64,000 bases of DNA from Vogesella oryzae (GTDB lineage: Bacteria > Pseudomonadota > Gammaproteobacteria > Burkholderiales > Chromobacteriaceae), in NCBI RefSeq assembly GCF_902829295.1, contig NZ_CADEPL010000012.1:1-64000 (forward strand), written 5' to 3'. Shown here one piece after another: positions 1-64,000 of this stretch. The notes below the pieces were generated by a model, which was not told the DNA's origin, searched no databases, and saw nothing but the letters and a program-made list of their open reading frames with translations. Both the position numbers and the translations under genes were made by a program. How positions within the stretch are numbered: the first letter of the stretch is position 1; the number at the start of each line of letters is the position of its first letter.

Positions 1-60
1 AAAGACGGCATACGATATGGGAGCCCGTCTGGGGGGCTCGGAGAGGTGTATAAGAGCCAG
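1..60. other. Sequencing-adapter contamination (Nextera i7-like) at contig end
   Basis: These bases align, with several errors, to the Illumina Nextera i7 adapter. The P7 part AAGACGGCATACGA is at about 2-15. An index-like stretch follows, then a transposase end resembling GCTCGGAGATGTGTATAAGA. The match stops at about position 60, exactly where an uninterrupted glycerol kinase reading frame begins. This is known adapter sequence rather than biology, so the true genomic sequence starts near 61. Confidence 0.9.
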
Positions 61-983
61 TCCATACCCTGCAGTGGGATGCCTCGCTGCTGGACATCTT
101 CGGCATTCCCGCCAGCATGCTGCCGGCAGTGAAAAGCTCCAGCGAAATCTACGGCCACACCCACGTTGCCCATCTGGGCGTGTCGGTGCCGATCGCCGGC
201 GTGGCCGGCGACCAGCAGGCAGCGTTGTTCGGCCAGCAGTGCACCCTGCCTGGTATGGTGAAGAACACCTACGGCACCGGCTGCTTCATGATGATGAACA
301 CCGGTGACACGCCGATCGCCTCGCACAACCAGCTGCTGACCACCATTGCCTGGCAGGTCGGTGGCAAGGTGCAGTACGCGCTGGAGGGCAGCATTTTCAT
401 CGGCGGCTCGGTGGTGAAATGGCTGCGCGACGGCCTCGGCATCATCAAGCAATCCGGCGATGTCGGCCCGTTGGCCGCACAGGTGACCGATAGCGACGGC
501 GTGTACCTGGTACCGGCCTTTGCCGGCCTCGGCGCGCCGCACTGGAACGCCCATGCCCGCGGTACGCTGGTCGGCATGACGCAGGGCACCGGCGCCGCGC
601 ACATCGCCCGCGCCGCGCTGGACAGCATCGCCTTCCAGACCATGGACGTGCTGGGCGCGATGCAGGCCGATGCCGGCATCACCATCGCCGAGCTGCGCGT
701 CGACGGCGGCGCCTGCGTCAACAATGTGCTGATGCAGTTCCAGAGCGACATCCTGCGCACCCGGGTGGCACGGCCGAAGATCACCGAGACCACCGCGCTG
801 GGCGCCGCCTACCTCGCCGGCCTCGCCGTCGGCTACTGGCAGAGCACCGACGACATCCAGGGACAGTGGCAGCTCGATACCCGCTTCGAGCCGGCGCTGC
901 CGCAAGAGGTGGTCGACCGCTACGTCGCCGGCTGGCAGCGCGCCACCCGTGCCGCCATCGGCTGGGCCAACGACCAGGCCTGA
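61..983 (+). CDS. glpK: Glycerol kinase, C-terminal part (5' end missing)
   Basis: GlpK phosphorylates glycerol to sn-glycerol-3-phosphate with ATP in the cytoplasm. The frame is open from the adapter junction (codon phase from 63, reading [16 protein letters not shown]), which corresponds to the internal IHTLDWD region of E. coli GlpK. The true start is therefore lost upstream, and about 305 of an expected ~500 residues remain. Visible FGGY-kinase features are the [13 protein letters not shown] segment, [24 protein letters not shown], and the C-terminal ATP-site [16 protein letters not shown]. An internal ATG at 117 should not be taken as the start. glpF and glpD follow on the same strand, giving a glycerol uptake, kinase and dehydrogenase group. 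Confidence 0.95.
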
Positions 984-1052
984 TCCCGACATCCCCCGAT
1001 CAACGCGCCCGCCGCCGTGTCCGCACGGCCGGCGCAGGGCGGGCTTTTGCCT

Positions 1053-1070
1053 GCGGCCAACGTTGGCCGC
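1053..1070. repeat. Head-to-head pair of the GCGGCCAAC/GTTGGCCGC motif
   Basis: A perfect 18-bp palindrome, GCGGCCAACGTTGGCCGC, lies between glpK and glpF. It is one of many copies of the over-represented 9-mer in this window (see findings). No T-tract follows, so it is not a classical terminator. Confidence 0.85.
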
Positions 1071-1098
1071 ACACCCGCGCGGGCGCCAGGAGACAGAT

Positions 1099-1803
1099 AT
1101 GCATGCATTGTTTGGAGAGTTCATCGGTACCGCCTTGCTGGTGCTGCTGGGTAACGGCGTGGTGGCCAACGTGCTGCTGAAAGGCACCAAGGGCCACAAC
1201 AGCGGCTTGATCGTGGTGGCCTTCGGCTGGGCGATGGCGGTGTTCGTCGGCGTGTTCAGCGTCGCCGCCATCAGCGGCGCCCACCTCAACCCGGCTGTGA
1301 GCGTGGCGCTGGCGGTGGCCGGCAAGTTCGCCTGGGGCGACGTGCCCGGTTACATCGCCGCGCAGATGGCCGGCGGCATGACCGGCGCACTGCTGGTGTG
1401 GCTGATCTACCGCGACCATTTCGACAGCACCGACTGCGCCGACAGCAAGCTGGCCACCTTCTGCACCGGCCCGGCGATCCGCAGCCTGCCGGCCAACCTG
1501 CTGTCCGAGGTGCTGGCTACCTTCGTGCTGGTGTACGCCATCCTCAGTATGGTGGCACCCAAGGTATCGCTGGGGGCGATGGACGCCTTGCCGGTAGCGC
1601 TGCTGGTACTGGGCATCGGCGTGTCGCTGGGCGGCACCACCGGCTACGCCATGAGCCCGGCGCGCGATCTGGCGCCGCGCATCATGCACGCGCTGCTGCC
1701 GATCCGCGGCAAGCGCGACAGCGACTGGCGCTATGCCTGGGTGCCGGTGTTCGGTTCGCTGCTCGGCGGTTCGCTGGCCGCGGTAGCCCACGGCATCGCC
1801 TGA
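1099..1803 (+). CDS. glpF: Glycerol facilitator / aquaglyceroporin (MIP family)
   Basis: A 234-residue inner-membrane channel letting glycerol diffuse into the cell for GlpK. ATG 1099 is preceded by an AGGAG Shine-Dalgarno at 1089-1093; the frame is open further upstream but lacks family similarity there. Six hydrophobic helices are evident. The first pore loop has the canonical NPA (SGAHLNPAVS, about residue 60). The second reads GYAMSPARDLAPR, so the usual Asn of loop E is Ser while the glycerol-channel Arg-Asp is kept. The pore selectivity Asp after NPA-R supports a glyceroporin rather than a water channel. It sits between glpK and glpD, probably in one transcription unit with glpK. Confidence 0.93.
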   Translation: MHALFGEFIGTALLVLLGNGVVANVLLKGTKGHNSGLIVVAFGWAMAVFVGVFSVAAISGAHLNPAVSVALAVAGKFAWGDVPGYIAAQMAGGMTGALLVWLIYRDHFDSTDCADSKLATFCTGPAIRSLPANLLSEVLATFVLVYAILSMVAPKVSLGAMDALPVALLVLGIGVSLGGTTGYAMSPARDLAPRIMHALLPIRGKRDSDWRYAWVPVFGSLLGGSLAAVAHGIA

Positions 1804-1836
1804 AGCCGTTTTTACCGCCGCTTTTTCTCCCTTGCG

Positions 1837-1862
1837 GGGCGCCTGGTGCGCCCTGTTTTTTT
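1837..1862 (+). terminator. Rho-independent terminator after glpF
   Basis: Stem GGGCGC / GCGCCC with a 5-nt loop, followed by TG and seven T residues. It separates glpKF from glpD, implying that glpD has its own promoter. Confidence 0.8.
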
Positions 1863-1872
1863 GCCGCAACAC

Positions 1873-1897
1873 AACATTAATCGAACATTAATATTCG
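1873..1897. promoter_or_regulatory. Candidate GlpR-type operator upstream of glpD
   Basis: The near-perfect 16-bp palindrome CGAACATTAATATTCG (1882-1897) overlaps a direct repeat of AACATTAAT at 1873 and 1884, spaced 11 bp or one helical turn. It lies in an AT-rich stretch about 90 bp before the glpD start. DeoR-family GlpR proteins bind TTCG/CGAA-containing palindromes, and a glpR gene is nearby. The assignment is inference. Confidence 0.45.
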
Positions 1898-1988
1898 TTT
1901 TTTGTTGTTTTACGGTTGGTTTTTGCTTATCTTCTATCATCAGATTATCGACGGCGGCACCCGCCGGCCCGACAGCAAAGGACTCTTC

Positions 1989-3512
1989 GTGGATAGTTAT
2001 GATCTGCTCGTGATCGGTGGCGGCATCAACGGCGCCGGCATTGCCCGCGACGCCGCCGGCCGCGGCCTGAAAGTATTGCTGTGCGAAAAGGACGACCTGG
2101 CCGCACACACCTCGTCCGCCAGCACCAAGCTGATCCACGGCGGCCTGCGCTATCTGGAGTACCACGAGTTCGGTCTGGTGCGAAAAGCGCTGCAGGAGCG
2201 CGAGGTGCTGCTGGACGCCGCGCCGCACATCATGTGGCCGCTGCGCTTCGTGATGCCGCACGACGCCGAGCAGCGCCCGGCGTGGCTGATCCGCTGCGGC
2301 CTGTTCCTGTACGACCACCTGGCGCGCCGCAAGCGCCTGGCCGGCAGCCAGCGCGTGCGCTTCGACCGCCATCCGGCCGGCGCCGCGCTGAAAAGCCGCT
2401 ACCACCAGGGCTTTGTCTACTCCGACGGCTGGGTCAACGATGCACGGCTGGTGGTACTCAATGCCATGGATGCCGCCGAACGCGGCGCCAGCATCTTCAC
2501 CCGCACCGCCTGCGTGGCCGCGCGCCGCAGTGGCGATGACTGGATCTGCACGCTGCAGAACGGTTGCGGCCAACGTGAGGTGCGCGCCCGCGCGCTGGTG
2601 AATGCCGCCGGGCCGTGGGTACAGCAGCTGTTGGGCGGGGTGATCCACGCGCCGGCACGCAAGGCCATCCGCCTGGTGAAGGGCAGCCACATCATCGTGA
2701 ACAAGCTGTTCGAGCACCCGTTTGCCTACATCTTCCAGAACCCGGACAAGCGCATCATCTTCGCCATCCCCTACGAGCAGGACTTCACCCTGATCGGCAC
2801 CACCGATGTCGACTTCCACGGCGATGCCAACCAGGTGGCGATCGACGGCGATGAGGTTGCCTACCTGTGCGCGATGAGCAACCGCTACTTCGAGCGCCAG
2901 ATCACCCCGGCCGACGTGGTCGCCAGCTACTCCGGCGTGCGCCCGCTGCTGGACGACGAGCACGGCGATGCCAGCGGCGTCACCCGCGACTATGCGCTGG
3001 AGCTGGACCGCGACGGCGCGCCGCTGCTGTCGGTGTTCGGCGGCAAGATCACCACCTACCGCAAACTGGCCGAGCAGGTAGTGGACCAGCTGGCGCCGCT
3101 GCTGGGCAACACCCGGCCGAGCTGGACCGCCGGCAGCCACTTGCCCGGCGGCGATCTGCCGGCCGGCGATTTCGATGCCTTCCTCGCCGCGCTGCAGCGC
3201 GACAAACCGTGGCTGCCGGCCACGTTGGCCGCACGGCTGGCGCGCGCCTATGGCAGCAGCGTGTATGCGCTGCTGGGCAGCGCCGACTCGCTGGCGGCGC
3301 TGGGCGCGGAAATCCAGCCCGGCCTGTACGAGGCCGAGCTGCGCTATCTGGTCGACAAGGAATGGGCAACGACGGCGGAAGACATCCTGTGGCGGCGCAG
3401 CAAGCTGCGCCTGCACCTGCCGGCCGGCGCCGACGCGGTGGTGGAGGCCTGGCTGGCCGCATACCACACCAGCCGCAACGCCGACAGCAAGACTCTGCTG
3501 CGTGCCAGTTAG
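1989..3512 (+). CDS. glpD: Aerobic glycerol-3-phosphate dehydrogenase
   Basis: An FAD enzyme of 507 residues (E. coli GlpD 501) that oxidises glycerol-3-phosphate to DHAP and feeds electrons to ubiquinone at the membrane. The start chosen is GTG 1989 with AAAGGA at 1977-1982. The protein then begins VDSYDLLVIGGGINGAGIAR, the N-terminal GxGxxG dinucleotide fold. Other family features are STKLIHGGLRYLE near residue 50, GTTDVDF, and VFGGKITTYRK in the C-terminal half. The coding end overlaps the convergent neighbour by 4 nt. It is preceded by its own terminator-separated leader with a possible GlpR operator. Confidence 0.95.
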   Translation: MDSYDLLVIGGGINGAGIARDAAGRGLKVLLCEKDDLAAHTSSASTKLIHGGLRYLEYHEFGLVRKALQEREVLLDAAPHIMWPLRFVMPHDAEQRPAWLIRCGLFLYDHLARRKRLAGSQRVRFDRHPAGAALKSRYHQGFVYSDGWVNDARLVVLNAMDAAERGASIFTRTACVAARRSGDDWICTLQNGCGQREVRARALVNAAGPWVQQLLGGVIHAPARKAIRLVKGSHIIVNKLFEHPFAYIFQNPDKRIIFAIPYEQDFTLIGTTDVDFHGDANQVAIDGDEVAYLCAMSNRYFERQITPADVVASYSGVRPLLDDEHGDASGVTRDYALELDRDGAPLLSVFGGKITTYRKLAEQVVDQLAPLLGNTRPSWTAGSHLPGGDLPAGDFDAFLAALQRDKPWLPATLAARLARAYGSSVYALLGSADSLAALGAEIQPGLYEAELRYLVDKEWATTAEDILWRRSKLRLHLPAGADAVVEAWLAAYHTSRNADSKTLLRAS

Positions 3513-4261
3513 GGCTGGCAGCCGGCCGGCTGCAGGTCGTAGCGTCGCACCAGCCGCGCCATCTCGCCGCGGCGGCACATCTGCTGCAGCGCTGCCGCAA
3601 AACGTGCGGCGTCAGCAGCATTAAAGCGCAGCCGTGATAGGCCGAAGGAATACTGCAGATCGCGTACCGCCGGCAGCAAACGCAACCCTTCAATGCCCTG
3701 ATAACGGATCAGCCATTGCGCCACGCCTTCATTCACCAGCACCAGGCCGTCAGTTCCGTAACGGCCGCCCGCCAGCTTACGCAGCGCCACCAGATTGTCG
3801 GTTTCCTCGCTGAGCAGGTAGCGCATGCCCGCCCCCAGCTCCGCCAGCGCCTGCTCGCTGGCCGACGGGCCATACACGCCAATGGTCCGGCCAGCAATAT
3901 CCGCCAGCGAGTGCCACGGCGACAGCGTATCCGCCCGCTCGGCAAAAACGTAGCGGGCGCGGATTACCGGCGGGCTGATATAAAAGTACTGTCGCCGCGC
4001 CGGCATATCCACCACGGTAAAGATGCCATCTGCCCGCCCTTCTTCCGCCAATTGCAGCGCCCGCCGCCACGGCAGCACATCGATGCGGCAAGAAAGCGCC
4101 AGCCGGTCGCAGAGTGCATTCAACACGTCCACCATCGGCCCGGCAGCTTGCGAGGTGGCGTAGGTGTAGGGCGGAAATTCCTCGGTGACAAAGCGATAGC
4201 CGCTAGGCGTCGCCAGTACTGGTGCAGCCAGCAACACTAGCCAGCCTGAACGTAACAGCAT
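3509..4261 (-). CDS. Periplasmic solute-binding protein, family 3
   Basis: A 250-residue secreted protein with a clear Sec signal peptide (MLLRSGWLVLLAAPVLATP), giving a mature chain of about 230 residues. It has the layout of family-3 (amino-acid type) binding proteins: EEFPPYTYAT near the N-terminus, PWRRALQLAEEGRADGIF around residue 75, and LADIAGRTIGVYGPSAS around 130. No permease or ATPase genes are adjacent, so it may be an orphan receptor. Similar orphan proteins are common in Neisseriales and Pseudomonas. ATG 4261 is chosen because the signal peptide begins there. The stop overlaps glpD tail to tail. The ligand cannot be predicted. Confidence 0.8.
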   Translation of the reverse strand: MLLRSGWLVLLAAPVLATPSGYRFVTEEFPPYTYATSQAAGPMVDVLNALCDRLALSCRIDVLPWRRALQLAEEGRADGIFTVVDMPARRQYFYISPPVIRARYVFAERADTLSPWHSLADIAGRTIGVYGPSASEQALAELGAGMRYLLSEETDNLVALRKLAGGRYGTDGLVLVNEGVAQWLIRYQGIEGLRLLPAVRDLQYSFGLSRLRFNAADAARFAAALQQMCRRGEMARLVRRYDLQPAGCQP

Positions 4262-4326
4262 GGGGAAGCCCCTTGGTTGGCATAAGTCATGGTAGTCAGC
4301 TAACCACGATACGCCAAAACCATTCA

Positions 4327-4911
4327 TCATGGTACGGAACACAGGCGGGCCACTCGTGCCTGCAACACCGGCAGCGGCTCGGCGGCAAACCATGGGTGCT
4401 GTGCCAGCCAGCGCTGGTTGCGCGGGCTAGGATGCGGCAGTGCCAACACGCCGGCGGGCAAGGTCGCCTGCCAGTCCGCAACTGCGGCGGTCAGCGTGCG
4501 GTAGCGCGGCAGATGCCAGCCCAGCGCGTACTGCCCCAACACCAGCGTCAAATGTAGTTGCGGTAATTGCGCCAGCAGTGCGCTGCGCCAGACCGGTGCG
4601 CACTCGGGGCGGGGCGGCAGGTCGCCAGACTTGCCGCTGCCGGGATAACACAGCCCCATCGGCAGAATGGCGATGCGTTCTGCATCGTAGAAACAGGTGC
4701 GATCCACACCCAGCCACTGTCGCAGCCGCTCGCCACTGGCATCGTCGAACGGCACGCCGCTTTCATGCGCCTTGCGCCCCGGCGCCTGGCCGGCGATCAG
4801 GATGCCCGCCCCCGACGCCAGTTGCAGCAAGGGCCGTGGCCCCAAGGGAAGGTTGGCCGCACACAGCCGGCAGCCGCGTACCGTGGTCAACAGGCGCTGG
4901 CAGTCGTCCAT
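4327..4911 (-). CDS. Uracil-DNA glycosylase family protein
   Basis: A cytoplasmic protein of 194 residues with the UDG-superfamily layout: CRLC near residues 14-17, GQAPGRKAHESGVPFDDASG at 41-60 (the nucleotide-pocket loop, GEAPG in family 4), and a C-terminal HPSPRN like the HPSP/HPAP motif of the family. It probably excises uracil or another damaged base. Only two cysteines are near the N-terminus, so a full 4Fe-4S cluster typical of family 4 is not evident. ATG 4911 was chosen over an upstream in-frame ATG at 5013 that would run into glpR. It ends the minus-strand pair glpR-UDG, only 16 nt after glpR. Confidence 0.75.
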   Translation of the reverse strand: MDDCQRLLTTVRGCRLCAANLPLGPRPLLQLASGAGILIAGQAPGRKAHESGVPFDDASGERLRQWLGVDRTCFYDAERIAILPMGLCYPGSGKSGDLPPRPECAPVWRSALLAQLPQLHLTLVLGQYALGWHLPRYRTLTAAVADWQATLPAGVLALPHPSPRNQRWLAQHPWFAAEPLPVLQARVARLCSVP

Positions 4912-4927
4912 CACGCGGCAGCCGCGT

Positions 4928-5692
4928 TCAATCCGCCACCACCAGCCGGGTGTTGGCCTTGGCCAGCACCTCTTGCAGCTCGCTGCTGACGGCGCGGTCG
5001 GTAAACAGCGCATCCACCTGCGACAGATGCCCCAGCTCTACCATCGCCGGCCGGTCGAACTTGGAGTGGTCCGCCACCAGCCATACCTGGCGCGATTGCT
5101 GCAGGATGGCCTGGCTGGTCAGCACCTCGCGGTAATCGTAGTCGCGCAGCGTGCCGTCGTGCTCGATGCTGGAGATGCCGATGATGCCGTAGTCGACCTT
5201 GAACTGGCGGATGAACTGCACCGTGGCCTCGCCGGTCAGGCCGCGGTCGCGCTTGCGCAGGCTGCCGCCGGCGACCAGCACTTCGCAATCCGGAAAGTCG
5301 CACATCAGGTTGGCGATGTGGAAGTTGTTGGTGATCACCCGCAGGCCGCGATGCTGGCTCAGCGCCCTGGCCACTTCCTCGGTGGTGGTGCCGAGGTTGA
5401 TGAACAGCGAGGCGTTGTCCGGAATCTCTGCCGCCACCGCGCGGGCGATACGGCGCTTTTCCTCCGCCATCAGCACCTGGCGGGCGTCGTAGGCGACGTT
5501 TTCCACGCTGGACAGCACGCTGGCGCCGCCGTGATAGCGCTGCAGCAGCTGGTTTTCCGCCAGCAGGGTGATGTCGCGGCGAATGGTCTGGGTGGTGACC
5601 TGGAACTGCGCGGCCAGCCGGTCCACCGACACATAGCCCTCGCGGTTTACCCAGGCCAACAGGTCTTTCTGGCGTTGATTGAGGATCAGCAT
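4928..5692 (-). CDS. glpR: DeoR-family glycerol-3-phosphate regulon repressor
   Basis: A 254-residue cytoplasmic repressor, close in length to E. coli GlpR (252). The N-terminal winged helix-turn-helix is visible (GYVSVDRLAAQFQVTTQTIR, residues 19-38, then RRYHGG-type wing). The sugar-phosphate sensor domain carries LFINLGTTTEEVA, VITNNFHIAN, LVAGGSLRKRDRGLTGEAT and VADHSKFDRPAMV. Glycerol-3-phosphate is expected to release it from glp operators such as the palindrome before glpD. ATG 5692 matches the family N-terminus; no strong ribosome-binding site is visible. It lies 1.4 kb from glpD on the opposite strand. Confidence 0.92.
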   Translation of the reverse strand: MLILNQRQKDLLAWVNREGYVSVDRLAAQFQVTTQTIRRDITLLAENQLLQRYHGGASVLSSVENVAYDARQVLMAEEKRRIARAVAAEIPDNASLFINLGTTTEEVARALSQHRGLRVITNNFHIANLMCDFPDCEVLVAGGSLRKRDRGLTGEATVQFIRQFKVDYGIIGISSIEHDGTLRDYDYREVLTSQAILQQSRQVWLVADHSKFDRPAMVELGHLSQVDALFTDRAVSSELQEVLAKANTRLVVAD

Positions 5693-5830
5693 GCTGCGGC
5701 ACGGCAAAAGATGATGACCGGGCATTGTAACCGAGGCGACAAGGTTGGCCGCAAGCGCGCGCCGTGCGGACAGTATTGCCGCCGCCGTCATCCGGCCGAT
5801 AATGAACCATCTTCTTTGCGCTTGCCCGCC

Positions 5831-6742
5831 ATGACTCCGCTCCCCCGCATCGTGTTCATCGTCCACGGCCGCCACAACCCGCAGGGGCTGGCCGAAACCC
5901 AGCTGGCGCCGCTGCGCGCCAGTTTCGACATCGACATCCTGCTGACCAGCTCGGCCGACAGCGCCACCCGCTTCGCGCGCGAGGCGGCGCTGAGCGGTGC
6001 GCGCTGGGTGATCGCCGTTGGCGGCGACGGCACCGTACACGAGGTGGTCAACGGCCTGATGAGCGCACCGCCGGCCTTGCGCCGCAACGTGGTGCTGGGA
6101 GTGCTGCCCACCGGCACCGGCAACGACTTCGCCCGCAGCCTGGCCACCGGCGACAGCCTGCCGCACCTGGTGGCGCTGATCGCCACCGGCCGCATCCGCG
6201 CGCTGGACCTGATCCGCGTCACGCTGGCCGACGGCAGCGTGCGCTGGTGCAACAACATCGGTTCCATCGGCATCAGCAGCGACATCGTACGACGGGTGAA
6301 GCGCATGAGCCCGCGCCTGCCGGCCAGCGTGGCGTTCTACAGCGCGGTCAGCCGCGCGCTGCTGGCCTGGCAGCCGCAGCCGATGCAGCTGACGCTGGAT
6401 GGCGAGCAGATCGACGGCGAATTCACCTGCGTATCCGCGGCCAACGGCCGCTACTTCGGCAGCGGCCTCGGCATTGCGCCCGAGGCGCGTTGCGACGACG
6501 GCCTGCTGGACGTGGTGCTGATCGCCAATGCCGGCAGCCTGGATTTCCTGCGCCTGCTGCCGCAACTGCGCCGCGCGCGGCGGCTGGTCGATGCGCGCAT
6601 CCGTTATCTGCGCGGCAAGCAGCTGACGGTGAACGGCGACGCCGCCCACTGTCCGCTGGAGCTGGATGGCGAGCTGTACGGCGCCACCCCGGTGCGTTTC
6701 GACATCGAACCGGCGGCGCTGAACTGCCTGGCCGGCTGGTAG
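5831..6742 (+). CDS. Diacylglycerol/lipid kinase, YegS-DAGK catalytic family
   Basis: A soluble ATP-dependent lipid kinase of 303 residues. The DAGK catalytic domain is recognised by VGGDGTVHEVVNGL (residues 63-76) and LPTGTGNDFARS (92-103), both ATP- and Mg-binding signatures. The C-terminal beta-sandwich half carries SAANGRYFGSGLGIAPEA and ends with LDGELYGATPVRFDIEP. The exact substrate (diacylglycerol, phosphatidylglycerol or sphingoid) is not readable. ATG 5831 gives the family N-terminus PRIVFIVHGRHNPQG. It is divergent from glpR, sharing an upstream region of about 140 bp that includes one copy of the 9-mer motif at 5744. Confidence 0.88.
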   Translation: MTPLPRIVFIVHGRHNPQGLAETQLAPLRASFDIDILLTSSADSATRFAREAALSGARWVIAVGGDGTVHEVVNGLMSAPPALRRNVVLGVLPTGTGNDFARSLATGDSLPHLVALIATGRIRALDLIRVTLADGSVRWCNNIGSIGISSDIVRRVKRMSPRLPASVAFYSAVSRALLAWQPQPMQLTLDGEQIDGEFTCVSAANGRYFGSGLGIAPEARCDDGLLDVVLIANAGSLDFLRLLPQLRRARRLVDARIRYLRGKQLTVNGDAAHCPLELDGELYGATPVRFDIEPAALNCLAGW

Positions 6743-6870
6743 ACACGCGCCGCCATGAAAAAAGCCAGTCAACTCAAGGCGATAGTGCGCTAAAATGTCC
6801 GGTTCGCCGCGCCGGGTGAGACCGATCCCGAGCGCCAACCCTTTCCACTCGACTGTTATTCGACGGAATC

Positions 6871-7566
6871 ATGCCAAACAACACCCGTAAAGCCCTGGTC
6901 GTCCTCTCCGGCGGCCAGGACTCCACTACCTGCCTGTACTGGGCGCTGCGCGAATTCGGCGCGGCCAACGTCGAGGCCGTGACTTTCGATTACGGCCAGC
7001 GCCACCGCATCGAGCTGGACGCAGCGCGCAAGGTGGCCGAGCTGGCCGGCGTGCGCCAGACCGTACTGCCGATCGACACCTTCGCCGCCATCGGCGGCAA
7101 TGCGCTGACCGACGACAGCATCACCCCGGAAAGCGGCGCCCGCGCCGATGACGACAGCGCGCTGCCCAACACCTTCGTGCCGGGGCGCAACCTGGTGTTC
7201 CTCAGCTTTGCCGCCGCCTTTGCCTACACCCGCGGCATCGAGCACGTGGTCACCGGCGTGGCGCAGACCGACTACTCCGGCTACCCCGACTGCCGCGAAA
7301 ACACGCTGAAAGCGCTGGAACTGGCTCTGCGGCTGGGCATGGACAGCCGCGTCACCCTGCACACGCCGCTGATGTTCATGAGCAAGGCCGAAACCGTGCA
7401 GCTGGCGCAAGAGGTCGGCGCCATGGAGGCGATGGCCTGGAGCCATACCTGCTACAACGGTGAAGTGCCGCCGTGCGGCCACTGCGCCTCGTGCGAGCTG
7501 CGCGCCAAGGGCTTTGCCGAAGCCGGCGTGGCCGACCCGCTGCTCGTGCGTACCCGGGGAGCCTGA
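6871..7566 (+). CDS. queC: 7-cyano-7-deazaguanine synthase
   Basis: QueC converts 7-carboxy-7-deazaguanine to preQ0 using ATP and ammonia, the third dedicated step towards queuosine. The protein is 231 residues, the usual length. The PP-loop SGGQDST is at residues 13-19, FDYGQRH follows, and the structural zinc site is the C-terminal cysteine set C194, C202, C205 and C208. It heads the queCDE operon: queD starts 2 nt after its stop. A -10-like TAAAAT at about 6791 lies upstream, without a convincing -35. Confidence 0.95.
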   Translation: MPNNTRKALVVLSGGQDSTTCLYWALREFGAANVEAVTFDYGQRHRIELDAARKVAELAGVRQTVLPIDTFAAIGGNALTDDSITPESGARADDDSALPNTFVPGRNLVFLSFAAAFAYTRGIEHVVTGVAQTDYSGYPDCRENTLKALELALRLGMDSRVTLHTPLMFMSKAETVQLAQEVGAMEAMAWSHTCYNGEVPPCGHCASCELRAKGFAEAGVADPLLVRTRGA

Positions 7567-7568
7567 GC

Positions 7569-8585
7569 ATGAATAGTCATAACCAGCTGGCCGCCGCCGG
7601 CTTCGAAGCCGCACGCAATCTGCCGGGCATCGGCGAGCACGGCCACAGCTTCCGCGTGCTGGCGCGCGCCAACGCGGTGCCGGGCCAGCTGACGCTGGCC
7701 ACCGAGCTGCAACACGCCGCCGCCGCGCTGAACTACAGCCACCTGAACCACAAGCTGGGCAACTGCTGCGACCTGTCGCTGGCGCAGCATCTGGCGGCGC
7801 AGTGCAGCCTGCCGGTGGACCTGCACCTGGCCAGCGCGCCGGATCGCGGCGTGCTGCTGGCTGAGGATGGCCACAGCTATGTCTACCTGGACACCCGCTT
7901 CGAGGCCGCACACCAGCTTCCGCACGTGCCGCCGGGCCACAAGTGCGGCCGCCTGCACGGCCACGGCTTTGGCGTGCGCATCGTCGCCGCGGCCGACAAG
8001 GCCAGCGTGAACGACATCCTGCTCAAGGCCTGGCCGCCGCTGTTCGCGCGGCTGAACCACCGCTACCTCAACGACATTCCCGGGCTGGAAAACCCCACCA
8101 GCGAGGTGATGGCGGCCTGGCTGTACCAGCAGCTGCAACCGGCGCTGGCCGGCCTGGCCTGGGTGGAAGTGCGCGAGACGCACACCGCCGGCAGCCAGTT
8201 CGACGGCGAGAACTTCCGCATCTGGAAGGAACAGCACTTCGAAAGCGCGGTGCCTTTCAACGACGAAGGGCTGTACACCGGCCACAGCTACCTGATCCGC
8301 CTGATGCTGCAAGGCAAGCTGGATACGGTAATGGGCTGGGTGCTGGACTTCGGCGACGTGAAAGAACGCTTCAAGCCGATCTACCGCCAGCTGGACCACA
8401 ACCCGCTGGACAAGCTGCCGGACATCCAGGGCAGCGACAACGCCAGCGTGGCCGAGTGGGTTCACGGCCAGCTCAAGAGCCGGGTGCCGGAGCTGGCGCG
8501 CATCGACCTGATGAGCACGCCGCAGCACGGCGTGTCGCTGAGCTGGCATGGCGACATGCGCTGGCCGCTGCTGTTCGGCCAGTAA
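7569..8585 (+). CDS. queD: 6-carboxy-tetrahydropterin synthase, three PTPS-like modules
   Basis: QueD makes 6-carboxy-tetrahydropterin from dihydroneopterin triphosphate. The usual protein is 120-150 residues; this one is 338 and appears to hold three T-fold (PTPS) modules. Module 1 (about 8-105) is degenerate: FEAARNLPG, GHSFRVLA, LNYSHLNH. Module 2 (about 108-212) is the catalytic one: FEAAHQLPHVPPGHKCGRLHGH supplies zinc ligands H115, H130 and H132 and the catalytic Cys126, with RLNHRYLNDIPGLENPTSE and Glu203 in VRETHTAG. Module 3 (about 222-335) has FESAVPF, TGHSYLIRL and GWVLDFGDVKERFKPIYRQLDHNPLD but lacks the first zinc His and the Cys. It sits between queC and queE, so function is well supported. 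Confidence 0.9.
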   Translation: MNSHNQLAAAGFEAARNLPGIGEHGHSFRVLARANAVPGQLTLATELQHAAAALNYSHLNHKLGNCCDLSLAQHLAAQCSLPVDLHLASAPDRGVLLAEDGHSYVYLDTRFEAAHQLPHVPPGHKCGRLHGHGFGVRIVAAADKASVNDILLKAWPPLFARLNHRYLNDIPGLENPTSEVMAAWLYQQLQPALAGLAWVEVRETHTAGSQFDGENFRIWKEQHFESAVPFNDEGLYTGHSYLIRLMLQGKLDTVMGWVLDFGDVKERFKPIYRQLDHNPLDKLPDIQGSDNASVAEWVHGQLKSRVPELARIDLMSTPQHGVSLSWHGDMRWPLLFGQ

Positions 8586-8595
8586 GGAGCGCGCC

Positions 8596-9225
8596 ATGTA
8601 TACCGTGAAAGAGATTTTCTACACCCTGCAGGGCGAAGGCCGCCAGGCCGGCCGCGCGGCGGTGTTCTGCCGCTTCTCCGGCTGCAACCTGTGGTCCGGC
8701 CGCGAGGAAGACCGCAGCAAGGCGATCTGCCAGTTCTGCGATACCGATTTTGTCGGCACCGGCGACGATGGCGGCAAGTTCCCCACTGCCGCCGAGCTGG
8801 CCGCGCGCATCGCCGCCGAATGGCAGGGCGACGGCGGCCAACCCTATGTGGTGTTCACCGGCGGCGAGCCGCTGCTGCAGCTGGATAGCGCGCTGGTGGA
8901 CGCCATGCACGCCGTCGGTTTCGAAGTGGCGGTGGAAACCAACGGCAGCCTGCCGGCCCCGGCCGGCATCGACTGGATCTGCGTCAGCCCCAAGGCCGGT
9001 GCCGACTGGGTACAGCGCAGCGGCAACGAGCTGAAGCTGGTGTTCCCGCAGCCCACGCTGCTGCCGTCCGAGTTGCCATCCGATCTGCAATTCGAGCACC
9101 TCTATCTGCAGCCGATGGACAGCCCGCTGCAACGGCAGAACACCCGCGAGGCGATTGCCTGGTGCATGGCGCATCCGGCGTGGCGGCTGTCGGTGCAGAC
9201 GCACAAGGTGGTTAACATCCGCTGA
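8596..9225 (+). CDS. queE: 7-carboxy-7-deazaguanine synthase (radical SAM)
   Basis: QueE rearranges 6-carboxy-tetrahydropterin to 7-carboxy-7-deazaguanine with a 4Fe-4S cluster and SAM. The protein is 209 residues. The cluster motif is the expanded CX14CX2C form (CNLW...AICQFCDTDF, cysteines near residues 32, 47 and 50), the type described for Burkholderia QueE rather than the standard CX3CX2C. The SAM-binding FTGGEPLLQ and VETNGSL follow. ATG 8596 has AAGGAG at 8584-8589, which overlaps the queD stop, indicating translational linkage in queCDE. Confidence 0.95.
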   Translation: MYTVKEIFYTLQGEGRQAGRAAVFCRFSGCNLWSGREEDRSKAICQFCDTDFVGTGDDGGKFPTAAELAARIAAEWQGDGGQPYVVFTGGEPLLQLDSALVDAMHAVGFEVAVETNGSLPAPAGIDWICVSPKAGADWVQRSGNELKLVFPQPTLLPSELPSDLQFEHLYLQPMDSPLQRQNTREAIAWCMAHPAWRLSVQTHKVVNIR

Positions 9226-9245
9226 GGTATTTACCCGCCAGACGC

Positions 9246-9275
9246 AAGGCCGCCCGCAGGGCGGCCTTGTCGTTT
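9246..9275 (+). terminator. Terminator-like hairpin after queE
   Basis: Nine-base stem AAGGCCGCC / GGCGGCCTT followed by a weak T-rich stretch (GTCGTTTG). It closes the queCDE operon before the buf operon. Confidence 0.65.
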
Positions 9276-9351
9276 GCCGCCCAGCCGGCGGTAACGTTGG
9301 CCGCAGCCGCCGTGCCTTGGCAGCGCTGCAAAAAAAATTTTGTGCCGTGCT

Positions 9352-9376
9352 GTAATCTCCGGCCAGCAGCGGCGAC
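9352..9376 (+). promoter_or_regulatory. Candidate ECF-sigma promoter of the buf operon
   Basis: GTAATC (9352-9357) and CGAC (9373-9376) are separated by 15 nt and lie about 60 nt upstream of the DUF2282 gene. Related operons in other proteobacteria are driven by ECF sigma factors with GTAACC/CGAA-type elements; I recall this for Caulobacter SigF. No sigma/anti-sigma gene lies in the window, so this is only a candidate. Confidence 0.3.
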
Positions 9377-9436
9377 TAAAGCCCCGAACGCGAAACATTG
9401 CGCGTTTGCCAACCCAACCCTTACCGGAGATTCATC

Positions 9437-9691
9437 ATGTCCTTCACCAGCCAAACCCTGATCGCTTCCGCCCTCACCGCCGTCGTTGCCATGACCGTTG
9501 CCGCGCCGGCCATGGCCGCCGAAAAAGAGAAATGCTATGGCGTGGCCATGGCCGGCAAGAACGACTGCGCCGCCGCCGGCCACAGCTGCGCCGGCCAGTC
9601 CAAGGTCGATAAAGACCCGATGGACTGGAAATATGTCGCCAAGGGCAGCTGCAGCCAGATGGGCGGCATGCTGGAACCGATGAAGAAGTAA
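9437..9691 (+). CDS. bufA: Bufferin-type RiPP precursor (DUF2282)
   Basis: An 84-residue secreted precursor with a Sec signal peptide (residues 1-28, ending APAMAA) and a short mature chain containing four cysteines: C33 (EKCYGVAMAGKNDC), C44, C51 and C72 (AKGSCSQMGG). This is the DUF2282 pattern seen in BufA1 bufferins, whose cysteines are modified by a DUF692 enzyme to bind copper in the periplasm. ATG 9437 follows a CCGGAGA ribosome-binding site. The genes for the modifying enzyme and its partner follow directly. The peptide modification and copper role are inferred from the family and the operon. Confidence 0.85.
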   Translation: MSFTSQTLIASALTAVVAMTVAAPAMAAEKEKCYGVAMAGKNDCAAAGHSCAGQSKVDKDPMDWKYVAKGSCSQMGGMLEPMKK

Positions 9692-9705
9692 TCCTGCCTG
9701 CCGTA

Positions 9706-9727
9706 CCGGTGGCCAGCCGGCCACCGG
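9706..9727 (+). other. Intercistronic stem-loop between bufA and bufB
   Basis: A perfect 9-bp stem, CCGGTGGCC / GGCCACCGG, with a 4-nt AGCC loop, lies entirely in the 58-nt spacer after the precursor gene. It has no T-tract. Such hairpins often protect an upstream message or cause partial read-through, which would let the precursor be made in excess over the enzymes. Confidence 0.6.
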
Positions 9728-9749
9728 CCCTCTCTGCCGGACTGTTGTC

Positions 9750-10589
9750 ATGCTGACTTCCCTCCCCGCCTGCGCCGGCATCGGCCTGCGCCATCCGCAC
9801 TACCGCCAGGTACTGCAACACACCCCGCCGCTGGGCTGGATCGAACTGCACAGCGAGAACTTCTTCGATGGCGGCCAGCCGCTGGCGATGCTGCAGACCC
9901 TGGCCGCACACTACCCGCTCTCGCTGCATGGCGTCGGACTGGGGCCGGGCTCGGCGGCACGGCCGCAGCGCAGCCATCTGGCGGCGTTGCGCCGTCTGCT
10001 GGATGCAGTACCGGTGGCGGCGGTGTCCGAGCATCTGGCCGGCAACCACGATGCCGGTGGCCACTTTGCCAACGACTTGCTGCCGCTTCCCTATACCCAG
10101 GCCACGCTGCTGCAGGTTGCGGCCAACGTGGCCGAAATCCAGGACGCCATCGGCCGCCCGCTGCTGCTGGAAAACCTGTCCGCCTACCTGCACTACCCGC
10201 ACAACGACATGAGCGAGGCCGAGTTCCTGGCCGAGCTGGTGGCGCGCACCGGCTGCGGCATCCTGCTGGATGTGAACAACCTGTACGTCAATCAACAGAA
10301 TCTGAGCGTGGATGTGGCGGCCTTCCTCGCCGCGCTGCCGGCAGACGCCATCGGCGAAATCCACCTTGCCGGCTACAGCACGCGCCAGTTCGACGACGGC
10401 AGCACGCTGCTGGTGGATACCCACAGCCAGCCGGTGTACCCGGCAGTGTGGGCGCTGTACCGCCAGGTACTGGCGCGCTTCGGGCCGCGGCCAACCCTGA
10501 TCGAATGGGATAGCGACATCCCGCCGCTGGATACGCTGCAAGCCGAAGCCGCCAGCGCCGAAGCCATGCTGCAGGAGCTGCGGCCATGA
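9750..10589 (+). CDS. bufB: DUF692 multinuclear iron enzyme (BufB/MbnB/TglH family)
   Basis: A TIM-barrel iron enzyme of 279 residues. In characterised relatives (MbnB, TglH, HvfB, BufB) a di- or tri-iron centre oxidatively modifies cysteines of a ribosomal peptide. Expected ligand-bearing strands are visible: SLHGVGLGPG, SEHLAGNHD, LLLENLSAYLHYPHNDM, GILLDVNNLYVN, EIHLAGYST, VDTHSQPV and IEWDSDIPP. Substrate is presumably the bufA product upstream. It overlaps bufC by 4 nt (ATGA), so the two are translationally coupled, as expected for an obligate enzyme-partner pair. Confidence 0.9.
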   Translation: MLTSLPACAGIGLRHPHYRQVLQHTPPLGWIELHSENFFDGGQPLAMLQTLAAHYPLSLHGVGLGPGSAARPQRSHLAALRRLLDAVPVAAVSEHLAGNHDAGGHFANDLLPLPYTQATLLQVAANVAEIQDAIGRPLLLENLSAYLHYPHNDMSEAEFLAELVARTGCGILLDVNNLYVNQQNLSVDVAAFLAALPADAIGEIHLAGYSTRQFDDGSTLLVDTHSQPVYPAVWALYRQVLARFGPRPTLIEWDSDIPPLDTLQAEAASAEAMLQELRP

Positions 10590-11338
10590 CCGCCGCCGGC
10601 CAATGGCAGCAGGCGCTGCTGGACGCCATCCGCGATCCGCAGTGGCAGCCGGACCCGGACTTCCCTGCCGCCGGGCTGGCGGTGTACCGCAACAACTACC
10701 GCGTTGGGCTGATGGAATGGCTGGCGCAGCTGTACCCGATTTGCCGCCAGCTGCTGGGCGAGGAGTTTTTCACCGCGCTGGCGCGCGAGTTCGTGCGCGT
10801 CACGCCGTCGCGCAGCGGCAACCTGCATCGCTATGGCGGCGAACTGGCCGGTTTCATCGCCGGCTTTGCGCCCTGTGCCGGGCTGCCCTACCTGCCGGAT
10901 GTGGCGCGGCTGGAGTGGGCGCTGCATCGCGGTTATTACGCGGCGGACGCCGCGCCGCTGGCTGCGGCCAACCTGGCGGCCATCGATCCGGCCAGCTGGG
11001 GACGCTTGCGCTTCGGCTTCCAGCCGGCGGCCTGCGTGCTGGCGTCGAACTGGCCGCTGGCCGCCATCCATGCCTGGCACCAGCCGGACAGTGCACGTCA
11101 GCCGGTCGACATGCAGCAGCCACAACCGCTGCTGCTGTACCGCGACAGCGTCGGCGACATGCAGCTGACCGTGCTGGAGTATGCGGCGGCGGCATTCTGC
11201 CACGCGCTGTATCAGGGCAGCACGCTGGAGCAGGCCACTACCGCGGCGCTGGCGCTGGATAGCGGCTTCGACCTGCAGGCCACGCTGCTGCTGTTACTGC
11301 GCTGCGGCGCCCTTGCTACCGTGGAGGAAGCATCATGA
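10586..11338 (+). CDS. bufC: DUF2063 partner protein (BufC/HvfC-like)
   Basis: A 250-residue protein with the N-terminal DUF2063 layout: WQQALLDAIRDP, then LAVYRNNYRVGLMEWLAQLYPICRQLLGEEFFTALAREFVR (about residues 30-72), then LPYLPDVARLEWALHRGYYA (about 102-121). DUF2063 proteins are encoded next to DUF692 enzymes and are thought to deliver the precursor leader to the enzyme. The C-terminal part has a VLEYAAAAFCHALYQG helix region. It overlaps bufB (4 nt) and the DoxX gene (4 nt), so the operon is tightly packed. Confidence 0.85.
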   Translation: MTAAGQWQQALLDAIRDPQWQPDPDFPAAGLAVYRNNYRVGLMEWLAQLYPICRQLLGEEFFTALAREFVRVTPSRSGNLHRYGGELAGFIAGFAPCAGLPYLPDVARLEWALHRGYYAADAAPLAAANLAAIDPASWGRLRFGFQPAACVLASNWPLAAIHAWHQPDSARQPVDMQQPQPLLLYRDSVGDMQLTVLEYAAAAFCHALYQGSTLEQATTAALALDSGFDLQATLLLLLRCGALATVEEAS

Positions 11339-11781
11339 TCACCACCTTGCTGCATTGCGGCCAACGTGCCGGTGCCCAACTGGAGCGCTACCTGCAGCCG
11401 CTGGCGCTGCTGGCCATGCGGCTGTATCTGGCCAATGTGTTCTTCAAGTCCGGGCTGACCAAGCTGGCGGACTGGGACACCACCCTGTTGCTGTTCCGCG
11501 AGGAATACCACGTGCCGCTGTTGCCACCGGAACTGGCGGCGGTGCTGGGCAGCGGCGGCGAGCTGCTGCTGCCGCCCTTGCTGCTCGCCGGGCTGTGCGG
11601 CCGCTTTGCCGCGCTGGGGCTGACTGTGCTCAACCTGATGGCGGTCATCAGCTACTGGCACGTGCTGGCCGGCACGGCGCTGGAATTCCACCTGGTGTGG
11701 GGGCTGATGCTGGCGCTGCTGCTGGCGACCGGCCCGGGGCGACTGGCACTGGATCAGCTAGTCAAACAACGGTTTGGATGA
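11335..11781 (+). CDS. DoxX-family membrane protein of the buf operon
   Basis: An integral membrane protein of 148 residues with about four helices and the DoxX start RYLQPLALLAMRLYLANVFFKSGLTKLADW. DoxX proteins are recurrent fourth members of DUF2282-DUF692-DUF2063 operons. The role is not settled; a redox or export function in the inner membrane is usually suggested. Its start overlaps the bufC stop (ATGA). No terminator is visible before serB 66 nt downstream. Confidence 0.85.
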   Translation: MITTLLHCGQRAGAQLERYLQPLALLAMRLYLANVFFKSGLTKLADWDTTLLLFREEYHVPLLPPELAAVLGSGGELLLPPLLLAGLCGRFAALGLTVLNLMAVISYWHVLAGTALEFHLVWGLMLALLLATGPGRLALDQLVKQRFG

Positions 11782-11847
11782 GGAACGCCGGCGCTGCGCA
11801 ACGCGTGGCATAATCGACGCCAATCTTTCCAACCCAATTGATTGTCC

Positions 11848-12696
11848 ATGAGCGCCAGCCACACTCTCGTCCTGCAAGCCCCCCGTCTCGATGTCACCCG
11901 CGTTACCGAACTGGCCATTCTGGCCGGCGCGGCCAACGTACCGGCCATACAGCACGGCGTTGCCCGCGTGACCGGCTGCAATCCGGCCCGGCGCGAAGTG
12001 GTACTGGAGCGCGCCGAGGCGCTGGGCGTGGATGCCAACTTTGTCGCTGGCGAGCGCCGCTTCGCCGATTTCGGCCTGCTGGTGTCCGACATGGACTCCA
12101 CGCTGATCACCATCGAGTGCATCGACGAGATCGCCGACATGCAGGGGCTGAAGCCGCAGGTGGCGGCCATCACCGAGCGCTCGATGCGCGGCGAGCTGGA
12201 TTTCAGCCAGTCGCTGCGCGAGCGGGTGGCGCTGCTGGCCGGCCTGCCGGAGACCGCGCTGGCGCAGGTGTACGAACAACGCCTGCAGCTGATGCCGGGC
12301 GCGCAAACCCTGCTCACCGCCTGCCGCGAGCACGGCGTGAAGTTCATGCTGGTGTCCGGCGGCTTCACCTACTTTACCGAACGCCTGAAAACCGAGCTGG
12401 GTCTTGACTATACCTATGCCAACCAGCTGGAAATCGTGGACGGCAAGCTTACCGGCCGCGTGCTGGGCGACATCGTCGACGGCGAAGCCAAGCGCCGGCT
12501 GCTGATCGCCAAGCGCGAGGAACTGGGCCTGCGCCCGGAACAGGTAATTGCCGTCGGCGACGGCGCCAACGATCTCGCGATGCTGGCCGAAGCCGGTGTC
12601 GGTGTGGCCGCCCACGCCAAGCCGGTGGTGCGTGCCCAGGCTGCCTACCGCATCAATGTCAGCGGCCTGGACGCCATTCGCAACCTGTTCCTGTAA
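11848..12696 (+). CDS. serB: Phosphoserine phosphatase
   Basis: The last step of serine biosynthesis, phosphoserine to serine. 282 residues. The HAD motif I is DMDSTLI with nucleophile Asp81 and acid Asp83. Motif II is LVSGGFTYFTE, and motif III GDGANDLAMLAEAG with the acidic pair. An N-terminal domain of about 75 residues (ACT-like in homologues) precedes it. ATG 11848 is preferred over an in-frame TTG two codons upstream. The 11-nt spacer to the next gene carries a copy of the 9-mer motif. Confidence 0.95.
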   Translation: MSASHTLVLQAPRLDVTRVTELAILAGAANVPAIQHGVARVTGCNPARREVVLERAEALGVDANFVAGERRFADFGLLVSDMDSTLITIECIDEIADMQGLKPQVAAITERSMRGELDFSQSLRERVALLAGLPETALAQVYEQRLQLMPGAQTLLTACREHGVKFMLVSGGFTYFTERLKTELGLDYTYANQLEIVDGKLTGRVLGDIVDGEAKRRLLIAKREELGLRPEQVIAVGDGANDLAMLAEAGVGVAAHAKPVVRAQAAYRINVSGLDAIRNLFL

Positions 12697-12707
12697 GCGG
12701 CCAACCC

Positions 12708-13211
12708 GTGAACCTGCCCCAGCTCGATACCGCCAGCTTCGACGCCCAGCTGCCACTGGCTATCCGCCAGGCCGATACGCTGGAAACCGCCCGCGCGCTG
12801 CTGGAAACCCGGCTGGCGCTGGCCATCCTGGCGGCGCCGTCCGACAGCGGGGAAGGCTCCGTCCAGCTGCAGCGGCTGGAAGCCAAGCTCGATCTGTCGC
12901 TGGAGCTGGCATTGCGTGCCCGCGCGCCGCTGGCCGGCCAGCCGTGCCTGTGCCGCATCGGGCTGGACAGCATTGCCTGGCAGCAGGACCGCCCGCTGGC
13001 GGAAGCCAGCCAGTGGCTGCTTAGCCTGCAGACCGGACTGGATTCCGCTCTCACCCTGCACCTGCCGGTGACCATCCGCCACTGCGAACAGCAGGCTAGC
13101 GGCTGGCTGCTGCGCGCCGACTGGCGCGGCGCCCTGCCCGAAGCGGTGCAGCAGAACTGGGAGCGCTGGGTGTTCCGCGGCCATCGCCAGCAGGTAGGCA
13201 AACGCCGATGA
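12708..13211 (+). CDS. Atypical PilZ-like protein (tPilZ family), probable
   Basis: A small cytoplasmic protein of 167 residues. The N-terminal half is helical (ALLETRLALAILAAP), followed by VQLQRLEAKLDLSLELALRARAP and a beta-rich part (LTLHLPVTIRHCEQQASGWLLRADW). This resembles the tetrameric, non-canonical PilZ family that often precedes GGDEF genes and does not bind c-di-GMP by the RxxxR motif. I assign it by pattern and context only. It starts 11 nt after serB and its stop overlaps the diguanylate cyclase start (ATGA), so they are co-translated. Confidence 0.5.
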   Translation: MNLPQLDTASFDAQLPLAIRQADTLETARALLETRLALAILAAPSDSGEGSVQLQRLEAKLDLSLELALRARAPLAGQPCLCRIGLDSIAWQQDRPLAEASQWLLSLQTGLDSALTLHLPVTIRHCEQQASGWLLRADWRGALPEAVQQNWERWVFRGHRQQVGKRR

Positions 13212-15067
13212 CCAACACCCCGAACTCGCCACTGGATCGCCACGAGTCCCGCCTGCGCTGGATGGACAGCATCGTCGCCGCACTGTTTCTGCTCCTGCTG
13301 TGGTGGCTGGTGGCCGAGATCCTGTATGACCGCGCCGGCAACCTGAGCCAGCGCGTCGAGCTGCGCCAGCAAGCCTGGCTGCAGCAGGCCAGCCGCGCGG
13401 TGGATGCCCGGCTGGAGGCGCTGCAGCGCGAGATGCAGCTGTTCGGCCAGGTTTCCCCCGGACTGGCACAACAGGCCGCCAGCCTGTACCCGCTGGAAAA
13501 CGGCCAACTGTGGCTGCTGGAACACGAGCAGCTCAGCCAGTTGCAGGGCCCGCAGCAAGCCCTGCCGGTACGCGCCCGCGACAATATGCAGCAGCTGCTG
13601 GCGCAGCACCCGGTACACGGCAAGATGCTGCTGCTGCCTGCCAGTACCGCGGATACGCCGGACCGGCTGCAAGTCAGCATGGCGGTATGCGAGGACGACA
13701 GCCAGCCCTGCGAGCGCGTGATTACCGGCTTTGTCTCCCTGACCGCGCTGCTGGACCCGGAACTGCTGCTACCGCGCCCGCACTTCGCGCTGCTGGATGC
13801 CCAGGGTAACCAGCTGGCGGCCAGACACGACAGTAACGACAACGGCAGCAGCCTGCTGCGCACCCACAGCAGCAGCAGCACGCTGAGCACGGTTCCGTTG
13901 CAGTTGGCGGTGCAATTCAACCCGCGCGACGACCTGCGCCCGTTCATGCTGTTTGCACTGTTCCTGGTCACCGGCGCCGCGCTGCTCAGCCTGCTGCTGT
14001 TGCTGCTGATCGTGCGCGTCAACCGCAAGCTTGGCCGCGCCATGCGCCATAACCGCGAAGTCACCCAGGCCACCTACCTGCTGACGCTGACCAACAACAG
14101 CCTGCGCGAGCGGCTGCAAGTGCTGGTGGACGAGCAGCGCGACCAGCAGACGCTGATCGACACCGTGCAGGTGGGGGTGCTGATGCTGGATGCCGAGCAG
14201 CAGACCCTGCTCACCGCCAACGAGGCCGCACTACGCATGCTGGGCTTCAACCGCCAGGCGCTGTTCCGCCAGCTGCCGGAGCAACTGTTCGCCGACCCGG
14301 CACAGTACACCCTGCTGCAGACGCAGCTGAAAGAGCAGCAACTGGTCAGCGAACGCGAGGTGGAACTGGTCACCCGCAACGGCGAGCGGCTGTGGACGGT
14401 GCTATCGATGCGGCCGCTGCTGTTCCGCGAGCGGCGCGCCATCGTGCTGAGCTTTGTCGACATCACCGAGCGGCTGCTACACGCGCAGCGGCTGGAGCAG
14501 GAAAAACAGACCACCGAGCGCACCCTTGCGCAGCTGCAATCCACCCAGCACGAGCTGTACCAGCGTGCCACCCGCGACGATCTGACCGGCATCGCCAACC
14601 GCCGCCACTTCCTCAGCAATGCCGGCAAGGCGCTGGAGCAGGCGCGGCGCGAGCAGCAGCCGTTCGCGGTGGCGGTACTGGATGTCGACCGTTTCAAGTC
14701 CATCAACGACCACTACGGCCACGCGGTCGGCGACAGCGTGCTGCGCCAGAGCGCCAGCCGCATTACCGAGCTGCTGCCGGAGGTGGCGCTGTTCGGCCGT
14801 CTCGGCGGCGAAGAATTTGCCATCGCCCTGCCCGGCTTCACCCAGCTGGAAGCGCATGCCTTGCTGGATCAGCTGCGCGATCAGTTGGCCGCACAACCGT
14901 TGCAGGTGGACGAGCATCTGCTGCTGGTGACCTTCTCCGCCGGCGTGGCCGAGCGCCAGTTGAGCGGCGACCTGCTATCCGGCCTGCTGAAGGAAGCCGA
15001 CCACGCCATGTACCGCGCCAAGCGCAGCGGCCGCAACCGGGTGGAAAGCGCGCGCGGCACCAGCTAA
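13208..15067 (+). CDS. Membrane PAS-GGDEF diguanylate cyclase
   Basis: A predicted inner-membrane c-di-GMP synthase of 619 residues. TM1 spans about 20-40, followed by a periplasmic sensor region to about 240 and TM2 at about 245-268. A cytoplasmic linker of heptad character (NNSLRERLQVLVDEQRDQQ) follows, then a PAS domain (about 315-425, ending VLSFVDITERL) and GGDEF (about 455-615). The active-site loop is GGEEF at 533-537. The RxxD inhibitory site expected five residues before it is absent (PEVALFGRL), so product feedback is probably lacking. It overlaps the PilZ-like gene. Confidence 0.9.
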   Translation: MTNTPNSPLDRHESRLRWMDSIVAALFLLLLWWLVAEILYDRAGNLSQRVELRQQAWLQQASRAVDARLEALQREMQLFGQVSPGLAQQAASLYPLENGQLWLLEHEQLSQLQGPQQALPVRARDNMQQLLAQHPVHGKMLLLPASTADTPDRLQVSMAVCEDDSQPCERVITGFVSLTALLDPELLLPRPHFALLDAQGNQLAARHDSNDNGSSLLRTHSSSSTLSTVPLQLAVQFNPRDDLRPFMLFALFLVTGAALLSLLLLLLIVRVNRKLGRAMRHNREVTQATYLLTLTNNSLRERLQVLVDEQRDQQTLIDTVQVGVLMLDAEQQTLLTANEAALRMLGFNRQALFRQLPEQLFADPAQYTLLQTQLKEQQLVSEREVELVTRNGERLWTVLSMRPLLFRERRAIVLSFVDITERLLHAQRLEQEKQTTERTLAQLQSTQHELYQRATRDDLTGIANRRHFLSNAGKALEQARREQQPFAVAVLDVDRFKSINDHYGHAVGDSVLRQSASRITELLPEVALFGRLGGEEFAIALPGFTQLEAHALLDQLRDQLAAQPLQVDEHLLLVTFSAGVAERQLSGDLLSGLLKEADHAMYRAKRSGRNRVESARGTS

Positions 15068-15090
15068 CAACCGGTAACCGCCCCAAAGCA

Positions 15091-15120
15091 CAAGGCCCGG
15101 CGATGCCGGGCCTTGTCGTT
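15091..15120. terminator. Bidirectional terminator between the GGDEF gene and mpl
   Basis: An 11-bp stem CAAGGCCCGGC / GCCGGGCCTTG with a 3-nt loop, and weak T-richness on both sides. It serves the convergent genes on both strands. Confidence 0.7.
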
Positions 15121-15132
15121 GCGCTGCGGCGC

Positions 15133-16512
15133 TTATTGCGCCAGCGCGGCCAACAGCTTGCCGTGGATACCGCCGAAGCCGCCGTTACTCATCACCAGTA
15201 CCTGGTCGCCATCGCGCGCCTCGGCGATGATGGCGGCCACCAGCGCGTCGATATCGTCGAAGCACTGTGCCTTGGCACCCAACGGTGCCAGCGCTTCTGC
15301 CACGCTCCAGCCGAGGTTGGCCGCACCGTAGCAGAACACCACGTCGCCATCGGCCAGCGATGCCGGCAGCGCCGCCTTCATGGTGCCCAGCTTCATGGTG
15401 TTGGAGCGCGGCTCCAGTACCGCCAGGATACGTTGGCCGCGGCCAACCTTGTGGCGCAGGCCGGCGATGGTGGTGGTAATGGCGGTCGGGTGATGGGCGA
15501 AGTCGTCGTACACGGTCACGCCGCGCACGCTGCCCTTCACTTCCATGCGCCGCTTCACGCTCTTGAAGCGCGACAGCGCGTCGATGGCCACCGCCGGCGT
15601 GACGCCGACATGGCGCGCGGCGGCAATCGCCGCCACCGCATTCAGCCGGTTGTGCTCGCCCGGCACCTCCCACTGCACGCGGCCCAGTGTCTCGCCGTTC
15701 AACAGCACGTCGAAGCTGCCGTCGGCTGCGGCGACACCGGCCTGCCAGCCGGCATCGCTGCCGAACTGCTCCACCGGCGTCCAGCAACCACGCTGCAGCA
15801 CCCGAGCCAGGCTCTGCTCGCGGCCGTTGCTGACCACCAGGCCGTTGCCGGGCACGGTGCGCACCAGATGGTGGAACTGGGTTTCGATGGCCGCCAGATC
15901 GGCAAAGATGTCGGCGTGGTCGAATTCCAGGTTGTTCAACACCGCGGTGCGCGGGTGGTAATGCACGAACTTGCTGCGCTTGTCGAAGAAGGCGGTGTCG
16001 TACTCGTCGGCCTCGATCACGAAGAACGGGCTGGTACTGGCCGCATCCTGGCGCGGGGTGCCCGGCAGCCGCGCGGAGATGCCGAAGTTTTCCGGGATGC
16101 CGCCGATCAGGAAGCCCGGCTCCAGGCCGGCATCCTGCAGGATCCACGCCAGCATCGAGGTGGTGGTGGTCTTGCCGTGGGTACCGGCCACCGCCAGCAC
16201 CCATTTGTCGTGCAGCACGTTCTCGGCCAGCCACTGCGGGCCGGAGATGTACGGCAGGCCGCGATTCATGATCTCTTCCATCAGCGGCTTGCCGCGGGTC
16301 ACCACGTTGCCGATCACGAACACGTCGGCGCCGATGTCGGCCTGCTCGGCACCAAAGCCCTGCAGCAGCTCGATGCCCATAGCTTCCAGCTGGGTGCTCA
16401 TCGGCGGGTAAACGTTGGCGTCGCAACCGGTGACCTTGTGGCCAGCGGCTTTGGCGATGGCGGCGATGCCCCCCATGAAGGTGCCGCAGATACCGAGAAT
16501 GTGGATATGCAT
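15133..16512 (-). CDS. mpl: UDP-MurNAc:L-Ala-D-Glu-meso-DAP ligase (murein recycling)
   Basis: Mpl attaches the recycled tripeptide to UDP-MurNAc in the cytoplasm. 459 residues, the family length. The N-terminal fold starts MHIHILGICGTFMGG; the ATP loop is GTHGKTTT at 110-117. EADEYDTAFFDKRSKF and NNLEFDHADIF follow, then DDFAHHPTAI and LEPRSNTM. ATG 16512 fits the family start; no strong ribosome-binding site is visible. The coding sequence contains an overlapping inverted pair of the 9-mer motif at about 15430-15445. Confidence 0.95.
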   Translation of the reverse strand: MHIHILGICGTFMGGIAAIAKAAGHKVTGCDANVYPPMSTQLEAMGIELLQGFGAEQADIGADVFVIGNVVTRGKPLMEEIMNRGLPYISGPQWLAENVLHDKWVLAVAGTHGKTTTTSMLAWILQDAGLEPGFLIGGIPENFGISARLPGTPRQDAASTSPFFVIEADEYDTAFFDKRSKFVHYHPRTAVLNNLEFDHADIFADLAAIETQFHHLVRTVPGNGLVVSNGREQSLARVLQRGCWTPVEQFGSDAGWQAGVAAADGSFDVLLNGETLGRVQWEVPGEHNRLNAVAAIAAARHVGVTPAVAIDALSRFKSVKRRMEVKGSVRGVTVYDDFAHHPTAITTTIAGLRHKVGRGQRILAVLEPRSNTMKLGTMKAALPASLADGDVVFCYGAANLGWSVAEALAPLGAKAQCFDDIDALVAAIIAEARDGDQVLVMSNGGFGGIHGKLLAALAQ

Positions 16513-16564
16513 GATGCTAGCGCGCAGAAATCGGGAAAGCGGCAAGGATACCGCAAAGCAGCAA

Positions 16565-16586
16565 GGTTGGCCGCATGCGGCCAACC
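16565..16586. repeat. Inverted pair of the 9-mer motif between mpl and the antiporter gene
   Basis: A perfect 22-bp palindrome built of GGTTGGCCGCA and its reverse complement. It lies just 3' of the minus-strand antiporter gene, where a terminator would be expected, but no T-run follows. Confidence 0.85.
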
Positions 16587-16592
16587 CCATCG

Positions 16593-17987
16593 TTAGAACA
16601 GCAGCCAGCCCAGCAGCAGGAACAGCGGCAGCAGGATGCAGCCCGACCACAGCAGGTAGCCGAAAAAGCCGGGCATGACGATGCCGCGTTGCTCGGCAAT
16701 GGCTTTCACCATGAAGTTGGGCGCGTTGCCGATATAGCTCAATGCCCCCATGAACACCGCCCCCATCGACACCGCCAGCAACGTCTGCGCCTGCGCGCCC
16801 ATCAGCTGCACCGCGTCGCCGGAGGCCAGGTTGAAGAACACCAGATAGGTCGGCGCATTATCGAGGAATGCCGACAACAGGCCGGTCATCCAGAAGTACA
16901 TGCCATTGCGCGGCGCGCCATCGCTGCCGGTCACCAGCTGCACCAGCGGCGCCAGCTGGCCATGCTGACCGGCCTGCAGGATGGCGATGACCGGCGCAAT
17001 GGTGATGAAGATGCCGGCAAACAGCTTGCCGACTTCCAGCATCGGCGCCCAGTTGAATTCGTTACCGGCGCGCACCTGGCGCGGCGTGATCCACAGCGAG
17101 ATCGCGGCAATCGCCAGCAGCAGCAAGTCGCGCAGCAGGTTCTGCAGCGCCAGCGGCGTGCCCATGATGTCGAAACGGATACCCGGCTGCCAGAAACCGG
17201 ACAACAGCACCGCGGCGATGATGGCCAGCAGCAGCGGCACATTGCGCAAGCCGTACAGCTTCACCGCCGCATCCGGCGTACGGTCATGCGGCAGCACGCC
17301 CTCCTTGCGGTAGAAATAGCTGTCCAGCGCATAGAACCCCGCCAGCAGTACCGCCACCAGCAGCGCTACCGGCAACGCCATGCGCTGCAGCGTCCAGAAG
17401 AAGTCCACCCCGTTCAGGAAACCGAGGAACAACGGCGGATCGCCCAGCGGCGTCAGCCCGCCGCCGATGTTGGCGACCAGGAAGATGAAGAACACCAGCA
17501 CATGCACATTGTGCGGCCGGTTGTCGTTGGCCTTGATCAGCGGCCGGATCAGCAGCATGGCGGCGCCGGTGGTCCCCATGATGGAGGCCAGCAAGGTCCC
17601 CAGTGCCAGCAGGCCGGTATTCAGCGCCGGCGAGCCGTGCAGGCTGCCCCACACCAGAATGCCGCCGGACACGGTATACAGCGCGAACAGCAGCACAACG
17701 AACGGAATGAACTCGGCCAGCAAGGCATGCACCACCAGCGCCGCCATGGTGCCGGCACCAAAGCTGACGGCGAACGGCAGCAGGAACAGCGCGGTCCACA
17801 GCGCGGTGATCTTGCCGAAGTGATGGTGCCAGAAGCCGGGAGCAAAGATCGGAAACAAGGCAATGGACAGCAGGATGCCGGCAAACGGCAGGCCCCAGGC
17901 CAGGCTGAGGCTGGTGCCATCCAGCGAGGCGGCCTGCGCCAGTGACGGCAGCAGCAGCAAGGCAATACAGCTTGACAGTCGTGTCAT
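16593..17987 (-). CDS. NhaD-type sodium:proton antiporter (first paralogue)
   Basis: An inner-membrane secondary transporter of 464 residues with an N-terminal signal-like segment (ending LAQAASL) and about 12 helices. Conserved stretches are MGTTGAAMLLIRPLIKAN, NIGGGLTPLGDPPLFLGFL, EFNWAPMLEVGKLF and LDNAPTYLVFFNLA, typical of the NhaD / CitMHS-2 ion transporter group. ATG 17987 has GGGAGA just upstream. A paralogue of 469 residues lies at 50205-51614 with the same motif order. Ion specificity cannot be read from sequence; sodium or proton coupling is the family expectation. Confidence 0.82.
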   Translation of the reverse strand: MTRLSSCIALLLLPSLAQAASLDGTSLSLAWGLPFAGILLSIALFPIFAPGFWHHHFGKITALWTALFLLPFAVSFGAGTMAALVVHALLAEFIPFVVLLFALYTVSGGILVWGSLHGSPALNTGLLALGTLLASIMGTTGAAMLLIRPLIKANDNRPHNVHVLVFFIFLVANIGGGLTPLGDPPLFLGFLNGVDFFWTLQRMALPVALLVAVLLAGFYALDSYFYRKEGVLPHDRTPDAAVKLYGLRNVPLLLAIIAAVLLSGFWQPGIRFDIMGTPLALQNLLRDLLLLAIAAISLWITPRQVRAGNEFNWAPMLEVGKLFAGIFITIAPVIAILQAGQHGQLAPLVQLVTGSDGAPRNGMYFWMTGLLSAFLDNAPTYLVFFNLASGDAVQLMGAQAQTLLAVSMGAVFMGALSYIGNAPNFMVKAIAEQRGIVMPGFFGYLLWSGCILLPLFLLLGWLLF

Positions 17988-18145
17988 GGATTCTCCCGGT
18001 GATGGCGGCAACGGCAGGCCGTCGCCGCAGCCATGCCGCCCGATGATGACATAGTGCACGTTGGCATACACGGCGGCGATGTGTGCTTGTCCGATAACGA
18101 CTGTGGCAGAAAATTCCCGTCAGGTAACAAAATGTAGCGACCAGC

Positions 18146-18170
18146 AAAAAGCCCCGGCATTGCCGGGGCC
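18146..18170 (-). terminator. Rho-independent terminator of gloA
   Basis: Stem GCCCCGGCA / TGCCGGGGC with a single-nucleotide loop as drawn, followed on the minus strand by five T residues. It lies 25 nt after the gloA stop. Confidence 0.85.
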
Positions 18171-18194
18171 TGTCGGGATGCAGCCGGAAACGGC

Positions 18195-18584
18195 TTAGCG
18201 CGTGCCGTGCTGGATGAACTCGATCTTGTAGCCGTCCGGGTCCTCGACGAAGGCAATCACCGTGGTGCCATGCTTCATCGGGCCGGCCTCGCGTACCACC
18301 TTGCCGCCCTTGGCGCGCACCGCATCACAGGCGGCGTAGGCATCGTCCACCTCGACGGCCAGGTGGCCGAAGGCATTGCCCAGCTCGTAGCTGTCGGTAT
18401 CCCAGTTGTGGGTCAGCTCGATCACGCTGTTGCTGTCCTCGTCGCCATAACCGACAAAGGCCAGCGTGAAGCGGCCGTCCGGATAGTCGTGCTTGCGCAG
18501 CAGGGTCATGCCCAGTACTTCGGTGTAGAACGCCAGCGAACGCTCAAGGTTGCCGACGCGAATCATGGTATGCAGCAGGCGCAT
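18195..18584 (-). CDS. gloA: Lactoylglutathione lyase (glyoxalase I)
   Basis: Converts the methylglyoxal-glutathione hemithioacetal to S-lactoylglutathione. 129 residues, close to the E. coli enzyme (135). The metal ligands are all present at family positions: His5, Glu56, His74 and Glu122. Typical sequence is [20 protein letters not shown] and [16 protein letters not shown] 18584 is preceded by GGAGA. It is monocistronic, with its own terminator. The E. coli-type Ni enzyme is the closest well-studied relative. Confidence 0.96.
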
Positions 18585-18688
18585 GGAAATCTCCGCAAAA
18601 GGTTGGCCGCACGCGGCGGCAGGTTTTCAGATCGGACAGATGCGGGCAAATGCTTGCCAGGCAAGGCTACAGGCGGCAAACACAGTGT

Positions 18689-19402
18689 TCAGCCGTGGCG
18701 GAACAGATTGTCACCGTGCTGCTTTAACCACTGTCGCGCAGCCTGCCAGCCCGGGTACAAGCGCTCCACCTCGGCCCAGAAGGCCTTGGAGTGATTCATG
18801 TGCAGCAGGTGTGCCAGTTCGTGCGCGATCACGTAATCGAGAATCGCCGGTGGCGCCTGCACCAGCCGCCAGTTCAGCCGCACCACGCCGCGACCGGAAC
18901 AGCTGCCCCAGCGGCTGCGGGCGCCGGACAGCGCCCAGCCGCTTAACGGTTTGGCGGCGCGCGGCAACCAGATTTGCAGCCGCTCGGCGAAACGGCGTTT
19001 GGCCTCGCGCTGTAGCCAGGACACCAGCGCCGCCTGGCGCCGTGCCGGCAGCTCCAGTTGCGGACCGGCCAGATGCAGTGCACTGCCCTCCACCCGCGCG
19101 CTGATGCGCTGGGCGGCATGGCAATGCAGTTGCAGGTTTTCGCCGGCGAACAGCACCAGGTCGGGGCTGGCCTGCTGTTGCTGCGCGGCCTCACGGTGAC
19201 GCGCCAGATGGCCGGCGATCCAGTCGCGCTTCTTCGCCAGCACTTCCTGCAAATAAGCGTGGCTGACGCCGGGCGGCGCGATGATTTCCACCTCGCCGCG
19301 CTGGACGCGGATGCCGACGCTATGCCGCTGGCGTCGCGTCAGGCGTACCGTTACCGCGCCGTCAGGCAGCGCGAGAGTGAGCGTGCCGTGCCTTGCGTTC
19401 AT
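18689..19402 (-). CDS. YgjP-like (DUF45, M48-type) zinc metallopeptidase
   Basis: A cytoplasmic protein of 237 residues. The catalytic zinc motif is HELAHLLHMNHS, in a YVIAHELAH context, followed by KAFWAEVERLYPGW as in YgjP/SprT-like proteins. The middle contains GSRSRWGSCS-type sequence (ALSGARSRWGSCSGRG), also diagnostic. The substrate is unknown. Start choice is uncertain: ATG 19402 gives MNARHGTLTLALPDG, and GTG 19429 would add nine residues. Either start overlaps the 3' end of plsC (by 41 or 68 nt), so this gene is the coupled last member of the glyQ-to-plsC run. Confidence 0.8.
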   Translation of the reverse strand: MNARHGTLTLALPDGAVTVRLTRRQRHSVGIRVQRGEVEIIAPPGVSHAYLQEVLAKKRDWIAGHLARHREAAQQQQASPDLVLFAGENLQLHCHAAQRISARVEGSALHLAGPQLELPARRQAALVSWLQREAKRRFAERLQIWLPRAAKPLSGWALSGARSRWGSCSGRGVVRLNWRLVQAPPAILDYVIAHELAHLLHMNHSKAFWAEVERLYPGWQAARQWLKQHGDNLFRHG

Positions 19403-20132
19403 CGGGATGGGCAAACGGGCCGACGCCACCGATCTCGCGCTGGCGCGCTTCGATCCACTCTTCCGCGGCGCGGGTCATGGCTTCGGGACCGGGGTAATCC
19501 TGCGGCCGGATCGCCGGGCCGATCACCACGGTGATCTCGCCCGGATGCTTGAGAAAGGCATTGCGCGGCCAGAATTCGCCGGCATTGTGCGCCACCGGCA
19601 CCAGCGGCATGTCCAGCTGGCGCGCCATGCGCGCTGCACCCAGCTTGTACTTGCCACGCAGGCCCGGACGCACGCGGGTGCCTTCCGGAAACACGCTGAT
19701 CCAGAAGCCGTGCTTCTTGCGGTTCAGCCCCTGCTCCAGCATGCGGTTATTGGCGCGGCTGCGATCGGAGCGGTTGATGGTGATCGGGTTCATGATCGCC
19801 AGCCCCCAACCGAAGAACGGAATCCACAGCAACTCTTGCTTGGCGACGAAAATCTGCGACGGGAAAATTTTCTGCAGCGCCAGCGTCTCCCAGCCGGACT
19901 GGTGCTTGGCACAGATGATGGCCGGCTCGGCGATGATGTTTTCCGCGCCGATCACGCGATAGCGCAGACCGACCAGGTGCCACAGCGCCCAGGTCAGCAG
20001 CTTGGCCCAGCTTTCGCCGAACACGTGGCGGGTACGGCGCGGCAGCGGCGCCGCCAGCAACAGCAGGATGAAAAAGATCGGCGTGGACACAGCGACCAGC
20101 AGCCAGTACAGCAGGTTACGGACGAGCAGCAT
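19362..20132 (-). CDS. plsC: 1-acyl-sn-glycerol-3-phosphate acyltransferase
   Basis: Acylates lysophosphatidic acid at the membrane surface to form phosphatidic acid. 256 residues with an N-terminal membrane anchor (about 5-30). The catalytic motif is HQSGWE at 77-82, the HX4E variant instead of the usual HX4D, a form found in many betaproteobacterial copies. The FPEGTR motif lies near residue 150. It begins 5 nt after the gmhB stop. GmhB-PlsC adjacency is common in Neisseriales and links LPS-core and phospholipid synthesis. Confidence 0.92.
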   Translation of the reverse strand: MLLVRNLLYWLLVAVSTPIFFILLLLAAPLPRRTRHVFGESWAKLLTWALWHLVGLRYRVIGAENIIAEPAIICAKHQSGWETLALQKIFPSQIFVAKQELLWIPFFGWGLAIMNPITINRSDRSRANNRMLEQGLNRKKHGFWISVFPEGTRVRPGLRGKYKLGAARMARQLDMPLVPVAHNAGEFWPRNAFLKHPGEITVVIGPAIRPQDYPGPEAMTRAAEEWIEARQREIGGVGPFAHPDERKARHAHSRAA

Positions 20133-20137
20133 GCGGT

Positions 20138-20680
20138 TCAGTCTTCGAGATTGATCAGGTAGTCGGCGGCATCGAACAGGTCGTCGAACACCAGGGTGCC
20201 TTCCGGCAGACCGCCCTTCTCCAGCGTGCGCAGACCCTTGCCGCTGCGCACCAGGATAGGTTGGCCGCCTACCGCGGCCACCGCCTGCAGGTCGCGCAGG
20301 CTGTCACCGATCAACGGCAGGCCTTCGCCGCGGACATTGAAGCGCTCCATGATCTCTTCCACCATGCCCGGTTCCGGCTTGCGGCAACGGCAGTTGTCGT
20401 CGGCCACATGCGGACAGAACACCACCGCGTCGATTCGGCCGCCAGCCTGGTTGACCAGCCGGTGCATCTTCTCGTGCATGCTGTTGAGCGAATGCATGTC
20501 GAACAGGCCGCGGCCGATGCCGGACTGGTTGGTGGCCACCACCACATGCCAGCCGGCCTGGGTGAGGTTGGCAATGGCGTCGCAGCTGCGCGGCAGCGGT
20601 TGCCACTCCATGGTGTTCTTGACGAAATCGTCGCGATCTTCGTTGATCACGCCGTCACGGTCGAGGATGACGAGTTTCAT
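20138..20680 (-). CDS. gmhB: D-glycero-beta-D-manno-heptose 1,7-bisphosphate 7-phosphatase
   Basis: Removes the 7-phosphate in ADP-heptose synthesis for LPS inner core. 180 residues. HAD motif I is ILDRDGVIN, motif II ATNQSGIGRG. The zinc loop CPHVADDNCRCRKP holds its Cys/His ligands, and GDSLRDLQAV is motif III/IV. ATG 20680 follows AAAGGGA; an in-frame ATG nine codons upstream lacks family similarity. About 96 nt separate it from glyS, and it leads into plsC. Confidence 0.95.
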   Translation of the reverse strand: MKLVILDRDGVINEDRDDFVKNTMEWQPLPRSCDAIANLTQAGWHVVVATNQSGIGRGLFDMHSLNSMHEKMHRLVNQAGGRIDAVVFCPHVADDNCRCRKPEPGMVEEIMERFNVRGEGLPLIGDSLRDLQAVAAVGGQPILVRSGKGLRTLEKGGLPEGTLVFDDLFDAADYLINLED

Positions 20681-20776
20681 GGTTCCCTTTAACCAAATTA
20701 TTGCCACGAAGCCCGCGCCTCACTCCAGCAGGCATCCTGCCAGGGTGGCACACGGGTTTCGTGGCAAAGCGGCTTC

Positions 20777-22849
20777 TTACTCGGCCAGCAGCGAAATATC
20801 CGCCACGCGGTTGAACAGTGCGGCCAACCTTGCCAGCAGTGCGATGCGGTTGCCGCGCACCGCCAGATCGTCCGCCATCACCATCACGCCATCGAAAAAG
20901 GCATCCACCGGCGCACGCAGCGAGGCCAGCTGGGTCAGCGCACCGGCGAAGTCATGAGCCGCAAACTTGGCGTCCACCGCCGGCGCCAGCGCTTCCACCG
21001 CGTCGAACAGCGCGCGCTCGGCATCCTCGGCGAACAGTGCCGGGTTGACGGCGGCGATGTCGCCTTCGGCCTTTTTCAGGATGTTCTTCACCCGCTTGTT
21101 GGCCGCGGCCAACGTTGCCGCCTCCGGCAGCGCCTTGAACTGGGCAACCGCGGCCAGCACTGCCGGCACTTCGTTGATGATGCTCGGCGCTTGTGCCAGC
21201 ACGGCATCGATCTCGTCGGACTTGTAGTCGGCGGCCAGATAGTTTTTCAGGCGTTCCAGGCAGAAGGCATGCACCTCGTCCACCACGCTGGCGGACAGCA
21301 GGCCGGCCGGGAACGCGGCGGCGGTATCGCTCAGCAGCGCCTTCAGGTCCAGCGGCGCTTCCAGCACCATGCGCAGCACGCCGAGTGCGGCACGACGCAA
21401 CGCAAACGGGTCCTTGTCGCCGGTCGGGATCAAACCGATACCCCAGATACCGACGATGGTTTCCAGCTTGTCGGCCAGTGCCACGGCGGTGGCAATCGGG
21501 CCTTGCGGCAGGCTGTCACCGGCAAAGCGCGGATGGTAGTGACCTTCGATGGCATCGGCGACGACGTCGTCCTCGCCGTCCAGGCGCGCGTAGTAGCGGC
21601 CCATGATGCCCTGCAGCTCCGGGAACTCGCCGACCATGTCGGACACCAGATCAGCCTTGGCCAGATAAGCAGCGCGACCGGCCAGCGAGCTGTCGGCGCC
21701 GAGCTTGCCGGCAATGGCGGCGGCAATGCTGGACAGGCGGGTGATGCGCTCCAGCTGGTTGCCGATCTTGTTGTGGTACACCACGTGTTCCAGCCGCGGC
21801 AGACGGCTGTCGAGGCGGTGCTTCTGGTCCTGCTCGTAGAAGAACTTGGCATCGGACAGACGTGCGCGCAGCACGCGCTCGTTGCCGCCGATGATGTAGC
21901 GCGGGTCTGCTGCCTGCAGGTTGGACACCAGCAGGAAGCGGTTGATCAGCTTGCCCTGTGCATCCAGCAGCGGGAAATACTTCTGGTTCTGCTGCATGGT
22001 CAGGATCAGGCATTCCTGCGGTACGTTGAGGAACTCGGCTTCGAAGCCTGCCTCCAGTACTACCGGCCATTCCACCAGCGCGGTGACTTCGTCAAACAGC
22101 GCATCCGGCGCAGCGATGGTGGCGCCGAGCTTGGCAGCCGCTTCGGCCAGCTTGTGGCCGATCAGCTCGCGGCGGGCGGTAAAGCTGGCAATCACTTTGC
22201 CTTCTTCTGCCAGCGTACGGGCATAGGCATCGGCATTGGCGATGGTCACGTCGCCGGCGGACAGGAAACGGTGGCCACGGGTGAAGTTGCGGCTCTTCAG
22301 CCCAAGTACTTCGCCGTCGATCAGCGCGTCGCCGTGCAGCATCACCAGGCCATGTACCGGACGCACGAACTGCACATCCAGATCGCCCCAGCGCATCAGC
22401 TTCGGTGCCGGCAGCTTTTTCAGCGCGGCCGCCACGATGCCGGACAGCACCGCAGTCAGGTTTTCGCCGGCCTTGGTGGATTCGTAGGCAAATACGTCCT
22501 GCTTGCCGTCATGCACGGTGGTCAGCTGGCTCACGTCCACGCCGCAGGAGCGGGCGAAGCCGGCCAGTGCCGGCGACGGCTGGCCGTCTTTCATGCCGGC
22601 GGACACCGCCGGGCCACGGCGCACAATGTGCTGGTCCGGCTGGATCGCGGCCACGGCCGGAATCTGCACCGCCATGCGGCGCGGGCTGGCGTAAACGTTG
22701 GCCGCAACGTCGGCGGCCACGAACTGCAGTTTCTTCAGTTCGTCGGTAATGGTATCGGCAAAGCTGGCTGCCAGTTTTTCCAGCGCCTTCGGCGGCAGTT
22801 CTTCGGTCAGCAGTTCAATCAGCAGGGTCGCGGTTTGGGTCATGATCAT
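20777..22849 (-). CDS. glyS: Glycyl-tRNA synthetase beta subunit
   Basis: The beta chain of the alpha2-beta2 glycyl-tRNA synthetase, bearing tRNA-recognition and HD-like domains. 690 residues, like E. coli (689). The N-terminus LLIELLTEELPPKALEKLA and KYFPLLD, IIGGNERVLRARLSDAKFFYEQD are diagnostic. ATG 22849 forms an ATGA overlap with the preceding stop; an ATG two codons later is an alternative. The gene contains an overlapping inverted motif pair at about 21100-21118. In most bacteria it directly follows glyQ, but here a small extra gene is inserted. Confidence 0.95.
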   Translation of the reverse strand: MIMTQTATLLIELLTEELPPKALEKLAASFADTITDELKKLQFVAADVAANVYASPRRMAVQIPAVAAIQPDQHIVRRGPAVSAGMKDGQPSPALAGFARSCGVDVSQLTTVHDGKQDVFAYESTKAGENLTAVLSGIVAAALKKLPAPKLMRWGDLDVQFVRPVHGLVMLHGDALIDGEVLGLKSRNFTRGHRFLSAGDVTIANADAYARTLAEEGKVIASFTARRELIGHKLAEAAAKLGATIAAPDALFDEVTALVEWPVVLEAGFEAEFLNVPQECLILTMQQNQKYFPLLDAQGKLINRFLLVSNLQAADPRYIIGGNERVLRARLSDAKFFYEQDQKHRLDSRLPRLEHVVYHNKIGNQLERITRLSSIAAAIAGKLGADSSLAGRAAYLAKADLVSDMVGEFPELQGIMGRYYARLDGEDDVVADAIEGHYHPRFAGDSLPQGPIATAVALADKLETIVGIWGIGLIPTGDKDPFALRRAALGVLRMVLEAPLDLKALLSDTAAAFPAGLLSASVVDEVHAFCLERLKNYLAADYKSDEIDAVLAQAPSIINEVPAVLAAVAQFKALPEAATLAAANKRVKNILKKAEGDIAAVNPALFAEDAERALFDAVEALAPAVDAKFAAHDFAGALTQLASLRAPVDAFFDGVMVMADDLAVRGNRIALLARLAALFNRVADISLLAE

Positions 22850-23313
22850 TCAATTTTCAGGCGAGGAGCGTCAGGTGCCAGGCGGCAGACGATCTGCAGC
22901 ATGGTGTCGGCAATGGAACCGGTTTCCACCGGGATAAAGGTCCAGTTGAAACGCTGCAACTGGAACATCTGGGTGTAGACATGCTTGCCGTTGGCCGTCC
23001 AGTAGGAGGTATTCACAAAGGCATACTGCCGGTTCTGGCAGTCGGCGCGGCCTTCGAGGCGGCGCACCTGGTAGCTGATGCCCAGCGCCGGCTCCTGTTT
23101 CTTGTCGGCAAAACGCTCCTGGTTGACGAAACGGACAAAACCTTCGTTGACATTGGCGATGGCATCCAGATCCAGCGACAGCTCCAGGGCGTCACCGGAC
23201 TGGTACACCTCGAACTTGCCTTGCTGAACCGGATTGCTGTCCCAGCTCTGCCAATACCAGCTCATCCCGGCCAGCGCGGCCAGGATGACGAAGATGATTG
23301 CCCACGTCTTCAT
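22846..23313 (-). CDS. Secreted/anchored protein resembling surface-adhesin E
   Basis: 155 residues with an N-terminal hydrophobic segment (MKTWAIIFVILAALAGMSWYW) that is an anchor or uncleaved signal. The body is beta-rich: RFVNQERFADK, CQNRQYAFVNTSYW, then VYTQMFQLQRFNW and FIPVETGSIADTMLQIVCR. The spacing of the two cysteines and the closing GS(V/I)...IVC pattern resemble the surface-adhesin E-like family. The match is by eye and functional meaning is weak. It starts 4 nt after the glyQ stop and overlaps glyS, so it is embedded in the tRNA-synthetase operon. Confidence 0.55.
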   Translation of the reverse strand: MKTWAIIFVILAALAGMSWYWQSWDSNPVQQGKFEVYQSGDALELSLDLDAIANVNEGFVRFVNQERFADKKQEPALGISYQVRRLEGRADCQNRQYAFVNTSYWTANGKHVYTQMFQLQRFNWTFIPVETGSIADTMLQIVCRLAPDAPRLKIE

Positions 23314-23317
23314 GCAA

Positions 23318-24208
23318 TCAGGCTTTCTTGCACATCGGGAAGCCCAGCGCTTCCCGCGCTTCGTAGTAGGCTTGCGCCACGCCACGCGCCAGGTTGCGGA
23401 TGCGGCCGATGTAGGCGGCGCGCTCGGTCACCGAGATGGCGCCGCGGGCATCCAGCAGGTTGAAGCTGTGGCCGGCCTTGAGAATCATCTCGTAACCCGG
23501 CAACGGCAGGCCGGCTTCCAGCAGGCGCTTGGCTTCGGCTTCGTAGTCGGTGAACTGCTTGAACAGCAGCTCGACATTGCTTTCCTCGAAGGCAAACTTG
23601 GACTGCTCGAATTCGTTCTGGAAGAACACGTCGCCATAAGTCACCGGCGTACCGTCCGGCAGGTAGGTCCATACCAGCTGGTACACGTTCTCGATGTCCT
23701 GCAGGTACATCGCCAGACGTTCCAGGCCGTAGGTGATCTCGCCCAGCACCGGCTTGCAATCCAGGCCGCCAACCTGCTGGAAATAGGTGAACTGCGTCAC
23801 TTCCATGCCGTTGAGCCACACTTCCCAGCCCAGACCCCAGGCGCCCAGCGTCGGGTTTTCCCAGTCATCTTCCACGAAGCGGATGTCGTGCACGGTCGGG
23901 TCGATGCCCAGCTCCTGCAGCGAGCCAAGGTACAGTTCCTGGATATTGGATGGCGACGGCTTCAGCACCACCTGGAACTGGTGATGCTGGAACAGGCGGT
24001 TCGGGTTCTCGCCATAGCGGCCGTCTTTCGGGCGGCGGCTAGGCTGCACGTAGGCCGCATTCCACGGTTCCGGGCCGAGGGCACGCAGGAAGGTTGCGGT
24101 ATGCGAGGTGCCTGCGCCCACTTCGGTATCGTACGGCTGGAGCAAGGCGCAGCCCTGACGGTTCCAGTAGTGCTGCAGGGTAAGGATGATTTCCTGAAAA
24201 GTGAGCAT
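23318..24208 (-). CDS. glyQ: Glycyl-tRNA synthetase alpha subunit
   Basis: Catalytic class II subunit that activates glycine. 296 residues (E. coli 303). It begins [18 protein letters not shown] and contains [40 protein letters not shown] and FQVVLKPSP, all strongly conserved. It heads the minus-strand run glyQ, small secreted protein, glyS, gmhB, plsC and ygjP-like. It is divergent from the REC-GGDEF gene with about 220 bp between their starts. Confidence 0.97.
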
Positions 24209-24429
24209 GTGGCAAACGGAGTAGATTGAGAAACAAGGAAGGATTCTAACCGTTTACGCAACACCGGGAAAACCGTTTGCAGTTGGCCGCAGCTGCGCGG
24301 CACCAGCACCCTGCGGCACTGGCATTTAAGATACAGCCAGCAACATTTACGCAAATACAAATGTCATAAAAATACCTTGTTGAATTGCAGCATGCTAAAG
24401 TACTGCGCTTCTGGAGATGCCGGGCACCG

Positions 24430-25398
24430 ATGAACACGACCCAGACCATCCTTGTCGTCGATGACGTCGAGATCAATCTGCACCTGCTGCAAGGATTGCT
24501 GCAGCCGGATTATCGCGTCCTCACCGCCGCCAGCGGTAGCGCCGCATTGCAGCTGGCGCTGGAGCAGCAACCCGACCTGGTATTGCTGGACGTGATCTTG
24601 CCGGGCATGGATGGCTACGCGGTACTGCAGCGGCTGCAGGCCGATGCCCGCACCAAGCACATCCCGGTCATCTTCGTCACCGCGCTCAATACCGCCGAGG
24701 ACGAAGCCCGCGGCCTGGAATTCGGCGCCGTCGACTACATCACCAAACCGCTCAACCCCATCATCGTCAAGGCGCGCGTCGCTACCCACCTGAAGCTGCA
24801 ACGCCAGCGCCGCATGCTGGAAACGCTGGCCAACATCGACGGCCTTACCGAGCTGCCCAACCGCCGCCAGCTGGACAAGGTGTTTCTCGCCGAATGGGAT
24901 CATGCGGTACGCAGCGGCTGCGAGCTGTCGGTGGCCATCATCGATGTCGATTGCTTCAAACAGTACAACGACCTGTGCGGCCATGCCCGTGGCGACAGCG
25001 TGCTGCGCCAGGTGGCGCGTACCATTTCCGGCAGTCTGCTGCGCAGTACCGACTTTGCCGCCCGTTACGGCGGCGAGGAGTTCGTGGTGATATTACCGGC
25101 CACACCGGCCGATGGCGCCTGGCTGCTGATGGATACCCTGCGCCGCAATGTCGAACGGCTGGCAATACCGCACCCGGACTCAAACGCGTCCGGTTTCGTC
25201 ACCATCAGCGTCGGCATCGCCGGCTGCCTGCCGCTGCCGCAACAGCAGGCGGCCCAGCTGCTGCAGAAAGCGGACCAGCGGCTGTATCACGCCAAACGCA
25301 GCGGCCGCAATTGCGTGGTGGGCGACGGCCTGCACAGCAGCTTCAACAGCAGCACGCTGTTCAGCCCGGACCTGCCGCTGGATTTTCCCGGCCTGTAA
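24430..25398 (+). CDS. Response regulator with REC and GGDEF domains
   Basis: A phosphorylation-controlled diguanylate cyclase of 322 residues. REC domain at about 5-120: acid pair Asp11-Asp12, phospho-acceptor Asp54 (LLDVILPGMDGY), Thr84 and Lys106. GGDEF domain at about 140-305 with active loop GGEEF at 214-218, and an intact inhibitory RxxD site (RSTD) five residues before it, so product feedback is expected. The layout is PleD/WspR-like with a single REC. No histidine kinase is adjacent. ATG 24430 has only a weak GGAGA 14 nt upstream. Confidence 0.92.
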   Translation: MNTTQTILVVDDVEINLHLLQGLLQPDYRVLTAASGSAALQLALEQQPDLVLLDVILPGMDGYAVLQRLQADARTKHIPVIFVTALNTAEDEARGLEFGAVDYITKPLNPIIVKARVATHLKLQRQRRMLETLANIDGLTELPNRRQLDKVFLAEWDHAVRSGCELSVAIIDVDCFKQYNDLCGHARGDSVLRQVARTISGSLLRSTDFAARYGGEEFVVILPATPADGAWLLMDTLRRNVERLAIPHPDSNASGFVTISVGIAGCLPLPQQQAAQLLQKADQRLYHAKRSGRNCVVGDGLHSSFNSSTLFSPDLPLDFPGL

Positions 25399-25408
25399 AT
25401 CCAGCATG

Positions 25409-25435
25409 AAAAAAGCCCGCAAACGCGGGCTTTTT
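25409..25435 (+). terminator. Rho-independent terminator of the REC-GGDEF gene
   Basis: Stem AAAGCCCGC / GCGGGCTTT with an AAAC loop, followed by TTTTT. It is directly followed by the palindromic motif pair. Confidence 0.9.
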
Positions 25436-25439
25436 GCTT

Positions 25440-25457
25440 GCGGCCAACGTTGGCCGC
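25440..25457. repeat. Head-to-head pair of the 9-mer motif
   Basis: The perfect palindrome GCGGCCAACGTTGGCCGC lies between the upstream terminator and the tdh stop codon, about 10 nt beyond the latter. Confidence 0.9.
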
Positions 25458-25466
25458 CGTATCGGC

Positions 25467-26492
25467 TTATCGCCAGTCCAGAATCACCTTGCCGCTCTGG
25501 CCGGACAGCATAGCGGCAAAGCCGGCTTCGAAATCGTCCACCTTGAAGTGGTGGGTGATGATCGGGTTGATGTCGAGGCCAGACTGGATCAGTGCCACCA
25601 TCTTGTACCAGGTCTCGAACATCTCGCGGCCATAGATACCCTTGATTTCCAGGCCCTTGAAGATCACCTGGTTCCAGTCGATGGCGGTATTGGCCGGCGG
25701 AATACCCAGCAACGCCACCTTGCCGCCGTGGTTCATCACATCCAGCATCTGGCGGAACGCCTGCTGGTTACCGGACATTTCCAGCCCCACATCGAAGCCT
25801 TCGGTCATGTGCAGTTCCTGCATCACCGTGTGCAGGTTTTCCGTGGCCACGTTTACCGCGCGGGTGGCGCCCATCTTGCGCGCCAGTTCCAGCCGGTAAT
25901 CGTTGACGTCGGTAATCACCACATGCCGTGCGCCGACATGCTTGGCAATCGCCACCGCCATGATGCCGATCGGGCCGGCACCGGTAATCAGTACATCCTC
26001 GCCCACCAGATTGAACGACAGTGCGGTATGCACCGCATTGCCGAACGGGTCGAAAATGGCCGCCAGATCGTCAGAGATATCGTCCGGGATCGGGAAGGCG
26101 TTGAACGCCGGGATCACCAGGTACTCGGCAAACGAGCCTTCGCGGTTGACGCCGACACCGGTGGTGTTGCGGCACAGGTGGCGACGGCCGGCGCGACAGT
26201 TGCGGCAATAACCGCAGGTGATGTGGCCTTCGCCGGATACGCGCTGGCCGATTTTGAAACCCTGCACTTCCGAGCCCATGCCGGCGACCACGCCGACGTA
26301 TTCGTGGCCGACGTGCATCGGTACCGGAATGGTTTTCTGCGCCCATTCATCCCAGTTCCAGATATGGATATCGGTGCCGCAGATGGCGGTCTTGTGAATC
26401 TTGATCAGCAGGTCGTTGTGGCCGACTTCCGGCATCGCGACATCGGTCATCGACAGCCCGGGGGCCGCCTGCAGTTTGGCAAGTGCTTTCAT
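25467..26492 (-). CDS. tdh: L-threonine 3-dehydrogenase
   Basis: Oxidises L-threonine to 2-amino-3-ketobutyrate with NAD+ and zinc. 341 residues, as in E. coli. Features are the catalytic zinc Cys ([13 protein letters not shown]), the GHEYVGVV zinc-His strand, four structural cysteines ([15 protein letters not shown]), and the dinucleotide fold [13 protein letters not shown]. It is the second gene of kbl-tdh, 25 nt after kbl. Together they convert threonine to glycine and acetyl-CoA. Confidence 0.97.
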
Positions 26493-26517
26493 TCTTCGCG
26501 TTCTCCTGATTGCCTGC

Positions 26518-27717
26518 TTAAATCACGCCCAGTTCGCGGCCAACCTTGATGAAGGCGGCAACAGCATGTTCTACCTGCTCCGGCGTGTGGCCGGCGGACA
26601 TCTGGGTACGGATGCGCGCCTTGCCCTTGGGCACTACCGGGTAGGAGAAACCGATCACGTATACCCCCTCGGCCAGCAGCGCGGCCGCCATTTCGCCCGC
26701 CAGACGGGCATCGCCCAGCATCACCGGAATGATCGGATGCTGGCCCGGCACCAGGGTAAAGCCGGCGGCACTCATGCCCTTGCGGAACGCCTCGGCATTG
26801 CGCTTCAGTCTGGCGCGCAATTCGGCGCCCTCTGCACCCTTGAGAATCTCCAGGACTTTCAGGCTGGCCGCGGCAATGGCCGGTGCCAGGGTGTTGGAGA
26901 ACAGATACGGGCGCGAGCGCTGGCGCAACAGATCGATCGCCGGCTGGCGTCCGGAAACGTAACCACCGGAGGCACCACCCAGCGCCTTGCCCAGCGTGCC
27001 GGTGTAGATATCCACCCGCTCGCTTACGCCGCACAACTCCGGGGTACCGGCACCAGTTTCGCCGATGAAGCCGACTGCGTGCGAATCATCCACCATCACC
27101 AGCGCACTGTAGCGATCGGCCAGATCACAGATCGACTTCAGGTCGGCAATGATGCCGTCCATGGAGAACACACCGTCGGTCACGATCAGCTTGAAGCGCG
27201 CGCCGGCAGCCTCGGCGGCCTGCAGCTGGGACTCCAGATCGGCCATATCGTTGTTCTTGTAACGGAAGCGCTTGGCCTTGCACAGCCGCACACCATCGAT
27301 AATCGAGGCGTGATTCAGCTCGTCGGAGATGACCGCGTCTTCCTCGCCCAGCAGGGTTTCGAAAACGCCACCGTTGGCATCGAAGCAGCTGGAATACAGG
27401 ATGGTGTCGTCGGTACCGAGAAAGCCGGAAATGGCAGCTTCCAGATCCTTGTGTACCTGCTGGGTACCGCAGATGAAGCGCACCGAGGCGCAACCGTAAC
27501 CGTAATCGTCCATGCCCTGCTTGGCGGCATCGATCAGGCGCTGGTCATCGGCGAGACCAAGGTAGTTGTTGGCGCAGAAGTTCAATACATGCTGGCCGCC
27601 GGCCAGATCGATGTCCGCGCGCTGCGGCGAGGCAATCACCCGCTCCGGCTTCTCGTAACCTTCGGCACGGATCTGTGCCAGCGTGGCTTGCAGGTGGGCA
27701 AGGTAGGTATGGTTCAT
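26518..27717 (-). CDS. kbl: 2-amino-3-ketobutyrate coenzyme A ligase
   Basis: A PLP enzyme cleaving 2-amino-3-ketobutyrate with CoA to glycine and acetyl-CoA. 399 residues (E. coli 398). Features are [12 protein letters not shown] near the N-terminus, [15 protein letters not shown] for PLP binding, and the Schiff-base lysine in [13 protein letters not shown]. It heads the kbl-tdh operon. The unstable aminoketone intermediate is passed between the two enzymes, which explains their linkage. Confidence 0.97.
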
Positions 27718-27901
27718 CCTGGTTTCCTTGAAAGTGGCGCCACCGGATAACGGCAGGCACGGCTATACTGCCACCATTGTAGGCCGGCAAAATAGGCATG
27801 TTCAGATACAGTAGCCAACGATTTTGCGCCCGCCGGTGTTACCGTTGTCTTACAGCATAGCCGCTGCCTGTCTGTACCCAACCGGAGTCTCCGTTTTAAC
27901 C

Positions 27902-28084
27902 GTGAAACCTGCTGCCACCGTCAGTTGCCGCTTTTGTCGCCACTATTACATCACCCACGATGCGCGCTTCCCCTATGGCTGCCGCGCGATGAACTTCAAA
28001 AGCAAGCGCCAGCCGCTGCAGGACGTGCGCGACAGCACCGGGCACGACTGCCAGACCTTCGCCCGCAAAACGCCACGCGGATAA
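27902..28084 (+). CDS. Small cysteine-rich conserved protein
   Basis: About 60 residues; the start is probably GTG 27902 (reading VKPAATVSCRFCRHYYITH), though no well-placed ribosome-binding site is seen. It holds four cysteines: the CRFC pair, then one in YGCRAMNFKSKR and one in GHDCQTFARK. The spacing suggests a zinc ribbon or similar metal site. Short proteins of this pattern (CxxC-H-YGCRA-C) occur across betaproteobacteria without assigned function, as I recall. It stands alone, divergent from kbl. Confidence 0.6.
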   Translation: MKPAATVSCRFCRHYYITHDARFPYGCRAMNFKSKRQPLQDVRDSTGHDCQTFARKTPRG

Positions 28085-28135
28085 GCAACATCGGAGGCCA
28101 CACCGATCGCAAGCGGTCTTGCCGCATGAAAACAA

Positions 28136-28158
28136 AAACCCCCGCATGGCGGGGGTTT
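28136..28158. terminator. Bidirectional rho-independent terminator
   Basis: A 10-bp stem AAACCCCCGC / GCGGGGGTTT with a 3-nt loop. On the minus strand it is followed by TTTTTGTTTT and ends the small secreted-protein cluster; it also closes the small Cys-rich gene on the plus strand. Confidence 0.85.
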
Positions 28159-28161
28159 GGC

Positions 28162-28383
28162 TTACTTCGCGTCGGATCCGGTTGGCGGCGGTAGCTGCCG
28201 GAACACCTTGTGCGCATGCACGATGTGCTTGTGCGCTTGCTTGTGATGCACAGGCTTGACTAGCGGCGAGCGGTTGACGGTATTCGCCACCACGATATTC
28301 ACCGCAGGCGGCTCTTCGGCGAAACTGGCCGCCGCAATCAGCCCGCACAGCGTCGCCAGCACGGCAGCACCAAGCCTGTTCAT
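28162..28383 (-). CDS. Small secreted His-rich protein
   Basis: 73 residues with a signal peptide (MNRLGAAVLATLCGLIAAASFA) and a short mature chain that has a histidine-dense stretch (VHHKQAHKHIVHAHKVF). It is encoded just 10 nt after the Lys/Ala-rich gene and may be co-transcribed with it. The His cluster could bind metals or buffer protons in the periplasm, but no characterised family is recognised. No strong ribosome-binding site is seen. Confidence 0.55.
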   Translation of the reverse strand: MNRLGAAVLATLCGLIAAASFAEEPPAVNIVVANTVNRSPLVKPVHHKQAHKHIVHAHKVFRQLPPPTGSDAK

Positions 28384-28393
28384 CGACTAACGC

Positions 28394-28615
28394 TTACTTG
28401 GCAGCAGAAGCTGCTTTTTTCGCCATTACCTTGTGGTGCTTGGCAGCATGCTTCTTGTGCGACACTTTCTTGTGCATGGCTTTTTTGGCCGGAGCCTTTT
28501 GTACCACTACCGGCTTGGCGGCAGCGTCGGCCGGCTTGGTGGCATCGGCAGCAAAACCGGCCATGGAAGTCAGGCCCAGAACAGCGGCAACGGTTAGTGC
28601 GGTCAGTTTTTTCAT
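28394..28615 (-). CDS. Small secreted Lys/His/Ala-rich protein, Asr-like (copy 2)
   Basis: 73 residues with signal peptide MKKLTALTVAAVLGLTSMAG and a mature chain of Ala-Lys-Pro then HKK/KHHK repeats (AMHKKVSHKKHAAKHHK). The composition resembles the acid-shock protein Asr of enterobacteria, though homology in such low-complexity sequence is unproven. ATG 28615 has GGAGTGACC upstream. Its signal peptide is identical to that of the neighbouring copy, so the pair is a tandem duplication. Confidence 0.7.
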   Translation of the reverse strand: MKKLTALTVAAVLGLTSMAGFAADATKPADAAAKPVVVQKAPAKKAMHKKVSHKKHAAKHHKVMAKKAASAAK

Positions 28616-28688
28616 GGTGGTCACTCCAGAGAATGTGTTTCAGCTGGCCGGGCGTCGTGTCTTGGCCCGGCGGCAAGATCAGTCCGCT

Positions 28689-28925
28689 TTACTTGGCAGC
28701 GGATGCGGCTTTTTTCATTGCTGCTTTGTGATGCTTGACGGCATGTTTCTTGTGCACAGCCTTCTTATGCATCACTTTCTTGTGCATGGCTTGCTTGGCC
28801 GGGGCCTTCTGTACCACAGCCGGCTTGGCGGCGGCATCGGCCGGCTTAGCGGCATCGGCAGCAAAACCTGCCATGGAAGTCAGACCCAGTACGGCAGCGA
28901 CGGTCAGTGCGGTCAGTTTTTTCAT
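28689..28925 (-). CDS. Small secreted Lys/His/Ala-rich protein, Asr-like (copy 1)
   Basis: 78 residues; same signal peptide as copy 2 and the same AAKPAVVQKAPAK linker. It has one extra HKK unit (KKVMHKKAVHKKHAVKHHK). ATG 28925 follows AGGAGTGAGCATC. It is the upstream member of a three-gene minus-strand cluster. The spacer to copy 2 holds a hairpin (GCCGGGC / GCCCGGC) without a T-run. Expected location is the periplasm. Confidence 0.7.
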   Translation of the reverse strand: MKKLTALTVAAVLGLTSMAGFAADAAKPADAAAKPAVVQKAPAKQAMHKKVMHKKAVHKKHAVKHHKAAMKKAASAAK

Positions 28926-29135
28926 GATGCTCACTCCTGTGATATGAGATGTGAAGTCCGGGTGTCACCCATGCGACTTGCCCTTGAACACATCCTATGC
29001 CGCCCGCGACAACAGGTATGTAAGCCAGCTGTTTCCGCATGTTGGCCGCAACGTGCTTTCGTTACCTGGCGTTACGTGGCGGGCAGGATAGGGCCATCAT
29101 CAGGCCGCATGGGTAACCGCACGTAATAAGCGCCC

Positions 29136-29177
29136 CAAAAACAAGCGGCCAACCCCGCTACAGGGTTGGCCGCTTGT
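29136..29177 (-). terminator. hemB terminator built from an inverted motif pair
   Basis: A perfect 15-bp stem (29141-29155 with 29163-29177) contains GCGGCCAACCC and its complement, with a 7-nt loop. On the minus strand it is followed by a T-tract (TTTTTGG). Here the over-represented 9-mer itself forms the terminator stem. Confidence 0.85.
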
Positions 29178-29193
29178 ATTGCCGGAGCAGCGC

Positions 29194-30270
<1,077 letters not shown>

Positions 30271-30322
30271 TCACGGCAATTTGCTGCGGCGCAAAGGTTG
30301 GCCGCCATACCGGCACGTAACG

Positions 30323-30517
30323 CTACGGTTTTTTCGCCGCCCCGTCTGCCTTGTCCTCGTCGTCCTGCTTGTCGGTGGCATAGGTTCCGGGAATCACCCC
30401 GGGGGGCAGCTTGATCGGCCCCTGCTTTTTCGACAACTTCGCCAGGGTGCCGATGACGGAAACGATGGGACCGACAATCGCCAGAACCCAGAACCAGGTG
30501 GAATGCAGCAAATCCAT
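30323..30517 (-). CDS. Small single-span membrane protein, function unknown
   Basis: 64 residues: one transmembrane segment (FWVLAIVGPIVSVIGTLA) followed by a charged cytoplasmic tail (TDKQDDEDKADGAAKKP). No known domain is recognised. It lies between hemB and the alanine symporter gene, behind that gene's terminator, so it probably has its own promoter. The coherent membrane-plus-charged-tail pattern supports a real gene, but the ribosome-binding site is weak. Confidence 0.5.
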   Translation of the reverse strand: MDLLHSTWFWVLAIVGPIVSVIGTLAKLSKKQGPIKLPPGVIPGTYATDKQDDEDKADGAAKKP

Positions 30518-30534
30518 GGCTTAGCCCAACAATG

Positions 30535-30558
30535 AAAAAACGCCGGGAAATCCCGGCG
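30535..30558 (-). terminator. Rho-independent terminator of the Na+/alanine symporter gene
   Basis: An 8-bp stem CGCCGGGA / TCCCGGCG with a short loop, followed on the minus strand by six T residues. Confidence 0.9.
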
Positions 30559-30590
30559 TCAAATTGGTTACGCAGATTGCGGCAAGGCTA

Positions 30591-32081
30591 TCACACCTTG
30601 TCGTACACCGGCTGGCCGCCGTGCTTGCGTTCTTCGTCCAGGTTGTCTTCCGACTGGTGGCCGGTCCAGTAGTCGGCGCCCTTGATACCCAGTTTTTCTG
30701 GGTGGAATACCGGATCCAGACCTTTCGCCTTCTGGGCTTCGTAGTCGCGCAGGGCGATAAAGGCCGGCTTCTGCAGCAGCAGGATCGCAGCGATGTTCAT
30801 CCATGCCATCATGCCGACACCGATGTCACCCATACCCCAGGCCAGATCGGCAGTCTTCACGGTGCCGTATACCACGGTCGCCATGATCGCGAACTTCAGC
30901 ACCAGCGTCAGCCATGGACGGTTGACCTTGCGGCTCAGGTAGGCGATGTTGGTTTCGGCGATGTAGTAGTAGGCGATGATGGTGGTGAAGGCAAAGAAGA
31001 ACAATGCCACGGCCACGAAGATGGAACCGAAGCCCGGCATGATGTTTTCCATCGCGGTCTGCACATAGCCCGGACCAGCAGCGACACCGGCGATACCGGT
31101 ATGCATGGCATGGCCATCCGGACCCTGTACGTTGTACTGGCCGGTGATCAGCAGCATGAAGGCGGTAGCGGAGCAGACGAACAGGGTGTCGATGTACACC
31201 GAGAACGCCTGTACCAGACCCTGCTTGGCCGGATGCGATACCGCAGCGGCGGACGATGCGTGCGGGCCGGTACCCTGACCTGCTTCGTTGGAGTACACGC
31301 CACGCTTCACGCCCCACTGGATCGCCAGACCCAGGATGGCACCAAAGGCGGAATCCAGACCGAAGGCGCTCTTGAAGATCAACGCCAGAATGCCAGGCAG
31401 CTGATGGATGTTCAGCGCCACGATCACGCAGGCCACGATGATGTAGGCCAGCGCCATGAACGGCACCACGATCTCGGCAAAGGAAGCGATACGCTTCACG
31501 CCACCGAAGATGATGAAGCCCAGCATCAGCGCCAGAATGGCAGCAGTCACGTTCGGGTCGATGCCCAATGCATTCTGCAGGCCGGCACCGATGGAGTTGG
31601 ACTGGGTGCCCGGCAGCAGCACGCCGCAGGCAAACACGGTCGCGATAGCAAACACGATCGCGAATGGCTTCATGCCAAGGCCCTTCTCAATGTAGAAGGC
31701 CGGGCCGCCACGGAATTCACCGTTGATCTTTTCCTTGTAGATCTGGCCGAGGGTAGACTCGACGAAGGCAGAGCTGGCACCAAGGAAGGCAACCATCCAC
31801 ATCCAGAACAAGGCGCCCGGGCCGCCGAAAGTAATGGCAGTAGCGACACCGGCGATGTTACCGGTACCGACGCGACCGGCCAGGGTCATGGCCAGCGCCT
31901 GGAAAGACGACACGCCGCTATCGCTGGACTTGCCGTCGAACATCAGACGAATCATTTCGCCAAAGTGGCGTACCTGCGCAAAACGGGTGCGCAGCGAGAA
32001 GAACAGGCCCACACCCAGGCAAAGGAAAATCAGGCCCTTGCTCCAGATCCAGCCATTCAGAAAATCAACCAGTTCCTGCAT
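30591..32081 (-). CDS. Sodium:alanine symporter, AGCS family
   Basis: An inner-membrane Na+-coupled amino-acid (alanine/glycine) importer of 496 residues and about 11 helices. The family signature region VGTGNIAGVATAITFGGPGALFWMW lies near residue 70. VYSNEAGQGTGPHASSAAAVSHPAKQG, FSVYIDTLFVCSATAFMLL and FTTIIAYYYIAETN are also diagnostic. ATG 32081 gives MQELVDFLNGWIWSK. The exact substrate is inferred from the family only. Confidence 0.9.
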   Translation of the reverse strand: MQELVDFLNGWIWSKGLIFLCLGVGLFFSLRTRFAQVRHFGEMIRLMFDGKSSDSGVSSFQALAMTLAGRVGTGNIAGVATAITFGGPGALFWMWMVAFLGASSAFVESTLGQIYKEKINGEFRGGPAFYIEKGLGMKPFAIVFAIATVFACGVLLPGTQSNSIGAGLQNALGIDPNVTAAILALMLGFIIFGGVKRIASFAEIVVPFMALAYIIVACVIVALNIHQLPGILALIFKSAFGLDSAFGAILGLAIQWGVKRGVYSNEAGQGTGPHASSAAAVSHPAKQGLVQAFSVYIDTLFVCSATAFMLLITGQYNVQGPDGHAMHTGIAGVAAGPGYVQTAMENIMPGFGSIFVAVALFFFAFTTIIAYYYIAETNIAYLSRKVNRPWLTLVLKFAIMATVVYGTVKTADLAWGMGDIGVGMMAWMNIAAILLLQKPAFIALRDYEAQKAKGLDPVFHPEKLGIKGADYWTGHQSEDNLDEERKHGGQPVYDKV

Positions 32082-32340
32082 GTTTGCTCCTTACTGATCA
32101 GTGTTGTGTCGTCCCGAAACGGGGGGCTTCCTGTCAAGAAGCCTTTCGCGCGAATCTTGTTGTCCGCTGCGAAGCCGCCACCATACTGAAACATGAAGAG
32201 CAGGCATAGATGGCTGGATACATTAGCCATTATTTGTCAGACAATCGCCGCATCGGCGCATAACATTGCTTTGACAATGAAAATCGCGCCGCCTGCAACG
32301 CAGAACGGCGCGATGAAAATACAACAAACCGGCGACAGGC

Positions 32341-33459
32341 TTAGCCGAAGAAGTCCTTCAGCTTGTCCATGAACGACTTGGTGCGCGGGCTGTGGGTCGC
32401 TACATCACCCTGGCTGATGGCCTCGAACTCGCGCAGCAACTCTTTCTGCCGCTCGGTCAGCGCCACCGGGGTTTCCACCACCACATGGCACATCAGGTCG
32501 CCATAGTCGCTGCCACGCACCGACTTCACGCCCTTGCCACGCACGCGGTAAACACGGCCGGACTGGGTTTCCGCCGCGATTTTCACTTTCACCATGCCGT
32601 CCAGGGTCGGGATTTCCACCTCGCCCCCCAGTGCAGCGGTAGCAAAGCTGATCGGCATCTCGCAATGCAGATCCTTGCCGTCGCGTTCGAACACGCTGTG
32701 TTTCTTGACGTGGGTAACCACGAACAGGTCACCCGCCGGGCCGCCGTTCTGGCCCGGTTCGCCCTCGCCCGCCAGACGGATGCGATCGCCCTCGTCCACG
32801 CCGGCTGGAATCTTCACGTTCAGCGTCTTGTGGGTTTTCACTTGGCCAGCACCGTGGCACTTGTGGCACGGATCGGTAATTTCCTTGCCGCTACCGTGGC
32901 AGGTCGGGCAGGTCTGCTGGATGGAGAAGAAGCCCTGGCTCATGCGCCCCTGGCCGTGACCGCCGCAGGTGCGGCAGGTCTTGGGCTGGGTGCCCGGCTT
33001 GGCGCCAGTGCCGTGGCACGCGTCGCAGTTTTCATGCGACGGAATGCGGATCTGCTTCTCGCAGCCACGCGCGGCTTCTTCCAGCGTGATTTCCATGTTG
33101 TAGCGCAGGTCGGAACCGCGATACACATTGGAGCGGCCGCCACCACGCTGACCACCACCAAAGATGTCGCTGAAAATATCGCCGAAATCGAAACCGCCGA
33201 AGCCGGCACCGCCGCCGCCCATGCCGGCCTGCGGGTCGACACCGGCATGACCGTACTGGTCATAGGCTGCGCGCTTCTGGCTGTCGGACAGGATCTCGTA
33301 GGCTTCTTTCACCTCCTTGAACTTGTCTTCGGCTTCCTTGCTGTCCGTATTGCGGTCCGGGTGGTACTTCATCGCCAGCTTGCGATAAGCCTTCTTGATG
33401 TCGTCTTCCGAGGCATCGCGGTTGACACCGAGTACCTCGTAGAAATCCTTTTTCGCCAT
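32341..33459 (-). CDS. dnaJ: Chaperone protein DnaJ
   Basis: Hsp40 co-chaperone stimulating DnaK. 372 residues. J domain at 1-70 with the HPD triad (MKYHPDRN). A Gly/Phe-rich linker follows ([22 protein letters not shown]). Four CxxCxGxG zinc repeats are [24 protein letters not shown] and CHKCHGAG, about 145-215. The substrate-binding domain closes the protein. It is third in grpE-dnaK-dnaJ, 97 nt after dnaK, with a terminator-like hairpin in between. Confidence 0.97.
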
Positions 33460-33506
33460 GCTGTATCACCGTTGTGCCAACCCCAGAGGTTGGCCGCCTA
33501 TCAAGG

Positions 33507-33539
33507 AAAAGGCACAGCGCCCCGGAGGGCCTGTGCCTT
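33507..33539 (-). terminator. Hairpin terminator after dnaK (possible partial read-through)
   Basis: Stem AAGGCACAG / CTGTGCCTT enclosing a GC-rich loop, followed by TTTT on the minus strand. It lies between dnaK and dnaJ. Because dnaJ follows at once, it may attenuate rather than fully stop transcription, giving more DnaK than DnaJ. Confidence 0.65.
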
Positions 33540-33556
33540 GACGCGATTGAGGAAGC

Positions 33557-35467
33557 TTACTTCTTCACTTCTTCGAATTCGGCGTCGACTACGTTACCGT
33601 CGTCTTTTTTGTCGTCGGACGGCTGGGCTGCAGCAGCACCTTCCTCGCCCTTGTCGGCGTACATGTGCTCGGCCAGCTTATGCGAGGCAGTCATCAGCGC
33701 CTGAACCTTGGCATCGATGGCTTCCTTGTCGTCGCCCTTGATCACTTCTTCGGCTTCTTTCAGCGCGGTTTCGATCGCAGCTTTCTCGTCGGCGGAAATC
33801 TTGTCGCCGAACTCGCCCAGCGATTTCTTCACGCTGTGAATCAGGCCTTCACCCTGGTTGCGGGCCTGCACCAGCTCGTGCAGCTTCTTGTCTTCTTCGG
33901 CGTTCAGCTCGGCGTCACGCACCATCTGCTGGATTTCCGCTTCGGACAGACCGGAAGAAGCCTGGATGGTGATGTTGGCCTGCTTGCCGGAAGCCTTGTC
34001 CTTGGCGGACACGTGCAGGATACCGTTGGCGTCGATGTTGAACTCGACCTCGATCTGCGGTACGCCACGCGGTGCCGGCGGGATGTCCCCCAGATTGAAC
34101 TGGCCCAGCGACTTGTTGGCCGCAGCCTTTTCACGCTCACCCTGCAGCACGTGGATGGTTACCGCGGTCTGGTTGTCATCGGCAGTGGAGAAAGTCTGCG
34201 ATGCCTTGGTCGGGATGGTGGTGTTCTTCTGGATCAGCTTGGTCATCACGCCGCCCAGGGTTTCGATACCCAGCGACAACGGGGTAACGTCCAGCAGCAG
34301 CACGTCCTTGCGATCACCGGACAGTACCGAACCCTGGATCGCGGCGCCCACGGCCACGGCTTCGTCCGGGTTCACGTCACGGCGCGGTTCCTTGCCGAAG
34401 AAGGCCTTCACGGCGTCCTGTACTTTCGGCATACGGGTCTGACCACCCACCAGGATCACGTCGGTGATGTCGGCCAGCGATACACCGGCGTCTTTCAGGG
34501 CCACTTTGCACGGCTCGATGGAGCGCTGTACCAGGTCGTCGACCAGGCTTTCGAACTTGGCGCGGGTAATCTTCATCGCCAGGTGTTTCGGGCCGGTGGC
34601 ATCCATGGTGATGTACGGCAGGTTCACTTCGGTCTGGGTGGCGGAAGACAGTTCGATCTTGGCTTTTTCCGCGGCTTCCTTCAGACGCTGCAGTGCCATT
34701 ACGTCGTTCTTCAGATCAACGCCCTGCTCTTTCTTGAACTCGGTCACGATGAAGTCGATCAGACGCTGGTCGAAGTCTTCGCCACCGAGGAAGGTGTCAC
34801 CGTTGGTGGACAGCACTTCGAACTGGTGCTCGCCGTCTACGTCGGCAATTTCAATGATGGACACGTCGAAGGTACCGCCGCCGAGGTCATACACGGCAAT
34901 CTTGCGGTCGCCTTCCTGCTTGGCCAGGCCAAAAGCCAGGGCGGCAGCAGTCGGTTCGTTGATGATGCGCTTCACGTCCAGACCGGCGATACGGCCAGCA
35001 TCCTTGGTGGCCTGACGCTGGCTGTCGTTGAAGTAGGCCGGTACGGTAATCACGGCTTCGGTCACTTCTTCGCCCAGATAGTCCTCGGCAGCCTTCTTCA
35101 TCTTGCGCAGCACTTCGGCGGAGATCTGCGGCGGCGCCATTTCCTTGTCGCGCACCTGTACCCAGGCATCGCCGTTGGAGGCTTTCTTGATCTGGAAAGG
35201 CATCAGGTCGATGTCTTTCTGCACTTCCTTGTCTTCGAAGCGGCGGCCGATCAGGCGCTTCACTGCGTACAGGGTATTTTTCGGGTTGGTGACTGCCTGG
35301 CGCTTGGCCGGGGCGCCAACCAGAATCTCGCCATCTTCCATGTAGGCGATGATAGACGGGGTGGTGCGTGCGCCTTCGGCGTTTTCGATTACTTTCGGGC
35401 TGCCGCCTTCAACGACTGCCACGCAGGAGTTGGTAGTACCCAGGTCAATACCGATGATTTTGCCCAT
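33557..35467 (-). CDS. dnaK: Chaperone protein DnaK (Hsp70)
   Basis: ATP-dependent chaperone of 636 residues. Features are [15 protein letters not shown] at the N-terminus, [26 protein letters not shown], the [14 protein letters not shown] interdomain linker and the acidic C-terminal tail ending [12 protein letters not shown] 35467 has AGGAAGA upstream, better than an in-frame TTG two codons earlier. It follows grpE by about 120 nt, in which a second sigma-32-like promoter is visible. Confidence 0.97.
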
Positions 35468-35539
35468 GTTCAATCTTCCTATGCTTTTAACTGGATTCAG
35501 GCACCGCGATGTTGGCCGCAGCTGCCGGTTGAGTTGTCA

Positions 35540-35566
35540 GATATTGGCTATCGCCACAATTTCAAG
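35540..35566 (-). promoter_or_regulatory. Candidate sigma-32 promoter for dnaK
   Basis: On the minus strand CTTGAAA (35566-35560) is followed after 11 nt by GCCAATATC (35548-35540), a 6/8 match to the CCCCATNT heat-shock -10. The spacing is slightly short, so confidence is moderate. Confidence 0.45.
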
Positions 35567-35589
35567 AGGGATTTGCACCACGCCGGCCT

Positions 35590-36132
35590 TCAGGCTTTCG
35601 GCTTGGACACCACCACCATCGCCGGACGCAGGATACGGTCGGTAATCAGGTAACCTTTTTGCATCACGCGCAGCACGGTATTCGCCTCGGCTTCCGATTC
35701 TTCCTGGCTGATTGCCTGGTGTTTATGCGGATCCAGCTTCTCGCCGACCGGGTTGATCTCGCTGATCTGGCCTTTCTCGAAAGCGGCCACCAGCTGCTTC
35801 AGCGTCAGATCGACGCCGAATTTGAGGTTTTCGAACTGGCCGGATTGATCCAGAACCGCCATTTCCAGGCTGTCCTTCACTGCCAGCAGTTCGGAGGCGA
35901 ACTTCTGGATAGCAAATTTCTGTGCGTTGACCACATCTTCAGCGGCGCGACGGCGCATGTTTTCGGTTTCGGCCTTGGCGCGCAAACACTGGTCTTTCCA
36001 TTCCGCCACTTCGGCTTCCAGCGCGGCAATGCGCTGCTCCGGCGTCTGCTCCAGTGCGGCTGCGGCTTCTGCGGCGGCGGCATCAGTTTGCGTAAGCACT
36101 TCTTCTGCTTGGGAATTCTGGTTTTCCTGCAT
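35590..36132 (-). CDS. grpE: Nucleotide exchange factor GrpE
   Basis: Releases ADP from DnaK. 180 residues. A long N-terminal coiled coil ([21 protein letters not shown] onward, about 30-90) precedes the beta-domain with [16 protein letters not shown] and [25 protein letters not shown], the family signature. ATG 36132 is used. It heads the grpE-dnaK-dnaJ heat-shock cluster and has a good sigma-32 promoter about 40 nt upstream. Confidence 0.96.
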
Positions 36133-36552
36133 GGCGCATCCATTTGGGTGAAGTCATAAACACCCTCGCTATATAAGGCCTTTAACTGGCATTTCAAGCC
36201 CTCGCCAGAAAGCCGGATCCGGCGCGTTTGTTTACCTTTTTTTTCGCATTGCACAAAAATTACCATTCAAATTTATTCGTTTCTGCGCACGCTTGTTAGC
36301 ATTTGAAAACAAAGGATTTTTTTTGTGCTGCAGTGCACACAACGCATTTTTTTTATGATTAAATGATTTCACAACAGCGCTACTGCACGGCCCGCCAGCC
36401 CCCTTATCCGGGGCGGTTTCCGGCAGTAAAACCAGCTACCAAAACAGGCTGGTGCTCACGCAAAAAACGCCGGCAAGACCGGCAGGCAACAAGAGAACTG
36501 GGAGCGCCGCTTAGGCGGCAAAACGCAACTATCAAGTGAAGGGTTCATCACC
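36133..36552. other. Divergent regulatory region grpE/aceA, no gene seen
   Basis: 420 bp, much richer in A and T than its surroundings between 36230 and 36370. It contains the sigma-32 promoter of grpE on the minus strand. Towards aceA there are a palindrome-like TGTGCTGCAGTGCACA (36324-36339), a poly-T stretch, and a leader with two small GC hairpins (about 36467-36482 and 36500-36520). No coding sequence is convincing. Confidence 0.6.
36170..36198 (-). promoter_or_regulatory. Sigma-32 heat-shock promoter of grpE-dnaK-dnaJ
   Basis: On the minus strand the -35 element CTTGAAA (36198-36192) is a perfect consensus match. About 13 nt downstream lies CCTTATATAG (36179-36170), close to the CCCCATNTA -10 element. 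It is about 40 nt upstream of the grpE start, the expected position. Confidence 0.7.
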
Positions 36553-37851
36553 ATGACGACTCGTGAACAACGCATCGCCGCCATCCAGAAAGACTGGGAC
36601 GAAAATCCACGCTGGAAAGGTATCAAGCGTGGCTATACCGCCGCCGACGTGGAGCGCCTGCGCGGCTCCGTACAGGTTGAACACACGCTGGCCCGCAATG
36701 CCGCCAACAAGCTGTGGCAACTGGTGAACAACGAACCCTACATCAACTGTCTGGGCGCCCTGACCGGCGGCCAGGCCATGCAGCAGGTAAAGGCCGGCAT
36801 CAAGGCCATCTATCTGTCCGGCTGGCAGGTTGCCGCCGACAACAACGAATACTCCGCCATGTACCCGGACCAGTCGCTGTACCCGGTTGACTCGGTACCG
36901 AAAGTGGTTGAGCGCATCAACAACGCCTTTACCCGTGCCGACGAAATCCAGCATTCCAAGGGTATCGAGCGCGGCGACGCCGGCTACATCGACTACTACG
37001 CACCGATCGTGGCCGACGCCGAAGCCGGTTTCGGCGGCGTACTGAACGCCTACGAACTGATGAAGGCGATGATCCGCGCCGGCGCCGGTGGCGTGCACTT
37101 CGAAGACCAGCTGGCTTCGGTGAAGAAGTGCGGCCACATGGGCGGCAAGGTACTGGTTCCGACCCAGGAAGCGGTACAGAAACTGATCGCAGCCCGTATG
37201 GCTGCCGACGTCTACGGCGTGCCGACCCTGGTGATTGCCCGTACCGACGCCGAAGCTGCCGACCTGCTGACCAGCGACTGCGACGAGCGTGATCGTCCGT
37301 TCCTGACCGGCGAGCGCACTGCCGAAGGCTTCTACAAGACCAAGAAAGGTCTGGAGCAGGCCATCAGCCGCGCCGTAGCCTACGCCGAGTACGCCGACCT
37401 GGTATGGTGCGAAACCGGCACCCCGGATCTGGAGTTCGCCCGCAAGTTCGCCGAGGCAGTCCATGCCAAGCATCCGGGCAAACTGCTGGCCTACAACTGC
37501 TCGCCGTCCTTCAACTGGAAGAAGAACCTGGACGATGCCACCATCGCCAAGTTCCAGCGCGAACTGGGCGCCATGGGCTACAAGTACCAGTTCATCACCC
37601 TGGCTGGCATCCACAACATGTGGTACAACATGTTCGATCTGGCACAAGACTACGTGGCTCGCGGCATGTCCGCCTACGTCGAGAAGGTTCAGGAGCCGGA
37701 ATTCGCGGCCCGCGATCGTGGCTACACCTTCGTGTCGCACCAGCAGGAAGTGGGTACCGGTTACTTCGATGACATCACCACCGTGATCCAGGGTGGCAAG
37801 TCCTCGGTGACCGCGCTGACCGGTTCCACCGAAGAAGAGCAGTTCCACTAA
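36553..37851 (+). CDS. aceA: Isocitrate lyase
   Basis: Cleaves isocitrate to glyoxylate and succinate, first enzyme of the glyoxylate shunt. 432 residues (E. coli 434). The catalytic loop KKCGHMGGK (in [17 protein letters not shown]) and the metal/substrate residues of [11 protein letters not shown] and [12 protein letters not shown] are present. ATG 36553 follows GAAGGG. The partner malate synthase gene lies 2 kb downstream beyond a permease, so the two are not one operon. Confidence 0.97.
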
Positions 37852-37900
37852 GCCTTTCGACCTCAAACGGCGACTCGACCCCGCCGTCTGCGTCCAAAGC

Positions 37901-37934
37901 AAAACCCCCGTCGTCAGACGGGGGTTTTGTCTTT
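37901..37934. terminator. Bidirectional terminator between aceA and the permease gene
   Basis: A 12-bp stem AAAACCCCCGTC / GACGGGGGTTTT with a 4-nt loop and T-richness on both strands (TTTTGTCTTTT on plus). Confidence 0.9.
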
Positions 37935-37940
37935 TGGCTG

Positions 37941-37958
37941 GCGGCCAACGTTGGCCGC
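37941..37958. repeat. Head-to-head pair of the 9-mer motif
   Basis: The perfect palindrome GCGGCCAACGTTGGCCGC, identical to those at 1053 and 25440, lies between the aceA terminator and the permease stop. Confidence 0.9.
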
Positions 37959-37963
37959 AGCGA

Positions 37964-39358
37964 TTACGCCTTGTGCAGGTGTGAGCGCTGGCGCGAATAG
38001 CCGAAGTACACCAGCAGGCCGATTACCAGCCAGATGATGAAGCACAGCCAGGTCAGGCTGGACAGCTGCGTCATCAGGAACACGCAGAACACGATGGCCA
38101 GCGCCGGCACGTACGGCACACCCGGGCAATGGAATTTGCGCGGCAGGTCCGGCTCGCGCTTGCGCAGCACAATGATGGCGGCGGCAATCAGGCTGAACGC
38201 GGCCAGAGTGCCGATGTTCACCAGCTCGGCCAGAGTGCCCAGCGGCACGAAACCGGCGATCAGCGCGATGATGCTACCAATCAGCCAGGTTGCCTTGTAC
38301 GGGGTGCCGTACTTGGGATGCACCTCTGAGAACACCTTGGGCAGCAGGCCGTCACGCGACATGGCAAACAGGATGCGGGTCTGGCCATAGGTCATCACCA
38401 GAATCACGGTCAGCATGCCGAGGATGGCGCCCAGATCGACGAAACCGGCAAACCAGTCCAGCTTGGCCACTTGCAGCGCCAGCGACACCGGATGGTCGAT
38501 GCCCTTGAACTGCATGAACGGCACGATACCGGTCATGATGGCAGACACGATCACGTACAGCAGCGAGCAGATCGCCAGCGACCAGATCACCCCTTTCGGA
38601 ATGTCCTTCTCCGGGTTCTTCACCTCTTCTGCCGCACAAGTCACCGCATCAAAGCCGAGGAAACTGAAGAACACGATGGCCGCACCCTGGAACACCCCGC
38701 TCATGCCGTAAGGCAGTGCCGGATTCCAGTTAGCCGGCTTCACATGCCATACCGCAATGGCGATAAACAGCAGCACCACGGCAACCTTGATCAGCACCAC
38801 GAAGTTGTTCACCTTCTTCGATTCCTTGATGCCGAACGCCAGCAAGGCGGTAATCAGCATCGCAATCACGAAGGCCGGCAGGTTGAAGAGTGTCTCCACG
38901 CCGGGCCGCGCACCGGCGGCGGCAGTCAGCGCATCCGGCAGATGGATACCGAAGCCCGATAGCAGGCTCTGGAAGTAACCGGACCAGCCTACCGATACCG
39001 CGGATGAAGCCAGCAGGTACTCCAGCATCAGGTCCCAGCCGATGATCCAGGCAATGATCTCGCCCAGCGTGGCGTAGGCATAGGTATAGGTAGAGCCGGA
39101 GACCGGCAGCATGGAAGCGAACTCGGCATAGCACAGCGCGGCAAAGCCGCAGGCAATGGCGCCGATGATGAACGACAGCACCAGTCCCGGACCGGCCACG
39201 GTGGCGCCGGTACCGGTGAGTACGAAAATACCGGTACCGATGATGGCGCCGATACCCAGCATGGTGAGGTCAAAGGCGGACAGCTCCTTGCGCAGTACGG
39301 CAGCCCCCTGCGGGGCGGCCATCATCTGGCGCACATCCTTTTTGCGTAGCAAACCCAT
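37964..39358 (-). CDS. APC-family amino acid permease (YfnA/CAT-like)
   Basis: An inner-membrane amino-acid transporter of 464 residues and about 12 helices. The N-terminus is LTMLGIGAIIGTGIFVLTGTGA, the unwound substrate-binding helix 1 of APC transporters. FFSFLGFDAVTCAAEEVKNPEKDIPKG is the helix 6 region, with MTYGQTRILFAMSRDGLLP later. This is the cationic-amino-acid-transporter subgroup; the substrate is not readable. It is flanked by aceA and aceB, on the opposite strand to both. Confidence 0.88.
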   Translation of the reverse strand: MGLLRKKDVRQMMAAPQGAAVLRKELSAFDLTMLGIGAIIGTGIFVLTGTGATVAGPGLVLSFIIGAIACGFAALCYAEFASMLPVSGSTYTYAYATLGEIIAWIIGWDLMLEYLLASSAVSVGWSGYFQSLLSGFGIHLPDALTAAAGARPGVETLFNLPAFVIAMLITALLAFGIKESKKVNNFVVLIKVAVVLLFIAIAVWHVKPANWNPALPYGMSGVFQGAAIVFFSFLGFDAVTCAAEEVKNPEKDIPKGVIWSLAICSLLYVIVSAIMTGIVPFMQFKGIDHPVSLALQVAKLDWFAGFVDLGAILGMLTVILVMTYGQTRILFAMSRDGLLPKVFSEVHPKYGTPYKATWLIGSIIALIAGFVPLGTLAELVNIGTLAAFSLIAAAIIVLRKREPDLPRKFHCPGVPYVPALAIVFCVFLMTQLSSLTWLCFIIWLVIGLLVYFGYSRQRSHLHKA

Positions 39359-39845
39359 TTATCTTGTCCCGTTGTCGCCAGCGACACCAGCCCTGTCGGA
39401 GCCGGGTGCCAGTCTGTTGTGATGTGGCGACGATAGCGTTGTGGACTATCGCGCAGGGGCGCGAATATGCCGCATTGCAACAACAGGTTCAAGCCGGAGT
39501 CAGCTTTGGTATTTTGTATCCATACTCCAATACGCAGTAATTTGGAGCGGATATACCAGCCACACCCCGTCTAAGCGCTATCTCGCGCCACGATATGCCA
39601 AATCACGGCAGATCACTGCAAATGTGCTACATGCACCGAATTTGTAGCCAGCCAGGCAGAAAACCCTGGCCGCCCAAAGCACCGTGAATGCTGCCGACAC
39701 CAGTACTACCCACAAAAAAGTAAAAAATGTTATGGGCCTGCACCTATTTTTCCCGCACCGGGCTAACGCTAAACTAGGTGTCAGTAAGAGTGCGCCAGAG
39801 CGCACCGCGGACGGCAACGGCCGGCCAGACAACCAAGGAGAGACA
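39359..39845. other. Divergent intergenic region permease/aceB, no gene seen
   Basis: 487 bp of lower GC than the flanking genes. It contains TGTGCTACATGCAC (39623-39636), similar to the element upstream of aceA, and near the aceB start a TAAACT (-10-like) followed by the AAGGAGAGACA ribosome-binding region. No convincing open reading frame or repeat is seen. Confidence 0.5.
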
Positions 39846-41441
39846 ATGGCACTGCAATTGCCGCAGGGAGTAGAAATCCTCGCGCCGGTTAAATCGGCGC
39901 ACCAGGCATTGCTCGGTAACGATGCACTGGCCTTCATCGCCAGGCTGCACCGCGAGTTTGAACCGCGACGACGGGAACTGCTGGCGCTGCGCCAGCAGCG
40001 CCAGGCCGAGCTGGATGCCGGCAAGCTGCCGGACTTCCTGCCGGAAAGCGCGGCCCTGCGCCAGAGTGAGTGGCAGATTGCCCCGCTGCCCGCGGCGCTG
40101 CTGGATCGCCGCGTGGAAATCACCGGTCCGGCCGAGCGCAAGATGATGATCAATGCGCTCAACTCCGGTGCCAGCTGCTTCATGGCGGATTTCGAAGACG
40201 CCATGAGTCCCGGCTGGTCCAACATCATTCATGGCCACCAGAACATGTGCGATGCCTGGCGGGGCAGCATCAGCTATCACAGCCCGGAAGGCCGTCACTA
40301 TCAGCTGGGCGCCACACCGGCAACGTTGATGTTGCGTCCGCGTGGCTGGCATCTGACCGAAAAGCACCTGCGCATTGATGGCCAGCCGGTATCTGCCGCC
40401 CTGTTCGACTTCGGTCTCAGCTTCTTCCATAACGCCGCCCTGCTACACAGCCAGGGACGCGGCATCTACTACTATCTGCCCAAGCTGGAAAACCATCTGG
40501 AAGCACGGCTGTGGAACGATATTTTCCTCGCCGCGCAGCAGGAACTGGCATTGCCGGCAGGCAGTGTCCGCGCCACGGTACTGATCGAGCACCTGTTGGC
40601 CGCATTCGAAATGGATGAAATCCTGTACGAGCTGCGCGAGCACAGTGCCGGGTTGAATGCCGGCCGCTGGGATTACATCTTCAGCTGCATCAAGAGCTTC
40701 CGCCAGGTGCGGCATTTCTGCCTGGCCGACCGCGAGCAGATCGGTATGACGGTACCGTTCATGCGCTCCTATGCGCTGCTACTGCTCAAGACCTGCCACC
40801 GGCGCGGCGCACCCGCCATCGGCGGCATGTCGGCCTTAACGCCGATCAAGCACGATGTTGCGGCCAACGAGCGGGCACTGGCGGCGATCCGCGCCGACAA
40901 GGAGCGCGAAGCGCGCGATGGCTACGACGGCAGCTGGGTGGCACACCCGGCCCTGGTACCGCTGGCATTCGAAGCTTTCCGTAGCGTACTGGGCGACGCC
41001 CCCAACCAGCTGCAGCGCCAGCGCGAACACGTGGTGATTACCGCCGCCGACCTGCTGAACTTCCAGCCGGAAACGCCGATCACCGAGGCCGGCTTGCGCA
41101 ACAACATCAGTGTCGGTCTGCAGTACCTTGGCGCCTGGCTGAGCGGCAACGGCTGCGTGCCGATCCATAACCAGATGGAGGATGCTGCCACCGCCGAGAT
41201 TGCCCGCGCCCAGTTGTGGCAATGGTTGCACAGCCCGAAAGGACTGCTGGACGATGGCCGCAAGGTCAGCCTGTCACTGCTGCGCGATCTGGCCACCGAC
41301 GAGATCAACCGCTTGCAGGCCGAGTACGGCAGCCGCTGGAGCCGGCATTTCGAAGATGCCGCACAGCTGTTCGACCTGCTGATTACCAGCGAGGAATTCA
41401 TCGAATTCTTCACCCTGCCCGGCTACGAATATCTGGATTGA
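39846..41441 (+). CDS. aceB: Malate synthase A
   Basis: Condenses glyoxylate with acetyl-CoA to malate, second glyoxylate-shunt enzyme. 531 residues (E. coli 533). Diagnostic segments are SCFMADFEDAMSPGW, MLRPRGWHLTEKHL, GRWDYIFSCIKSF and GGMSALTPIKHD, with the catalytic Asp in a VPIHNQMEDAATAEI context. ATG 39846 follows AAGGAGAGACA; earlier in-frame starts lie in non-coding-like sequence. It is monocistronic with a terminator. Confidence 0.97.
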   Translation: MALQLPQGVEILAPVKSAHQALLGNDALAFIARLHREFEPRRRELLALRQQRQAELDAGKLPDFLPESAALRQSEWQIAPLPAALLDRRVEITGPAERKMMINALNSGASCFMADFEDAMSPGWSNIIHGHQNMCDAWRGSISYHSPEGRHYQLGATPATLMLRPRGWHLTEKHLRIDGQPVSAALFDFGLSFFHNAALLHSQGRGIYYYLPKLENHLEARLWNDIFLAAQQELALPAGSVRATVLIEHLLAAFEMDEILYELREHSAGLNAGRWDYIFSCIKSFRQVRHFCLADREQIGMTVPFMRSYALLLLKTCHRRGAPAIGGMSALTPIKHDVAANERALAAIRADKEREARDGYDGSWVAHPALVPLAFEAFRSVLGDAPNQLQRQREHVVITAADLLNFQPETPITEAGLRNNISVGLQYLGAWLSGNGCVPIHNQMEDAATAEIARAQLWQWLHSPKGLLDDGRKVSLSLLRDLATDEINRLQAEYGSRWSRHFEDAAQLFDLLITSEEFIEFFTLPGYEYLD

Positions 41442-41494
41442 ACCGGCGGCCCGACCCGGCTGTACCGCAGCAACTACATAATTCGCCAGCATCC

Positions 41495-41527
41495 ACCCGC
41501 CAGAGCCCGTGCTACTGGCGGGTTTTC
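41495..41527 (+). terminator. Rho-independent terminator of aceB
   Basis: A 9-bp stem ACCCGCCAG / CTGGCGGGT followed by TTTTCC. Confidence 0.85.
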
Positions 41528-41570
41528 CTTTGCCCGCACCACAATGCAGCAGATCGCACTAAATGAATAC

Positions 41571-41585
41571 AATATTTGAAATATT
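41571..41585. promoter_or_regulatory. AT-rich palindrome upstream of the TrpX-like transporter operon
   Basis: The perfect inverted repeat AATATTT-G-AAATATT lies about 80 nt before the start of the binding-protein gene, in an otherwise GC-rich region. It could be an operator or part of the promoter. No cognate regulator is adjacent. Confidence 0.35.
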
Positions 41586-41666
41586 ATTGCTTTGCACAAT
41601 CTGAAACAGTGCCAACTTTGGAATATCATTGCGCGCCATCGCACTGCAACATCCAAAAGGCTCTCC

Positions 41667-42635
41667 ATGCACGCCGTCAACCGCCGCACCCTGCTGGCTC
41701 TTACCCTGATCGCCAGCCTGTCCCCGTTTGCCCATGCCGCCGAACAAAAATCGGTCGCCGTTACCGCCATCGTTGACCACCCTGCGCTGGATGCCGCGCG
41801 CAAGGGTATCGAGGACGAGCTGAAAGCCGCCGGTTTCGAGCCGGGCAAGCAGATCAAGTACCAGTACCAGAGCGCACAGGGCAACCCGGCCACCGCCGCG
41901 CAGATCGCCCGCAAGTTCATCGGCGATGCGCCGGACGTGATCGTGGCCATCGCCACCCCGAGCGCGCAGGCTGTGGTAGCGGCCACCCGCTCCATTCCGG
42001 TGGTATTTACCGCCGTGACCGATCCGGTCGCCGCCAAGCTGGTTGCCGGCTGGAGCGCCAGCAAGACCAATGTCACCGGCGTATCCGACATGCTGGCGCT
42101 GGCGCCGCAAATCGACCTGATCGGCAAGGTGAAGCCGGGCGCCAAGCGCATCGGCCTGGTGTACAGCCCGGGTGAAGTGAACTCGGTAGTGGTGGCCAAA
42201 GAGCTGAAAGCCGAGCTGGCCAAGCGTGGCATGAGCCTGGTGGAAGCCCCGGCACCGCGCACCGTGGACGTTGCGCCGGCAGCCAAGAGCCTGATCGGCA
42301 AGGTTGATGCCATCTACACCACCACCGACAACAATGTGGTGTCCACCTATGAATCGCTGGTGGCCGTCGCCCAGCTGGCCAAGCTGCCGCTGATCGCCGC
42401 CGATACCGATTCGGTGAAGCGTGGCGCTATTGCCGCCCTCGGCCAGAACTACTATGACATCGGCCGCCAGACCGGCAAGCTGGTGGTGCGCATCCTGAAA
42501 GGCGAGAAAGCCGGCAGCATTGCACCGCAGCTGGCCGACAAACTGTCGCTGTCGCTGAACCCGGCGGCAGCCCAGAAGCAGGGCGTCACCCTCAGCCCTG
42601 CCCTGCTGAAAGAAGCCAAGGAAACCGTGAAGTAA
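41667..42635 (+). CDS. ABC transporter substrate-binding protein (TrpX-like)
   Basis: A periplasmic receptor of 322 residues with a signal peptide (MHAVNRRTLLALTLIASLSPFAHA). It has the two-lobe type I fold of the PF04392 family: VAVTAIVDHPALDAARKGIEDELKAAGF at the start, VIVAIATPSAQAVVAATRSIPVVFTAVTDPV, and later IYTTTDNNVVSTYESLV. Relatives with a matching permease and ATPase (TrpXYZ of streptococci) take up tryptophan or other aromatic amino acids. ATG 41667 follows AAAGG. The ligand is an inference. Confidence 0.85.
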   Translation: MHAVNRRTLLALTLIASLSPFAHAAEQKSVAVTAIVDHPALDAARKGIEDELKAAGFEPGKQIKYQYQSAQGNPATAAQIARKFIGDAPDVIVAIATPSAQAVVAATRSIPVVFTAVTDPVAAKLVAGWSASKTNVTGVSDMLALAPQIDLIGKVKPGAKRIGLVYSPGEVNSVVVAKELKAELAKRGMSLVEAPAPRTVDVAPAAKSLIGKVDAIYTTTDNNVVSTYESLVAVAQLAKLPLIAADTDSVKRGAIAALGQNYYDIGRQTGKLVVRILKGEKAGSIAPQLADKLSLSLNPAAAQKQGVTLSPALLKEAKETVK

Positions 42636-42645
42636 TTCCTGGCAT

Positions 42646-42672
42646 GGTTGGCCGCATACTCTGCGGCCAACC
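42646..42672. repeat. Inverted motif pair between the binding protein and permease genes
   Basis: Arms GGTTGGCCGCA and TGCGGCCAACC (11 bp each) flank a 5-nt loop and are followed by TGTTTTCC. It could fold into a strong hairpin that lowers expression of permease and ATPase relative to the binding protein. Confidence 0.8.
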
Positions 42673-42727
42673 TGTTTTCCACCGCGCAGCCACGAGCTGC
42701 GCGCTGTCATTTGCAGCGAGTAATACC

Positions 42728-43627
42728 ATGACCCTGATTGCCCTGATGGGTGCGCTGGAAATCGGCCTGATCTTTGCGCTGGTCGCGCTTGGCGTGCTGA
42801 TTTCCTTCCGCATTCTCGATTTTCCCGACCTGACCGCCGACGGCAGCTTCCCGCTGGGCGGTGCCGTCGCCGCCACCCTGATCGCCGGTGGCCATGACCC
42901 GTGGCTGGCCTGCGGCGTCGCCACCCTGGCCGGTGCCGCCGCTGGCCTCACCACTGCCTGGCTCAACGTGCGGCTGAACATCCTGCAGCTGCTGGCCTCC
43001 ATTCTGGTGATGATCGCGCTGTACTCGATCAACCTGCGCATCATGGGCGCGCCGAACATGCCGCTGATCGGCAGCCCCACCGTCTTCAGCCCGCTGATCG
43101 GCGACAATTTCGACATCGGCTGGCAGGTACAGCCGGCGGTACTGGCGGTGGTGATCGTCATCGCCAAGCTGGCGCTGGATGTGTTCTTTGCGTCGCAGAC
43201 CGGCCTGGCGATGCGCGCTACCGGGGCCAATGCCCGCATGGCGCGCGCGCAAGGTATCGCCACCGAGCGCATGGTACTGGCCGGCATGGCGCTGTCCAAC
43301 GCGCTGATCGCACTGGCCGGCGCACTGTATGTGCAAACCCAGGGCGGCGCCGACGTATCGATGGGCGTAGGCACCATCGTGGTAGGGTTGGCCGCGGTGA
43401 TCATCGGCGAAACGCTGCTGCCGTCGCGCAAGCTGTGGGTGATCACGCTGGCCACCGTGCTGGGTGCGCTGCTGTACCGCCTGCTAATTGCCGTGGCGCT
43501 GAACGCCGACTTCATCGGTCTTCAGGCGCAGGACCTGAACCTGATCACCGCGCTGCTGGTGGGTTTTGCGCTGGTACTGCCAAAACTGAAAGCCAAATTT
43601 GCCCGCAAGGCCGGAGGGAAAAACTGA
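42728..43627 (+). CDS. ABC transporter permease (TrpY-like)
   Basis: An inner-membrane channel component of 299 residues and about eight or nine helices. The start MTLIALMGALEIGLIFALVALGVLISFRILDFPDLTADGSF is typical of the permease partner of PF04392 receptors (BPD-transp-2 fold, as in branched-chain amino-acid and ribose permeases). The GVGTIVVGLAAVIIGE segment, about residue 220, contacts the ATPase. Its stop overlaps the ATPase start (TGATG). Confidence 0.87.
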   Translation: MTLIALMGALEIGLIFALVALGVLISFRILDFPDLTADGSFPLGGAVAATLIAGGHDPWLACGVATLAGAAAGLTTAWLNVRLNILQLLASILVMIALYSINLRIMGAPNMPLIGSPTVFSPLIGDNFDIGWQVQPAVLAVVIVIAKLALDVFFASQTGLAMRATGANARMARAQGIATERMVLAGMALSNALIALAGALYVQTQGGADVSMGVGTIVVGLAAVIIGETLLPSRKLWVITLATVLGALLYRLLIAVALNADFIGLQAQDLNLITALLVGFALVLPKLKAKFARKAGGKN

Positions 43628-44421
43628 TGCTGCGCGCCGACAATCTGTTCAAGACTTTCAATCCGGGCACGCCGATCGAGAATCCGGTACTGCGCGGCCT
43701 GTCGCTGCAAATCGACAGCGGCCAGTTCGTCACCGTGATCGGCAGCAATGGCGCCGGCAAATCGACCTTCCTTAACGCGCTGGCCGGCGATGTGATTGTC
43801 GATAGCGGTAGCCTGGCAATCGATGGCAAGGACGTTACCCGCACCCCGGGCTGGCAGCGCGCCGGCATGGTGGCCCGCGTGTTCCAGGACCCGATGGCCG
43901 GCACCTGCGAGAACCTCAGCATCGAGGAAAACATGGCGCTGGCTTACTACCGCGGCAAGCAGCGCGGCTTTGGCGCCTCGCTGAACCGCCAGCTGCGCGA
44001 GCTGTTCCGCGACAAACTGGCGACGCTGAAACTGGGGCTGGAAAACCGCCTGCCGGATCGCATGGGTTTGCTCTCCGGCGGCCAACGTCAGGCAGTCAGC
44101 CTGCTGATGGCCAGCCTGCAACCATCACGCATCCTGCTGCTGGACGAACACACCGCGGCACTGGACCCGAAAACTGCCGCCTTCGTGCTGGAACTGACCG
44201 ATCGCATCGTGCACGAGAACCAGCTCACCGCGCTGATGGTCACCCACTCCATGCGCCAGGCGCTGGACCACGGCCACCGCACCGTGATGCTGCACCAGGG
44301 CCGCGTGGTACTAGATGTCGCCGGCGAGGAACGCGGCCGCATGCAGGTAAGCGACCTGCTGGCGATGTTCGAAAAGACCCGCGGCGAGGCCATCGACGAT
44401 GATGCGCTGCTGCTGGGCTGA
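43627..44421 (+). CDS. ABC transporter ATP-binding protein (TrpZ-like)
   Basis: The cytoplasmic ATPase of the three-gene transporter, 264 residues. The Walker A is IGSNGAGKST (about 39-48); the signature is LLSGGQRQAVSLLMA and the Walker B ILLLDEHTAALDPKT. THSMRQALDHGHR provides the switch His. The His in LDEHTAALD, where Pro is more common, is usual for this subgroup. It overlaps the permease by one base and is followed by a terminator. Confidence 0.92.
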   Translation: MLRADNLFKTFNPGTPIENPVLRGLSLQIDSGQFVTVIGSNGAGKSTFLNALAGDVIVDSGSLAIDGKDVTRTPGWQRAGMVARVFQDPMAGTCENLSIEENMALAYYRGKQRGFGASLNRQLRELFRDKLATLKLGLENRLPDRMGLLSGGQRQAVSLLMASLQPSRILLLDEHTAALDPKTAAFVLELTDRIVHENQLTALMVTHSMRQALDHGHRTVMLHQGRVVLDVAGEERGRMQVSDLLAMFEKTRGEAIDDDALLLG

Positions 44422-44778
44422 TGCCCCGGCAGCTGCTATATAAAGAATGGCCGCGCAATGCGGCCATTTTTCTTGCGGCCAACCTCTGGCTTACACCTTG
44501 GCAGCAAACGCTTGCAGCTAGACACAACTGCCGTGTCTCTGTTTTGCAATGGCCCGCAATAACCGGCCGCCGGCACGCCACCTCACCTGCCATCAGCTAT
44601 AACGCCACAGCGACGTCCGGCGCCGGCAACAAATTTCTGCACCGCACAATAACAAAAGCATAATCAGGTATGATGTCAGCTGCGCGCCGCCGTTGCCGTC
44701 TGCCGCCTGCCGCCGGGCAAAATGAACCCGGAACCGCCACCCGCAGTCAGACAGCAACCACCATAACCGGGAGTCCCC
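44422..44778. other. Intergenic region, no gene seen
   Basis: 357 bp. It holds the ABC operon terminator, a single copy of the 9-mer motif immediately after it (about 44475), and a -10-like TATGAT at 44669-44674 that may drive the SIMPL gene. The rest shows no recognisable signal. Confidence 0.5.
44446..44472 (+). terminator. Rho-independent terminator of the ABC transporter operon
   Basis: Stem ATGGCCGC / GCGGCCAT with a 5-nt loop followed by TTTTTC. Confidence 0.9.
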
Positions 44779-45465
44779 ATGCGTACTATCGTTCTTGGCA
44801 GCCTGCTGCTGACCTCGCTGCTTTACATCCCCGCCGCACAGGCCGGCACAATGCTCAATCTCAGCGCCAGCGCCGAACGCGAGCTGCCTAACGATGAAGT
44901 GACCGCCAACCTGTATGTACAGGAGCGCCAGGCGCAACCCGCCCTGCTGGCCGAGCGCCTGAACAAGGCGCTAGCGCGCGCGAAGAGCGAATCCGGCGGA
45001 TTCCGCCAGGTTGAAGTGAGCACCGGCAACTACAACAGCTGGCCGGACTACAACCGCGACGGCAAGATCCAGGGCTGGCAAGGCCGCGCCAGCATCCACC
45101 TGAAAAGTCGCGACTTCACCGCCACCGCGGAGCTGGTGGCACGACTGCAAAAATTCATGCTGCTGGAAAACGTGCAATTCGGCGTAGCCGACAGCACCCG
45201 CCGCCAGGTCGAAGCCAGCCTGATTCCCGAAGCAATTGCGGCGCTGCAGGCGCAAGCCGCCGCTGCCGGCAAAGCGCTGGGGCAGCCCGGCCAACAAGTC
45301 GTCGAGCTAAACATTGGCAGCGTACAGGCACCGCCCCCGGTGCCCATGCTGCGCGCCAAAGCCATGATGGCCGACAGCGCCGCGCCAGAAGTCAGCACAC
45401 CCGACTGGCAAGCCGGCAACAGCCAGGTCCGCCTCAATGTAAGCGGCAGAATCGAACTGCACTGA
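44779..45465 (+). CDS. SIMPL-domain (DUF541) periplasmic protein
   Basis: 228 residues with a signal peptide (MRTIVLGSLLLTSLLYIPAAQA). The SIMPL/DUF541 domain covers most of the mature chain: LNLSASAERELPNDEVTANLYVQ, then VSTGNYNSWPDYNRDGKIQGWQGRASI and LENVQFGVADSTRRQVEASLIPEAIAALQAQA. Family members (E. coli YggE, BP26 of Brucella) form channel-like periplasmic rings of uncertain role, linked to oxidative stress. ATG 44779 follows CGGGAGT. Confidence 0.85.
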   Translation: MRTIVLGSLLLTSLLYIPAAQAGTMLNLSASAERELPNDEVTANLYVQERQAQPALLAERLNKALARAKSESGGFRQVEVSTGNYNSWPDYNRDGKIQGWQGRASIHLKSRDFTATAELVARLQKFMLLENVQFGVADSTRRQVEASLIPEAIAALQAQAAAAGKALGQPGQQVVELNIGSVQAPPPVPMLRAKAMMADSAAPEVSTPDWQAGNSQVRLNVSGRIELH

Positions 45466-45561
45466 AACGCCACAAAATGACGTACACGGCAGGCTTTTGA
45501 TCCGCCTGCCGATACGCTAAATTAGATGCAGCCCCCATAGTCAACTCGCCTTCCCCACACA

Positions 45562-46176
45562 ATGAAACTGATCGCATCGCTCACCAGCCCCTATGCCCGG
45601 AAAGTTCGCATCGTCCTGGCGGAAAAGAAAATCGACTGCCCGCTGCAGGTGGACATCCCGTGGGAAACCACATCCACCGTTGCCGACTTCAACCCGCTGG
45701 GTAAAGTACCGGTCCTGATCATGGATGATGGCAGCACGCTGTATGACTCGCGCGTGATTGTCGAATACCTGGAAAACAGCTCGCCGGTATCCCGCCTGCT
45801 ACCGCAGGACAGCAAGCGCATGCTGATCGAGACCCGTCGCTGGGAAGCGCTGGCGGATGGCATCTGCGATGCGGCTGCCTGCATCGTGGTAGAAAAGCGG
45901 CGCCCCGCCGACAAGCAAAGCCAGGAGTGGATAGATCGCCAGCAAGGCAAGGTGGATCGAGGACTGCAAGCACTATCCAGCATGCTGGGCGAGCGCCAGT
46001 GGTGCAATGGCGAAGCCTACAGCCTGGCCGATATTGCGACCGGTTGCGCACTGGGTTTCCTCGACTTCCGCTTTCCGCAGCTGGACTGGCGCAGCCCGTA
46101 TCCGAATCTGGCGGCCCTGGAAGAGCGGCTGGCCGCGCGGCCAACTTTTGCCGAAACCGTGCCACCAGCGGCCTGA
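45562..46176 (+). CDS. Glutathione S-transferase family protein
   Basis: A cytoplasmic protein of 204 residues. The N-terminal thioredoxin-like domain has TSPYARKVRIVLAEK, NPLGKVPVLIMDDG with the cis-Pro, and LYDSRVIVEYLE, which together bind glutathione. The C-terminal helical domain includes NGEAYSLADIATGCALGFLDFR. The sequence resembles YibF-type GSTs of proteobacteria. Substrate is unknown. It is monocistronic with a terminator 20 nt beyond the stop. Confidence 0.9.
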   Translation: MKLIASLTSPYARKVRIVLAEKKIDCPLQVDIPWETTSTVADFNPLGKVPVLIMDDGSTLYDSRVIVEYLENSSPVSRLLPQDSKRMLIETRRWEALADGICDAAACIVVEKRRPADKQSQEWIDRQQGKVDRGLQALSSMLGERQWCNGEAYSLADIATGCALGFLDFRFPQLDWRSPYPNLAALEERLAARPTFAETVPPAA

Positions 46177-46195
46177 ACGCGTGCAAACCCATAAA

Positions 46196-46224
46196 AATGC
46201 CGTTTCAATGAAGCGGCATTTTTT
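46196..46224 (+). terminator. Rho-independent terminator of the GST gene
   Basis: Stem AATGCCGTTTC / GAAGCGGCATT (one G-U pair) followed by TTTT. Confidence 0.85.
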
Positions 46225-46298
46225 ACGTGCATTTTTTCTGCACCCGTCTATGCTGAATTCAGGTTAGCCACAAGCAACCATACGCGGGAGCACACATC

Positions 46299-46511
46299 AT
46301 GAGACTCGAACACTTCAATCACGTAGCCAACCTGATCGGCCTGAAGAAAAAATCGCGCGAAGCCGTGTGGCTGATGGAAATCGACGGCATGACCGGCTAT
46401 GCCGCTTCCAAGCAGCTGGATATCAGTCAGTCCACCGTATCGCGGGCACACGCCCGTTTCCGGCGGGCGCTCAACGAAATCAATGCCCTGTCCCCTTTCC
46501 TTCCCCTGTAG
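46299..46511 (+). CDS. Small helix-turn-helix protein, TrfB/KorA-like
   Basis: 70 residues that are almost wholly one DNA-binding domain. KKKSREAVWLMEIDGMTGYAASKQLDISQSTVSRAHARFRRAL reads as two helices followed by a helix-turn-helix, with recognition helix QSTVSRAHARF. This resembles the TrfB/KorA family of plasmid repressors, but no plasmid genes are nearby. ATG 46299 follows CGGGAG. It is likely a transcriptional regulator, perhaps of itself; the target is unknown. Confidence 0.65.
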   Translation: MRLEHFNHVANLIGLKKKSREAVWLMEIDGMTGYAASKQLDISQSTVSRAHARFRRALNEINALSPFLPL

Positions 46512-46547
46512 TCATGACGAGCGGCACCCCGCCCCGGGGTAGCCGCT

Positions 46548-46955
46548 CTAATCAAATACGGCACTCTTCACGGTGCCGTCGAAACTCAGACAATCCCCGA
46601 CCCGCTGCCCTTGCATGGCTGACAACTCCGCTAACGCGCAGTAGCGCCACGCCAGATGCTCATCACTCAAGCACAAGACACTGCCAGCCGGTAATCGACA
46701 ACGGAAAATGCATACCTGCGACTGGTAGCTTGCGTGGTAATACACGCCGGACAGGTAGTCGATCGTTACCTCCAGCCCCAGCTCTTCGCGACACTCCCGC
46801 AGCAACGCCTGATGAATGGTTTCTCCCGGCTCCAGCGCGCCACCGGGCAGCCCCCAACGGCCGTCGCCATAACTGGCCTGCAGTAGCAACACCTGACCGT
46901 GTTCGTCGGTAATCACGGCATGACAGCTCATGCGGAACAAATCGTTAAATGCCAT
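46548..46955 (-). CDS. Nudix hydrolase
   Basis: 135 residues. The Nudix box reads GGALEPGETIHQALLRECREELGLEV, shown here in part: GX5EX7REUXEEXGU with Glu and Arg in register at about 44-66. It is preceded by a core DEHGQVLLLQASYGDGRWGLP strand. It hydrolyses a nucleoside-diphosphate-linked substrate that cannot be named. The start is taken as ATG 46955 (MAFNDLFRMSC); an upstream in-frame ATG at 47018 would reach towards the tRNA promoter. Confidence 0.88.
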   Translation of the reverse strand: MAFNDLFRMSCHAVITDEHGQVLLLQASYGDGRWGLPGGALEPGETIHQALLRECREELGLEVTIDYLSGVYYHASYQSQVCIFRCRLPAGSVLCLSDEHLAWRYCALAELSAMQGQRVGDCLSFDGTVKSAVFD

Positions 46956-47057
46956 GACACCTGCCTCGCTCTGTTGTGGTGGCATCGAGGATAATGTCGT
47001 ATTCCGGCAACTTGGCAATATTCCAGTGCCCGCATGGCAATTTTTTCACAAAAACTA

Positions 47058-47086
47058 TTGACGGGATCGGGCCGCATCCGTATAGT
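47058..47086 (+). promoter_or_regulatory. Sigma-70 promoter of the tRNA operon
   Basis: TTGACG (47058-47063), a 17-nt spacer and TATAGT (47081-47086), followed by a GC-rich discriminator (TCGCGTC) typical of stringently controlled stable-RNA genes. Confidence 0.85.
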
Positions 47087-47124
47087 TCGCGTCTCTCGCA
47101 AGTCAACGACAAACGAGAAACAGC

Positions 47125-47201
47125 GCACCCGTAGCTCAGTTGGATAGAGTATTTGGCTACGAACCAAAGGGTCGGGCGTTCGAATCGCTCCGGGTGCGCC
47201 A
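47125..47201 (+). tRNA. tRNA-Arg (anticodon ACG)
   Basis: A full cloverleaf of 77 nt with encoded CCA. The acceptor is GCACCCG / CGGGTGC, the D-arm GCTCAGTTGGATAGAGT, the anticodon arm TTTGG-CTACGAA-CCAAA with anticodon ACG, and the T-loop TTCGAAT. ACG would be modified to ICG to read CGU, CGC and CGA. It is transcribed from the promoter at 47058 together with tRNA-Glu. Confidence 0.96.
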
Positions 47202-47204
47202 GCT

Positions 47205-47280
47205 GTCCCCATCGTCTAGAGGCCTAGGACACCGCCCTTTCACGGCGATAACCGGGGTTCGAATCCCCGTGGGGACGCCA
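47205..47280 (+). tRNA. tRNA-Glu (anticodon TTC)
   Basis: 76 nt with encoded CCA, 3 nt after tRNA-Arg. The acceptor is GTCCCCA / TGGGGAC, the anticodon loop CTTTCAC (TTC) and the T-arm CGGGG-TTCGAAT-CCCCG. The anticodon stem reads CCGCC / GGCGA, so its first pair (27-43) is a C-A mismatch where GGCGG is usual; the other four pairs are intact. Confidence 0.96.
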
Positions 47281-47292
47281 GGATTCGACAAT

Positions 47293-47317
47293 AAAGCCAC
47301 CGTAAGGTGGCTTTTTT
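47293..47317 (+). terminator. Rho-independent terminator of the tRNA operon
   Basis: Stem AAAGCCACC / GGTGGCTTT with a GTAA loop followed by TTT. Confidence 0.92.
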
Positions 47318-47524
47318 GTTTTCCGCCTACCCGCCAGACATTTCCCGCCTCGCCACAGTCTTATTCCCGGCAATTTGTTTTGCTGCGCTCTTTCATCGCA
47401 TATCGATATATATATTCAGTCTTTTGCTAGCACCGCGCTCTCCGGTAAATTGCCACTGCCGGACAATCTGGTGGCCGCTGCGGCCCTACTGTCGAAGTCA
47501 ACTGTTCAAGAAACGAGTGCCACG

Positions 47525-48451
47525 ATGAAAATCAGTCAGGAGAGGCTGACCCACCTCAAGCAACTGGAAGCCGAGTCCATCCACATCATTCGCGAAGTCG
47601 CTGCCGAATTCGAGAATCCGGTGATGCTGTACTCCATCGGCAAGGATTCCGCCGTGATGCTGCATCTGGCACAGAAAGCCTTTGCGCCGGGCAAGCCACC
47701 GTTCCCGCTGATGCACGTGGATACCACCTGGAAGTTCAAGGACATGATCGCGCTGCGCGACAAGCAGGCCCGTGAGCATGGCTGGGACCTGATCGTGCAT
47801 GTGAACCAGGAAGGCGTGGATGCCAACATCAACCCGTTCACTGCCGGCAGCGCCAAGCACACCGATGTGATGAAAACAGAAGGCCTGAAACAGGCCTTGA
47901 ACAAGTACAAGTTCGACGCGGCCTTTGGCGGCGCGCGCCGTGACGAGGAAAAGTCCCGCGCCAAAGAGCGCGTGTACTCGTTCCGCGACAAGAACCACCG
48001 CTGGGACCCGAAAAACCAGCGTCCGGAGCTGTGGAACATCTACAACTCGCGCATCAACAAGGGCGAGAGCATCCGCGTGTTCCCGCTGTCCAACTGGACC
48101 GAGCTGGATATCTGGCAATACATCTTCCTGGAAAACATCGAGATCGTGCCACTGTACTTTGCCGGCGAGCGCCCGGTGATCGAACGTGACGGCACGCTGA
48201 TCATGATCGACGACGAGCGCATCCTGCAGTATCTGTCGGAAGAAGAGAAAGCCAAGATCGAGACCAAGCGCGTGCGTTTCCGCACCCTGGGCTGCTACCC
48301 GCTGACCGGTGCCGTGGAGTCCAATGCCACCACGCTGCCGGAAATCATCCAGGAAATGCTGCTGACCAAGACCTCCGAACGCCAAGGCCGCGTGATCGAT
48401 CACGACTCGTCCGGCTCGATGGAGAAGAAGAAAATGGAAGGCTATTTCTAA
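47525..48451 (+). CDS. cysD: Sulfate adenylyltransferase subunit 2
   Basis: The small, catalytic PP-loop subunit of ATP sulfurylase, making adenosine 5'-phosphosulfate from sulfate and ATP. 308 residues (E. coli 302). The PP-loop is [36 protein letters not shown] and [12 protein letters not shown] are family marks. ATG 47525 is chosen because the homologous N-terminus begins there, despite an open frame upstream. It is paired with cysN, 81 nt downstream, across a motif palindrome. Confidence 0.97.
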
Positions 48452-48486
48452 GCCGCCGTTTCCTTACCACGCATACCGAACTCCAG

Positions 48487-48510
48487 AGGTTGGCCGCCTG
48501 CGGCCAACCT
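48487..48510. repeat. Inverted motif pair between cysD and cysN
   Basis: Arms AGGTTGGCCGC and GCGGCCAACCT (11 bp) are separated by 2 nt. It lies in the 81-nt gap of a two-gene operon, so read-through must occur. No T-run follows. Confidence 0.85.
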
Positions 48511-48532
48511 TGTAGATGCAAGGCACTAGCTC

Positions 48533-49966
48533 ATGGCACACCAATCCGACCTGATTTCCAGCGACATCCTGTCCTACCTGAAGCAGCACGAAAACAAGGA
48601 CCTGCTGCGCTTCATCACCTGCGGCAACGTCGACGACGGCAAATCCACGCTGATCGGCCGCCTGCTGCATGACTCCAAGCTGATCTTCGAGGACCAGCTG
48701 GCCGCCATCCAGCGCGACTCCAAGAAATACAACACCACTGACCAGGAAATCGATCTGGCGCTGCTGGTGGATGGCCTGCAGGCCGAGCGCGAACAGGGCA
48801 TCACCATCGACGTGGCCTACCGCTACTTCAGCACCGACCGTCGCAAGTTCATCATTGCCGACTGCCCGGGCCACGAGCAATACACCCGCAACATGGCCAC
48901 CGGCGCCTCCACCTGCAACCTGGCGGTTATCCTGATCGACGCCCGCTACGGCGTGCAGACCCAGACTCGCCGCCACAGCTACATTGTCAGCCTGCTGGGC
49001 ATCAAGCACGTCATCGTCGCCATCAACAAGATGGACCTGGTGGACTTCGACCAGGCCGTGTTCGACCGCATCCGTGCCGACTACACCGAGTTTGCGGCCA
49101 ACCTGGACATCCCGGATATCCGCTTCGTGCCGATCTCCGCACTGCGCGGTGACAACGTGGTTAACCGCAGCGACAGCGCACCGTGGTACGACGGCCAAAC
49201 GCTGATGGACATCCTGGAAAGCGTGGAGATCGACCACGACGTGAAGCTGCCGGCGTTCCGCCTGCCGGTGCAGTACGTCAACCGCCCGAACCTGGACTTC
49301 CGCGGCTTCTGCGGCACTGTCGCCGCCGGCGAAATCCGTCCCGGCGACCGCGTGCGTGCGCTGCCCTCCGGCAAGGAAAGCACCGTCAAAGCCATCGTGG
49401 TGTACGAAGGCGAGCTGGCAAGCGCCCATACCGGCCAGGCCATCACCCTGACGCTGACCGACGAAATCGACATCTCGCGCGGCGATACCCTGGTACGCGC
49501 CGACGAGCAGCAGCCGGAAGTCAGCCAGGGCGTGGAAGCGCACCTGGTGTGGATGGATGCCGCACCGCTGGCCGTCGGCAAGGAATACCTGTTCAAGCTG
49601 TCCGGCAAGAGTGTCACCGGCCGCGTGGAGCGCATCGTGCATCGCGTGGACGTGAATACGCTGGATGCCTTCGAGGCGGAAACCCTGCAGCTGAACGAAA
49701 TCGGCCTGGTCCGCATCGCCTTCAACTCTCCGGTGGTATTCGATGCCTACCGTGACAGCCGCGCCACCGGCAGCCTGATCGTGATCGACCGTCTGTCCAA
49801 CGCCACCGCCGGTGCCGGCATGATCCGCAGTGCCGCCCATAACGAAGGCCCGAGCGAACACGATGAGCTTGCCCGCTTCAAAGCGTTTGAAGTCGAGCTG
49901 AATGCCCTGGTACGCAAATACTTCCCGCACTGGGATGCACGCGACATCAGCAAATTGCTTGGCTGA
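48533..49966 (+). CDS. cysN: Sulfate adenylyltransferase subunit 1
   Basis: The GTPase subunit that drives APS synthesis by CysD. 477 residues (E. coli 475), so no APS-kinase (CysC) fusion is present. G1 is GNVDDGKST at 31-39, G3 [13 protein letters not shown]4 NKMD. Domain 2 begins with [13 protein letters not shown] 48533 is supported by AAGG 11 nt upstream. APS would next need CysC or CysH, not seen in the window. Confidence 0.97.
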
Positions 49967-49983
49967 TCAATAGCTTGGCAGCA

Positions 49984-50017
49984 AAAAAGCGGATTCCGTA
50001 TGGTTTCCGCTTTTTTT
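49984..50017 (+). terminator. Rho-independent terminator of cysDN
   Basis: Stem AAAGCGGA / TCCGCTTT with a 12-nt loop followed by a run of T residues. Confidence 0.88.
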
Positions 50018-50204
50018 ATTCACCTTTCCGCCTATCTGCGCAGAATCAGCTCTTGGAGCCACCCGCGCCCTTTCTCTGTCGCTTTCCCCTGCCATAACGC
50101 TTACTGGTAAACTGCCGCCCTTCCGGGTTAACGACAGAGCACAACACAAAGGGCAAAGCAGCGTTCCCGGAGCGCCAGCATACGCCCGCTGCACAGGACT
50201 CCCC

Positions 50205-51614
50205 ATGTCTAAAATCCGTTTGCCACGCGCGCTCTGCGCCGTGCTGGCCAGCCTGCCGATGCTGGCCCATGCCGGCGTCAATGGCGCCGAGCTGTCCGCG
50301 CTGTGGGCCGTGCCCTTTGCCGGCATGCTGCTTTCCATTGCGCTGCTGCCGCTGTTTGCGGCCAACATCTGGCACCATCACTTCGGCAAGATTGCCGCCG
50401 GCTGGGCGCTGGCATTTGCGCTGCCGTTTGCCGCCAGCCACGGCATTGCTCTGACGCTGCACGAAATGGCCCACACGCTGCTGCTGGAGTACGTACCGTT
50501 CATCATCCTGCTGATCGCGCTGTTCAGCGTGGCCGGCGGCATCTACCTGCGCGGCAACCTGCACGGCTCGCCGCTGCTCAACACCAGCTTTCTGGCTATC
50601 GGCACGTTGCTGGCCAGCTTTACCGGTACCACCGGCGCCTCCATGCTGCTGATCCGTCCGCTGCTGCGCGCCAATGACAACCGCCGCTACCGCACCCATG
50701 TCTTTGTGTTCTTTATCTTTCTGGTTGCCAATATCGGCGGCTCGCTGACACCGCTGGGCGACCCGCCACTGTTTCTGGGCTTCCTGAAAGGCGTCGGCTT
50801 TGGCTGGACCATGCAGCACCTGCTGGCGCCGATGCTGACCGCCAGTGCCATCCTGCTGCTGGCCTTCTACCTGCTGGATCGCTACTTCTACCACAAGGAA
50901 GAAGACCTGCCGCCGCTGCCGGACCCGACGCCGGACTCGCGCGTTACCCTGCTCGGCAAGGTCAATCTGCTGCTGCTGCTGGCGATTGTCGGCGCGGTAT
51001 TGCTGTCCGGCACCTGGAACCCGCACATCAGCTGGCAGCTTGCCGGTCTGGACATCGAGCTGCAGAACGTGGTGCGCGACATCCTGCTGCTGGCCATCGC
51101 CGGCCTGTCGCTGAAGCTGACGCCGGGCAACTGCCGCCAGGCCAACGCTTTCAACTGGGGGCCGATGCTGGAAGTGGCCAAGCTGTTTGCCGCCATCTTC
51201 ATCACCATGATTCCGGTGCTGGCGATGCTGAAATCCGGCCCGCAAGGCGCCTTTGCCGGTCTGGTCGGCATGGTGAGCCAGCCGGATGGTAGCCCGGTGA
51301 ATGCCGCCTATTTCTGGCTGACCGGCGCGCTATCCAGCTTCCTCGACAATGCCCCGACCTACCTGGTGTTCTTCAACCTGGCCGGCGGCGATGCACAACA
51401 GCTGATGGGCCACGGCGCGACCACCCTGCTGGCGGTTTCTGCCGGTGCGGTCTTCATGGGCGCCAACAGCTATATTGGCAATGCGCCGAACTTCATGGTA
51501 AAAGCCATCGCCGAAGAACGCGGCGTCGCCATGCCGACCTTCTTCGGCTACATCGGCTGGGCGCTGTGCTGCCTGATCCCGACCTTTGTGCTGCTCACCT
51601 TCCTGTTCTTCTGA
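50205..51614 (+). CDS. NhaD-type sodium:proton antiporter (second paralogue)
   Basis: A 469-residue inner-membrane antiporter, homologous along its whole length to the product of 16593-17987. It shares the signal-like N-terminus (ending MLAHAGVNG), FTGTTGASMLLIRPLLRANDN, NIGGSLTPLGDPPLFLGFL and LDNAPTYLVFFNLAGGD. The main differences are in the loop around residues 235-255. ATG 50205 follows AGGACT. It is monocistronic, ending at a motif palindrome and a strong terminator. Confidence 0.82.
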   Translation: MSKIRLPRALCAVLASLPMLAHAGVNGAELSALWAVPFAGMLLSIALLPLFAANIWHHHFGKIAAGWALAFALPFAASHGIALTLHEMAHTLLLEYVPFIILLIALFSVAGGIYLRGNLHGSPLLNTSFLAIGTLLASFTGTTGASMLLIRPLLRANDNRRYRTHVFVFFIFLVANIGGSLTPLGDPPLFLGFLKGVGFGWTMQHLLAPMLTASAILLLAFYLLDRYFYHKEEDLPPLPDPTPDSRVTLLGKVNLLLLLAIVGAVLLSGTWNPHISWQLAGLDIELQNVVRDILLLAIAGLSLKLTPGNCRQANAFNWGPMLEVAKLFAAIFITMIPVLAMLKSGPQGAFAGLVGMVSQPDGSPVNAAYFWLTGALSSFLDNAPTYLVFFNLAGGDAQQLMGHGATTLLAVSAGAVFMGANSYIGNAPNFMVKAIAEERGVAMPTFFGYIGWALCCLIPTFVLLTFLFF

Positions 51615-51620
51615 GCTATT

Positions 51621-51645
51621 TGCGGCCAACCCGGGGTTGGCCGCA
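51621..51645. repeat. Inverted motif pair after the second antiporter gene
   Basis: Arms TGCGGCCAACCC and GGGTTGGCCGCA (12 bp) surround a single central base. It is immediately followed by a separate classical terminator. Confidence 0.88.
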
Positions 51646-51651
51646 GCCATG

Positions 51652-51682
51652 AAAAAAGCCGCCAGTGATGGCGGCTTTTTTC
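51652..51682. terminator. Bidirectional terminator between antiporter and coq7
   Basis: A 12-bp stem AAAAAAGCCGCC / GGCGGCTTTTTT with a 6-nt loop; the T-run on either strand comes from the stem itself. Confidence 0.92.
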
Positions 51683-51700
51683 ATGGGCATCGATCGCTAC

Positions 51701-52324
51701 TCAGGCGCGATAGCTGGCGCTGGTCATCAGCTTGGCACTGAGCTTCATCATGCCGCGCAACGGCGCCGGCAACTTGGCCGCGCCCAGCTCGCTGGCCATC
51801 TCGGCATGCTTCAGCTCGTCATCGCGCATCTGGCTGACGATGGCACGGCTGCGGGCATCCTGCTGCGGCAGTTCCTGCAGATGGCTGTCCAGATGGGCGC
51901 CAACCTGATGCTCGGTTTCTTCCAGGAAGCCCAGGTTCCACTTGTCGCCCAGCATGCCGGCCGCCACGCCGATCGCCAGCGAGCCGGTGTACCACAGCGG
52001 GTTGAACAGGCTGGGACGGCCGCCCAGTTCACGGATGCGCTGCTCGGTCCAGGCCAGGTGTTCCACCTCCTCGAACGCGGCATGGCGCAGCGCCTCGCGC
52101 GCCGCCGGATCGCGCGCCGTCAGCGCCTGACCCTGATACAGCGCCTGGGCACATACTTCGCCGCAGTGATTGACGCGCATCAGTCCCAGCGCATGCTGTT
52201 TTTCAGCCTGGGTAAGCTCGGCTTCCTCCACGGCATGGTCCGGATGGGGACGGGCACTGTGTGCCGGCGCAAACAGGGTGCGCAAGCCACGATCGAATTC
52301 GGTAATCAGGTTATCTAGCATCAT
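51701..52324 (-). CDS. coq7: 3-demethoxyubiquinol 3-hydroxylase (Coq7 family)
   Basis: Di-iron hydroxylase of ubiquinone biosynthesis, replacing UbiF in many beta- and gammaproteobacteria. About 207 residues. The four-helix bundle carries E-EXXH motifs: MRVNHCGEVCAQALYQGQ, FEEVEHLAWTEQR and RDDELKHAEMA. Two adjacent ATGs (52324 and 52321) are possible. The upstream region is shared with the divergent ppa gene. Confidence 0.95.
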   Translation of the reverse strand: MMLDNLITEFDRGLRTLFAPAHSARPHPDHAVEEAELTQAEKQHALGLMRVNHCGEVCAQALYQGQALTARDPAAREALRHAAFEEVEHLAWTEQRIRELGGRPSLFNPLWYTGSLAIGVAAGMLGDKWNLGFLEETEHQVGAHLDSHLQELPQQDARSRAIVSQMRDDELKHAEMASELGAAKLPAPLRGMMKLSAKLMTSASYRA

Positions 52325-52355
52325 GCAAGGTGATGGAGGTCATCAATACAGGCAA

Positions 52356-52384
52356 TTATACCCTGCGCCGGCTGCTGGTATAAT
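52356..52384 (+). promoter_or_regulatory. Sigma-70 promoter of ppa
   Basis: TTATAC (52356-52361), a 17-nt spacer and a perfect TATAAT (52379-52384), about 45 nt before the ppa start codon. Confidence 0.75.
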
Positions 52385-52429
52385 CCCGCGGTTATTTGTT
52401 CCAAATCTCAGCGCAAAAGGACAACAAGC

Positions 52430-52960
52430 ATGAACATCGACCTCATCGGCCCGGGCAAAGACATGCCGAACGACTTCAACGTCGTGATCGAAATCTCCGC
52501 CAACGCCGCTCCGATCAAGTACGAATTCGACAAGGAAAGCGGCGCGCTGATGGTTGACCGCTTCATGGGCACTTCCATGATGTACCCGGCCAACTACGGT
52601 TTCGTACCGCAGACCCTGGCTGGTGACGGCGATCCGGTAGACGTGCTGGTGGTCACCCCGTTCCCGCTGCCGCCGAGCGTGGTAATCCGCGTGCGCGCAC
52701 TGGGCATGATCAAGATGGAAGACGACGGTGGCGTGGATGCCAAGCTGGTCGCTGTACCGGTAGAAAAGCTGTGCCCGATGTACAAGGACATCCAGAAGCT
52801 GGAAGACCTGCCGCAACTGCTGCGTGACCAGATGGTGCACTTCTTCGAGCACTACAAGGATCTGGAAAAGGGCAAGTGGGTGAAGATCCAGGGCTGGGGC
52901 ACCGTGGAAGACGCGACCCGCGAACTGGTAGAAGGTATCGAACGCGCCAAGCAAGCCTGA
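52430..52960 (+). CDS. ppa: Inorganic pyrophosphatase (family I)
   Basis: Hydrolyses pyrophosphate, pulling biosynthetic reactions such as APS and aminoacyl-tRNA synthesis forward. 176 residues (E. coli 176). The signature DGDPVDVLV, PANYGFVPQTLAGDGDP and EKGKWVKIQGWG are present. ATG 52430 follows AAAGGA. A strong promoter and a terminator frame it as a single-gene unit. Confidence 0.97.
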   Translation: MNIDLIGPGKDMPNDFNVVIEISANAAPIKYEFDKESGALMVDRFMGTSMMYPANYGFVPQTLAGDGDPVDVLVVTPFPLPPSVVIRVRALGMIKMEDDGGVDAKLVAVPVEKLCPMYKDIQKLEDLPQLLRDQMVHFFEHYKDLEKGKWVKIQGWGTVEDATRELVEGIERAKQA

Positions 52961-52965
52961 TCAGG

Positions 52966-53018
52966 TTGGCCGCAAAAAAAGCCGGGGATTCCCGGCTTTT
53001 TTGTTGCCTGCGGCCAAC
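52966..53018. terminator. Bidirectional terminator framed by inverted motif copies
   Basis: The core is AAAAGCCGGG / CCCGGCTTTT (about 52977-53000) with a short loop and T-run. GTTGGCCGC starts at about 52965 and GCGGCCAAC at about 53009, so the two motif copies form an outer inverted repeat around the terminator. It serves ppa and the convergent flavodoxin-like gene. Confidence 0.88.
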
Positions 53019-53567
53019 TTACTTGGCGAAGCGGCCAGCCGTCTGCGCGATGCGGGCGCCGAACAGGCGGGCAGATTCCAGATCGGCAGCATCCGGCGTG
53101 ACCTCGGCCGGTGCGTTGTCGGTACGCGCCATCAGGCCCAGCGAACTGCCGTAACGGTTGATCTGGGTACCGGTCACGCCACCCGGCAACAGGCCGGTGC
53201 CGACCCAGATCATGCTGTGCTGCGCGGCAAACACCGACAGCTGCTGCAGGGTATTGAGCTTGTCGCCGCTGGGGCTGTTGGACACGGTAAAGCCGGCTGC
53301 GATCTTGTCTTTCCAGCCCTGGGTGTACCACACCTTGGAGCTGGCATCCATGAAGGCCTTGAAGCCGGCAGAAACGCTGCCCATGTAGGTAGGAGCGCCG
53401 AAAATGATGGCATCGAATGCGGCCAGCTCGTCCAGGCGTTGCGTCGCGTCGTCGGCGGCAAACACCGCCACTTCGGCAAATTCGCGCGCACCGGCGGCAA
53501 CTTCCTCGGCCAGTTTGGCGGTATGGCCATAACCACTGTGATACACCACGGCAAGCTTGGTACTCAT
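53019..53567 (-). CDS. Flavodoxin-like / NADPH-dependent FMN oxidoreductase (WrbA-type)
   Basis: An FMN-binding protein of 182 residues. The FMN-phosphate loop is VYHSGYGHTAKLAEEVAAGA; IIFGAPTYMGSVSAGFKAFMD binds the flavin ring. The fold is that of WrbA and related quinone reductases. ATG 53567 is chosen because AAGGAA lies 6 nt upstream; an ATG two codons earlier would touch the ribosome-binding site. It is divergent from a LysR-type gene that probably controls it. Confidence 0.82.
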   Translation of the reverse strand: MSTKLAVVYHSGYGHTAKLAEEVAAGAREFAEVAVFAADDATQRLDELAAFDAIIFGAPTYMGSVSAGFKAFMDASSKVWYTQGWKDKIAAGFTVSNSPSGDKLNTLQQLSVFAAQHSMIWVGTGLLPGGVTGTQINRYGSSLGLMARTDNAPAEVTPDAADLESARLFGARIAQTAGRFAK

Positions 53568-53786
53568 TGTCATTTCCTTATATAAATGTAGAACGCAGGC
53601 ATAGTTTGATGGTCTACCATCCAGCCGACTGCGAAATTGATTCAAAAAAACTGGATCGAGCCTTTACTAATCCGTGCCGCTGCTTAAGCTTTTTTTCTTG
53701 ATCAATCAAGCTTCCGCGCAGTATAAAAAGCCTGCACAAGCTAAAACAGCAGAACATTTTGATTTTTATTTTCAGAAAATCTGACG

Positions 53787-54677
53787 ATGAAACTGACTCT
53801 AGACTCGCTGATGGTGCTGGATGCCATCGACCGCCGCGGCAGCTTTGCCGCCGCCGCCGAGGAGCTATACCGCGTCCCTTCCGCCATTACCTACAGCGTG
53901 CAGAAACTGGAGCAAGACCTGAATGTCCAGCTGTTCGACCGCAGCGGGCACAAGGCACGGCTTACCTCCGCCGGAGAACTGCTGCTAAAGGAAGGACGTG
54001 CGTTGCTGGATTCGGCAGCCATGGTGGAAAGCCGGGTCAAGACCCACGCCACCGGCTGGGAAGGCCAATTGCGCATCGCCATGTCGGACCTGCTGCAATT
54101 CGATGACGTATTGCGGCTGGTGGGTGAATTCGATGCCCTGGAGGCCGATACCGAGCTGCGCCTGAGCCGTGAAGTATTTGGCGGCACCTGGGATGCGCTG
54201 GTGGACAACCGTGCCGATCTGGTCATTGGCGCCACCGAAAACAGCCAGGGCGGCGTGTTCCACAGCAAGCCGATGGGCAAAGTGCAGTTCGTGTTCTGCG
54301 TGGCCCCCCATCATCCGCTGGCAGCGATGGAAGATCCGATTCCGCAGCACGTGATCCGCCGCTACCGGGTAGCAGTGGCGGCCGATACCTCGCGCAACCT
54401 GCCGCCGCGCAGCATTTCCATTCAGGAAGGACAGCCGCGGCTGACCGTGGCCAGCGTGGAAGATAAAATTGCTGTGCAAAGAGCCGGACTTGGCGTAGGG
54501 TTTCTGCCTACCTGCCGCATCCATGAAGACTTGGCCAGCGGCCGGTTGATCGTGAAAGAACTGGAAGAAAAACGCTCGCCGGTTTCCCTGCACTATGCCT
54601 GGAAGGAAAGCCAGCCCGGGCAGGCTCTTGGCTGGTTCATCAAACGCTTACAGACATTTGACTGGCATCTGAACTGA
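53787..54677 (+). CDS. LysR-family transcriptional regulator
   Basis: 296 residues. The N-terminal winged HTH is LDAIDRRGSFAAAAEELYRVPSAITYSVQKLEQDLNVQLFDR (shown to identify residues 11-52). The effector-binding domain follows with WEGQLRIAMSDLL and LVIGATENSQGGVF. It is divergent from the flavodoxin-like gene over 219 bp of AT-rich sequence; such pairs usually regulate the neighbour in response to an electrophile or quinone. The effector is not known here. Confidence 0.88.
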   Translation: MKLTLDSLMVLDAIDRRGSFAAAAEELYRVPSAITYSVQKLEQDLNVQLFDRSGHKARLTSAGELLLKEGRALLDSAAMVESRVKTHATGWEGQLRIAMSDLLQFDDVLRLVGEFDALEADTELRLSREVFGGTWDALVDNRADLVIGATENSQGGVFHSKPMGKVQFVFCVAPHHPLAAMEDPIPQHVIRRYRVAVAADTSRNLPPRSISIQEGQPRLTVASVEDKIAVQRAGLGVGFLPTCRIHEDLASGRLIVKELEEKRSPVSLHYAWKESQPGQALGWFIKRLQTFDWHLN

Positions 54678-54683
54678 TCCGAC

Positions 54684-55385
54684 ATGCCCGCAGACCCTGC
54701 GTACCGCCTGGCCATACAGCAACGACTGGCCAGCAGCGGCCTTCCCACCAGCAGCGTTGCCGCAGATGAACACTGCCTGCAATGGCAGCAACTATTGCTC
54801 TACTGCGGCTGTCTGCCGCTGGCTGTAACACCTGCGGCCAACATCGCTCTCGAACTCAACAGCCCCTGGCTGCCAGCGCAGCCCAGCGGCAGCTTTGCGC
54901 TACTGGTTGCCGGTCATCACCAGGCGCTGCAGCAGGCGATGCCGCTGTTAAATGCGCTGGCGCCGCAAGCCGGCTGCTGGTTGTACTGCGGACCACTGGG
55001 TGCGGCCAGCTTTTGCCGTCGGGTATTCGATGCGCTGTTTTACCTGACCGGCCCACTATTACTGCAGACGGCCAATATCAGCCGCCAAGCGCCTGACTGG
55101 CCCAGTTTGCTGTTGCAGCAAAAGGAACTGCTGCAACAGTTGGCCGCACTGAGCCGCGACTATCTGCAACGGCAAGGCGAGGCGCCGGCGACTGCCGCCG
55201 AGCAATGGCAGGTGCTCGACGACTTTCGCCAGCCGGCGCCACAGCAGCAACATTTCGCGCGCAATCTGGCGCGCCTGCTGCTGCTGCTGGACAGTCTGGG
55301 CGAACAGGCCAGCCAGTTGCTGGAAACCACGCTGGCCATGCCAACTGCCGCTCCGGCAGCGCAAAATACAAAAAGCCCGCCGTAG
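54684..55385 (+). CDS. Hypothetical protein, weak resemblance to 6-phosphogluconate dehydrogenase-like domain
   Basis: 233 residues, Leu- and Gln-rich, starting 6 nt after the LysR stop and so probably co-transcribed. A central segment (SFALLVAGHHQALQQAMPLLNALAPQ, then CWLYCGPLGAASFCRRVFDAL) recalls the second NAD-binding part of 3-hydroxyisobutyrate/6-phosphogluconate dehydrogenases. No N-terminal GxGxxG is seen, so enzyme function is doubtful. The last codons (KSPP and stop) lie within the terminator stem-loop at 55371-55395. I cannot assign a function. Confidence 0.6.
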   Translation: MPADPAYRLAIQQRLASSGLPTSSVAADEHCLQWQQLLLYCGCLPLAVTPAANIALELNSPWLPAQPSGSFALLVAGHHQALQQAMPLLNALAPQAGCWLYCGPLGAASFCRRVFDALFYLTGPLLLQTANISRQAPDWPSLLLQQKELLQQLAALSRDYLQRQGEAPATAAEQWQVLDDFRQPAPQQQHFARNLARLLLLLDSLGEQASQLLETTLAMPTAAPAAQNTKSPP

Positions 55386-55395
55386 CGGGCTTTTT
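55371..55395. terminator. Bidirectional terminator overlapping a gene end
   Basis: A 10-bp stem AAAAGCCCGC / GCGGGCTTTT with CGTA in the loop. The TAG stop of the plus-strand gene lies at 55383-55385. It also terminates the phasin gene on the minus strand. Confidence 0.88.
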
Positions 55396-55412
55396 CGATA
55401 CTACCCGGCGAA

Positions 55413-55982
55413 TCAGGCGGCCGGGGTAGCAGTCTTGCGGGCGCGGCTTACCGCAGCACCGGCAGCCTTGGCAGAAGTCTCGGCGGCTTCTACGCTGGCT
55501 TCGGCGAAATCGGAGCCGACTTTCTTGGCAGTCTTGGAAGCGCTTTCGAAAGCGGCGCTACCGGAGGACACCAGATTCTTCAGCACTTGCACGGCGGACT
55601 CGGAACCGGCCGGCGCATGCTTGGCCAGACGGTCCAGTGCTTCCAGCACCTGCTTGTTGGTTTCGGCAACCTGCTCTTCAACGAAAGAAGTCAGTTCGGT
55701 CTGGGCGGCAACGGTAGCGTCGTACACTTCGCGGGCAGTCGCCAGGGTCTTGTCGAGGTTCGGCTGTACCAGGCCAGCCTGGAATTCGGCGAAGGACTTC
55801 GGATCCTTGATACCGGTCAGCTGCTTAACGGTCTCGGCATTTTCAGCCATGACCTTGCGGGCGATTTCCAGTTGCAGGTTGGTCAGGCGCTCGGCGCTGG
55901 CCAGCATGATGGAGGACAGGCGAACGGCTTTGTCGAACTGGGCCTGACCGAAAGCGGAGAATTCTTGTGCGTTGGTAAACAT
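55413..55982 (-). CDS. Phasin family protein
   Basis: A polyhydroxyalkanoate granule-coating protein of 189 residues. FGQAQFDKAVRLSSIMLASAERLTNLQLEIARKVMAENAE is the amphipathic phasin helix; the C-terminal half is Ala/Lys-rich with SAKAAGAAVSRARKTATPAA as expected. It has no signal peptide and is cytoplasmic. ATG 55982 follows AAAGGA. Two PhaR/PhbF-like operator sites lie 65-110 nt upstream, suggesting that the gene is derepressed when PHA accumulates. Confidence 0.93.
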   Translation of the reverse strand: MFTNAQEFSAFGQAQFDKAVRLSSIMLASAERLTNLQLEIARKVMAENAETVKQLTGIKDPKSFAEFQAGLVQPNLDKTLATAREVYDATVAAQTELTSFVEEQVAETNKQVLEALDRLAKHAPAGSESAVQVLKNLVSSGSAAFESASKTAKKVGSDFAEASVEAAETSAKAAGAAVSRARKTATPAA

Positions 55983-56048
55983 GGAGATAATCCTTTTCAG
56001 TGAATAACTACTCAGCAGCAAAACCGTTAGTAACTTGTGTCGACCAGA

Positions 56049-56064
56049 TGTTGCGCTGCAACAA
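56049..56064. promoter_or_regulatory. PhaR/PhbF-like operator site 1 upstream of the phasin gene
   Basis: TGTTGCGCTGCAACAA fits the TG-N-TGC-N3-GCAA consensus I recall for PhbF of Herbaspirillum, and is itself a near-palindrome. Confidence 0.65.
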
Positions 56065-56075
56065 CCCGAATCATA

Positions 56076-56091
56076 TATTGCACCGCAACAA
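56076..56091. promoter_or_regulatory. PhaR/PhbF-like operator site 2 upstream of the phasin gene
   Basis: TATTGCACCGCAACAA, the same TTGC-N3-GCAACAA core as site 1, 27 bp further from the gene. Confidence 0.6.
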
Positions 56092-56349
56092 TGTCAAGTA
56101 GATTCGCACAACCGCATGGCTAAGTAACTATTTTTACAACAGCTTTCGCCAGTCTGCCGACCGCAGATGACAGCAGAATGACAAGCGGCACAATGCTGCC
56201 ATGCGATGACTACGGCAATGACCAGAGCGCCACACTGCCACCCTGTCCACCCGGACTGCCGAAAAGCCGGCCCTGCGCGTTGAAACGCTTAGCCCAACGC
56301 TATACACTCGCCGTCATAAATTAAATCTATCTGTTAGTGAAACCAGACA

Positions 56350-57081
56350 ATGAGCCAAGCGGCCAACCTTTTTGATATCAAATCCGCCAGCCTCGACCTG
56401 CTGGCCATCCTGCTGCGCAGCGGTGACTGCACTGCACTGGCCGCCGCGCTGGAAGCCCGCTTCGGCGACAAGGTGGATGCAAGCCAGAGCGAAGCCTTCC
56501 TGCTGGACCTGGACGCCATCGACCAGCCGGCGAGCCTGGACCTGGCCCGTATCCGCCAGCTGTTCCTGGCCAAAGGCATTACCATCATTGCCCTGCGTCA
56601 CCGTGACCACGCTGTCGCCGCACTGGCGCGTCAACACGGGCTGGCCTATGTCCGCCCTGGCCATACTCCGCGCCAGAGCGAGCAGCCGGTCGAAGCCGCT
56701 GCCGCGGCGCCAGAGGTGGAAACCGCTTCCGCCGCGCCGCAACCGGCCAGCACCATGGTGATCGACCGCCCGGTGCGCGCCGGCCAGCAGATCTACGCCA
56801 AGGGGGGCGATCTGGTGGTACTGGCCATGGTCAATGTCGGCGCCGAGATCATCGCCGACGGCAGCATCCACGTGTACGCCCCGCTGCGCGGTCGCGCCCT
56901 CGCCGGTGCCCGTGGCAATACCCAGGCGCGCATCTTCGTGCAGAGCATGGAAGCCGAACTGGTATCCATCGCCGGCGTGTACCGCACCATCGAACAGGCC
57001 TTGCCCGACAGCATCCAGGGCAAGCCGGCACAGATTTACCTTGAGAACGAGCGCCTCGTCATGAACGCGCTCGGTGCATGA
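56350..57081 (+). CDS. minC: Septum site-determining protein MinC
   Basis: Inhibits FtsZ assembly away from midcell, in complex with MinD. 243 residues. N-terminal FtsZ-inhibitor domain at about 5-105. The linker is Ala/Pro/Glu-rich (about 110-140). The C-terminal beta-helix from about 145 has [47 protein letters not shown] 56350. It is the first gene of minCDE-oxyR, 28 nt before minD, and carries a copy of the 9-mer at its 5' end (56358). Confidence 0.96.
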
Positions 57082-57109
57082 GAACTCGCAAAGTTAAGGA
57101 ATCCCCATC

Positions 57110-57922
57110 GTGGCAAAAATCATCGTTGTGACCTCCGGCAAGGGTGGCGTAGGCAAGACCACCACCAGCGCCAGCTTCTCCTCCGGCCTTGCCCTGCGTG
57201 GCCACAAGACCGTGGTGATCGACTTTGACGTCGGCCTGCGCAACCTGGACCTGATCATGGGCTGTGAACGCCGCGTGGTATACGACCTGATCAACGTGAT
57301 CAACGGCGAGGCTACCCTCAACCAGACCCTGATCAAGGACAAGCACTGCGATAACCTGTTCGTGATCCCGGCCTCGCAAACCCGCGACAAGGATTCGCTG
57401 ACCGAGGAAGGCGTGGAGAAAGTACTGAAGGAGCTGGGCGAAATGGGCTTCGAGTACATCGTCTGCGATTCGCCGGCCGGTATCGAAAAAGGCGCACTGC
57501 TGGCACTGCTGTTTGCCGACGAAGCCATCGTGGTCACCAATCCGGAAGTGTCCTCGGTGCGTGACTCCGACCGTATCCTCGGCATTCTGGCCTCCAAGTC
57601 CCGCCGTGCCATCGAAGGCCGCGAGCCGGTGAAGGAACACCTGCTGCTGACCCGCTACTCCCCTTCCCGCGTAGACAAGGGCGAGATGCTGTCGGTGGAA
57701 GACGTGAAGGAAATCCTGCGCGTGAACCTGATCGGCGTGATCCCGGAATCGCAGGCCATCCTGCAGGCCTCCAACTCCGGTACCCCGGCCATCCACCAGA
57801 AGGGTACCGATGCCGCCGAGGCCTACACCGACGTGGTGGCCCGCTTCCTGGGCGAAACCCGCCCGATGCGTTTCCTGGATGCCGAGAAAGTCGGCTTCCT
57901 CAAGCGCCTGTTCGGAGGCTAA
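57110..57922 (+). CDS. minD: Septum site-determining ATPase MinD
   Basis: A membrane-cycling ATPase of 270 residues that recruits MinC and is displaced by MinE. The deviant Walker A is SGKGGVGKTTTS (about residues 9-20); DFDVGLRNLDLIMG is switch-region sequence. The C-terminal amphipathic membrane-targeting helix is VGFLKRLFGG. The start is GTG 57110 with AAGGAA at 57096-57101. MinE follows after 3 nt. Confidence 0.97.
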   Translation: MAKIIVVTSGKGGVGKTTTSASFSSGLALRGHKTVVIDFDVGLRNLDLIMGCERRVVYDLINVINGEATLNQTLIKDKHCDNLFVIPASQTRDKDSLTEEGVEKVLKELGEMGFEYIVCDSPAGIEKGALLALLFADEAIVVTNPEVSSVRDSDRILGILASKSRRAIEGREPVKEHLLLTRYSPSRVDKGEMLSVEDVKEILRVNLIGVIPESQAILQASNSGTPAIHQKGTDAAEAYTDVVARFLGETRPMRFLDAEKVGFLKRLFGG

Positions 57923-57925
57923 GCC

Positions 57926-58183
57926 ATGTCCCTGATCGATATGCTGTTCGGCAAACGCCAGAAAACCGCATCCATCGCCCGCGAACGCCTGCAGATCATC
58001 CTGGCGCACGAACGCAACGGCCGTAGCGCACCGGACTACCTGCCGGCGCTGCAGCGCGAACTGATGGAAGTGATCTCCAAGTACGTGGCCGTCAACCTGG
58101 ACGACATCAAGGTACAGGTCGAGCGCCAGGACGACTTCGAAGTGCTGGAAGTCAACATCGTGCTGCCGGAGCACCAGCGCTGA
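57926..58183 (+). CDS. minE: Cell division topological specificity factor MinE
   Basis: 85 residues. The N-terminal MinD-binding/membrane part is [29 protein letters not shown], and the topological domain includes [26 protein letters not shown]. It stimulates MinD ATPase and confines MinCD to the poles by oscillation. It starts 3 nt after minD and oxyR follows 4 nt after it. Confidence 0.97.
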
Positions 58184-58187
58184 CACC

Positions 58188-59126
58188 ATGACCCTTACCG
58201 AACTGCGTTACATCGTGGCCGTGGCGCGCGAGCGCCACTTCGGTCGGGCAGCCCAGAGCTGTTTTGTCAGTCAGCCCACCTTGTCCATCGCCATCAAGAA
58301 GCTGGAAGACGAACTGGGCGTCACCCTGTTCGAGCGCGGCGGCCAGGAAGTCGCGGTGACCGAAATCGGCGAGCGCATCATCGAGCAGTCGCAACGCGTG
58401 CTGGAAGAAGCCGAGATGGTGAAACGCCTGGCCGGCGAGCACCAGAACGAACTGGCCGGTCCGCTGAAGCTGGGGGTGATCTTCACCATCAGCCCCTACC
58501 TGCTGCCCAAGCTGATTCCGGCGCTGCGCATCCTGGCGCCGGACATGCCGCTGATTCTGGAAGAAAACTACACCGCGCGGCTGGCAGAGATGCTCAAGCG
58601 CGGCGAAGTGGACGCCATCATCGTGGCCGACCCGTTCGAGGAGGCCGGCATCGAGGCCTATCCGCTGTACGACGAAAAGTTCGTGGTCGCGACGCCCAAG
58701 GGCCATCCGTGGGAAAAACGCAGCTCGGTACGTCCGGACGAACTGCGCGACGAGAGCGTGCTGTTGCTGGCACAGGGCAACTGCTTCCGGGACCAGGTAC
58801 TGCAGGCCTGCAGCGAGGTTGCCAGCCGCCAGCACCAGTCCGGCAGCCTGGCATCGATGGTACAGGGCAGCTCGCTGAACACCATCCGCCACATGGTGGC
58901 CAGTGGCATGGGCATTACCGTGCTGCCGCAGACCTCGGTAGCGCCGGGTGACGAAAACCTGCTATCGCTGATTCCGTTTGCCGAACCGGTACCGCAACGC
59001 CGCGTGCTGCTGGTAACGCGTCGCCAGTTCTTCCGCAAGAAGGCGATTCAGACCCTGCAGCAGGCGGTATTCCGCTCCGGCCTGGAAAACGTCACCATGC
59101 TGGAAGACGAAACCGCTCTGGCCTGA
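58188..59126 (+). CDS. oxyR: Hydrogen peroxide-sensing LysR regulator OxyR
   Basis: 312 residues. The LysR winged HTH lies at about 3-62. The redox cysteines sit exactly at the E. coli positions: Cys199 (AQGNCFRDQ) and Cys208 (VLQACSE), so disulfide-based peroxide sensing is expected. GSSLNTIRHMVASGMGITVLPQ is typical of the family. It begins 4 nt after minE and must share its transcript at least in part. It ends in a strong terminator. Confidence 0.93.
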   Translation: MTLTELRYIVAVARERHFGRAAQSCFVSQPTLSIAIKKLEDELGVTLFERGGQEVAVTEIGERIIEQSQRVLEEAEMVKRLAGEHQNELAGPLKLGVIFTISPYLLPKLIPALRILAPDMPLILEENYTARLAEMLKRGEVDAIIVADPFEEAGIEAYPLYDEKFVVATPKGHPWEKRSSVRPDELRDESVLLLAQGNCFRDQVLQACSEVASRQHQSGSLASMVQGSSLNTIRHMVASGMGITVLPQTSVAPGDENLLSLIPFAEPVPQRRVLLVTRRQFFRKKAIQTLQQAVFRSGLENVTMLEDETALA

Positions 59127-59145
59127 ACGGCCAAACGGCAGCAAC

Positions 59146-59173
59146 AAAAAAGCCACCGCAAGGTGGCTTTTTA
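59146..59173. terminator. Rho-independent terminator of minCDE-oxyR
   Basis: Stem AAAGCCACC / GGTGGCTTT with a GCAA loop and T-run; the A-run opposite makes it usable from the minus strand. Confidence 0.9.
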
Positions 59174-59184
59174 CTTGTCACAAC

Positions 59185-59208
59185 GTTGGCCGCATCCCTG
59201 CGGCCAAC
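59185..59208. repeat. Inverted motif pair next to the aminotransferase gene
   Basis: Arms GTTGGCCGCA and TGCGGCCAAC (10 bp) with a 4-nt loop, 9 nt beyond the minus-strand aminotransferase stop. Confidence 0.87.
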
Positions 59209-59216
59209 CTGCAGCA

Positions 59217-60368
59217 TCAGGCAGCGCGGATCACGCTGGCAAGGCGTTCGATGCCCTGCTCGATGCGTTCCGGCGAGGCATGGCTGAAGTTCAGGCGCAG
59301 GTGGCCGATGCCCTGCTCCGGATTGGCGTAGAACGCCTCGCCCGGCATGAAGGCCACATTGTGCTGTTCCAGCGCCACCTTCAACAGCGGACGGGTATCG
59401 CGCGGCTGCTTCAGTGTCAGCCAGAAGAACAGGCCGCCTTGCGGAACCAGCCAGTCGGCGATATCACCGAAGTGTTTTTCCAGCGCCGCCTGCATCGCGT
59501 CGCGGCCAACCTTGTAGCTCTGCTGCAGCTGTTTCAGATGGCCGAGGTAATCGCCGCTTTGCAGCCACTGGGTGTTGAACCACTGACCCAGGCGGTTGGT
59601 GTGCAGGTCGGCGGCCTGTTTCAGCTTCACCAGGTACGGCATCAGGTCCCTGGACGCCACCAGGTAACCGATGCGCAGCCCCGGGGCCAGGGTCTTGGAG
59701 AACGAACCGCAGTAGATCCACGGTGCGTCTTTCAGATGGGTCACCAGCGGCTTCGGTGCCTCGCCGTCGTAGGACAACGCACGGTACGGATCATCCTCGA
59801 TCACCGGCAGCTTGGCGGCTTCGATCACTGCCGCCAGTTCCTGGCGGGTCTGCTCGCTATAGCAGGCACCGGACGGGTTCTGGAAGGTCGGGATCAGGTA
59901 CGCCAGCTTGGCCTTGCTGTCAGCGATGGCCTGCTGCAGCGAGGCAGCGGACAGCTGGCCATTGCTCTGCTGCTGCACGGTAGTGATGTCGGCACCGAAC
60001 AGCTTGAATACCTGCAGCGCGGCCAGGTAGGTCGGGCCTTCGGTGATCACCGGTGTACCCGGATCGATGAACAGCTTGGCGGCTAGGTCCAGCGCCTGTT
60101 GCGAACCGGACAGCACCAGCACTTGCGAGGCATCCACGTGCAAACCGATACGCGCCAGTTCCTCCACCACGGCGGCGCGGAATTCCGGCTCGCCTTCGCT
60201 GGTGCCGTATTGCGCCAGGTTGGCCGGCACGCCGGCAAAATCCAGCTTCGGCAGGCAATCGGCGGCCGGCAGGCCACCGGCAAAGGAAATCACTTCCGGA
60301 CGCTGCGCGGCGGCGAGAATCTCGCGAATCAGGGAGCCGGACAGACGTTCGACGCGTTCGGAAAACAT
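59217..60368 (-). CDS. PLP-dependent aminotransferase, class I/II (LysN/2-aminoadipate type)
   Basis: 383 residues. The Schiff-base lysine is in CGSFSKTLAPGLRIGY. EVISFAGGLPAADCLP and YGTSEGEPEFRAAVVEELAR at the N-terminus, LVLSGSQQALDLAAKLF, and IPTFQNPSGACYSEQTRQEL place it in the MocR/2-aminoadipate/kynurenine aminotransferase group. Substrate is not readable. ATG 60368 follows AGGAGAGTACC. It is divergent from a MarR regulator, with palindromes between. Confidence 0.87.
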   Translation of the reverse strand: MFSERVERLSGSLIREILAAAQRPEVISFAGGLPAADCLPKLDFAGVPANLAQYGTSEGEPEFRAAVVEELARIGLHVDASQVLVLSGSQQALDLAAKLFIDPGTPVITEGPTYLAALQVFKLFGADITTVQQQSNGQLSAASLQQAIADSKAKLAYLIPTFQNPSGACYSEQTRQELAAVIEAAKLPVIEDDPYRALSYDGEAPKPLVTHLKDAPWIYCGSFSKTLAPGLRIGYLVASRDLMPYLVKLKQAADLHTNRLGQWFNTQWLQSGDYLGHLKQLQQSYKVGRDAMQAALEKHFGDIADWLVPQGGLFFWLTLKQPRDTRPLLKVALEQHNVAFMPGEAFYANPEQGIGHLRLNFSHASPERIEQGIERLASVIRAA

Positions 60369-60400
60369 GGTACTCTCCTTGGCTGACAGGTATGCTTTAA

Positions 60401-60415
60401 GTCAAATTGTTTGAC
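60401..60415. promoter_or_regulatory. Palindromic operator 1 between the aminotransferase and marR genes
   Basis: The perfect inverted repeat GTCAAA-TTG-TTTGAC lies 32 nt before the aminotransferase start. MarR dimers commonly bind such sites. Confidence 0.65.
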
Positions 60416-60429
60416 CAATCTAACGTCTA

Positions 60430-60445
60430 TTGACGCACACGTCAA
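60430..60445. promoter_or_regulatory. Palindromic operator 2 directly upstream of the marR gene
   Basis: TTGACG-CACA-CGTCAA, a perfect 6-bp inverted repeat with the same GTCAA half-site as operator 1. It ends one base before the ATG of the regulator, as expected for autorepression. Confidence 0.65.
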
Positions 60446-60446
60446 C

Positions 60447-60890
60447 ATGCAATCACCACTGCCCAACACCTTGCTGCGCGATGCGATGAAAGCCTTCTTT
60501 CACGCCTATCTCGCCTTCACCGACAAGCCGGACGAAATGCTTGCCAAGCGCGGCCTGGCACGGGTGCATCACCGCATTCTGTTCTTCGTGGCGCTGTACC
60601 CGGGGCTGTCGGTCAAGGATCTGCTCGGCTGTCTGGATGTCACCAAGCAGGCGATCAATATCCCGCTGCGCCAGCTGATGGAAATGGACCTGATCGTCGC
60701 CGGCACCGCCGCCCACGACAAACGGGTGAAAGAGCTGCGGCTGACCGAAGAAGGCCGCAAGCTGGAAGAAGCGCTGCACCGCGAACAGGCCAAGCTGCTG
60801 ATGCAGGCCTTCGCCGAAGCCGGCGAGGACGCCACCCGCGGCTGGCTGGCGGTAAACCAGGCCATGGCCAAGCACGCCATCGCGCCGTGA
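60447..60890 (+). CDS. MarR-family transcriptional regulator
   Basis: 147 residues. The winged HTH reads LARVHHRILFFVALYPGLSVKDLLGCLDVTKQAINIPLRQLMEMDL (about 38-83), then the wing DKRVKELRLTEEGRKLEE. The ATG 60447 start is chosen over an in-frame TTG at 60411 because the latter falls inside operator 1. It probably represses the divergent aminotransferase gene and itself. The ligand is unknown. Confidence 0.87.
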   Translation: MQSPLPNTLLRDAMKAFFHAYLAFTDKPDEMLAKRGLARVHHRILFFVALYPGLSVKDLLGCLDVTKQAINIPLRQLMEMDLIVAGTAAHDKRVKELRLTEEGRKLEEALHREQAKLLMQAFAEAGEDATRGWLAVNQAMAKHAIAP

Positions 60891-60896
60891 AACGAC

Positions 60897-60922
60897 TGCG
60901 GCCAACCCGCAGGTTGGCCGCA
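60897..60922. repeat. Inverted motif pair between marR and greB
   Basis: Arms TGCGGCCAACC and GGTTGGCCGCA (11 bp) with a 4-nt CGCA loop, lying between convergent genes with no other terminator visible. Confidence 0.88.
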
Positions 60923-60945
60923 TGCAATACACAACTTCTGCCGCG

Positions 60946-61503
60946 CTACTCGATCCGCGTGTAGCGCACCTCCAGAATCTCGATCTCCTCCTCGCCTTGC
61001 GGCCCGCGGAAATACACCACGTCGCCTTCGCGCGACTTGATCAGCGTGCGCGCGATCGGCGAAATCCAGCTGATATGCCCCTTGGCGAGGTCGATCTCGT
61101 CCACGCCGACGATGGACAGCAACTGCTCGCTGCCATCGCCGCGCAGGATCAGCACCGTGGCGGAGAAAAACACCTGGTCGGTGGCTTCGCGCAGCTCCGG
61201 GTCCACCACCTCGGCCGCTTCCAGCCGCTTGGTCAGAAAGCGGATGCGCCGGTCTATCTCGCGCAAGCGGCGTTTGCCATACAGATAGTCGCCATTCTCC
61301 GAGCGGTCGCCATTGCTGGCCGCCCAGTTCACCACCTGCGTCATGTGCGGGCGCTCTTCCTTCACCAGCTGGTTCAGCTCCTGGCGCAGGCGATGCCAGC
61401 CGCCGGGGGTGATGTAATTCTTGCTTGACGCGGGCAGGCGCTGCTCGGCAGGCAGATCGTCATCCTGATCGTCGTCCTGTTCACGGGTAAACGCTTTGCT
61501 CAT
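60946..61503 (-). CDS. greB: Transcription elongation factor GreB
   Basis: Rescues backtracked RNA polymerase by stimulating transcript cleavage. 185 residues. The N-terminal coiled coil spans WHRLRQELNQLVKEERPHMTQVVNWAASNGDRSENGDYLYGKRRLREIDRR, with the acidic tip in GDRSENGDY as in GreA/B. The C-terminal FKBP-like domain includes SIVGVDEIDLAKGHISWISPIARTL. An acidic N-terminal extension (DDDQDDD) is present. ATG 61503 is preferred (GGATGAG upstream); ATG 61512 would add three residues. No ordinary terminator is seen; the motif palindrome lies just beyond. Confidence 0.93.
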   Translation of the reverse strand: MSKAFTREQDDDQDDDLPAEQRLPASSKNYITPGGWHRLRQELNQLVKEERPHMTQVVNWAASNGDRSENGDYLYGKRRLREIDRRIRFLTKRLEAAEVVDPELREATDQVFFSATVLILRGDGSEQLLSIVGVDEIDLAKGHISWISPIARTLIKSREGDVVYFRGPQGEEEIEILEVRYTRIE

Positions 61504-61524
61504 GCTGCTCATCCATCAAAAACA

Positions 61525-61550
61525 ACGCCTCCGGCACAAGCCGGAGGCGT
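61525..61550 (-). terminator. Rho-independent terminator of rluB
   Basis: An 11-bp stem ACGCCTCCGGC / GCCGGAGGCGT with a 4-nt loop, followed on the minus strand by TGTTTTTG. Confidence 0.85.
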
Positions 61551-61562
61551 CGGGGTTAACGC

Positions 61563-62810
61563 TTAGCGGGGGGCGCGCTTGCCGCCGCGGGCCGGGGCTT
61601 CCTGCCCGGTAGCGGTCAGACCGGCCCACTTCATCACTGCAGCCACTTCCGACTCGTTCAGCTCGTAGTACTGGCCACGCTTCAGGCGCGGTGGCAGGCC
61701 GATATTGCCGAAACGCACGCGGATCAGGCGGCTGACGGTGAGACCGAAGTGTTCGAACATGCGGCGCACTTCGCGGTTGCGGCCTTCGCGGATCACCACG
61801 TTGTACCAGCGGTTGGCGCCGTCTTCGGCACCGCCCTTTTCGCTGACGCGCTGGAACACCGCCGGGCCGTCTTCCAGCTCCACGCCACGGGTCATCTCGC
61901 TCATCTGCTCGCGGGTCAGCTCGCCCAGCACCCGCACCGAGTACTCGCGGTCGAACTCGAAGCTCGGGTGCATCATGCGGTTGGCCAGCTCGCCGCTGGT
62001 GGTGATCAGCAGCAGCCCGGAAGTGTTCACGTCCAGACGGCCGATGGCCACCCAGCGGCTGGATTTGGCCTGCGGCAGACGGTCGAACACGGTGACACGA
62101 CGTTCCGGGTCGTCACGGGTAACGATCTCGCCTTCCTGCTTGTGATACATGATCACGCGCGGCAGACGGTCCGCCCATTTCAGTTTGATGTTGTCGCCCT
62201 TCACCATCACGCGATCGCGCGGGCCGACCTTGTCACCCAGGCTGGCTTTCTTGCCGTTGACGGTGACAAAACCGGCTTCGATCCACTCTTCCATCTCGCG
62301 ACGGGAGCCGACGCCGGACGCAGCCAGCGCCTTCTGCAGGCGTACCGGCTCGATGTCGTCCATATCGACGCGGGTTTCGCGCAGACGCTGCGAGCGGTCA
62401 ACCACCTTCTGGTTCGGTGCGCGCAGAGCCAGCTTCTTGGCGCGCTGCACCTTGCCGCCGGTATGTTCGCGGCGGGCCTTGCCGAATTCGCCGGCCGGCT
62501 GCTCGCCTGCCGGTGCCGGCATGGCGGCATTCTTGTTGCCGAAGCGGCGTTCGTGCTGCACCGGCGCCGGGGCGGTGGCGCCATCGGCACTGCGACGCTT
62601 GGGCGCCGGGGCGGCTGGACCGCGGCTATCGGCGTGGGGAGCACTGCGACCAACGTTGGCCGCCGGCTTGGCGCGCGGCGTTGCCGGCGCGTTCAGCGAA
62701 CTGAGGCCACGCGGGCCACGCGGCGGATGCGGATTACGGGACTGGCCGGATTCCTGGCCACGGACACGCGCCAGCGGCTGGCGCGAATTGTTGCGTTGTC
62801 CTTTAGACAT
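61563..62810 (-). CDS. rluB: 23S rRNA pseudouridine synthase (RluB/RsuA family)
   Basis: 415 residues, longer than E. coli RluB (291) because of a ~150-residue basic, Ala/Pro/Arg-rich N-terminal extension (QESGQSRNPHPPRGPRG, AAPAPKRRSADGATA). The S4 domain (VRLQKALAASGVGSRREMEEWI) follows. The synthase domain has the catalytic Asp in GRLDVNTSGLLLIT and REGRNREVRRMFEHFGL. It modifies U2605-equivalent of 23S rRNA in the family. ATG 62810 follows AGGAAG; an ATG at 62846 is possible. It is preceded by scpB, and the two are adjacent in many Neisseriales. Confidence 0.92.
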   Translation of the reverse strand: MSKGQRNNSRQPLARVRGQESGQSRNPHPPRGPRGLSSLNAPATPRAKPAANVGRSAPHADSRGPAAPAPKRRSADGATAPAPVQHERRFGNKNAAMPAPAGEQPAGEFGKARREHTGGKVQRAKKLALRAPNQKVVDRSQRLRETRVDMDDIEPVRLQKALAASGVGSRREMEEWIEAGFVTVNGKKASLGDKVGPRDRVMVKGDNIKLKWADRLPRVIMYHKQEGEIVTRDDPERRVTVFDRLPQAKSSRWVAIGRLDVNTSGLLLITTSGELANRMMHPSFEFDREYSVRVLGELTREQMSEMTRGVELEDGPAVFQRVSEKGGAEDGANRWYNVVIREGRNREVRRMFEHFGLTVSRLIRVRFGNIGLPPRLKRGQYYELNESEVAAVMKWAGLTATGQEAPARGGKRAPR

Positions 62811-62878
62811 AATGCTTGCTTCTTCCTGATGTAGGGGGTGGCGCATGCCTGCGCGGCGTAACCGTTACGGTATGCCGC

Positions 62879-63481
62879 TCAATCCACCCGGGGCGCCTCA
62901 TCCACGAGGGGCTCTTCTTCGTCCCTTGCCGCCGGGGCCTCGGCAATCACCAGCGTCGACAACTCCGCCAGAGGCGGCAGATCGCGCAGGGTGGCAAAGC
63001 CGAGGTCATCCAGAAACTTGTGCGTGGTCGCATACAGACCGGGACGTCCGGGCACATCCTTGTGCCCGATGACTTCGATCCAGCCCCGCTCCAGCAGGGT
63101 CTGCATCACACTGGTGGACACCGACACACCACGAATGGCTTCGATGTCGCCGCGCGTTACCGGCTGTTTATAGGCAATGATGGCCAGCGTTTCCATCACT
63201 GCCCGCGAGTAACGCGGCGGTTTTTCCGGCGTCAGCCGGTTCAGGTAGGGGGTGAACTCGGCGCGCGCCCGAAAGCGCCAGCCGGAGGCGAGCTTGACCA
63301 GCTCGATGCCCCTGCCCTTCCACGCCTGTTGCACTTCGTCGAGGATGTCATTGATCAGCGCGGCCTTCACGTCCTCGGTGAACAGCTTCTTCAGCTGATG
63401 CACGGTCAGCGGCTCCTGCGCGGTCAGCAGCGCGGTTTCCAGCACGATCTTGAGATAAGCGAGGTCGGTAATGGTCGACAT
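62879..63481 (-). CDS. scpB: Segregation and condensation protein B
   Basis: A winged-helix partner of ScpA in the SMC condensin. 200 residues. [25 protein letters not shown] and [29 protein letters not shown] are strongly conserved; [33 protein letters not shown] completes the second winged helix. It is probably co-transcribed with rluB, 68 nt downstream. scpA is not in the window. Confidence 0.95.
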
Positions 63482-63585
63482 GACAGCCCCGAAGCGGGCA
63501 TAACAGAACGGAAGGCGCGGATTTTACACGATTTTTTGCCGGCCAGTGCGGCTTTGCAGCCGCACCGCAGACGGACTGCCTACGC

Positions 63586-63906
63586 TCAGCTACGCGGCGC
63601 CAGCATGATCACCGCCATACCGGCCAGACACAGCCCGACCCCGGCGACATCCCACCAGGTTGGCCGCACGCCATCCACCAGCCACAACCACAGCAGCGCC
63701 ACCGACACATACACCCCGCCATACGCTGCGTAGATGCGGCCGGAGGCATCCGGATGCAGCGTCAGCAGCCAGGCAAACAGCGCGAGACTGGCCGCCGCCG
63801 GCAGCAACAACCACGGTGAAGCACCCTTTTTCAGCCACAACCACGGCAAGTAGCAGCCGAGAATTTCGGCCAGCGCCGTCAGTACGAACAGGCCGAGGGT
63901 GTGCAT
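63586..63906 (-). CDS. YnfA/UPF0060 family small membrane protein
   Basis: 106 residues and four transmembrane helices, as in the small multidrug-resistance-like YnfA family. The start [38 protein letters not shown] has the conserved AEI-GCY; the middle has [23 protein letters not shown] 63906 follows AAAGGA. Transport of cationic compounds is claimed for some YnfA proteins, but the role is not firmly known. Confidence 0.92.
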
Positions 63907-64000
63907 GGAGATTCCTTTCGGTGGTGCGTGTTTTGCGAGGCCCCGGCTGCTAGTCGCCGCGCCCGACTGGCCAACCTTGCCTGCCTGCAAACATCGCCAG

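Follow-up and report, generated by a model that had tools for sequence, protein, structure and literature searches.

In Caulobacter, the Buf1 operon CC3254-CC3257 encodes a DUF2282 precursor, an MNIO, a DUF2063 protein and a DoxX protein, and beside it lie CC3252 and CC3253, for the negative regulator of sigmaF and sigmaF itself (PMC3511200). Related gene sets have been described in Cupriavidus metallidurans, where the copper- and gold-induced four-gene operon gigPABT encodes the precursor, GigA, GigB (DUF2063) and the DoxX-like GigT and is divergent from rpoQ-rsqA, with its predicted membrane-bound anti-sigma factor (PMC10304878), and in Legionella pneumophila, as lpg2105-2108, of which lpg2107 is the DUF692 gene and lpg2108 the DUF2282 gene (PMC5413113). 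Bufferins number in the thousands and promote the growth of copper-stressed cells; for the Buf1 type, modification is reported at the central Cys and a disulphide between the outer two (PMC12452194). The MNIO-PME1 products characterised so far are described as containing 5-thiooxazole and as generally binding Cu (PMC12668002).

The bufA operon and its products

The window, i.e. the whole 64,000-nucleotide stretch of Vogesella oryzae DNA analysed here, contains the same four genes in the same order as Caulobacter. The sequence-only reading had proposed a DUF2282-DUF692-DUF2063-DoxX operon at 9437-11781, and all four ORFs were confirmed with Pfam matches for each, together with the 4-nt overlaps among the last three genes (ATGA at 10586-10589 and 11335-11338):

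9426..9429, + strand: ribosome binding site GGAG of bufA, from the sequence
9437..9691, + strand: bufA, bufferin-1 precursor, 84 aa (Pfam DUF2282, E 1.4e-23)
9750..10589, + strand: bufB, MNIO (DUF692) bufferin maturase, 279 aa (NCBIfam NF050167 and Pfam PF05114)
10586..11338, + strand: bufC, DUF2063 partner protein, 250 aa (Pfam DUF2063, 1.4e-25)
11335..11781, + strand: DoxX-family membrane protein, GigT-like, 148 aa (Pfam DoxX, 5.2e-15)

The length of BufA is counted from the ATG; the mechanical ORF list begins at a TTG at 9398. BufA scores 83 bits on DUF2282 (cut-off 22.4) and its N-terminus is probably of Sec type, ending AMA-AEKEKC; by reading, it has a hydrophobic stretch and an AMA-AE site, with an n-region free of Lys and Arg. 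Counting residues gave the spacing that had been reported, with X10, X6 and X20 between C33, C44, C51 and C72, and these four Cys, which are conserved in Buf1 in general (PMC12452194), are invariant in 55/55 aligned sequences (the window sequence and 54 others picked out of 68 candidates). An unusual Cys spacing was rejected as a novelty, since C-X10-C-X6/7/8-C-X20-C is the family norm, found in 156/156 precursor translations (134 distinct). Assignment to Buf2 was also rejected: the BufA2 equivalog model gives 32.7 bits against a cut-off of 60, and BufA has four Cys only, versus the six of BufA2. The AlphaFold model of BufA (mean pLDDT 69, pTM 0.47) had zero matches to solved folds at E <= 0.001, and a profile search for solved relatives returned none that was credible, with one chance-level match at E 0.32.

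BufB reaches 342.3 bits on NF050167 (MNIO_BufB, cut-off 310) and 2.6e-97 on PF05114 (MbnB_TglH_ChrH), and its solved relatives are 3bww (9e-31), 8hci (also 8hi7; 1.3e-19) and MbnB 7dz9 (7.1e-8). BufC and the DoxX protein exceed the cut-offs of Pfam DUF2063 and DoxX, respectively, and fall under those of the NCBIfam equivalogs HvfC (66.2 bits, cut-off 142) and HvfX (56.7 bits, cut-off 80); no credible solved relative of BufC was found by phmmer. With BufB over the NCBI bufferin-maturase cut-off, a clear DUF2282 precursor and four invariant Cys, the proposed bufferin identity holds, as type 1, and the operon almost certainly serves to produce a bufferin, one of a class of small peptides of the periplasm in which an iron enzyme converts cysteines to copper-binding groups.

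Family and roles were correctly read. The gene set is published and occurs in almost the whole host family. DUF2282 is present in 57/61 genomes of that family, and the 80 loci found via the enzyme include DUF2063 in 80, the precursor in 78 and DoxX in 74; in the two loci lacking a precursor, the sequence ends close to the enzyme. One locus (L017) has a precursor gene with no adjoining MNIO gene, and others of this kind are described (PMC12452194). Operons of this type are common and have been described before (the GIG operon, Caulobacter CC3254-CC3257, Antoine et al. 2025), and by itself the operon is one further bufferin; the added value lies on its regulatory side.

The bufA promoter and a candidate sigma/anti-sigma pair

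Two features precede the leader of bufA:

9330..9341, + strand: A/T tract, possible UP element, upstream of the -35
9351..9379, + strand: ECF-type promoter, TGTAAT (9351-9356), 16-nt spacer, CGACTAA (9373-9379), conserved at bufA

A promoter of this type occurs at bufA in 12/12 genus genomes with bufA and at very few other sites, and no further copy of its class was found anywhere in the window genome. By reading, an A/T stretch is similarly placed in genus relatives; meningococcal sigmaE promoters are reported to be preceded by an A/T-rich UP element (PMC2893595). The pattern TGTAA[GT]-N14..18-CGAC (class A), defined after the genus and family sequences had been viewed, is present in 36/45 distinct host-family operons, with an average of 0.01 for shuffled sequences; 2/45 have the Caulobacter sigmaF promoter type and 7/45 fit neither class, the 45 coming from the loci examined, which cover part of the 57 family genomes carrying DUF2282. 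The spacer is 16 nt in 57/58 class A matches with 14-18 permitted, a constancy that argues for a sigma-type promoter without indicating which sigma. The window -35/-10 is GTAATCTCC / CGACTAAA, and that of many other family operons is TGTAAGAA / CGAC. The meningococcal sigmaE consensus GTMAGBWTT / CGTCTAAH (PMC2893595) is related to the window promoter, but several positions differ, with a -10 of CGTCTAA there and CGACTAA here; the Caulobacter sigmaF promoter is GTAACC-N16-CGAA (PMC3511200), compared with TGTAAT-N16-CGACTA in the window. What is new about this operon is the conserved ECF promoter, which suggests that a stress-response sigma factor encoded at a distance acts as its switch.

There is no sigma gene adjoining the bufA operon in the window genome, and a sigmaF/NrsF system was rejected because, unlike Caulobacter, this genome contains no NrsF. 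A search for ECF sigma genes elsewhere in the genome, as the sequence-only reading had advised, located, on contig C19 (genome G000), genes for an ECF sigma and a zinc-finger anti-sigma that form a pair like Neisserial sigmaE/MseR. The sigma factor scores 247.8 on TIGR02943 (cut-off 162.2); the ORF after it, a 57-aa zinc-finger protein, scores 75.6 on the antisigmaE family (cut-off 50) and has C4, H30, C34 and C37 at the positions of the four residues mutated in NMB2145, of the Neisserial NMB2140-NMB2145 sigmaE/MseR system (PMC2893595). The sigma gene follows radA at a distance of 8 nt, whereas in the Neisserial type the pair is within the MNIO operon; in contrast to gig, there is no linkage between the operon and the candidate sigma, which has the 57-aa protein as its anti-sigma. 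No class A promoter was seen around the sigma gene and, with none elsewhere in the genome either, autoregulation is not visible.

The contig C19 sigma is 42-49% identical to ECFs encoded upstream of bufA in L044, L047, L049, L056, L079 and L086, and sigma type and promoter class are associated: class A is present at bufA in 6/6 of these loci versus 4/58 other non-family operons (Fisher p 2.8e-6, relatedness ignored; the six are Gallionella-, Nitrotoga-, Ferrovum-type or other Betaproteobacteria and not independent, and the pattern was first applied together with their examination). Weak sigma matches of 28-38% identity (L104, L087, L095, L126 and a second in L049) were left out of the type. 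MNIO-cluster genes were within the flank of 9/30 TIGR02943 loci among the matches listed. One six-gene cluster (G103) encodes DoxX, an EGKCG-repeat precursor, MNIO, DUF2063, a TIGR02943 sigma and a zf-HC2 anti-sigma, and is preceded by a TGTAAG-N17-CGTCTAA site; its layout presumably matches that of NMB2140-2145. The window genome sigma belongs to TIGR02943 like the G103 sigma, and meningococcal membership is judged via the G103 cluster. EGKCG clusters (gonophorin, oxazolin) have an EGKCG-repeat precursor, in contrast to the DUF2282 precursor of the window. Genome G049 has neither bufA nor an MNIO match, yet keeps the pair, so there the pair either has another role or is an orphan.

The window genome also encodes RpoE, further sigma factors and a long ECF, which we take to be ECF41-like and whose gene is next to one for an FAD oxidoreductase. 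In C. metallidurans, rpoQ deletion is reported to raise, not lower, gig expression in metal-treated cells (PMC10304878). No literature linking TIGR02943, ECF sigma factors or zinc-binding anti-sigma factors with MNIO/DUF692 was found among the matches listed, as judged from titles and the start of abstracts. From the association of sigma type and promoter class, the bufA operon is probably regulated in trans by the contig C19 sigma.

Proposed mechanism and competing explanations

Taken as a whole, it is very probable that this is a Buf1 operon for a thiooxazole copper peptide, controlled in trans by the contig C19 sigma with its MseR-type anti-sigma and equipped with RNA hairpins. By analogy with relatives, which suggest both the thiooxazole chemistry and the copper binding, BufC would help cytoplasmic recognition of BufA and the iron enzyme BufB would oxidise it, converting C44 and C51 to 5-thiooxazoles; Sec would export the peptide, the C33-C72 disulphide would form and the mature peptide would sequester excess periplasmic Cu(I), with DoxX assisting through a membrane step. 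Transcription would begin from the ECF promoter at 9351-9379, most likely recognised by the TIGR02943-family sigma, which the MseR-type zinc-finger anti-sigma would restrain. Relatives are likewise the guide to the probable inducer and to the roles suggested for the hairpins.

It is highly improbable that the precursor stays unmodified, with its four Cys binding metal directly or forming two disulphides and the DUF692 and DUF2063 proteins acting elsewhere: some precursor genes do lack an adjacent MNIO (PMC12452194; L017), but the precursor adjoins one in 78/80 enzyme-found loci, with the sequence of the remaining two stopping near the enzyme, and the MNIO here passes the bufferin-maturase model. 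The same biosynthetic operon could instead serve against a different thiophilic stress, be it gold, chromate, hypochlorite or peroxide, which is improbable to a lesser degree, as GIG operons answer to gold besides copper (PMC10304878, PMC5413113), work on Caulobacter sigmaF, a controller of such operons, used chromium stress (PMC3511200) and a hydrogen peroxide response is described for gonococcal NGO1947 and NGO1948 (PMC2893595). Against this, bufferins help copper-stressed cells to grow (PMC12452194), the characterised relatives are in general Cu binders (PMC12668002), and copper itself induces gig (PMC10304878) and the Legionella GIG promoter (PMC5413113).

A stronger contender, albeit still unlikely, is that TGTAAT-N16-CGACTA is the site of another regulator driving the operon, such as the housekeeping sigma, RpoE, another ECF or a copper-responsive activator. 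The genome offers RpoE, the long ECF and further sigma factors, has neither an adjacent sigma gene nor NrsF, and the contig C19 type of sigma persists where bufA has been lost (G049); however, the promoter class is common to 6/6 loci with an adjacent sigma of this type, and the G103 cluster, which encodes such a sigma, has TGTAAG-N17-CGTCTAA in front.

Under the preferred reading, control by the contig C19 pair, a conserved ECF promoter that is nearly private to bufA in the genus would link the production of bufferin to a kind of sigma/anti-sigma pair described in Neisseria. With a single promoter target in an environmental genus, the question of what the anti-sigma senses could then be asked in a clean setting. 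More speculatively, and with considerable doubt, the Neisserial-type sigmaE/MseR pathway may at root be a Cu(I)-sensing switch for thiooxazole metallophores, unlinked in Vogesella and with essentially one target, bufA, in which the C4-H30-C34-C37 anti-sigma would free the sigma when a thiophilic metal displaces zinc. Peroxide, diamide, singlet oxygen and SDS-EDTA are described as giving no activation of meningococcal sigmaE/MseR (PMC2893595). A literature search joining Vogesella, Chromobacterium, copper and bufferin, a term that also matches 'buffering', gave nothing on the subject among the matches listed.

Hairpins in the bufA leader and the bufA-bufB spacer

Rfam has no family within 9000-12000, and two hairpins were identified there:

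9387..9406, + strand: leader hairpin AACGCG-N8-CGCGTT, at or near the predicted transcript 5' end (pairing in 12 genus sequences)
9706..9727, + strand: GC-rich bufA-bufB hairpin CCGGTGGCC-AGCC-GGCCACCGG, possible attenuator or mRNA-stabilising element (family spacers)

Together they may yield high precursor and lower enzyme levels; the precursor is probably made in excess over its enzymes, a ratio that both hairpins would favour. The transcript start was placed by extrapolation from what is reported for meningococcal sigmaE (PMC2893595). Across the 12 genus sequences 98.6% of cells in the leader hairpin are paired; of its six pairs, one shows compensation in 3 sequences and is broken in one, and five never vary. 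Leaders are more stably folded than shuffled sequences both in class A operons (mean z -2.04, n=44, z < -1 in 32) and in sigmaF-class operons (mean z -1.24, n=17, z < -1 in 10), so a leader hairpin does not set class A apart. By reading, a GC-rich stem is present in 25/25 selected host-family bufA-bufB spacers (mean z -1.84, z < -1.5 in 11/25), and in L035, L036, L037, L116, L039 and L043 a T run comes after the intergenic stem.

The bufferin operon and its surroundings

The sequence-only reading described a four-gene DUF2282-DUF692-DUF2063-DoxX operon with overlapping genes, and the open reading frames, ATGA overlaps and Pfam matches bear this out.

Features of the operon and its promoter (window positions)
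9351-9379, upstream of bufA: ECF-type promoter TGTAAT-N16-CGACTAA, read from the sequence
9437-9691, + strand: bufA, ORF of 84 residues with Cys 33, 44, 51 and 72
9750-10589, + strand: bufB, ORF
10586-11338, + strand: bufC, ORF
11335-11781, + strand: doxX, ORF

ATGA overlaps join the last three genes, bufB, bufC and doxX, and the Pfam matches are DUF2282 for bufA (1.4e-23), MbnB_TglH_ChrH for bufB (2.6e-97), DUF2063 for bufC (1.4e-25) and DoxX for doxX (5.2e-15). BufB also exceeds the NCBIfam MNIO_BufB cut-off (342.3 vs 310). A BufA2 identity for the precursor was rejected, as its NCBIfam score of 32.7 falls below the cut-off of 60. The flanking genes, at 8596-9225 upstream and from about 11842 downstream, encode a radical SAM protein next to QueC and a HAD hydrolase (Pfam), which we read as queE-like and serB-like; both look like housekeeping genes, and the unit is therefore the four genes plus leader. 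The BufA n-region (9437-9520) has no Lys or Arg, as in several genus members, which is unusual for a Sec signal peptide; in other genera BufA starts MKQNK or similar.

Nearby, between queC and the queE-like gene, the gene at 7566-8585 encodes a QueD-like protein; at 339 aa and with two PTPS stretches, it is longer than single-domain QueD enzymes. Downstream of the serB-like gene, a tPilZ-domain gene overlaps a PAS-GGDEF gene (12708-15067), likely a c-di-GMP pair.

Among named genomes, Vogesella species and unclassified Neisseriaceae/Betaproteobacteria have the closest enzymes (78-80% identity). DUF2282 is present in 57/61 host-family genomes, with one DUF2282 and one MNIO match in the window genome. 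The 80 loci found via the enzyme carry the precursor in 78, DUF2063 in all 80 and DoxX in 74; in the two without precursor the sequence is cut close to the enzyme. The cysteine spacing stands as first read, C33/C44/C51/C72, but not as a special feature: C-X10-C-X6/7/8-C-X20-C occurs in 156/156 precursor translations (134 distinct), and the four cysteines are invariant across 55 aligned BufA sequences. The operon being widespread and its spacing the family norm, neither is special. We conclude that the Buf1 bufferin operon is real and intact, and in itself ordinary.

Two precursor genes precede one MNIO gene in loci L004, L007-L009, L011-L014, L016, L018-L025, L027, L028, L030, L032, L038, L042 and L043, and two DUF2282 matches occur in 10/10 genomes of genus g2 and 18/19 of g3; the paired copies diverge between C44 and C51 and past C51. 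Genome G048 has three additional bufferin clusters with identical scores (contigs C13, C34 and C36), two of them sharing their coordinates across two contigs, either recent copies or an assembly duplicate.

In the excerpted literature, Buf1 (DUF2282) peptides have the central cysteines modified and the outer two in a disulphide (PMC12452194), and the characterised MNIO-PME1 products contain 5-thiooxazoles, with copper binding general (PMC12668002). The excerpt of PMC10304878 describes gigPABT of C. metallidurans, which encodes a precursor with four cysteines along with DUF2063 and DoxX-like proteins, as induced by copper and gold. Because of these three precedents, we commit, by homology, to a thiooxazole peptide that would sequester copper in the periplasm. 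The BufB motif IEWD (251-254) aligns with LERD of 3bww, and we take its Asp as the probable counterpart of the catalytic base FonB-Asp249 (excerpt of PMC12668002).

A promoter pattern at bufA

Across the 13 genus genomes, TGTAAT-N15,16-CGACTA has 13 matches (reversed-pattern control, 2), one elsewhere in G052 and 12 at bufA, covering all 12 genomes that have bufA. A second pattern, TGTAAD-N16-CGWCTAA, has 14 matches (control, 5), again 12 at bufA; the remaining two are one identical 29-base sequence in G055 and G057. These copies, TGTAAG-N16-CGTCTAA (L246, contig C3; L242, contig C55), have another small sigma gene some 3 kb away.

Promoter classes were counted across 109 distinct operons (45 family, 64 others), each with 150 nt or more of upstream sequence. 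Class A (TGTAA[GT]-N14..18-CGAC) is found in 36/45 family operons and 10/64 others, against shuffle means of 0.01 (maximum 1) and 0.11 (maximum 2), and its spacer is 16 in 57/58 matches although 14 to 18 was permitted. The sigmaF class (TGTAAC-N15..17-CGAA, Caulobacter type) accounts for 2/45 and 15/64, one operon has both, and 7/45 and 40/64 have neither.

At locus L017 (G039), bufA stands alone between queE- and serB-like genes without bufBC-doxX beside it, and no class A or sigmaF site was found in 320 nt. G039 has a single DUF2282 match, and its three MNIO matches lie elsewhere; the orphan precursor may be modified in trans or decaying.

A candidate sigma factor acting in trans

A search for ECF sigma genes elsewhere in the genome, as the sequence-only reading had proposed, turned up a TIGR02943 sigma gene with a zf-HC2 anti-sigma gene beside radA on contig C19. 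Sigma70_r2 has eight matches in the window genome. Four were inspected: RpoE with an RseA-like ORF behind it, a long ECF adjoining a FAD oxidoreductase-like gene, the C19 protein and a FliA-like one; the other four were assigned to RpoD, RpoS, RpoH and FliA types by length alone. No NrsF gene was found in this genome. When RpoE, the long ECF and the C19 protein were searched against loci L033-L132, the C19 protein matched over nearly its full length (42-49% identity) in six (L044, L047, L049, L056, L079 and L086), upstream of bufA on the opposite strand, about 2.5 kb off in L047. The bufA promoters of these six read TGTAAGG with CGACTA (five) or CGACTG (L044), and none is of the sigmaF class. 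Class A thus marks 6/6 of these loci vs 4/58 other non-family operons (Fisher p 2.8e-6, relatedness ignored).

The C19 protein scores 247.8 for TIGR02943 (cut-off 162.2), a family matched in 74/150 genomes at order level; among its best 30 loci, 9 have BufA, BufB or BufC relatives in the fetched flank, and a tenth has only DoxX. In genome G103, genes for DoxX, an EGKCG-repeat precursor, MNIO, DUF2063 with NGO1945_C, sigma and a zf-HC2 protein run in one direction, presumably the layout of meningococcal operon NMB2140-2145. The site in front is TGTAAG-N17-CGTCTAA, and the meningococcal sigmaE consensus in the excerpted PMC2893595 is GTMAGBWTT / CGTCTAAH. The 57-residue zf-HC2 protein following the C19 sigma passes the antisigmaE family and has Cys4, His30, Cys34 and Cys37, sharing with NMB2145 the four residues mutated there (same excerpt).

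The C19 sigma thus probably controls bufA in trans, a modest, testable addition. Against this, G049, the only one of 13 genus genomes without DUF2282, has neither bufA nor MNIO yet still encodes the sigma/anti-sigma pair next to radA, at 74% identity. In the window genome, the surroundings of the sigma gene showed no class A-like site. Furthermore, the excerpt of PMC2893595 reports meningococcal sigmaE as unresponsive to peroxide, diamide and singlet oxygen, copper not being among its agents, and in that of PMC10304878 rpoQ deletion raised gig expression in metal-treated C. metallidurans. G049 (L250) also offers a natural setting in which to look for the pair's other target.

Leader and spacer stems

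With +1 placed as in Neisseria, six nucleotides beyond the -10 motif (excerpt of PMC2893595), the bufA transcript would start at about 9387, with AACGCG-N8-CGCGTT. In the genus this stem is paired in 98.6% of cells, with one compensated pair; in other genera a similar position is taken by different stems. As a functional element the stem is only suggestive, because sigmaF-class leaders also fold well. The bufA-bufB spacers hold a GC-rich stem in 25/25 hand-picked family members by reading, with z < -1.5 in 11/25. In some spacers a T run comes after the stem, as in an intrinsic terminator, whereas the window has no T run; the likely purpose is precursor in excess over enzyme.
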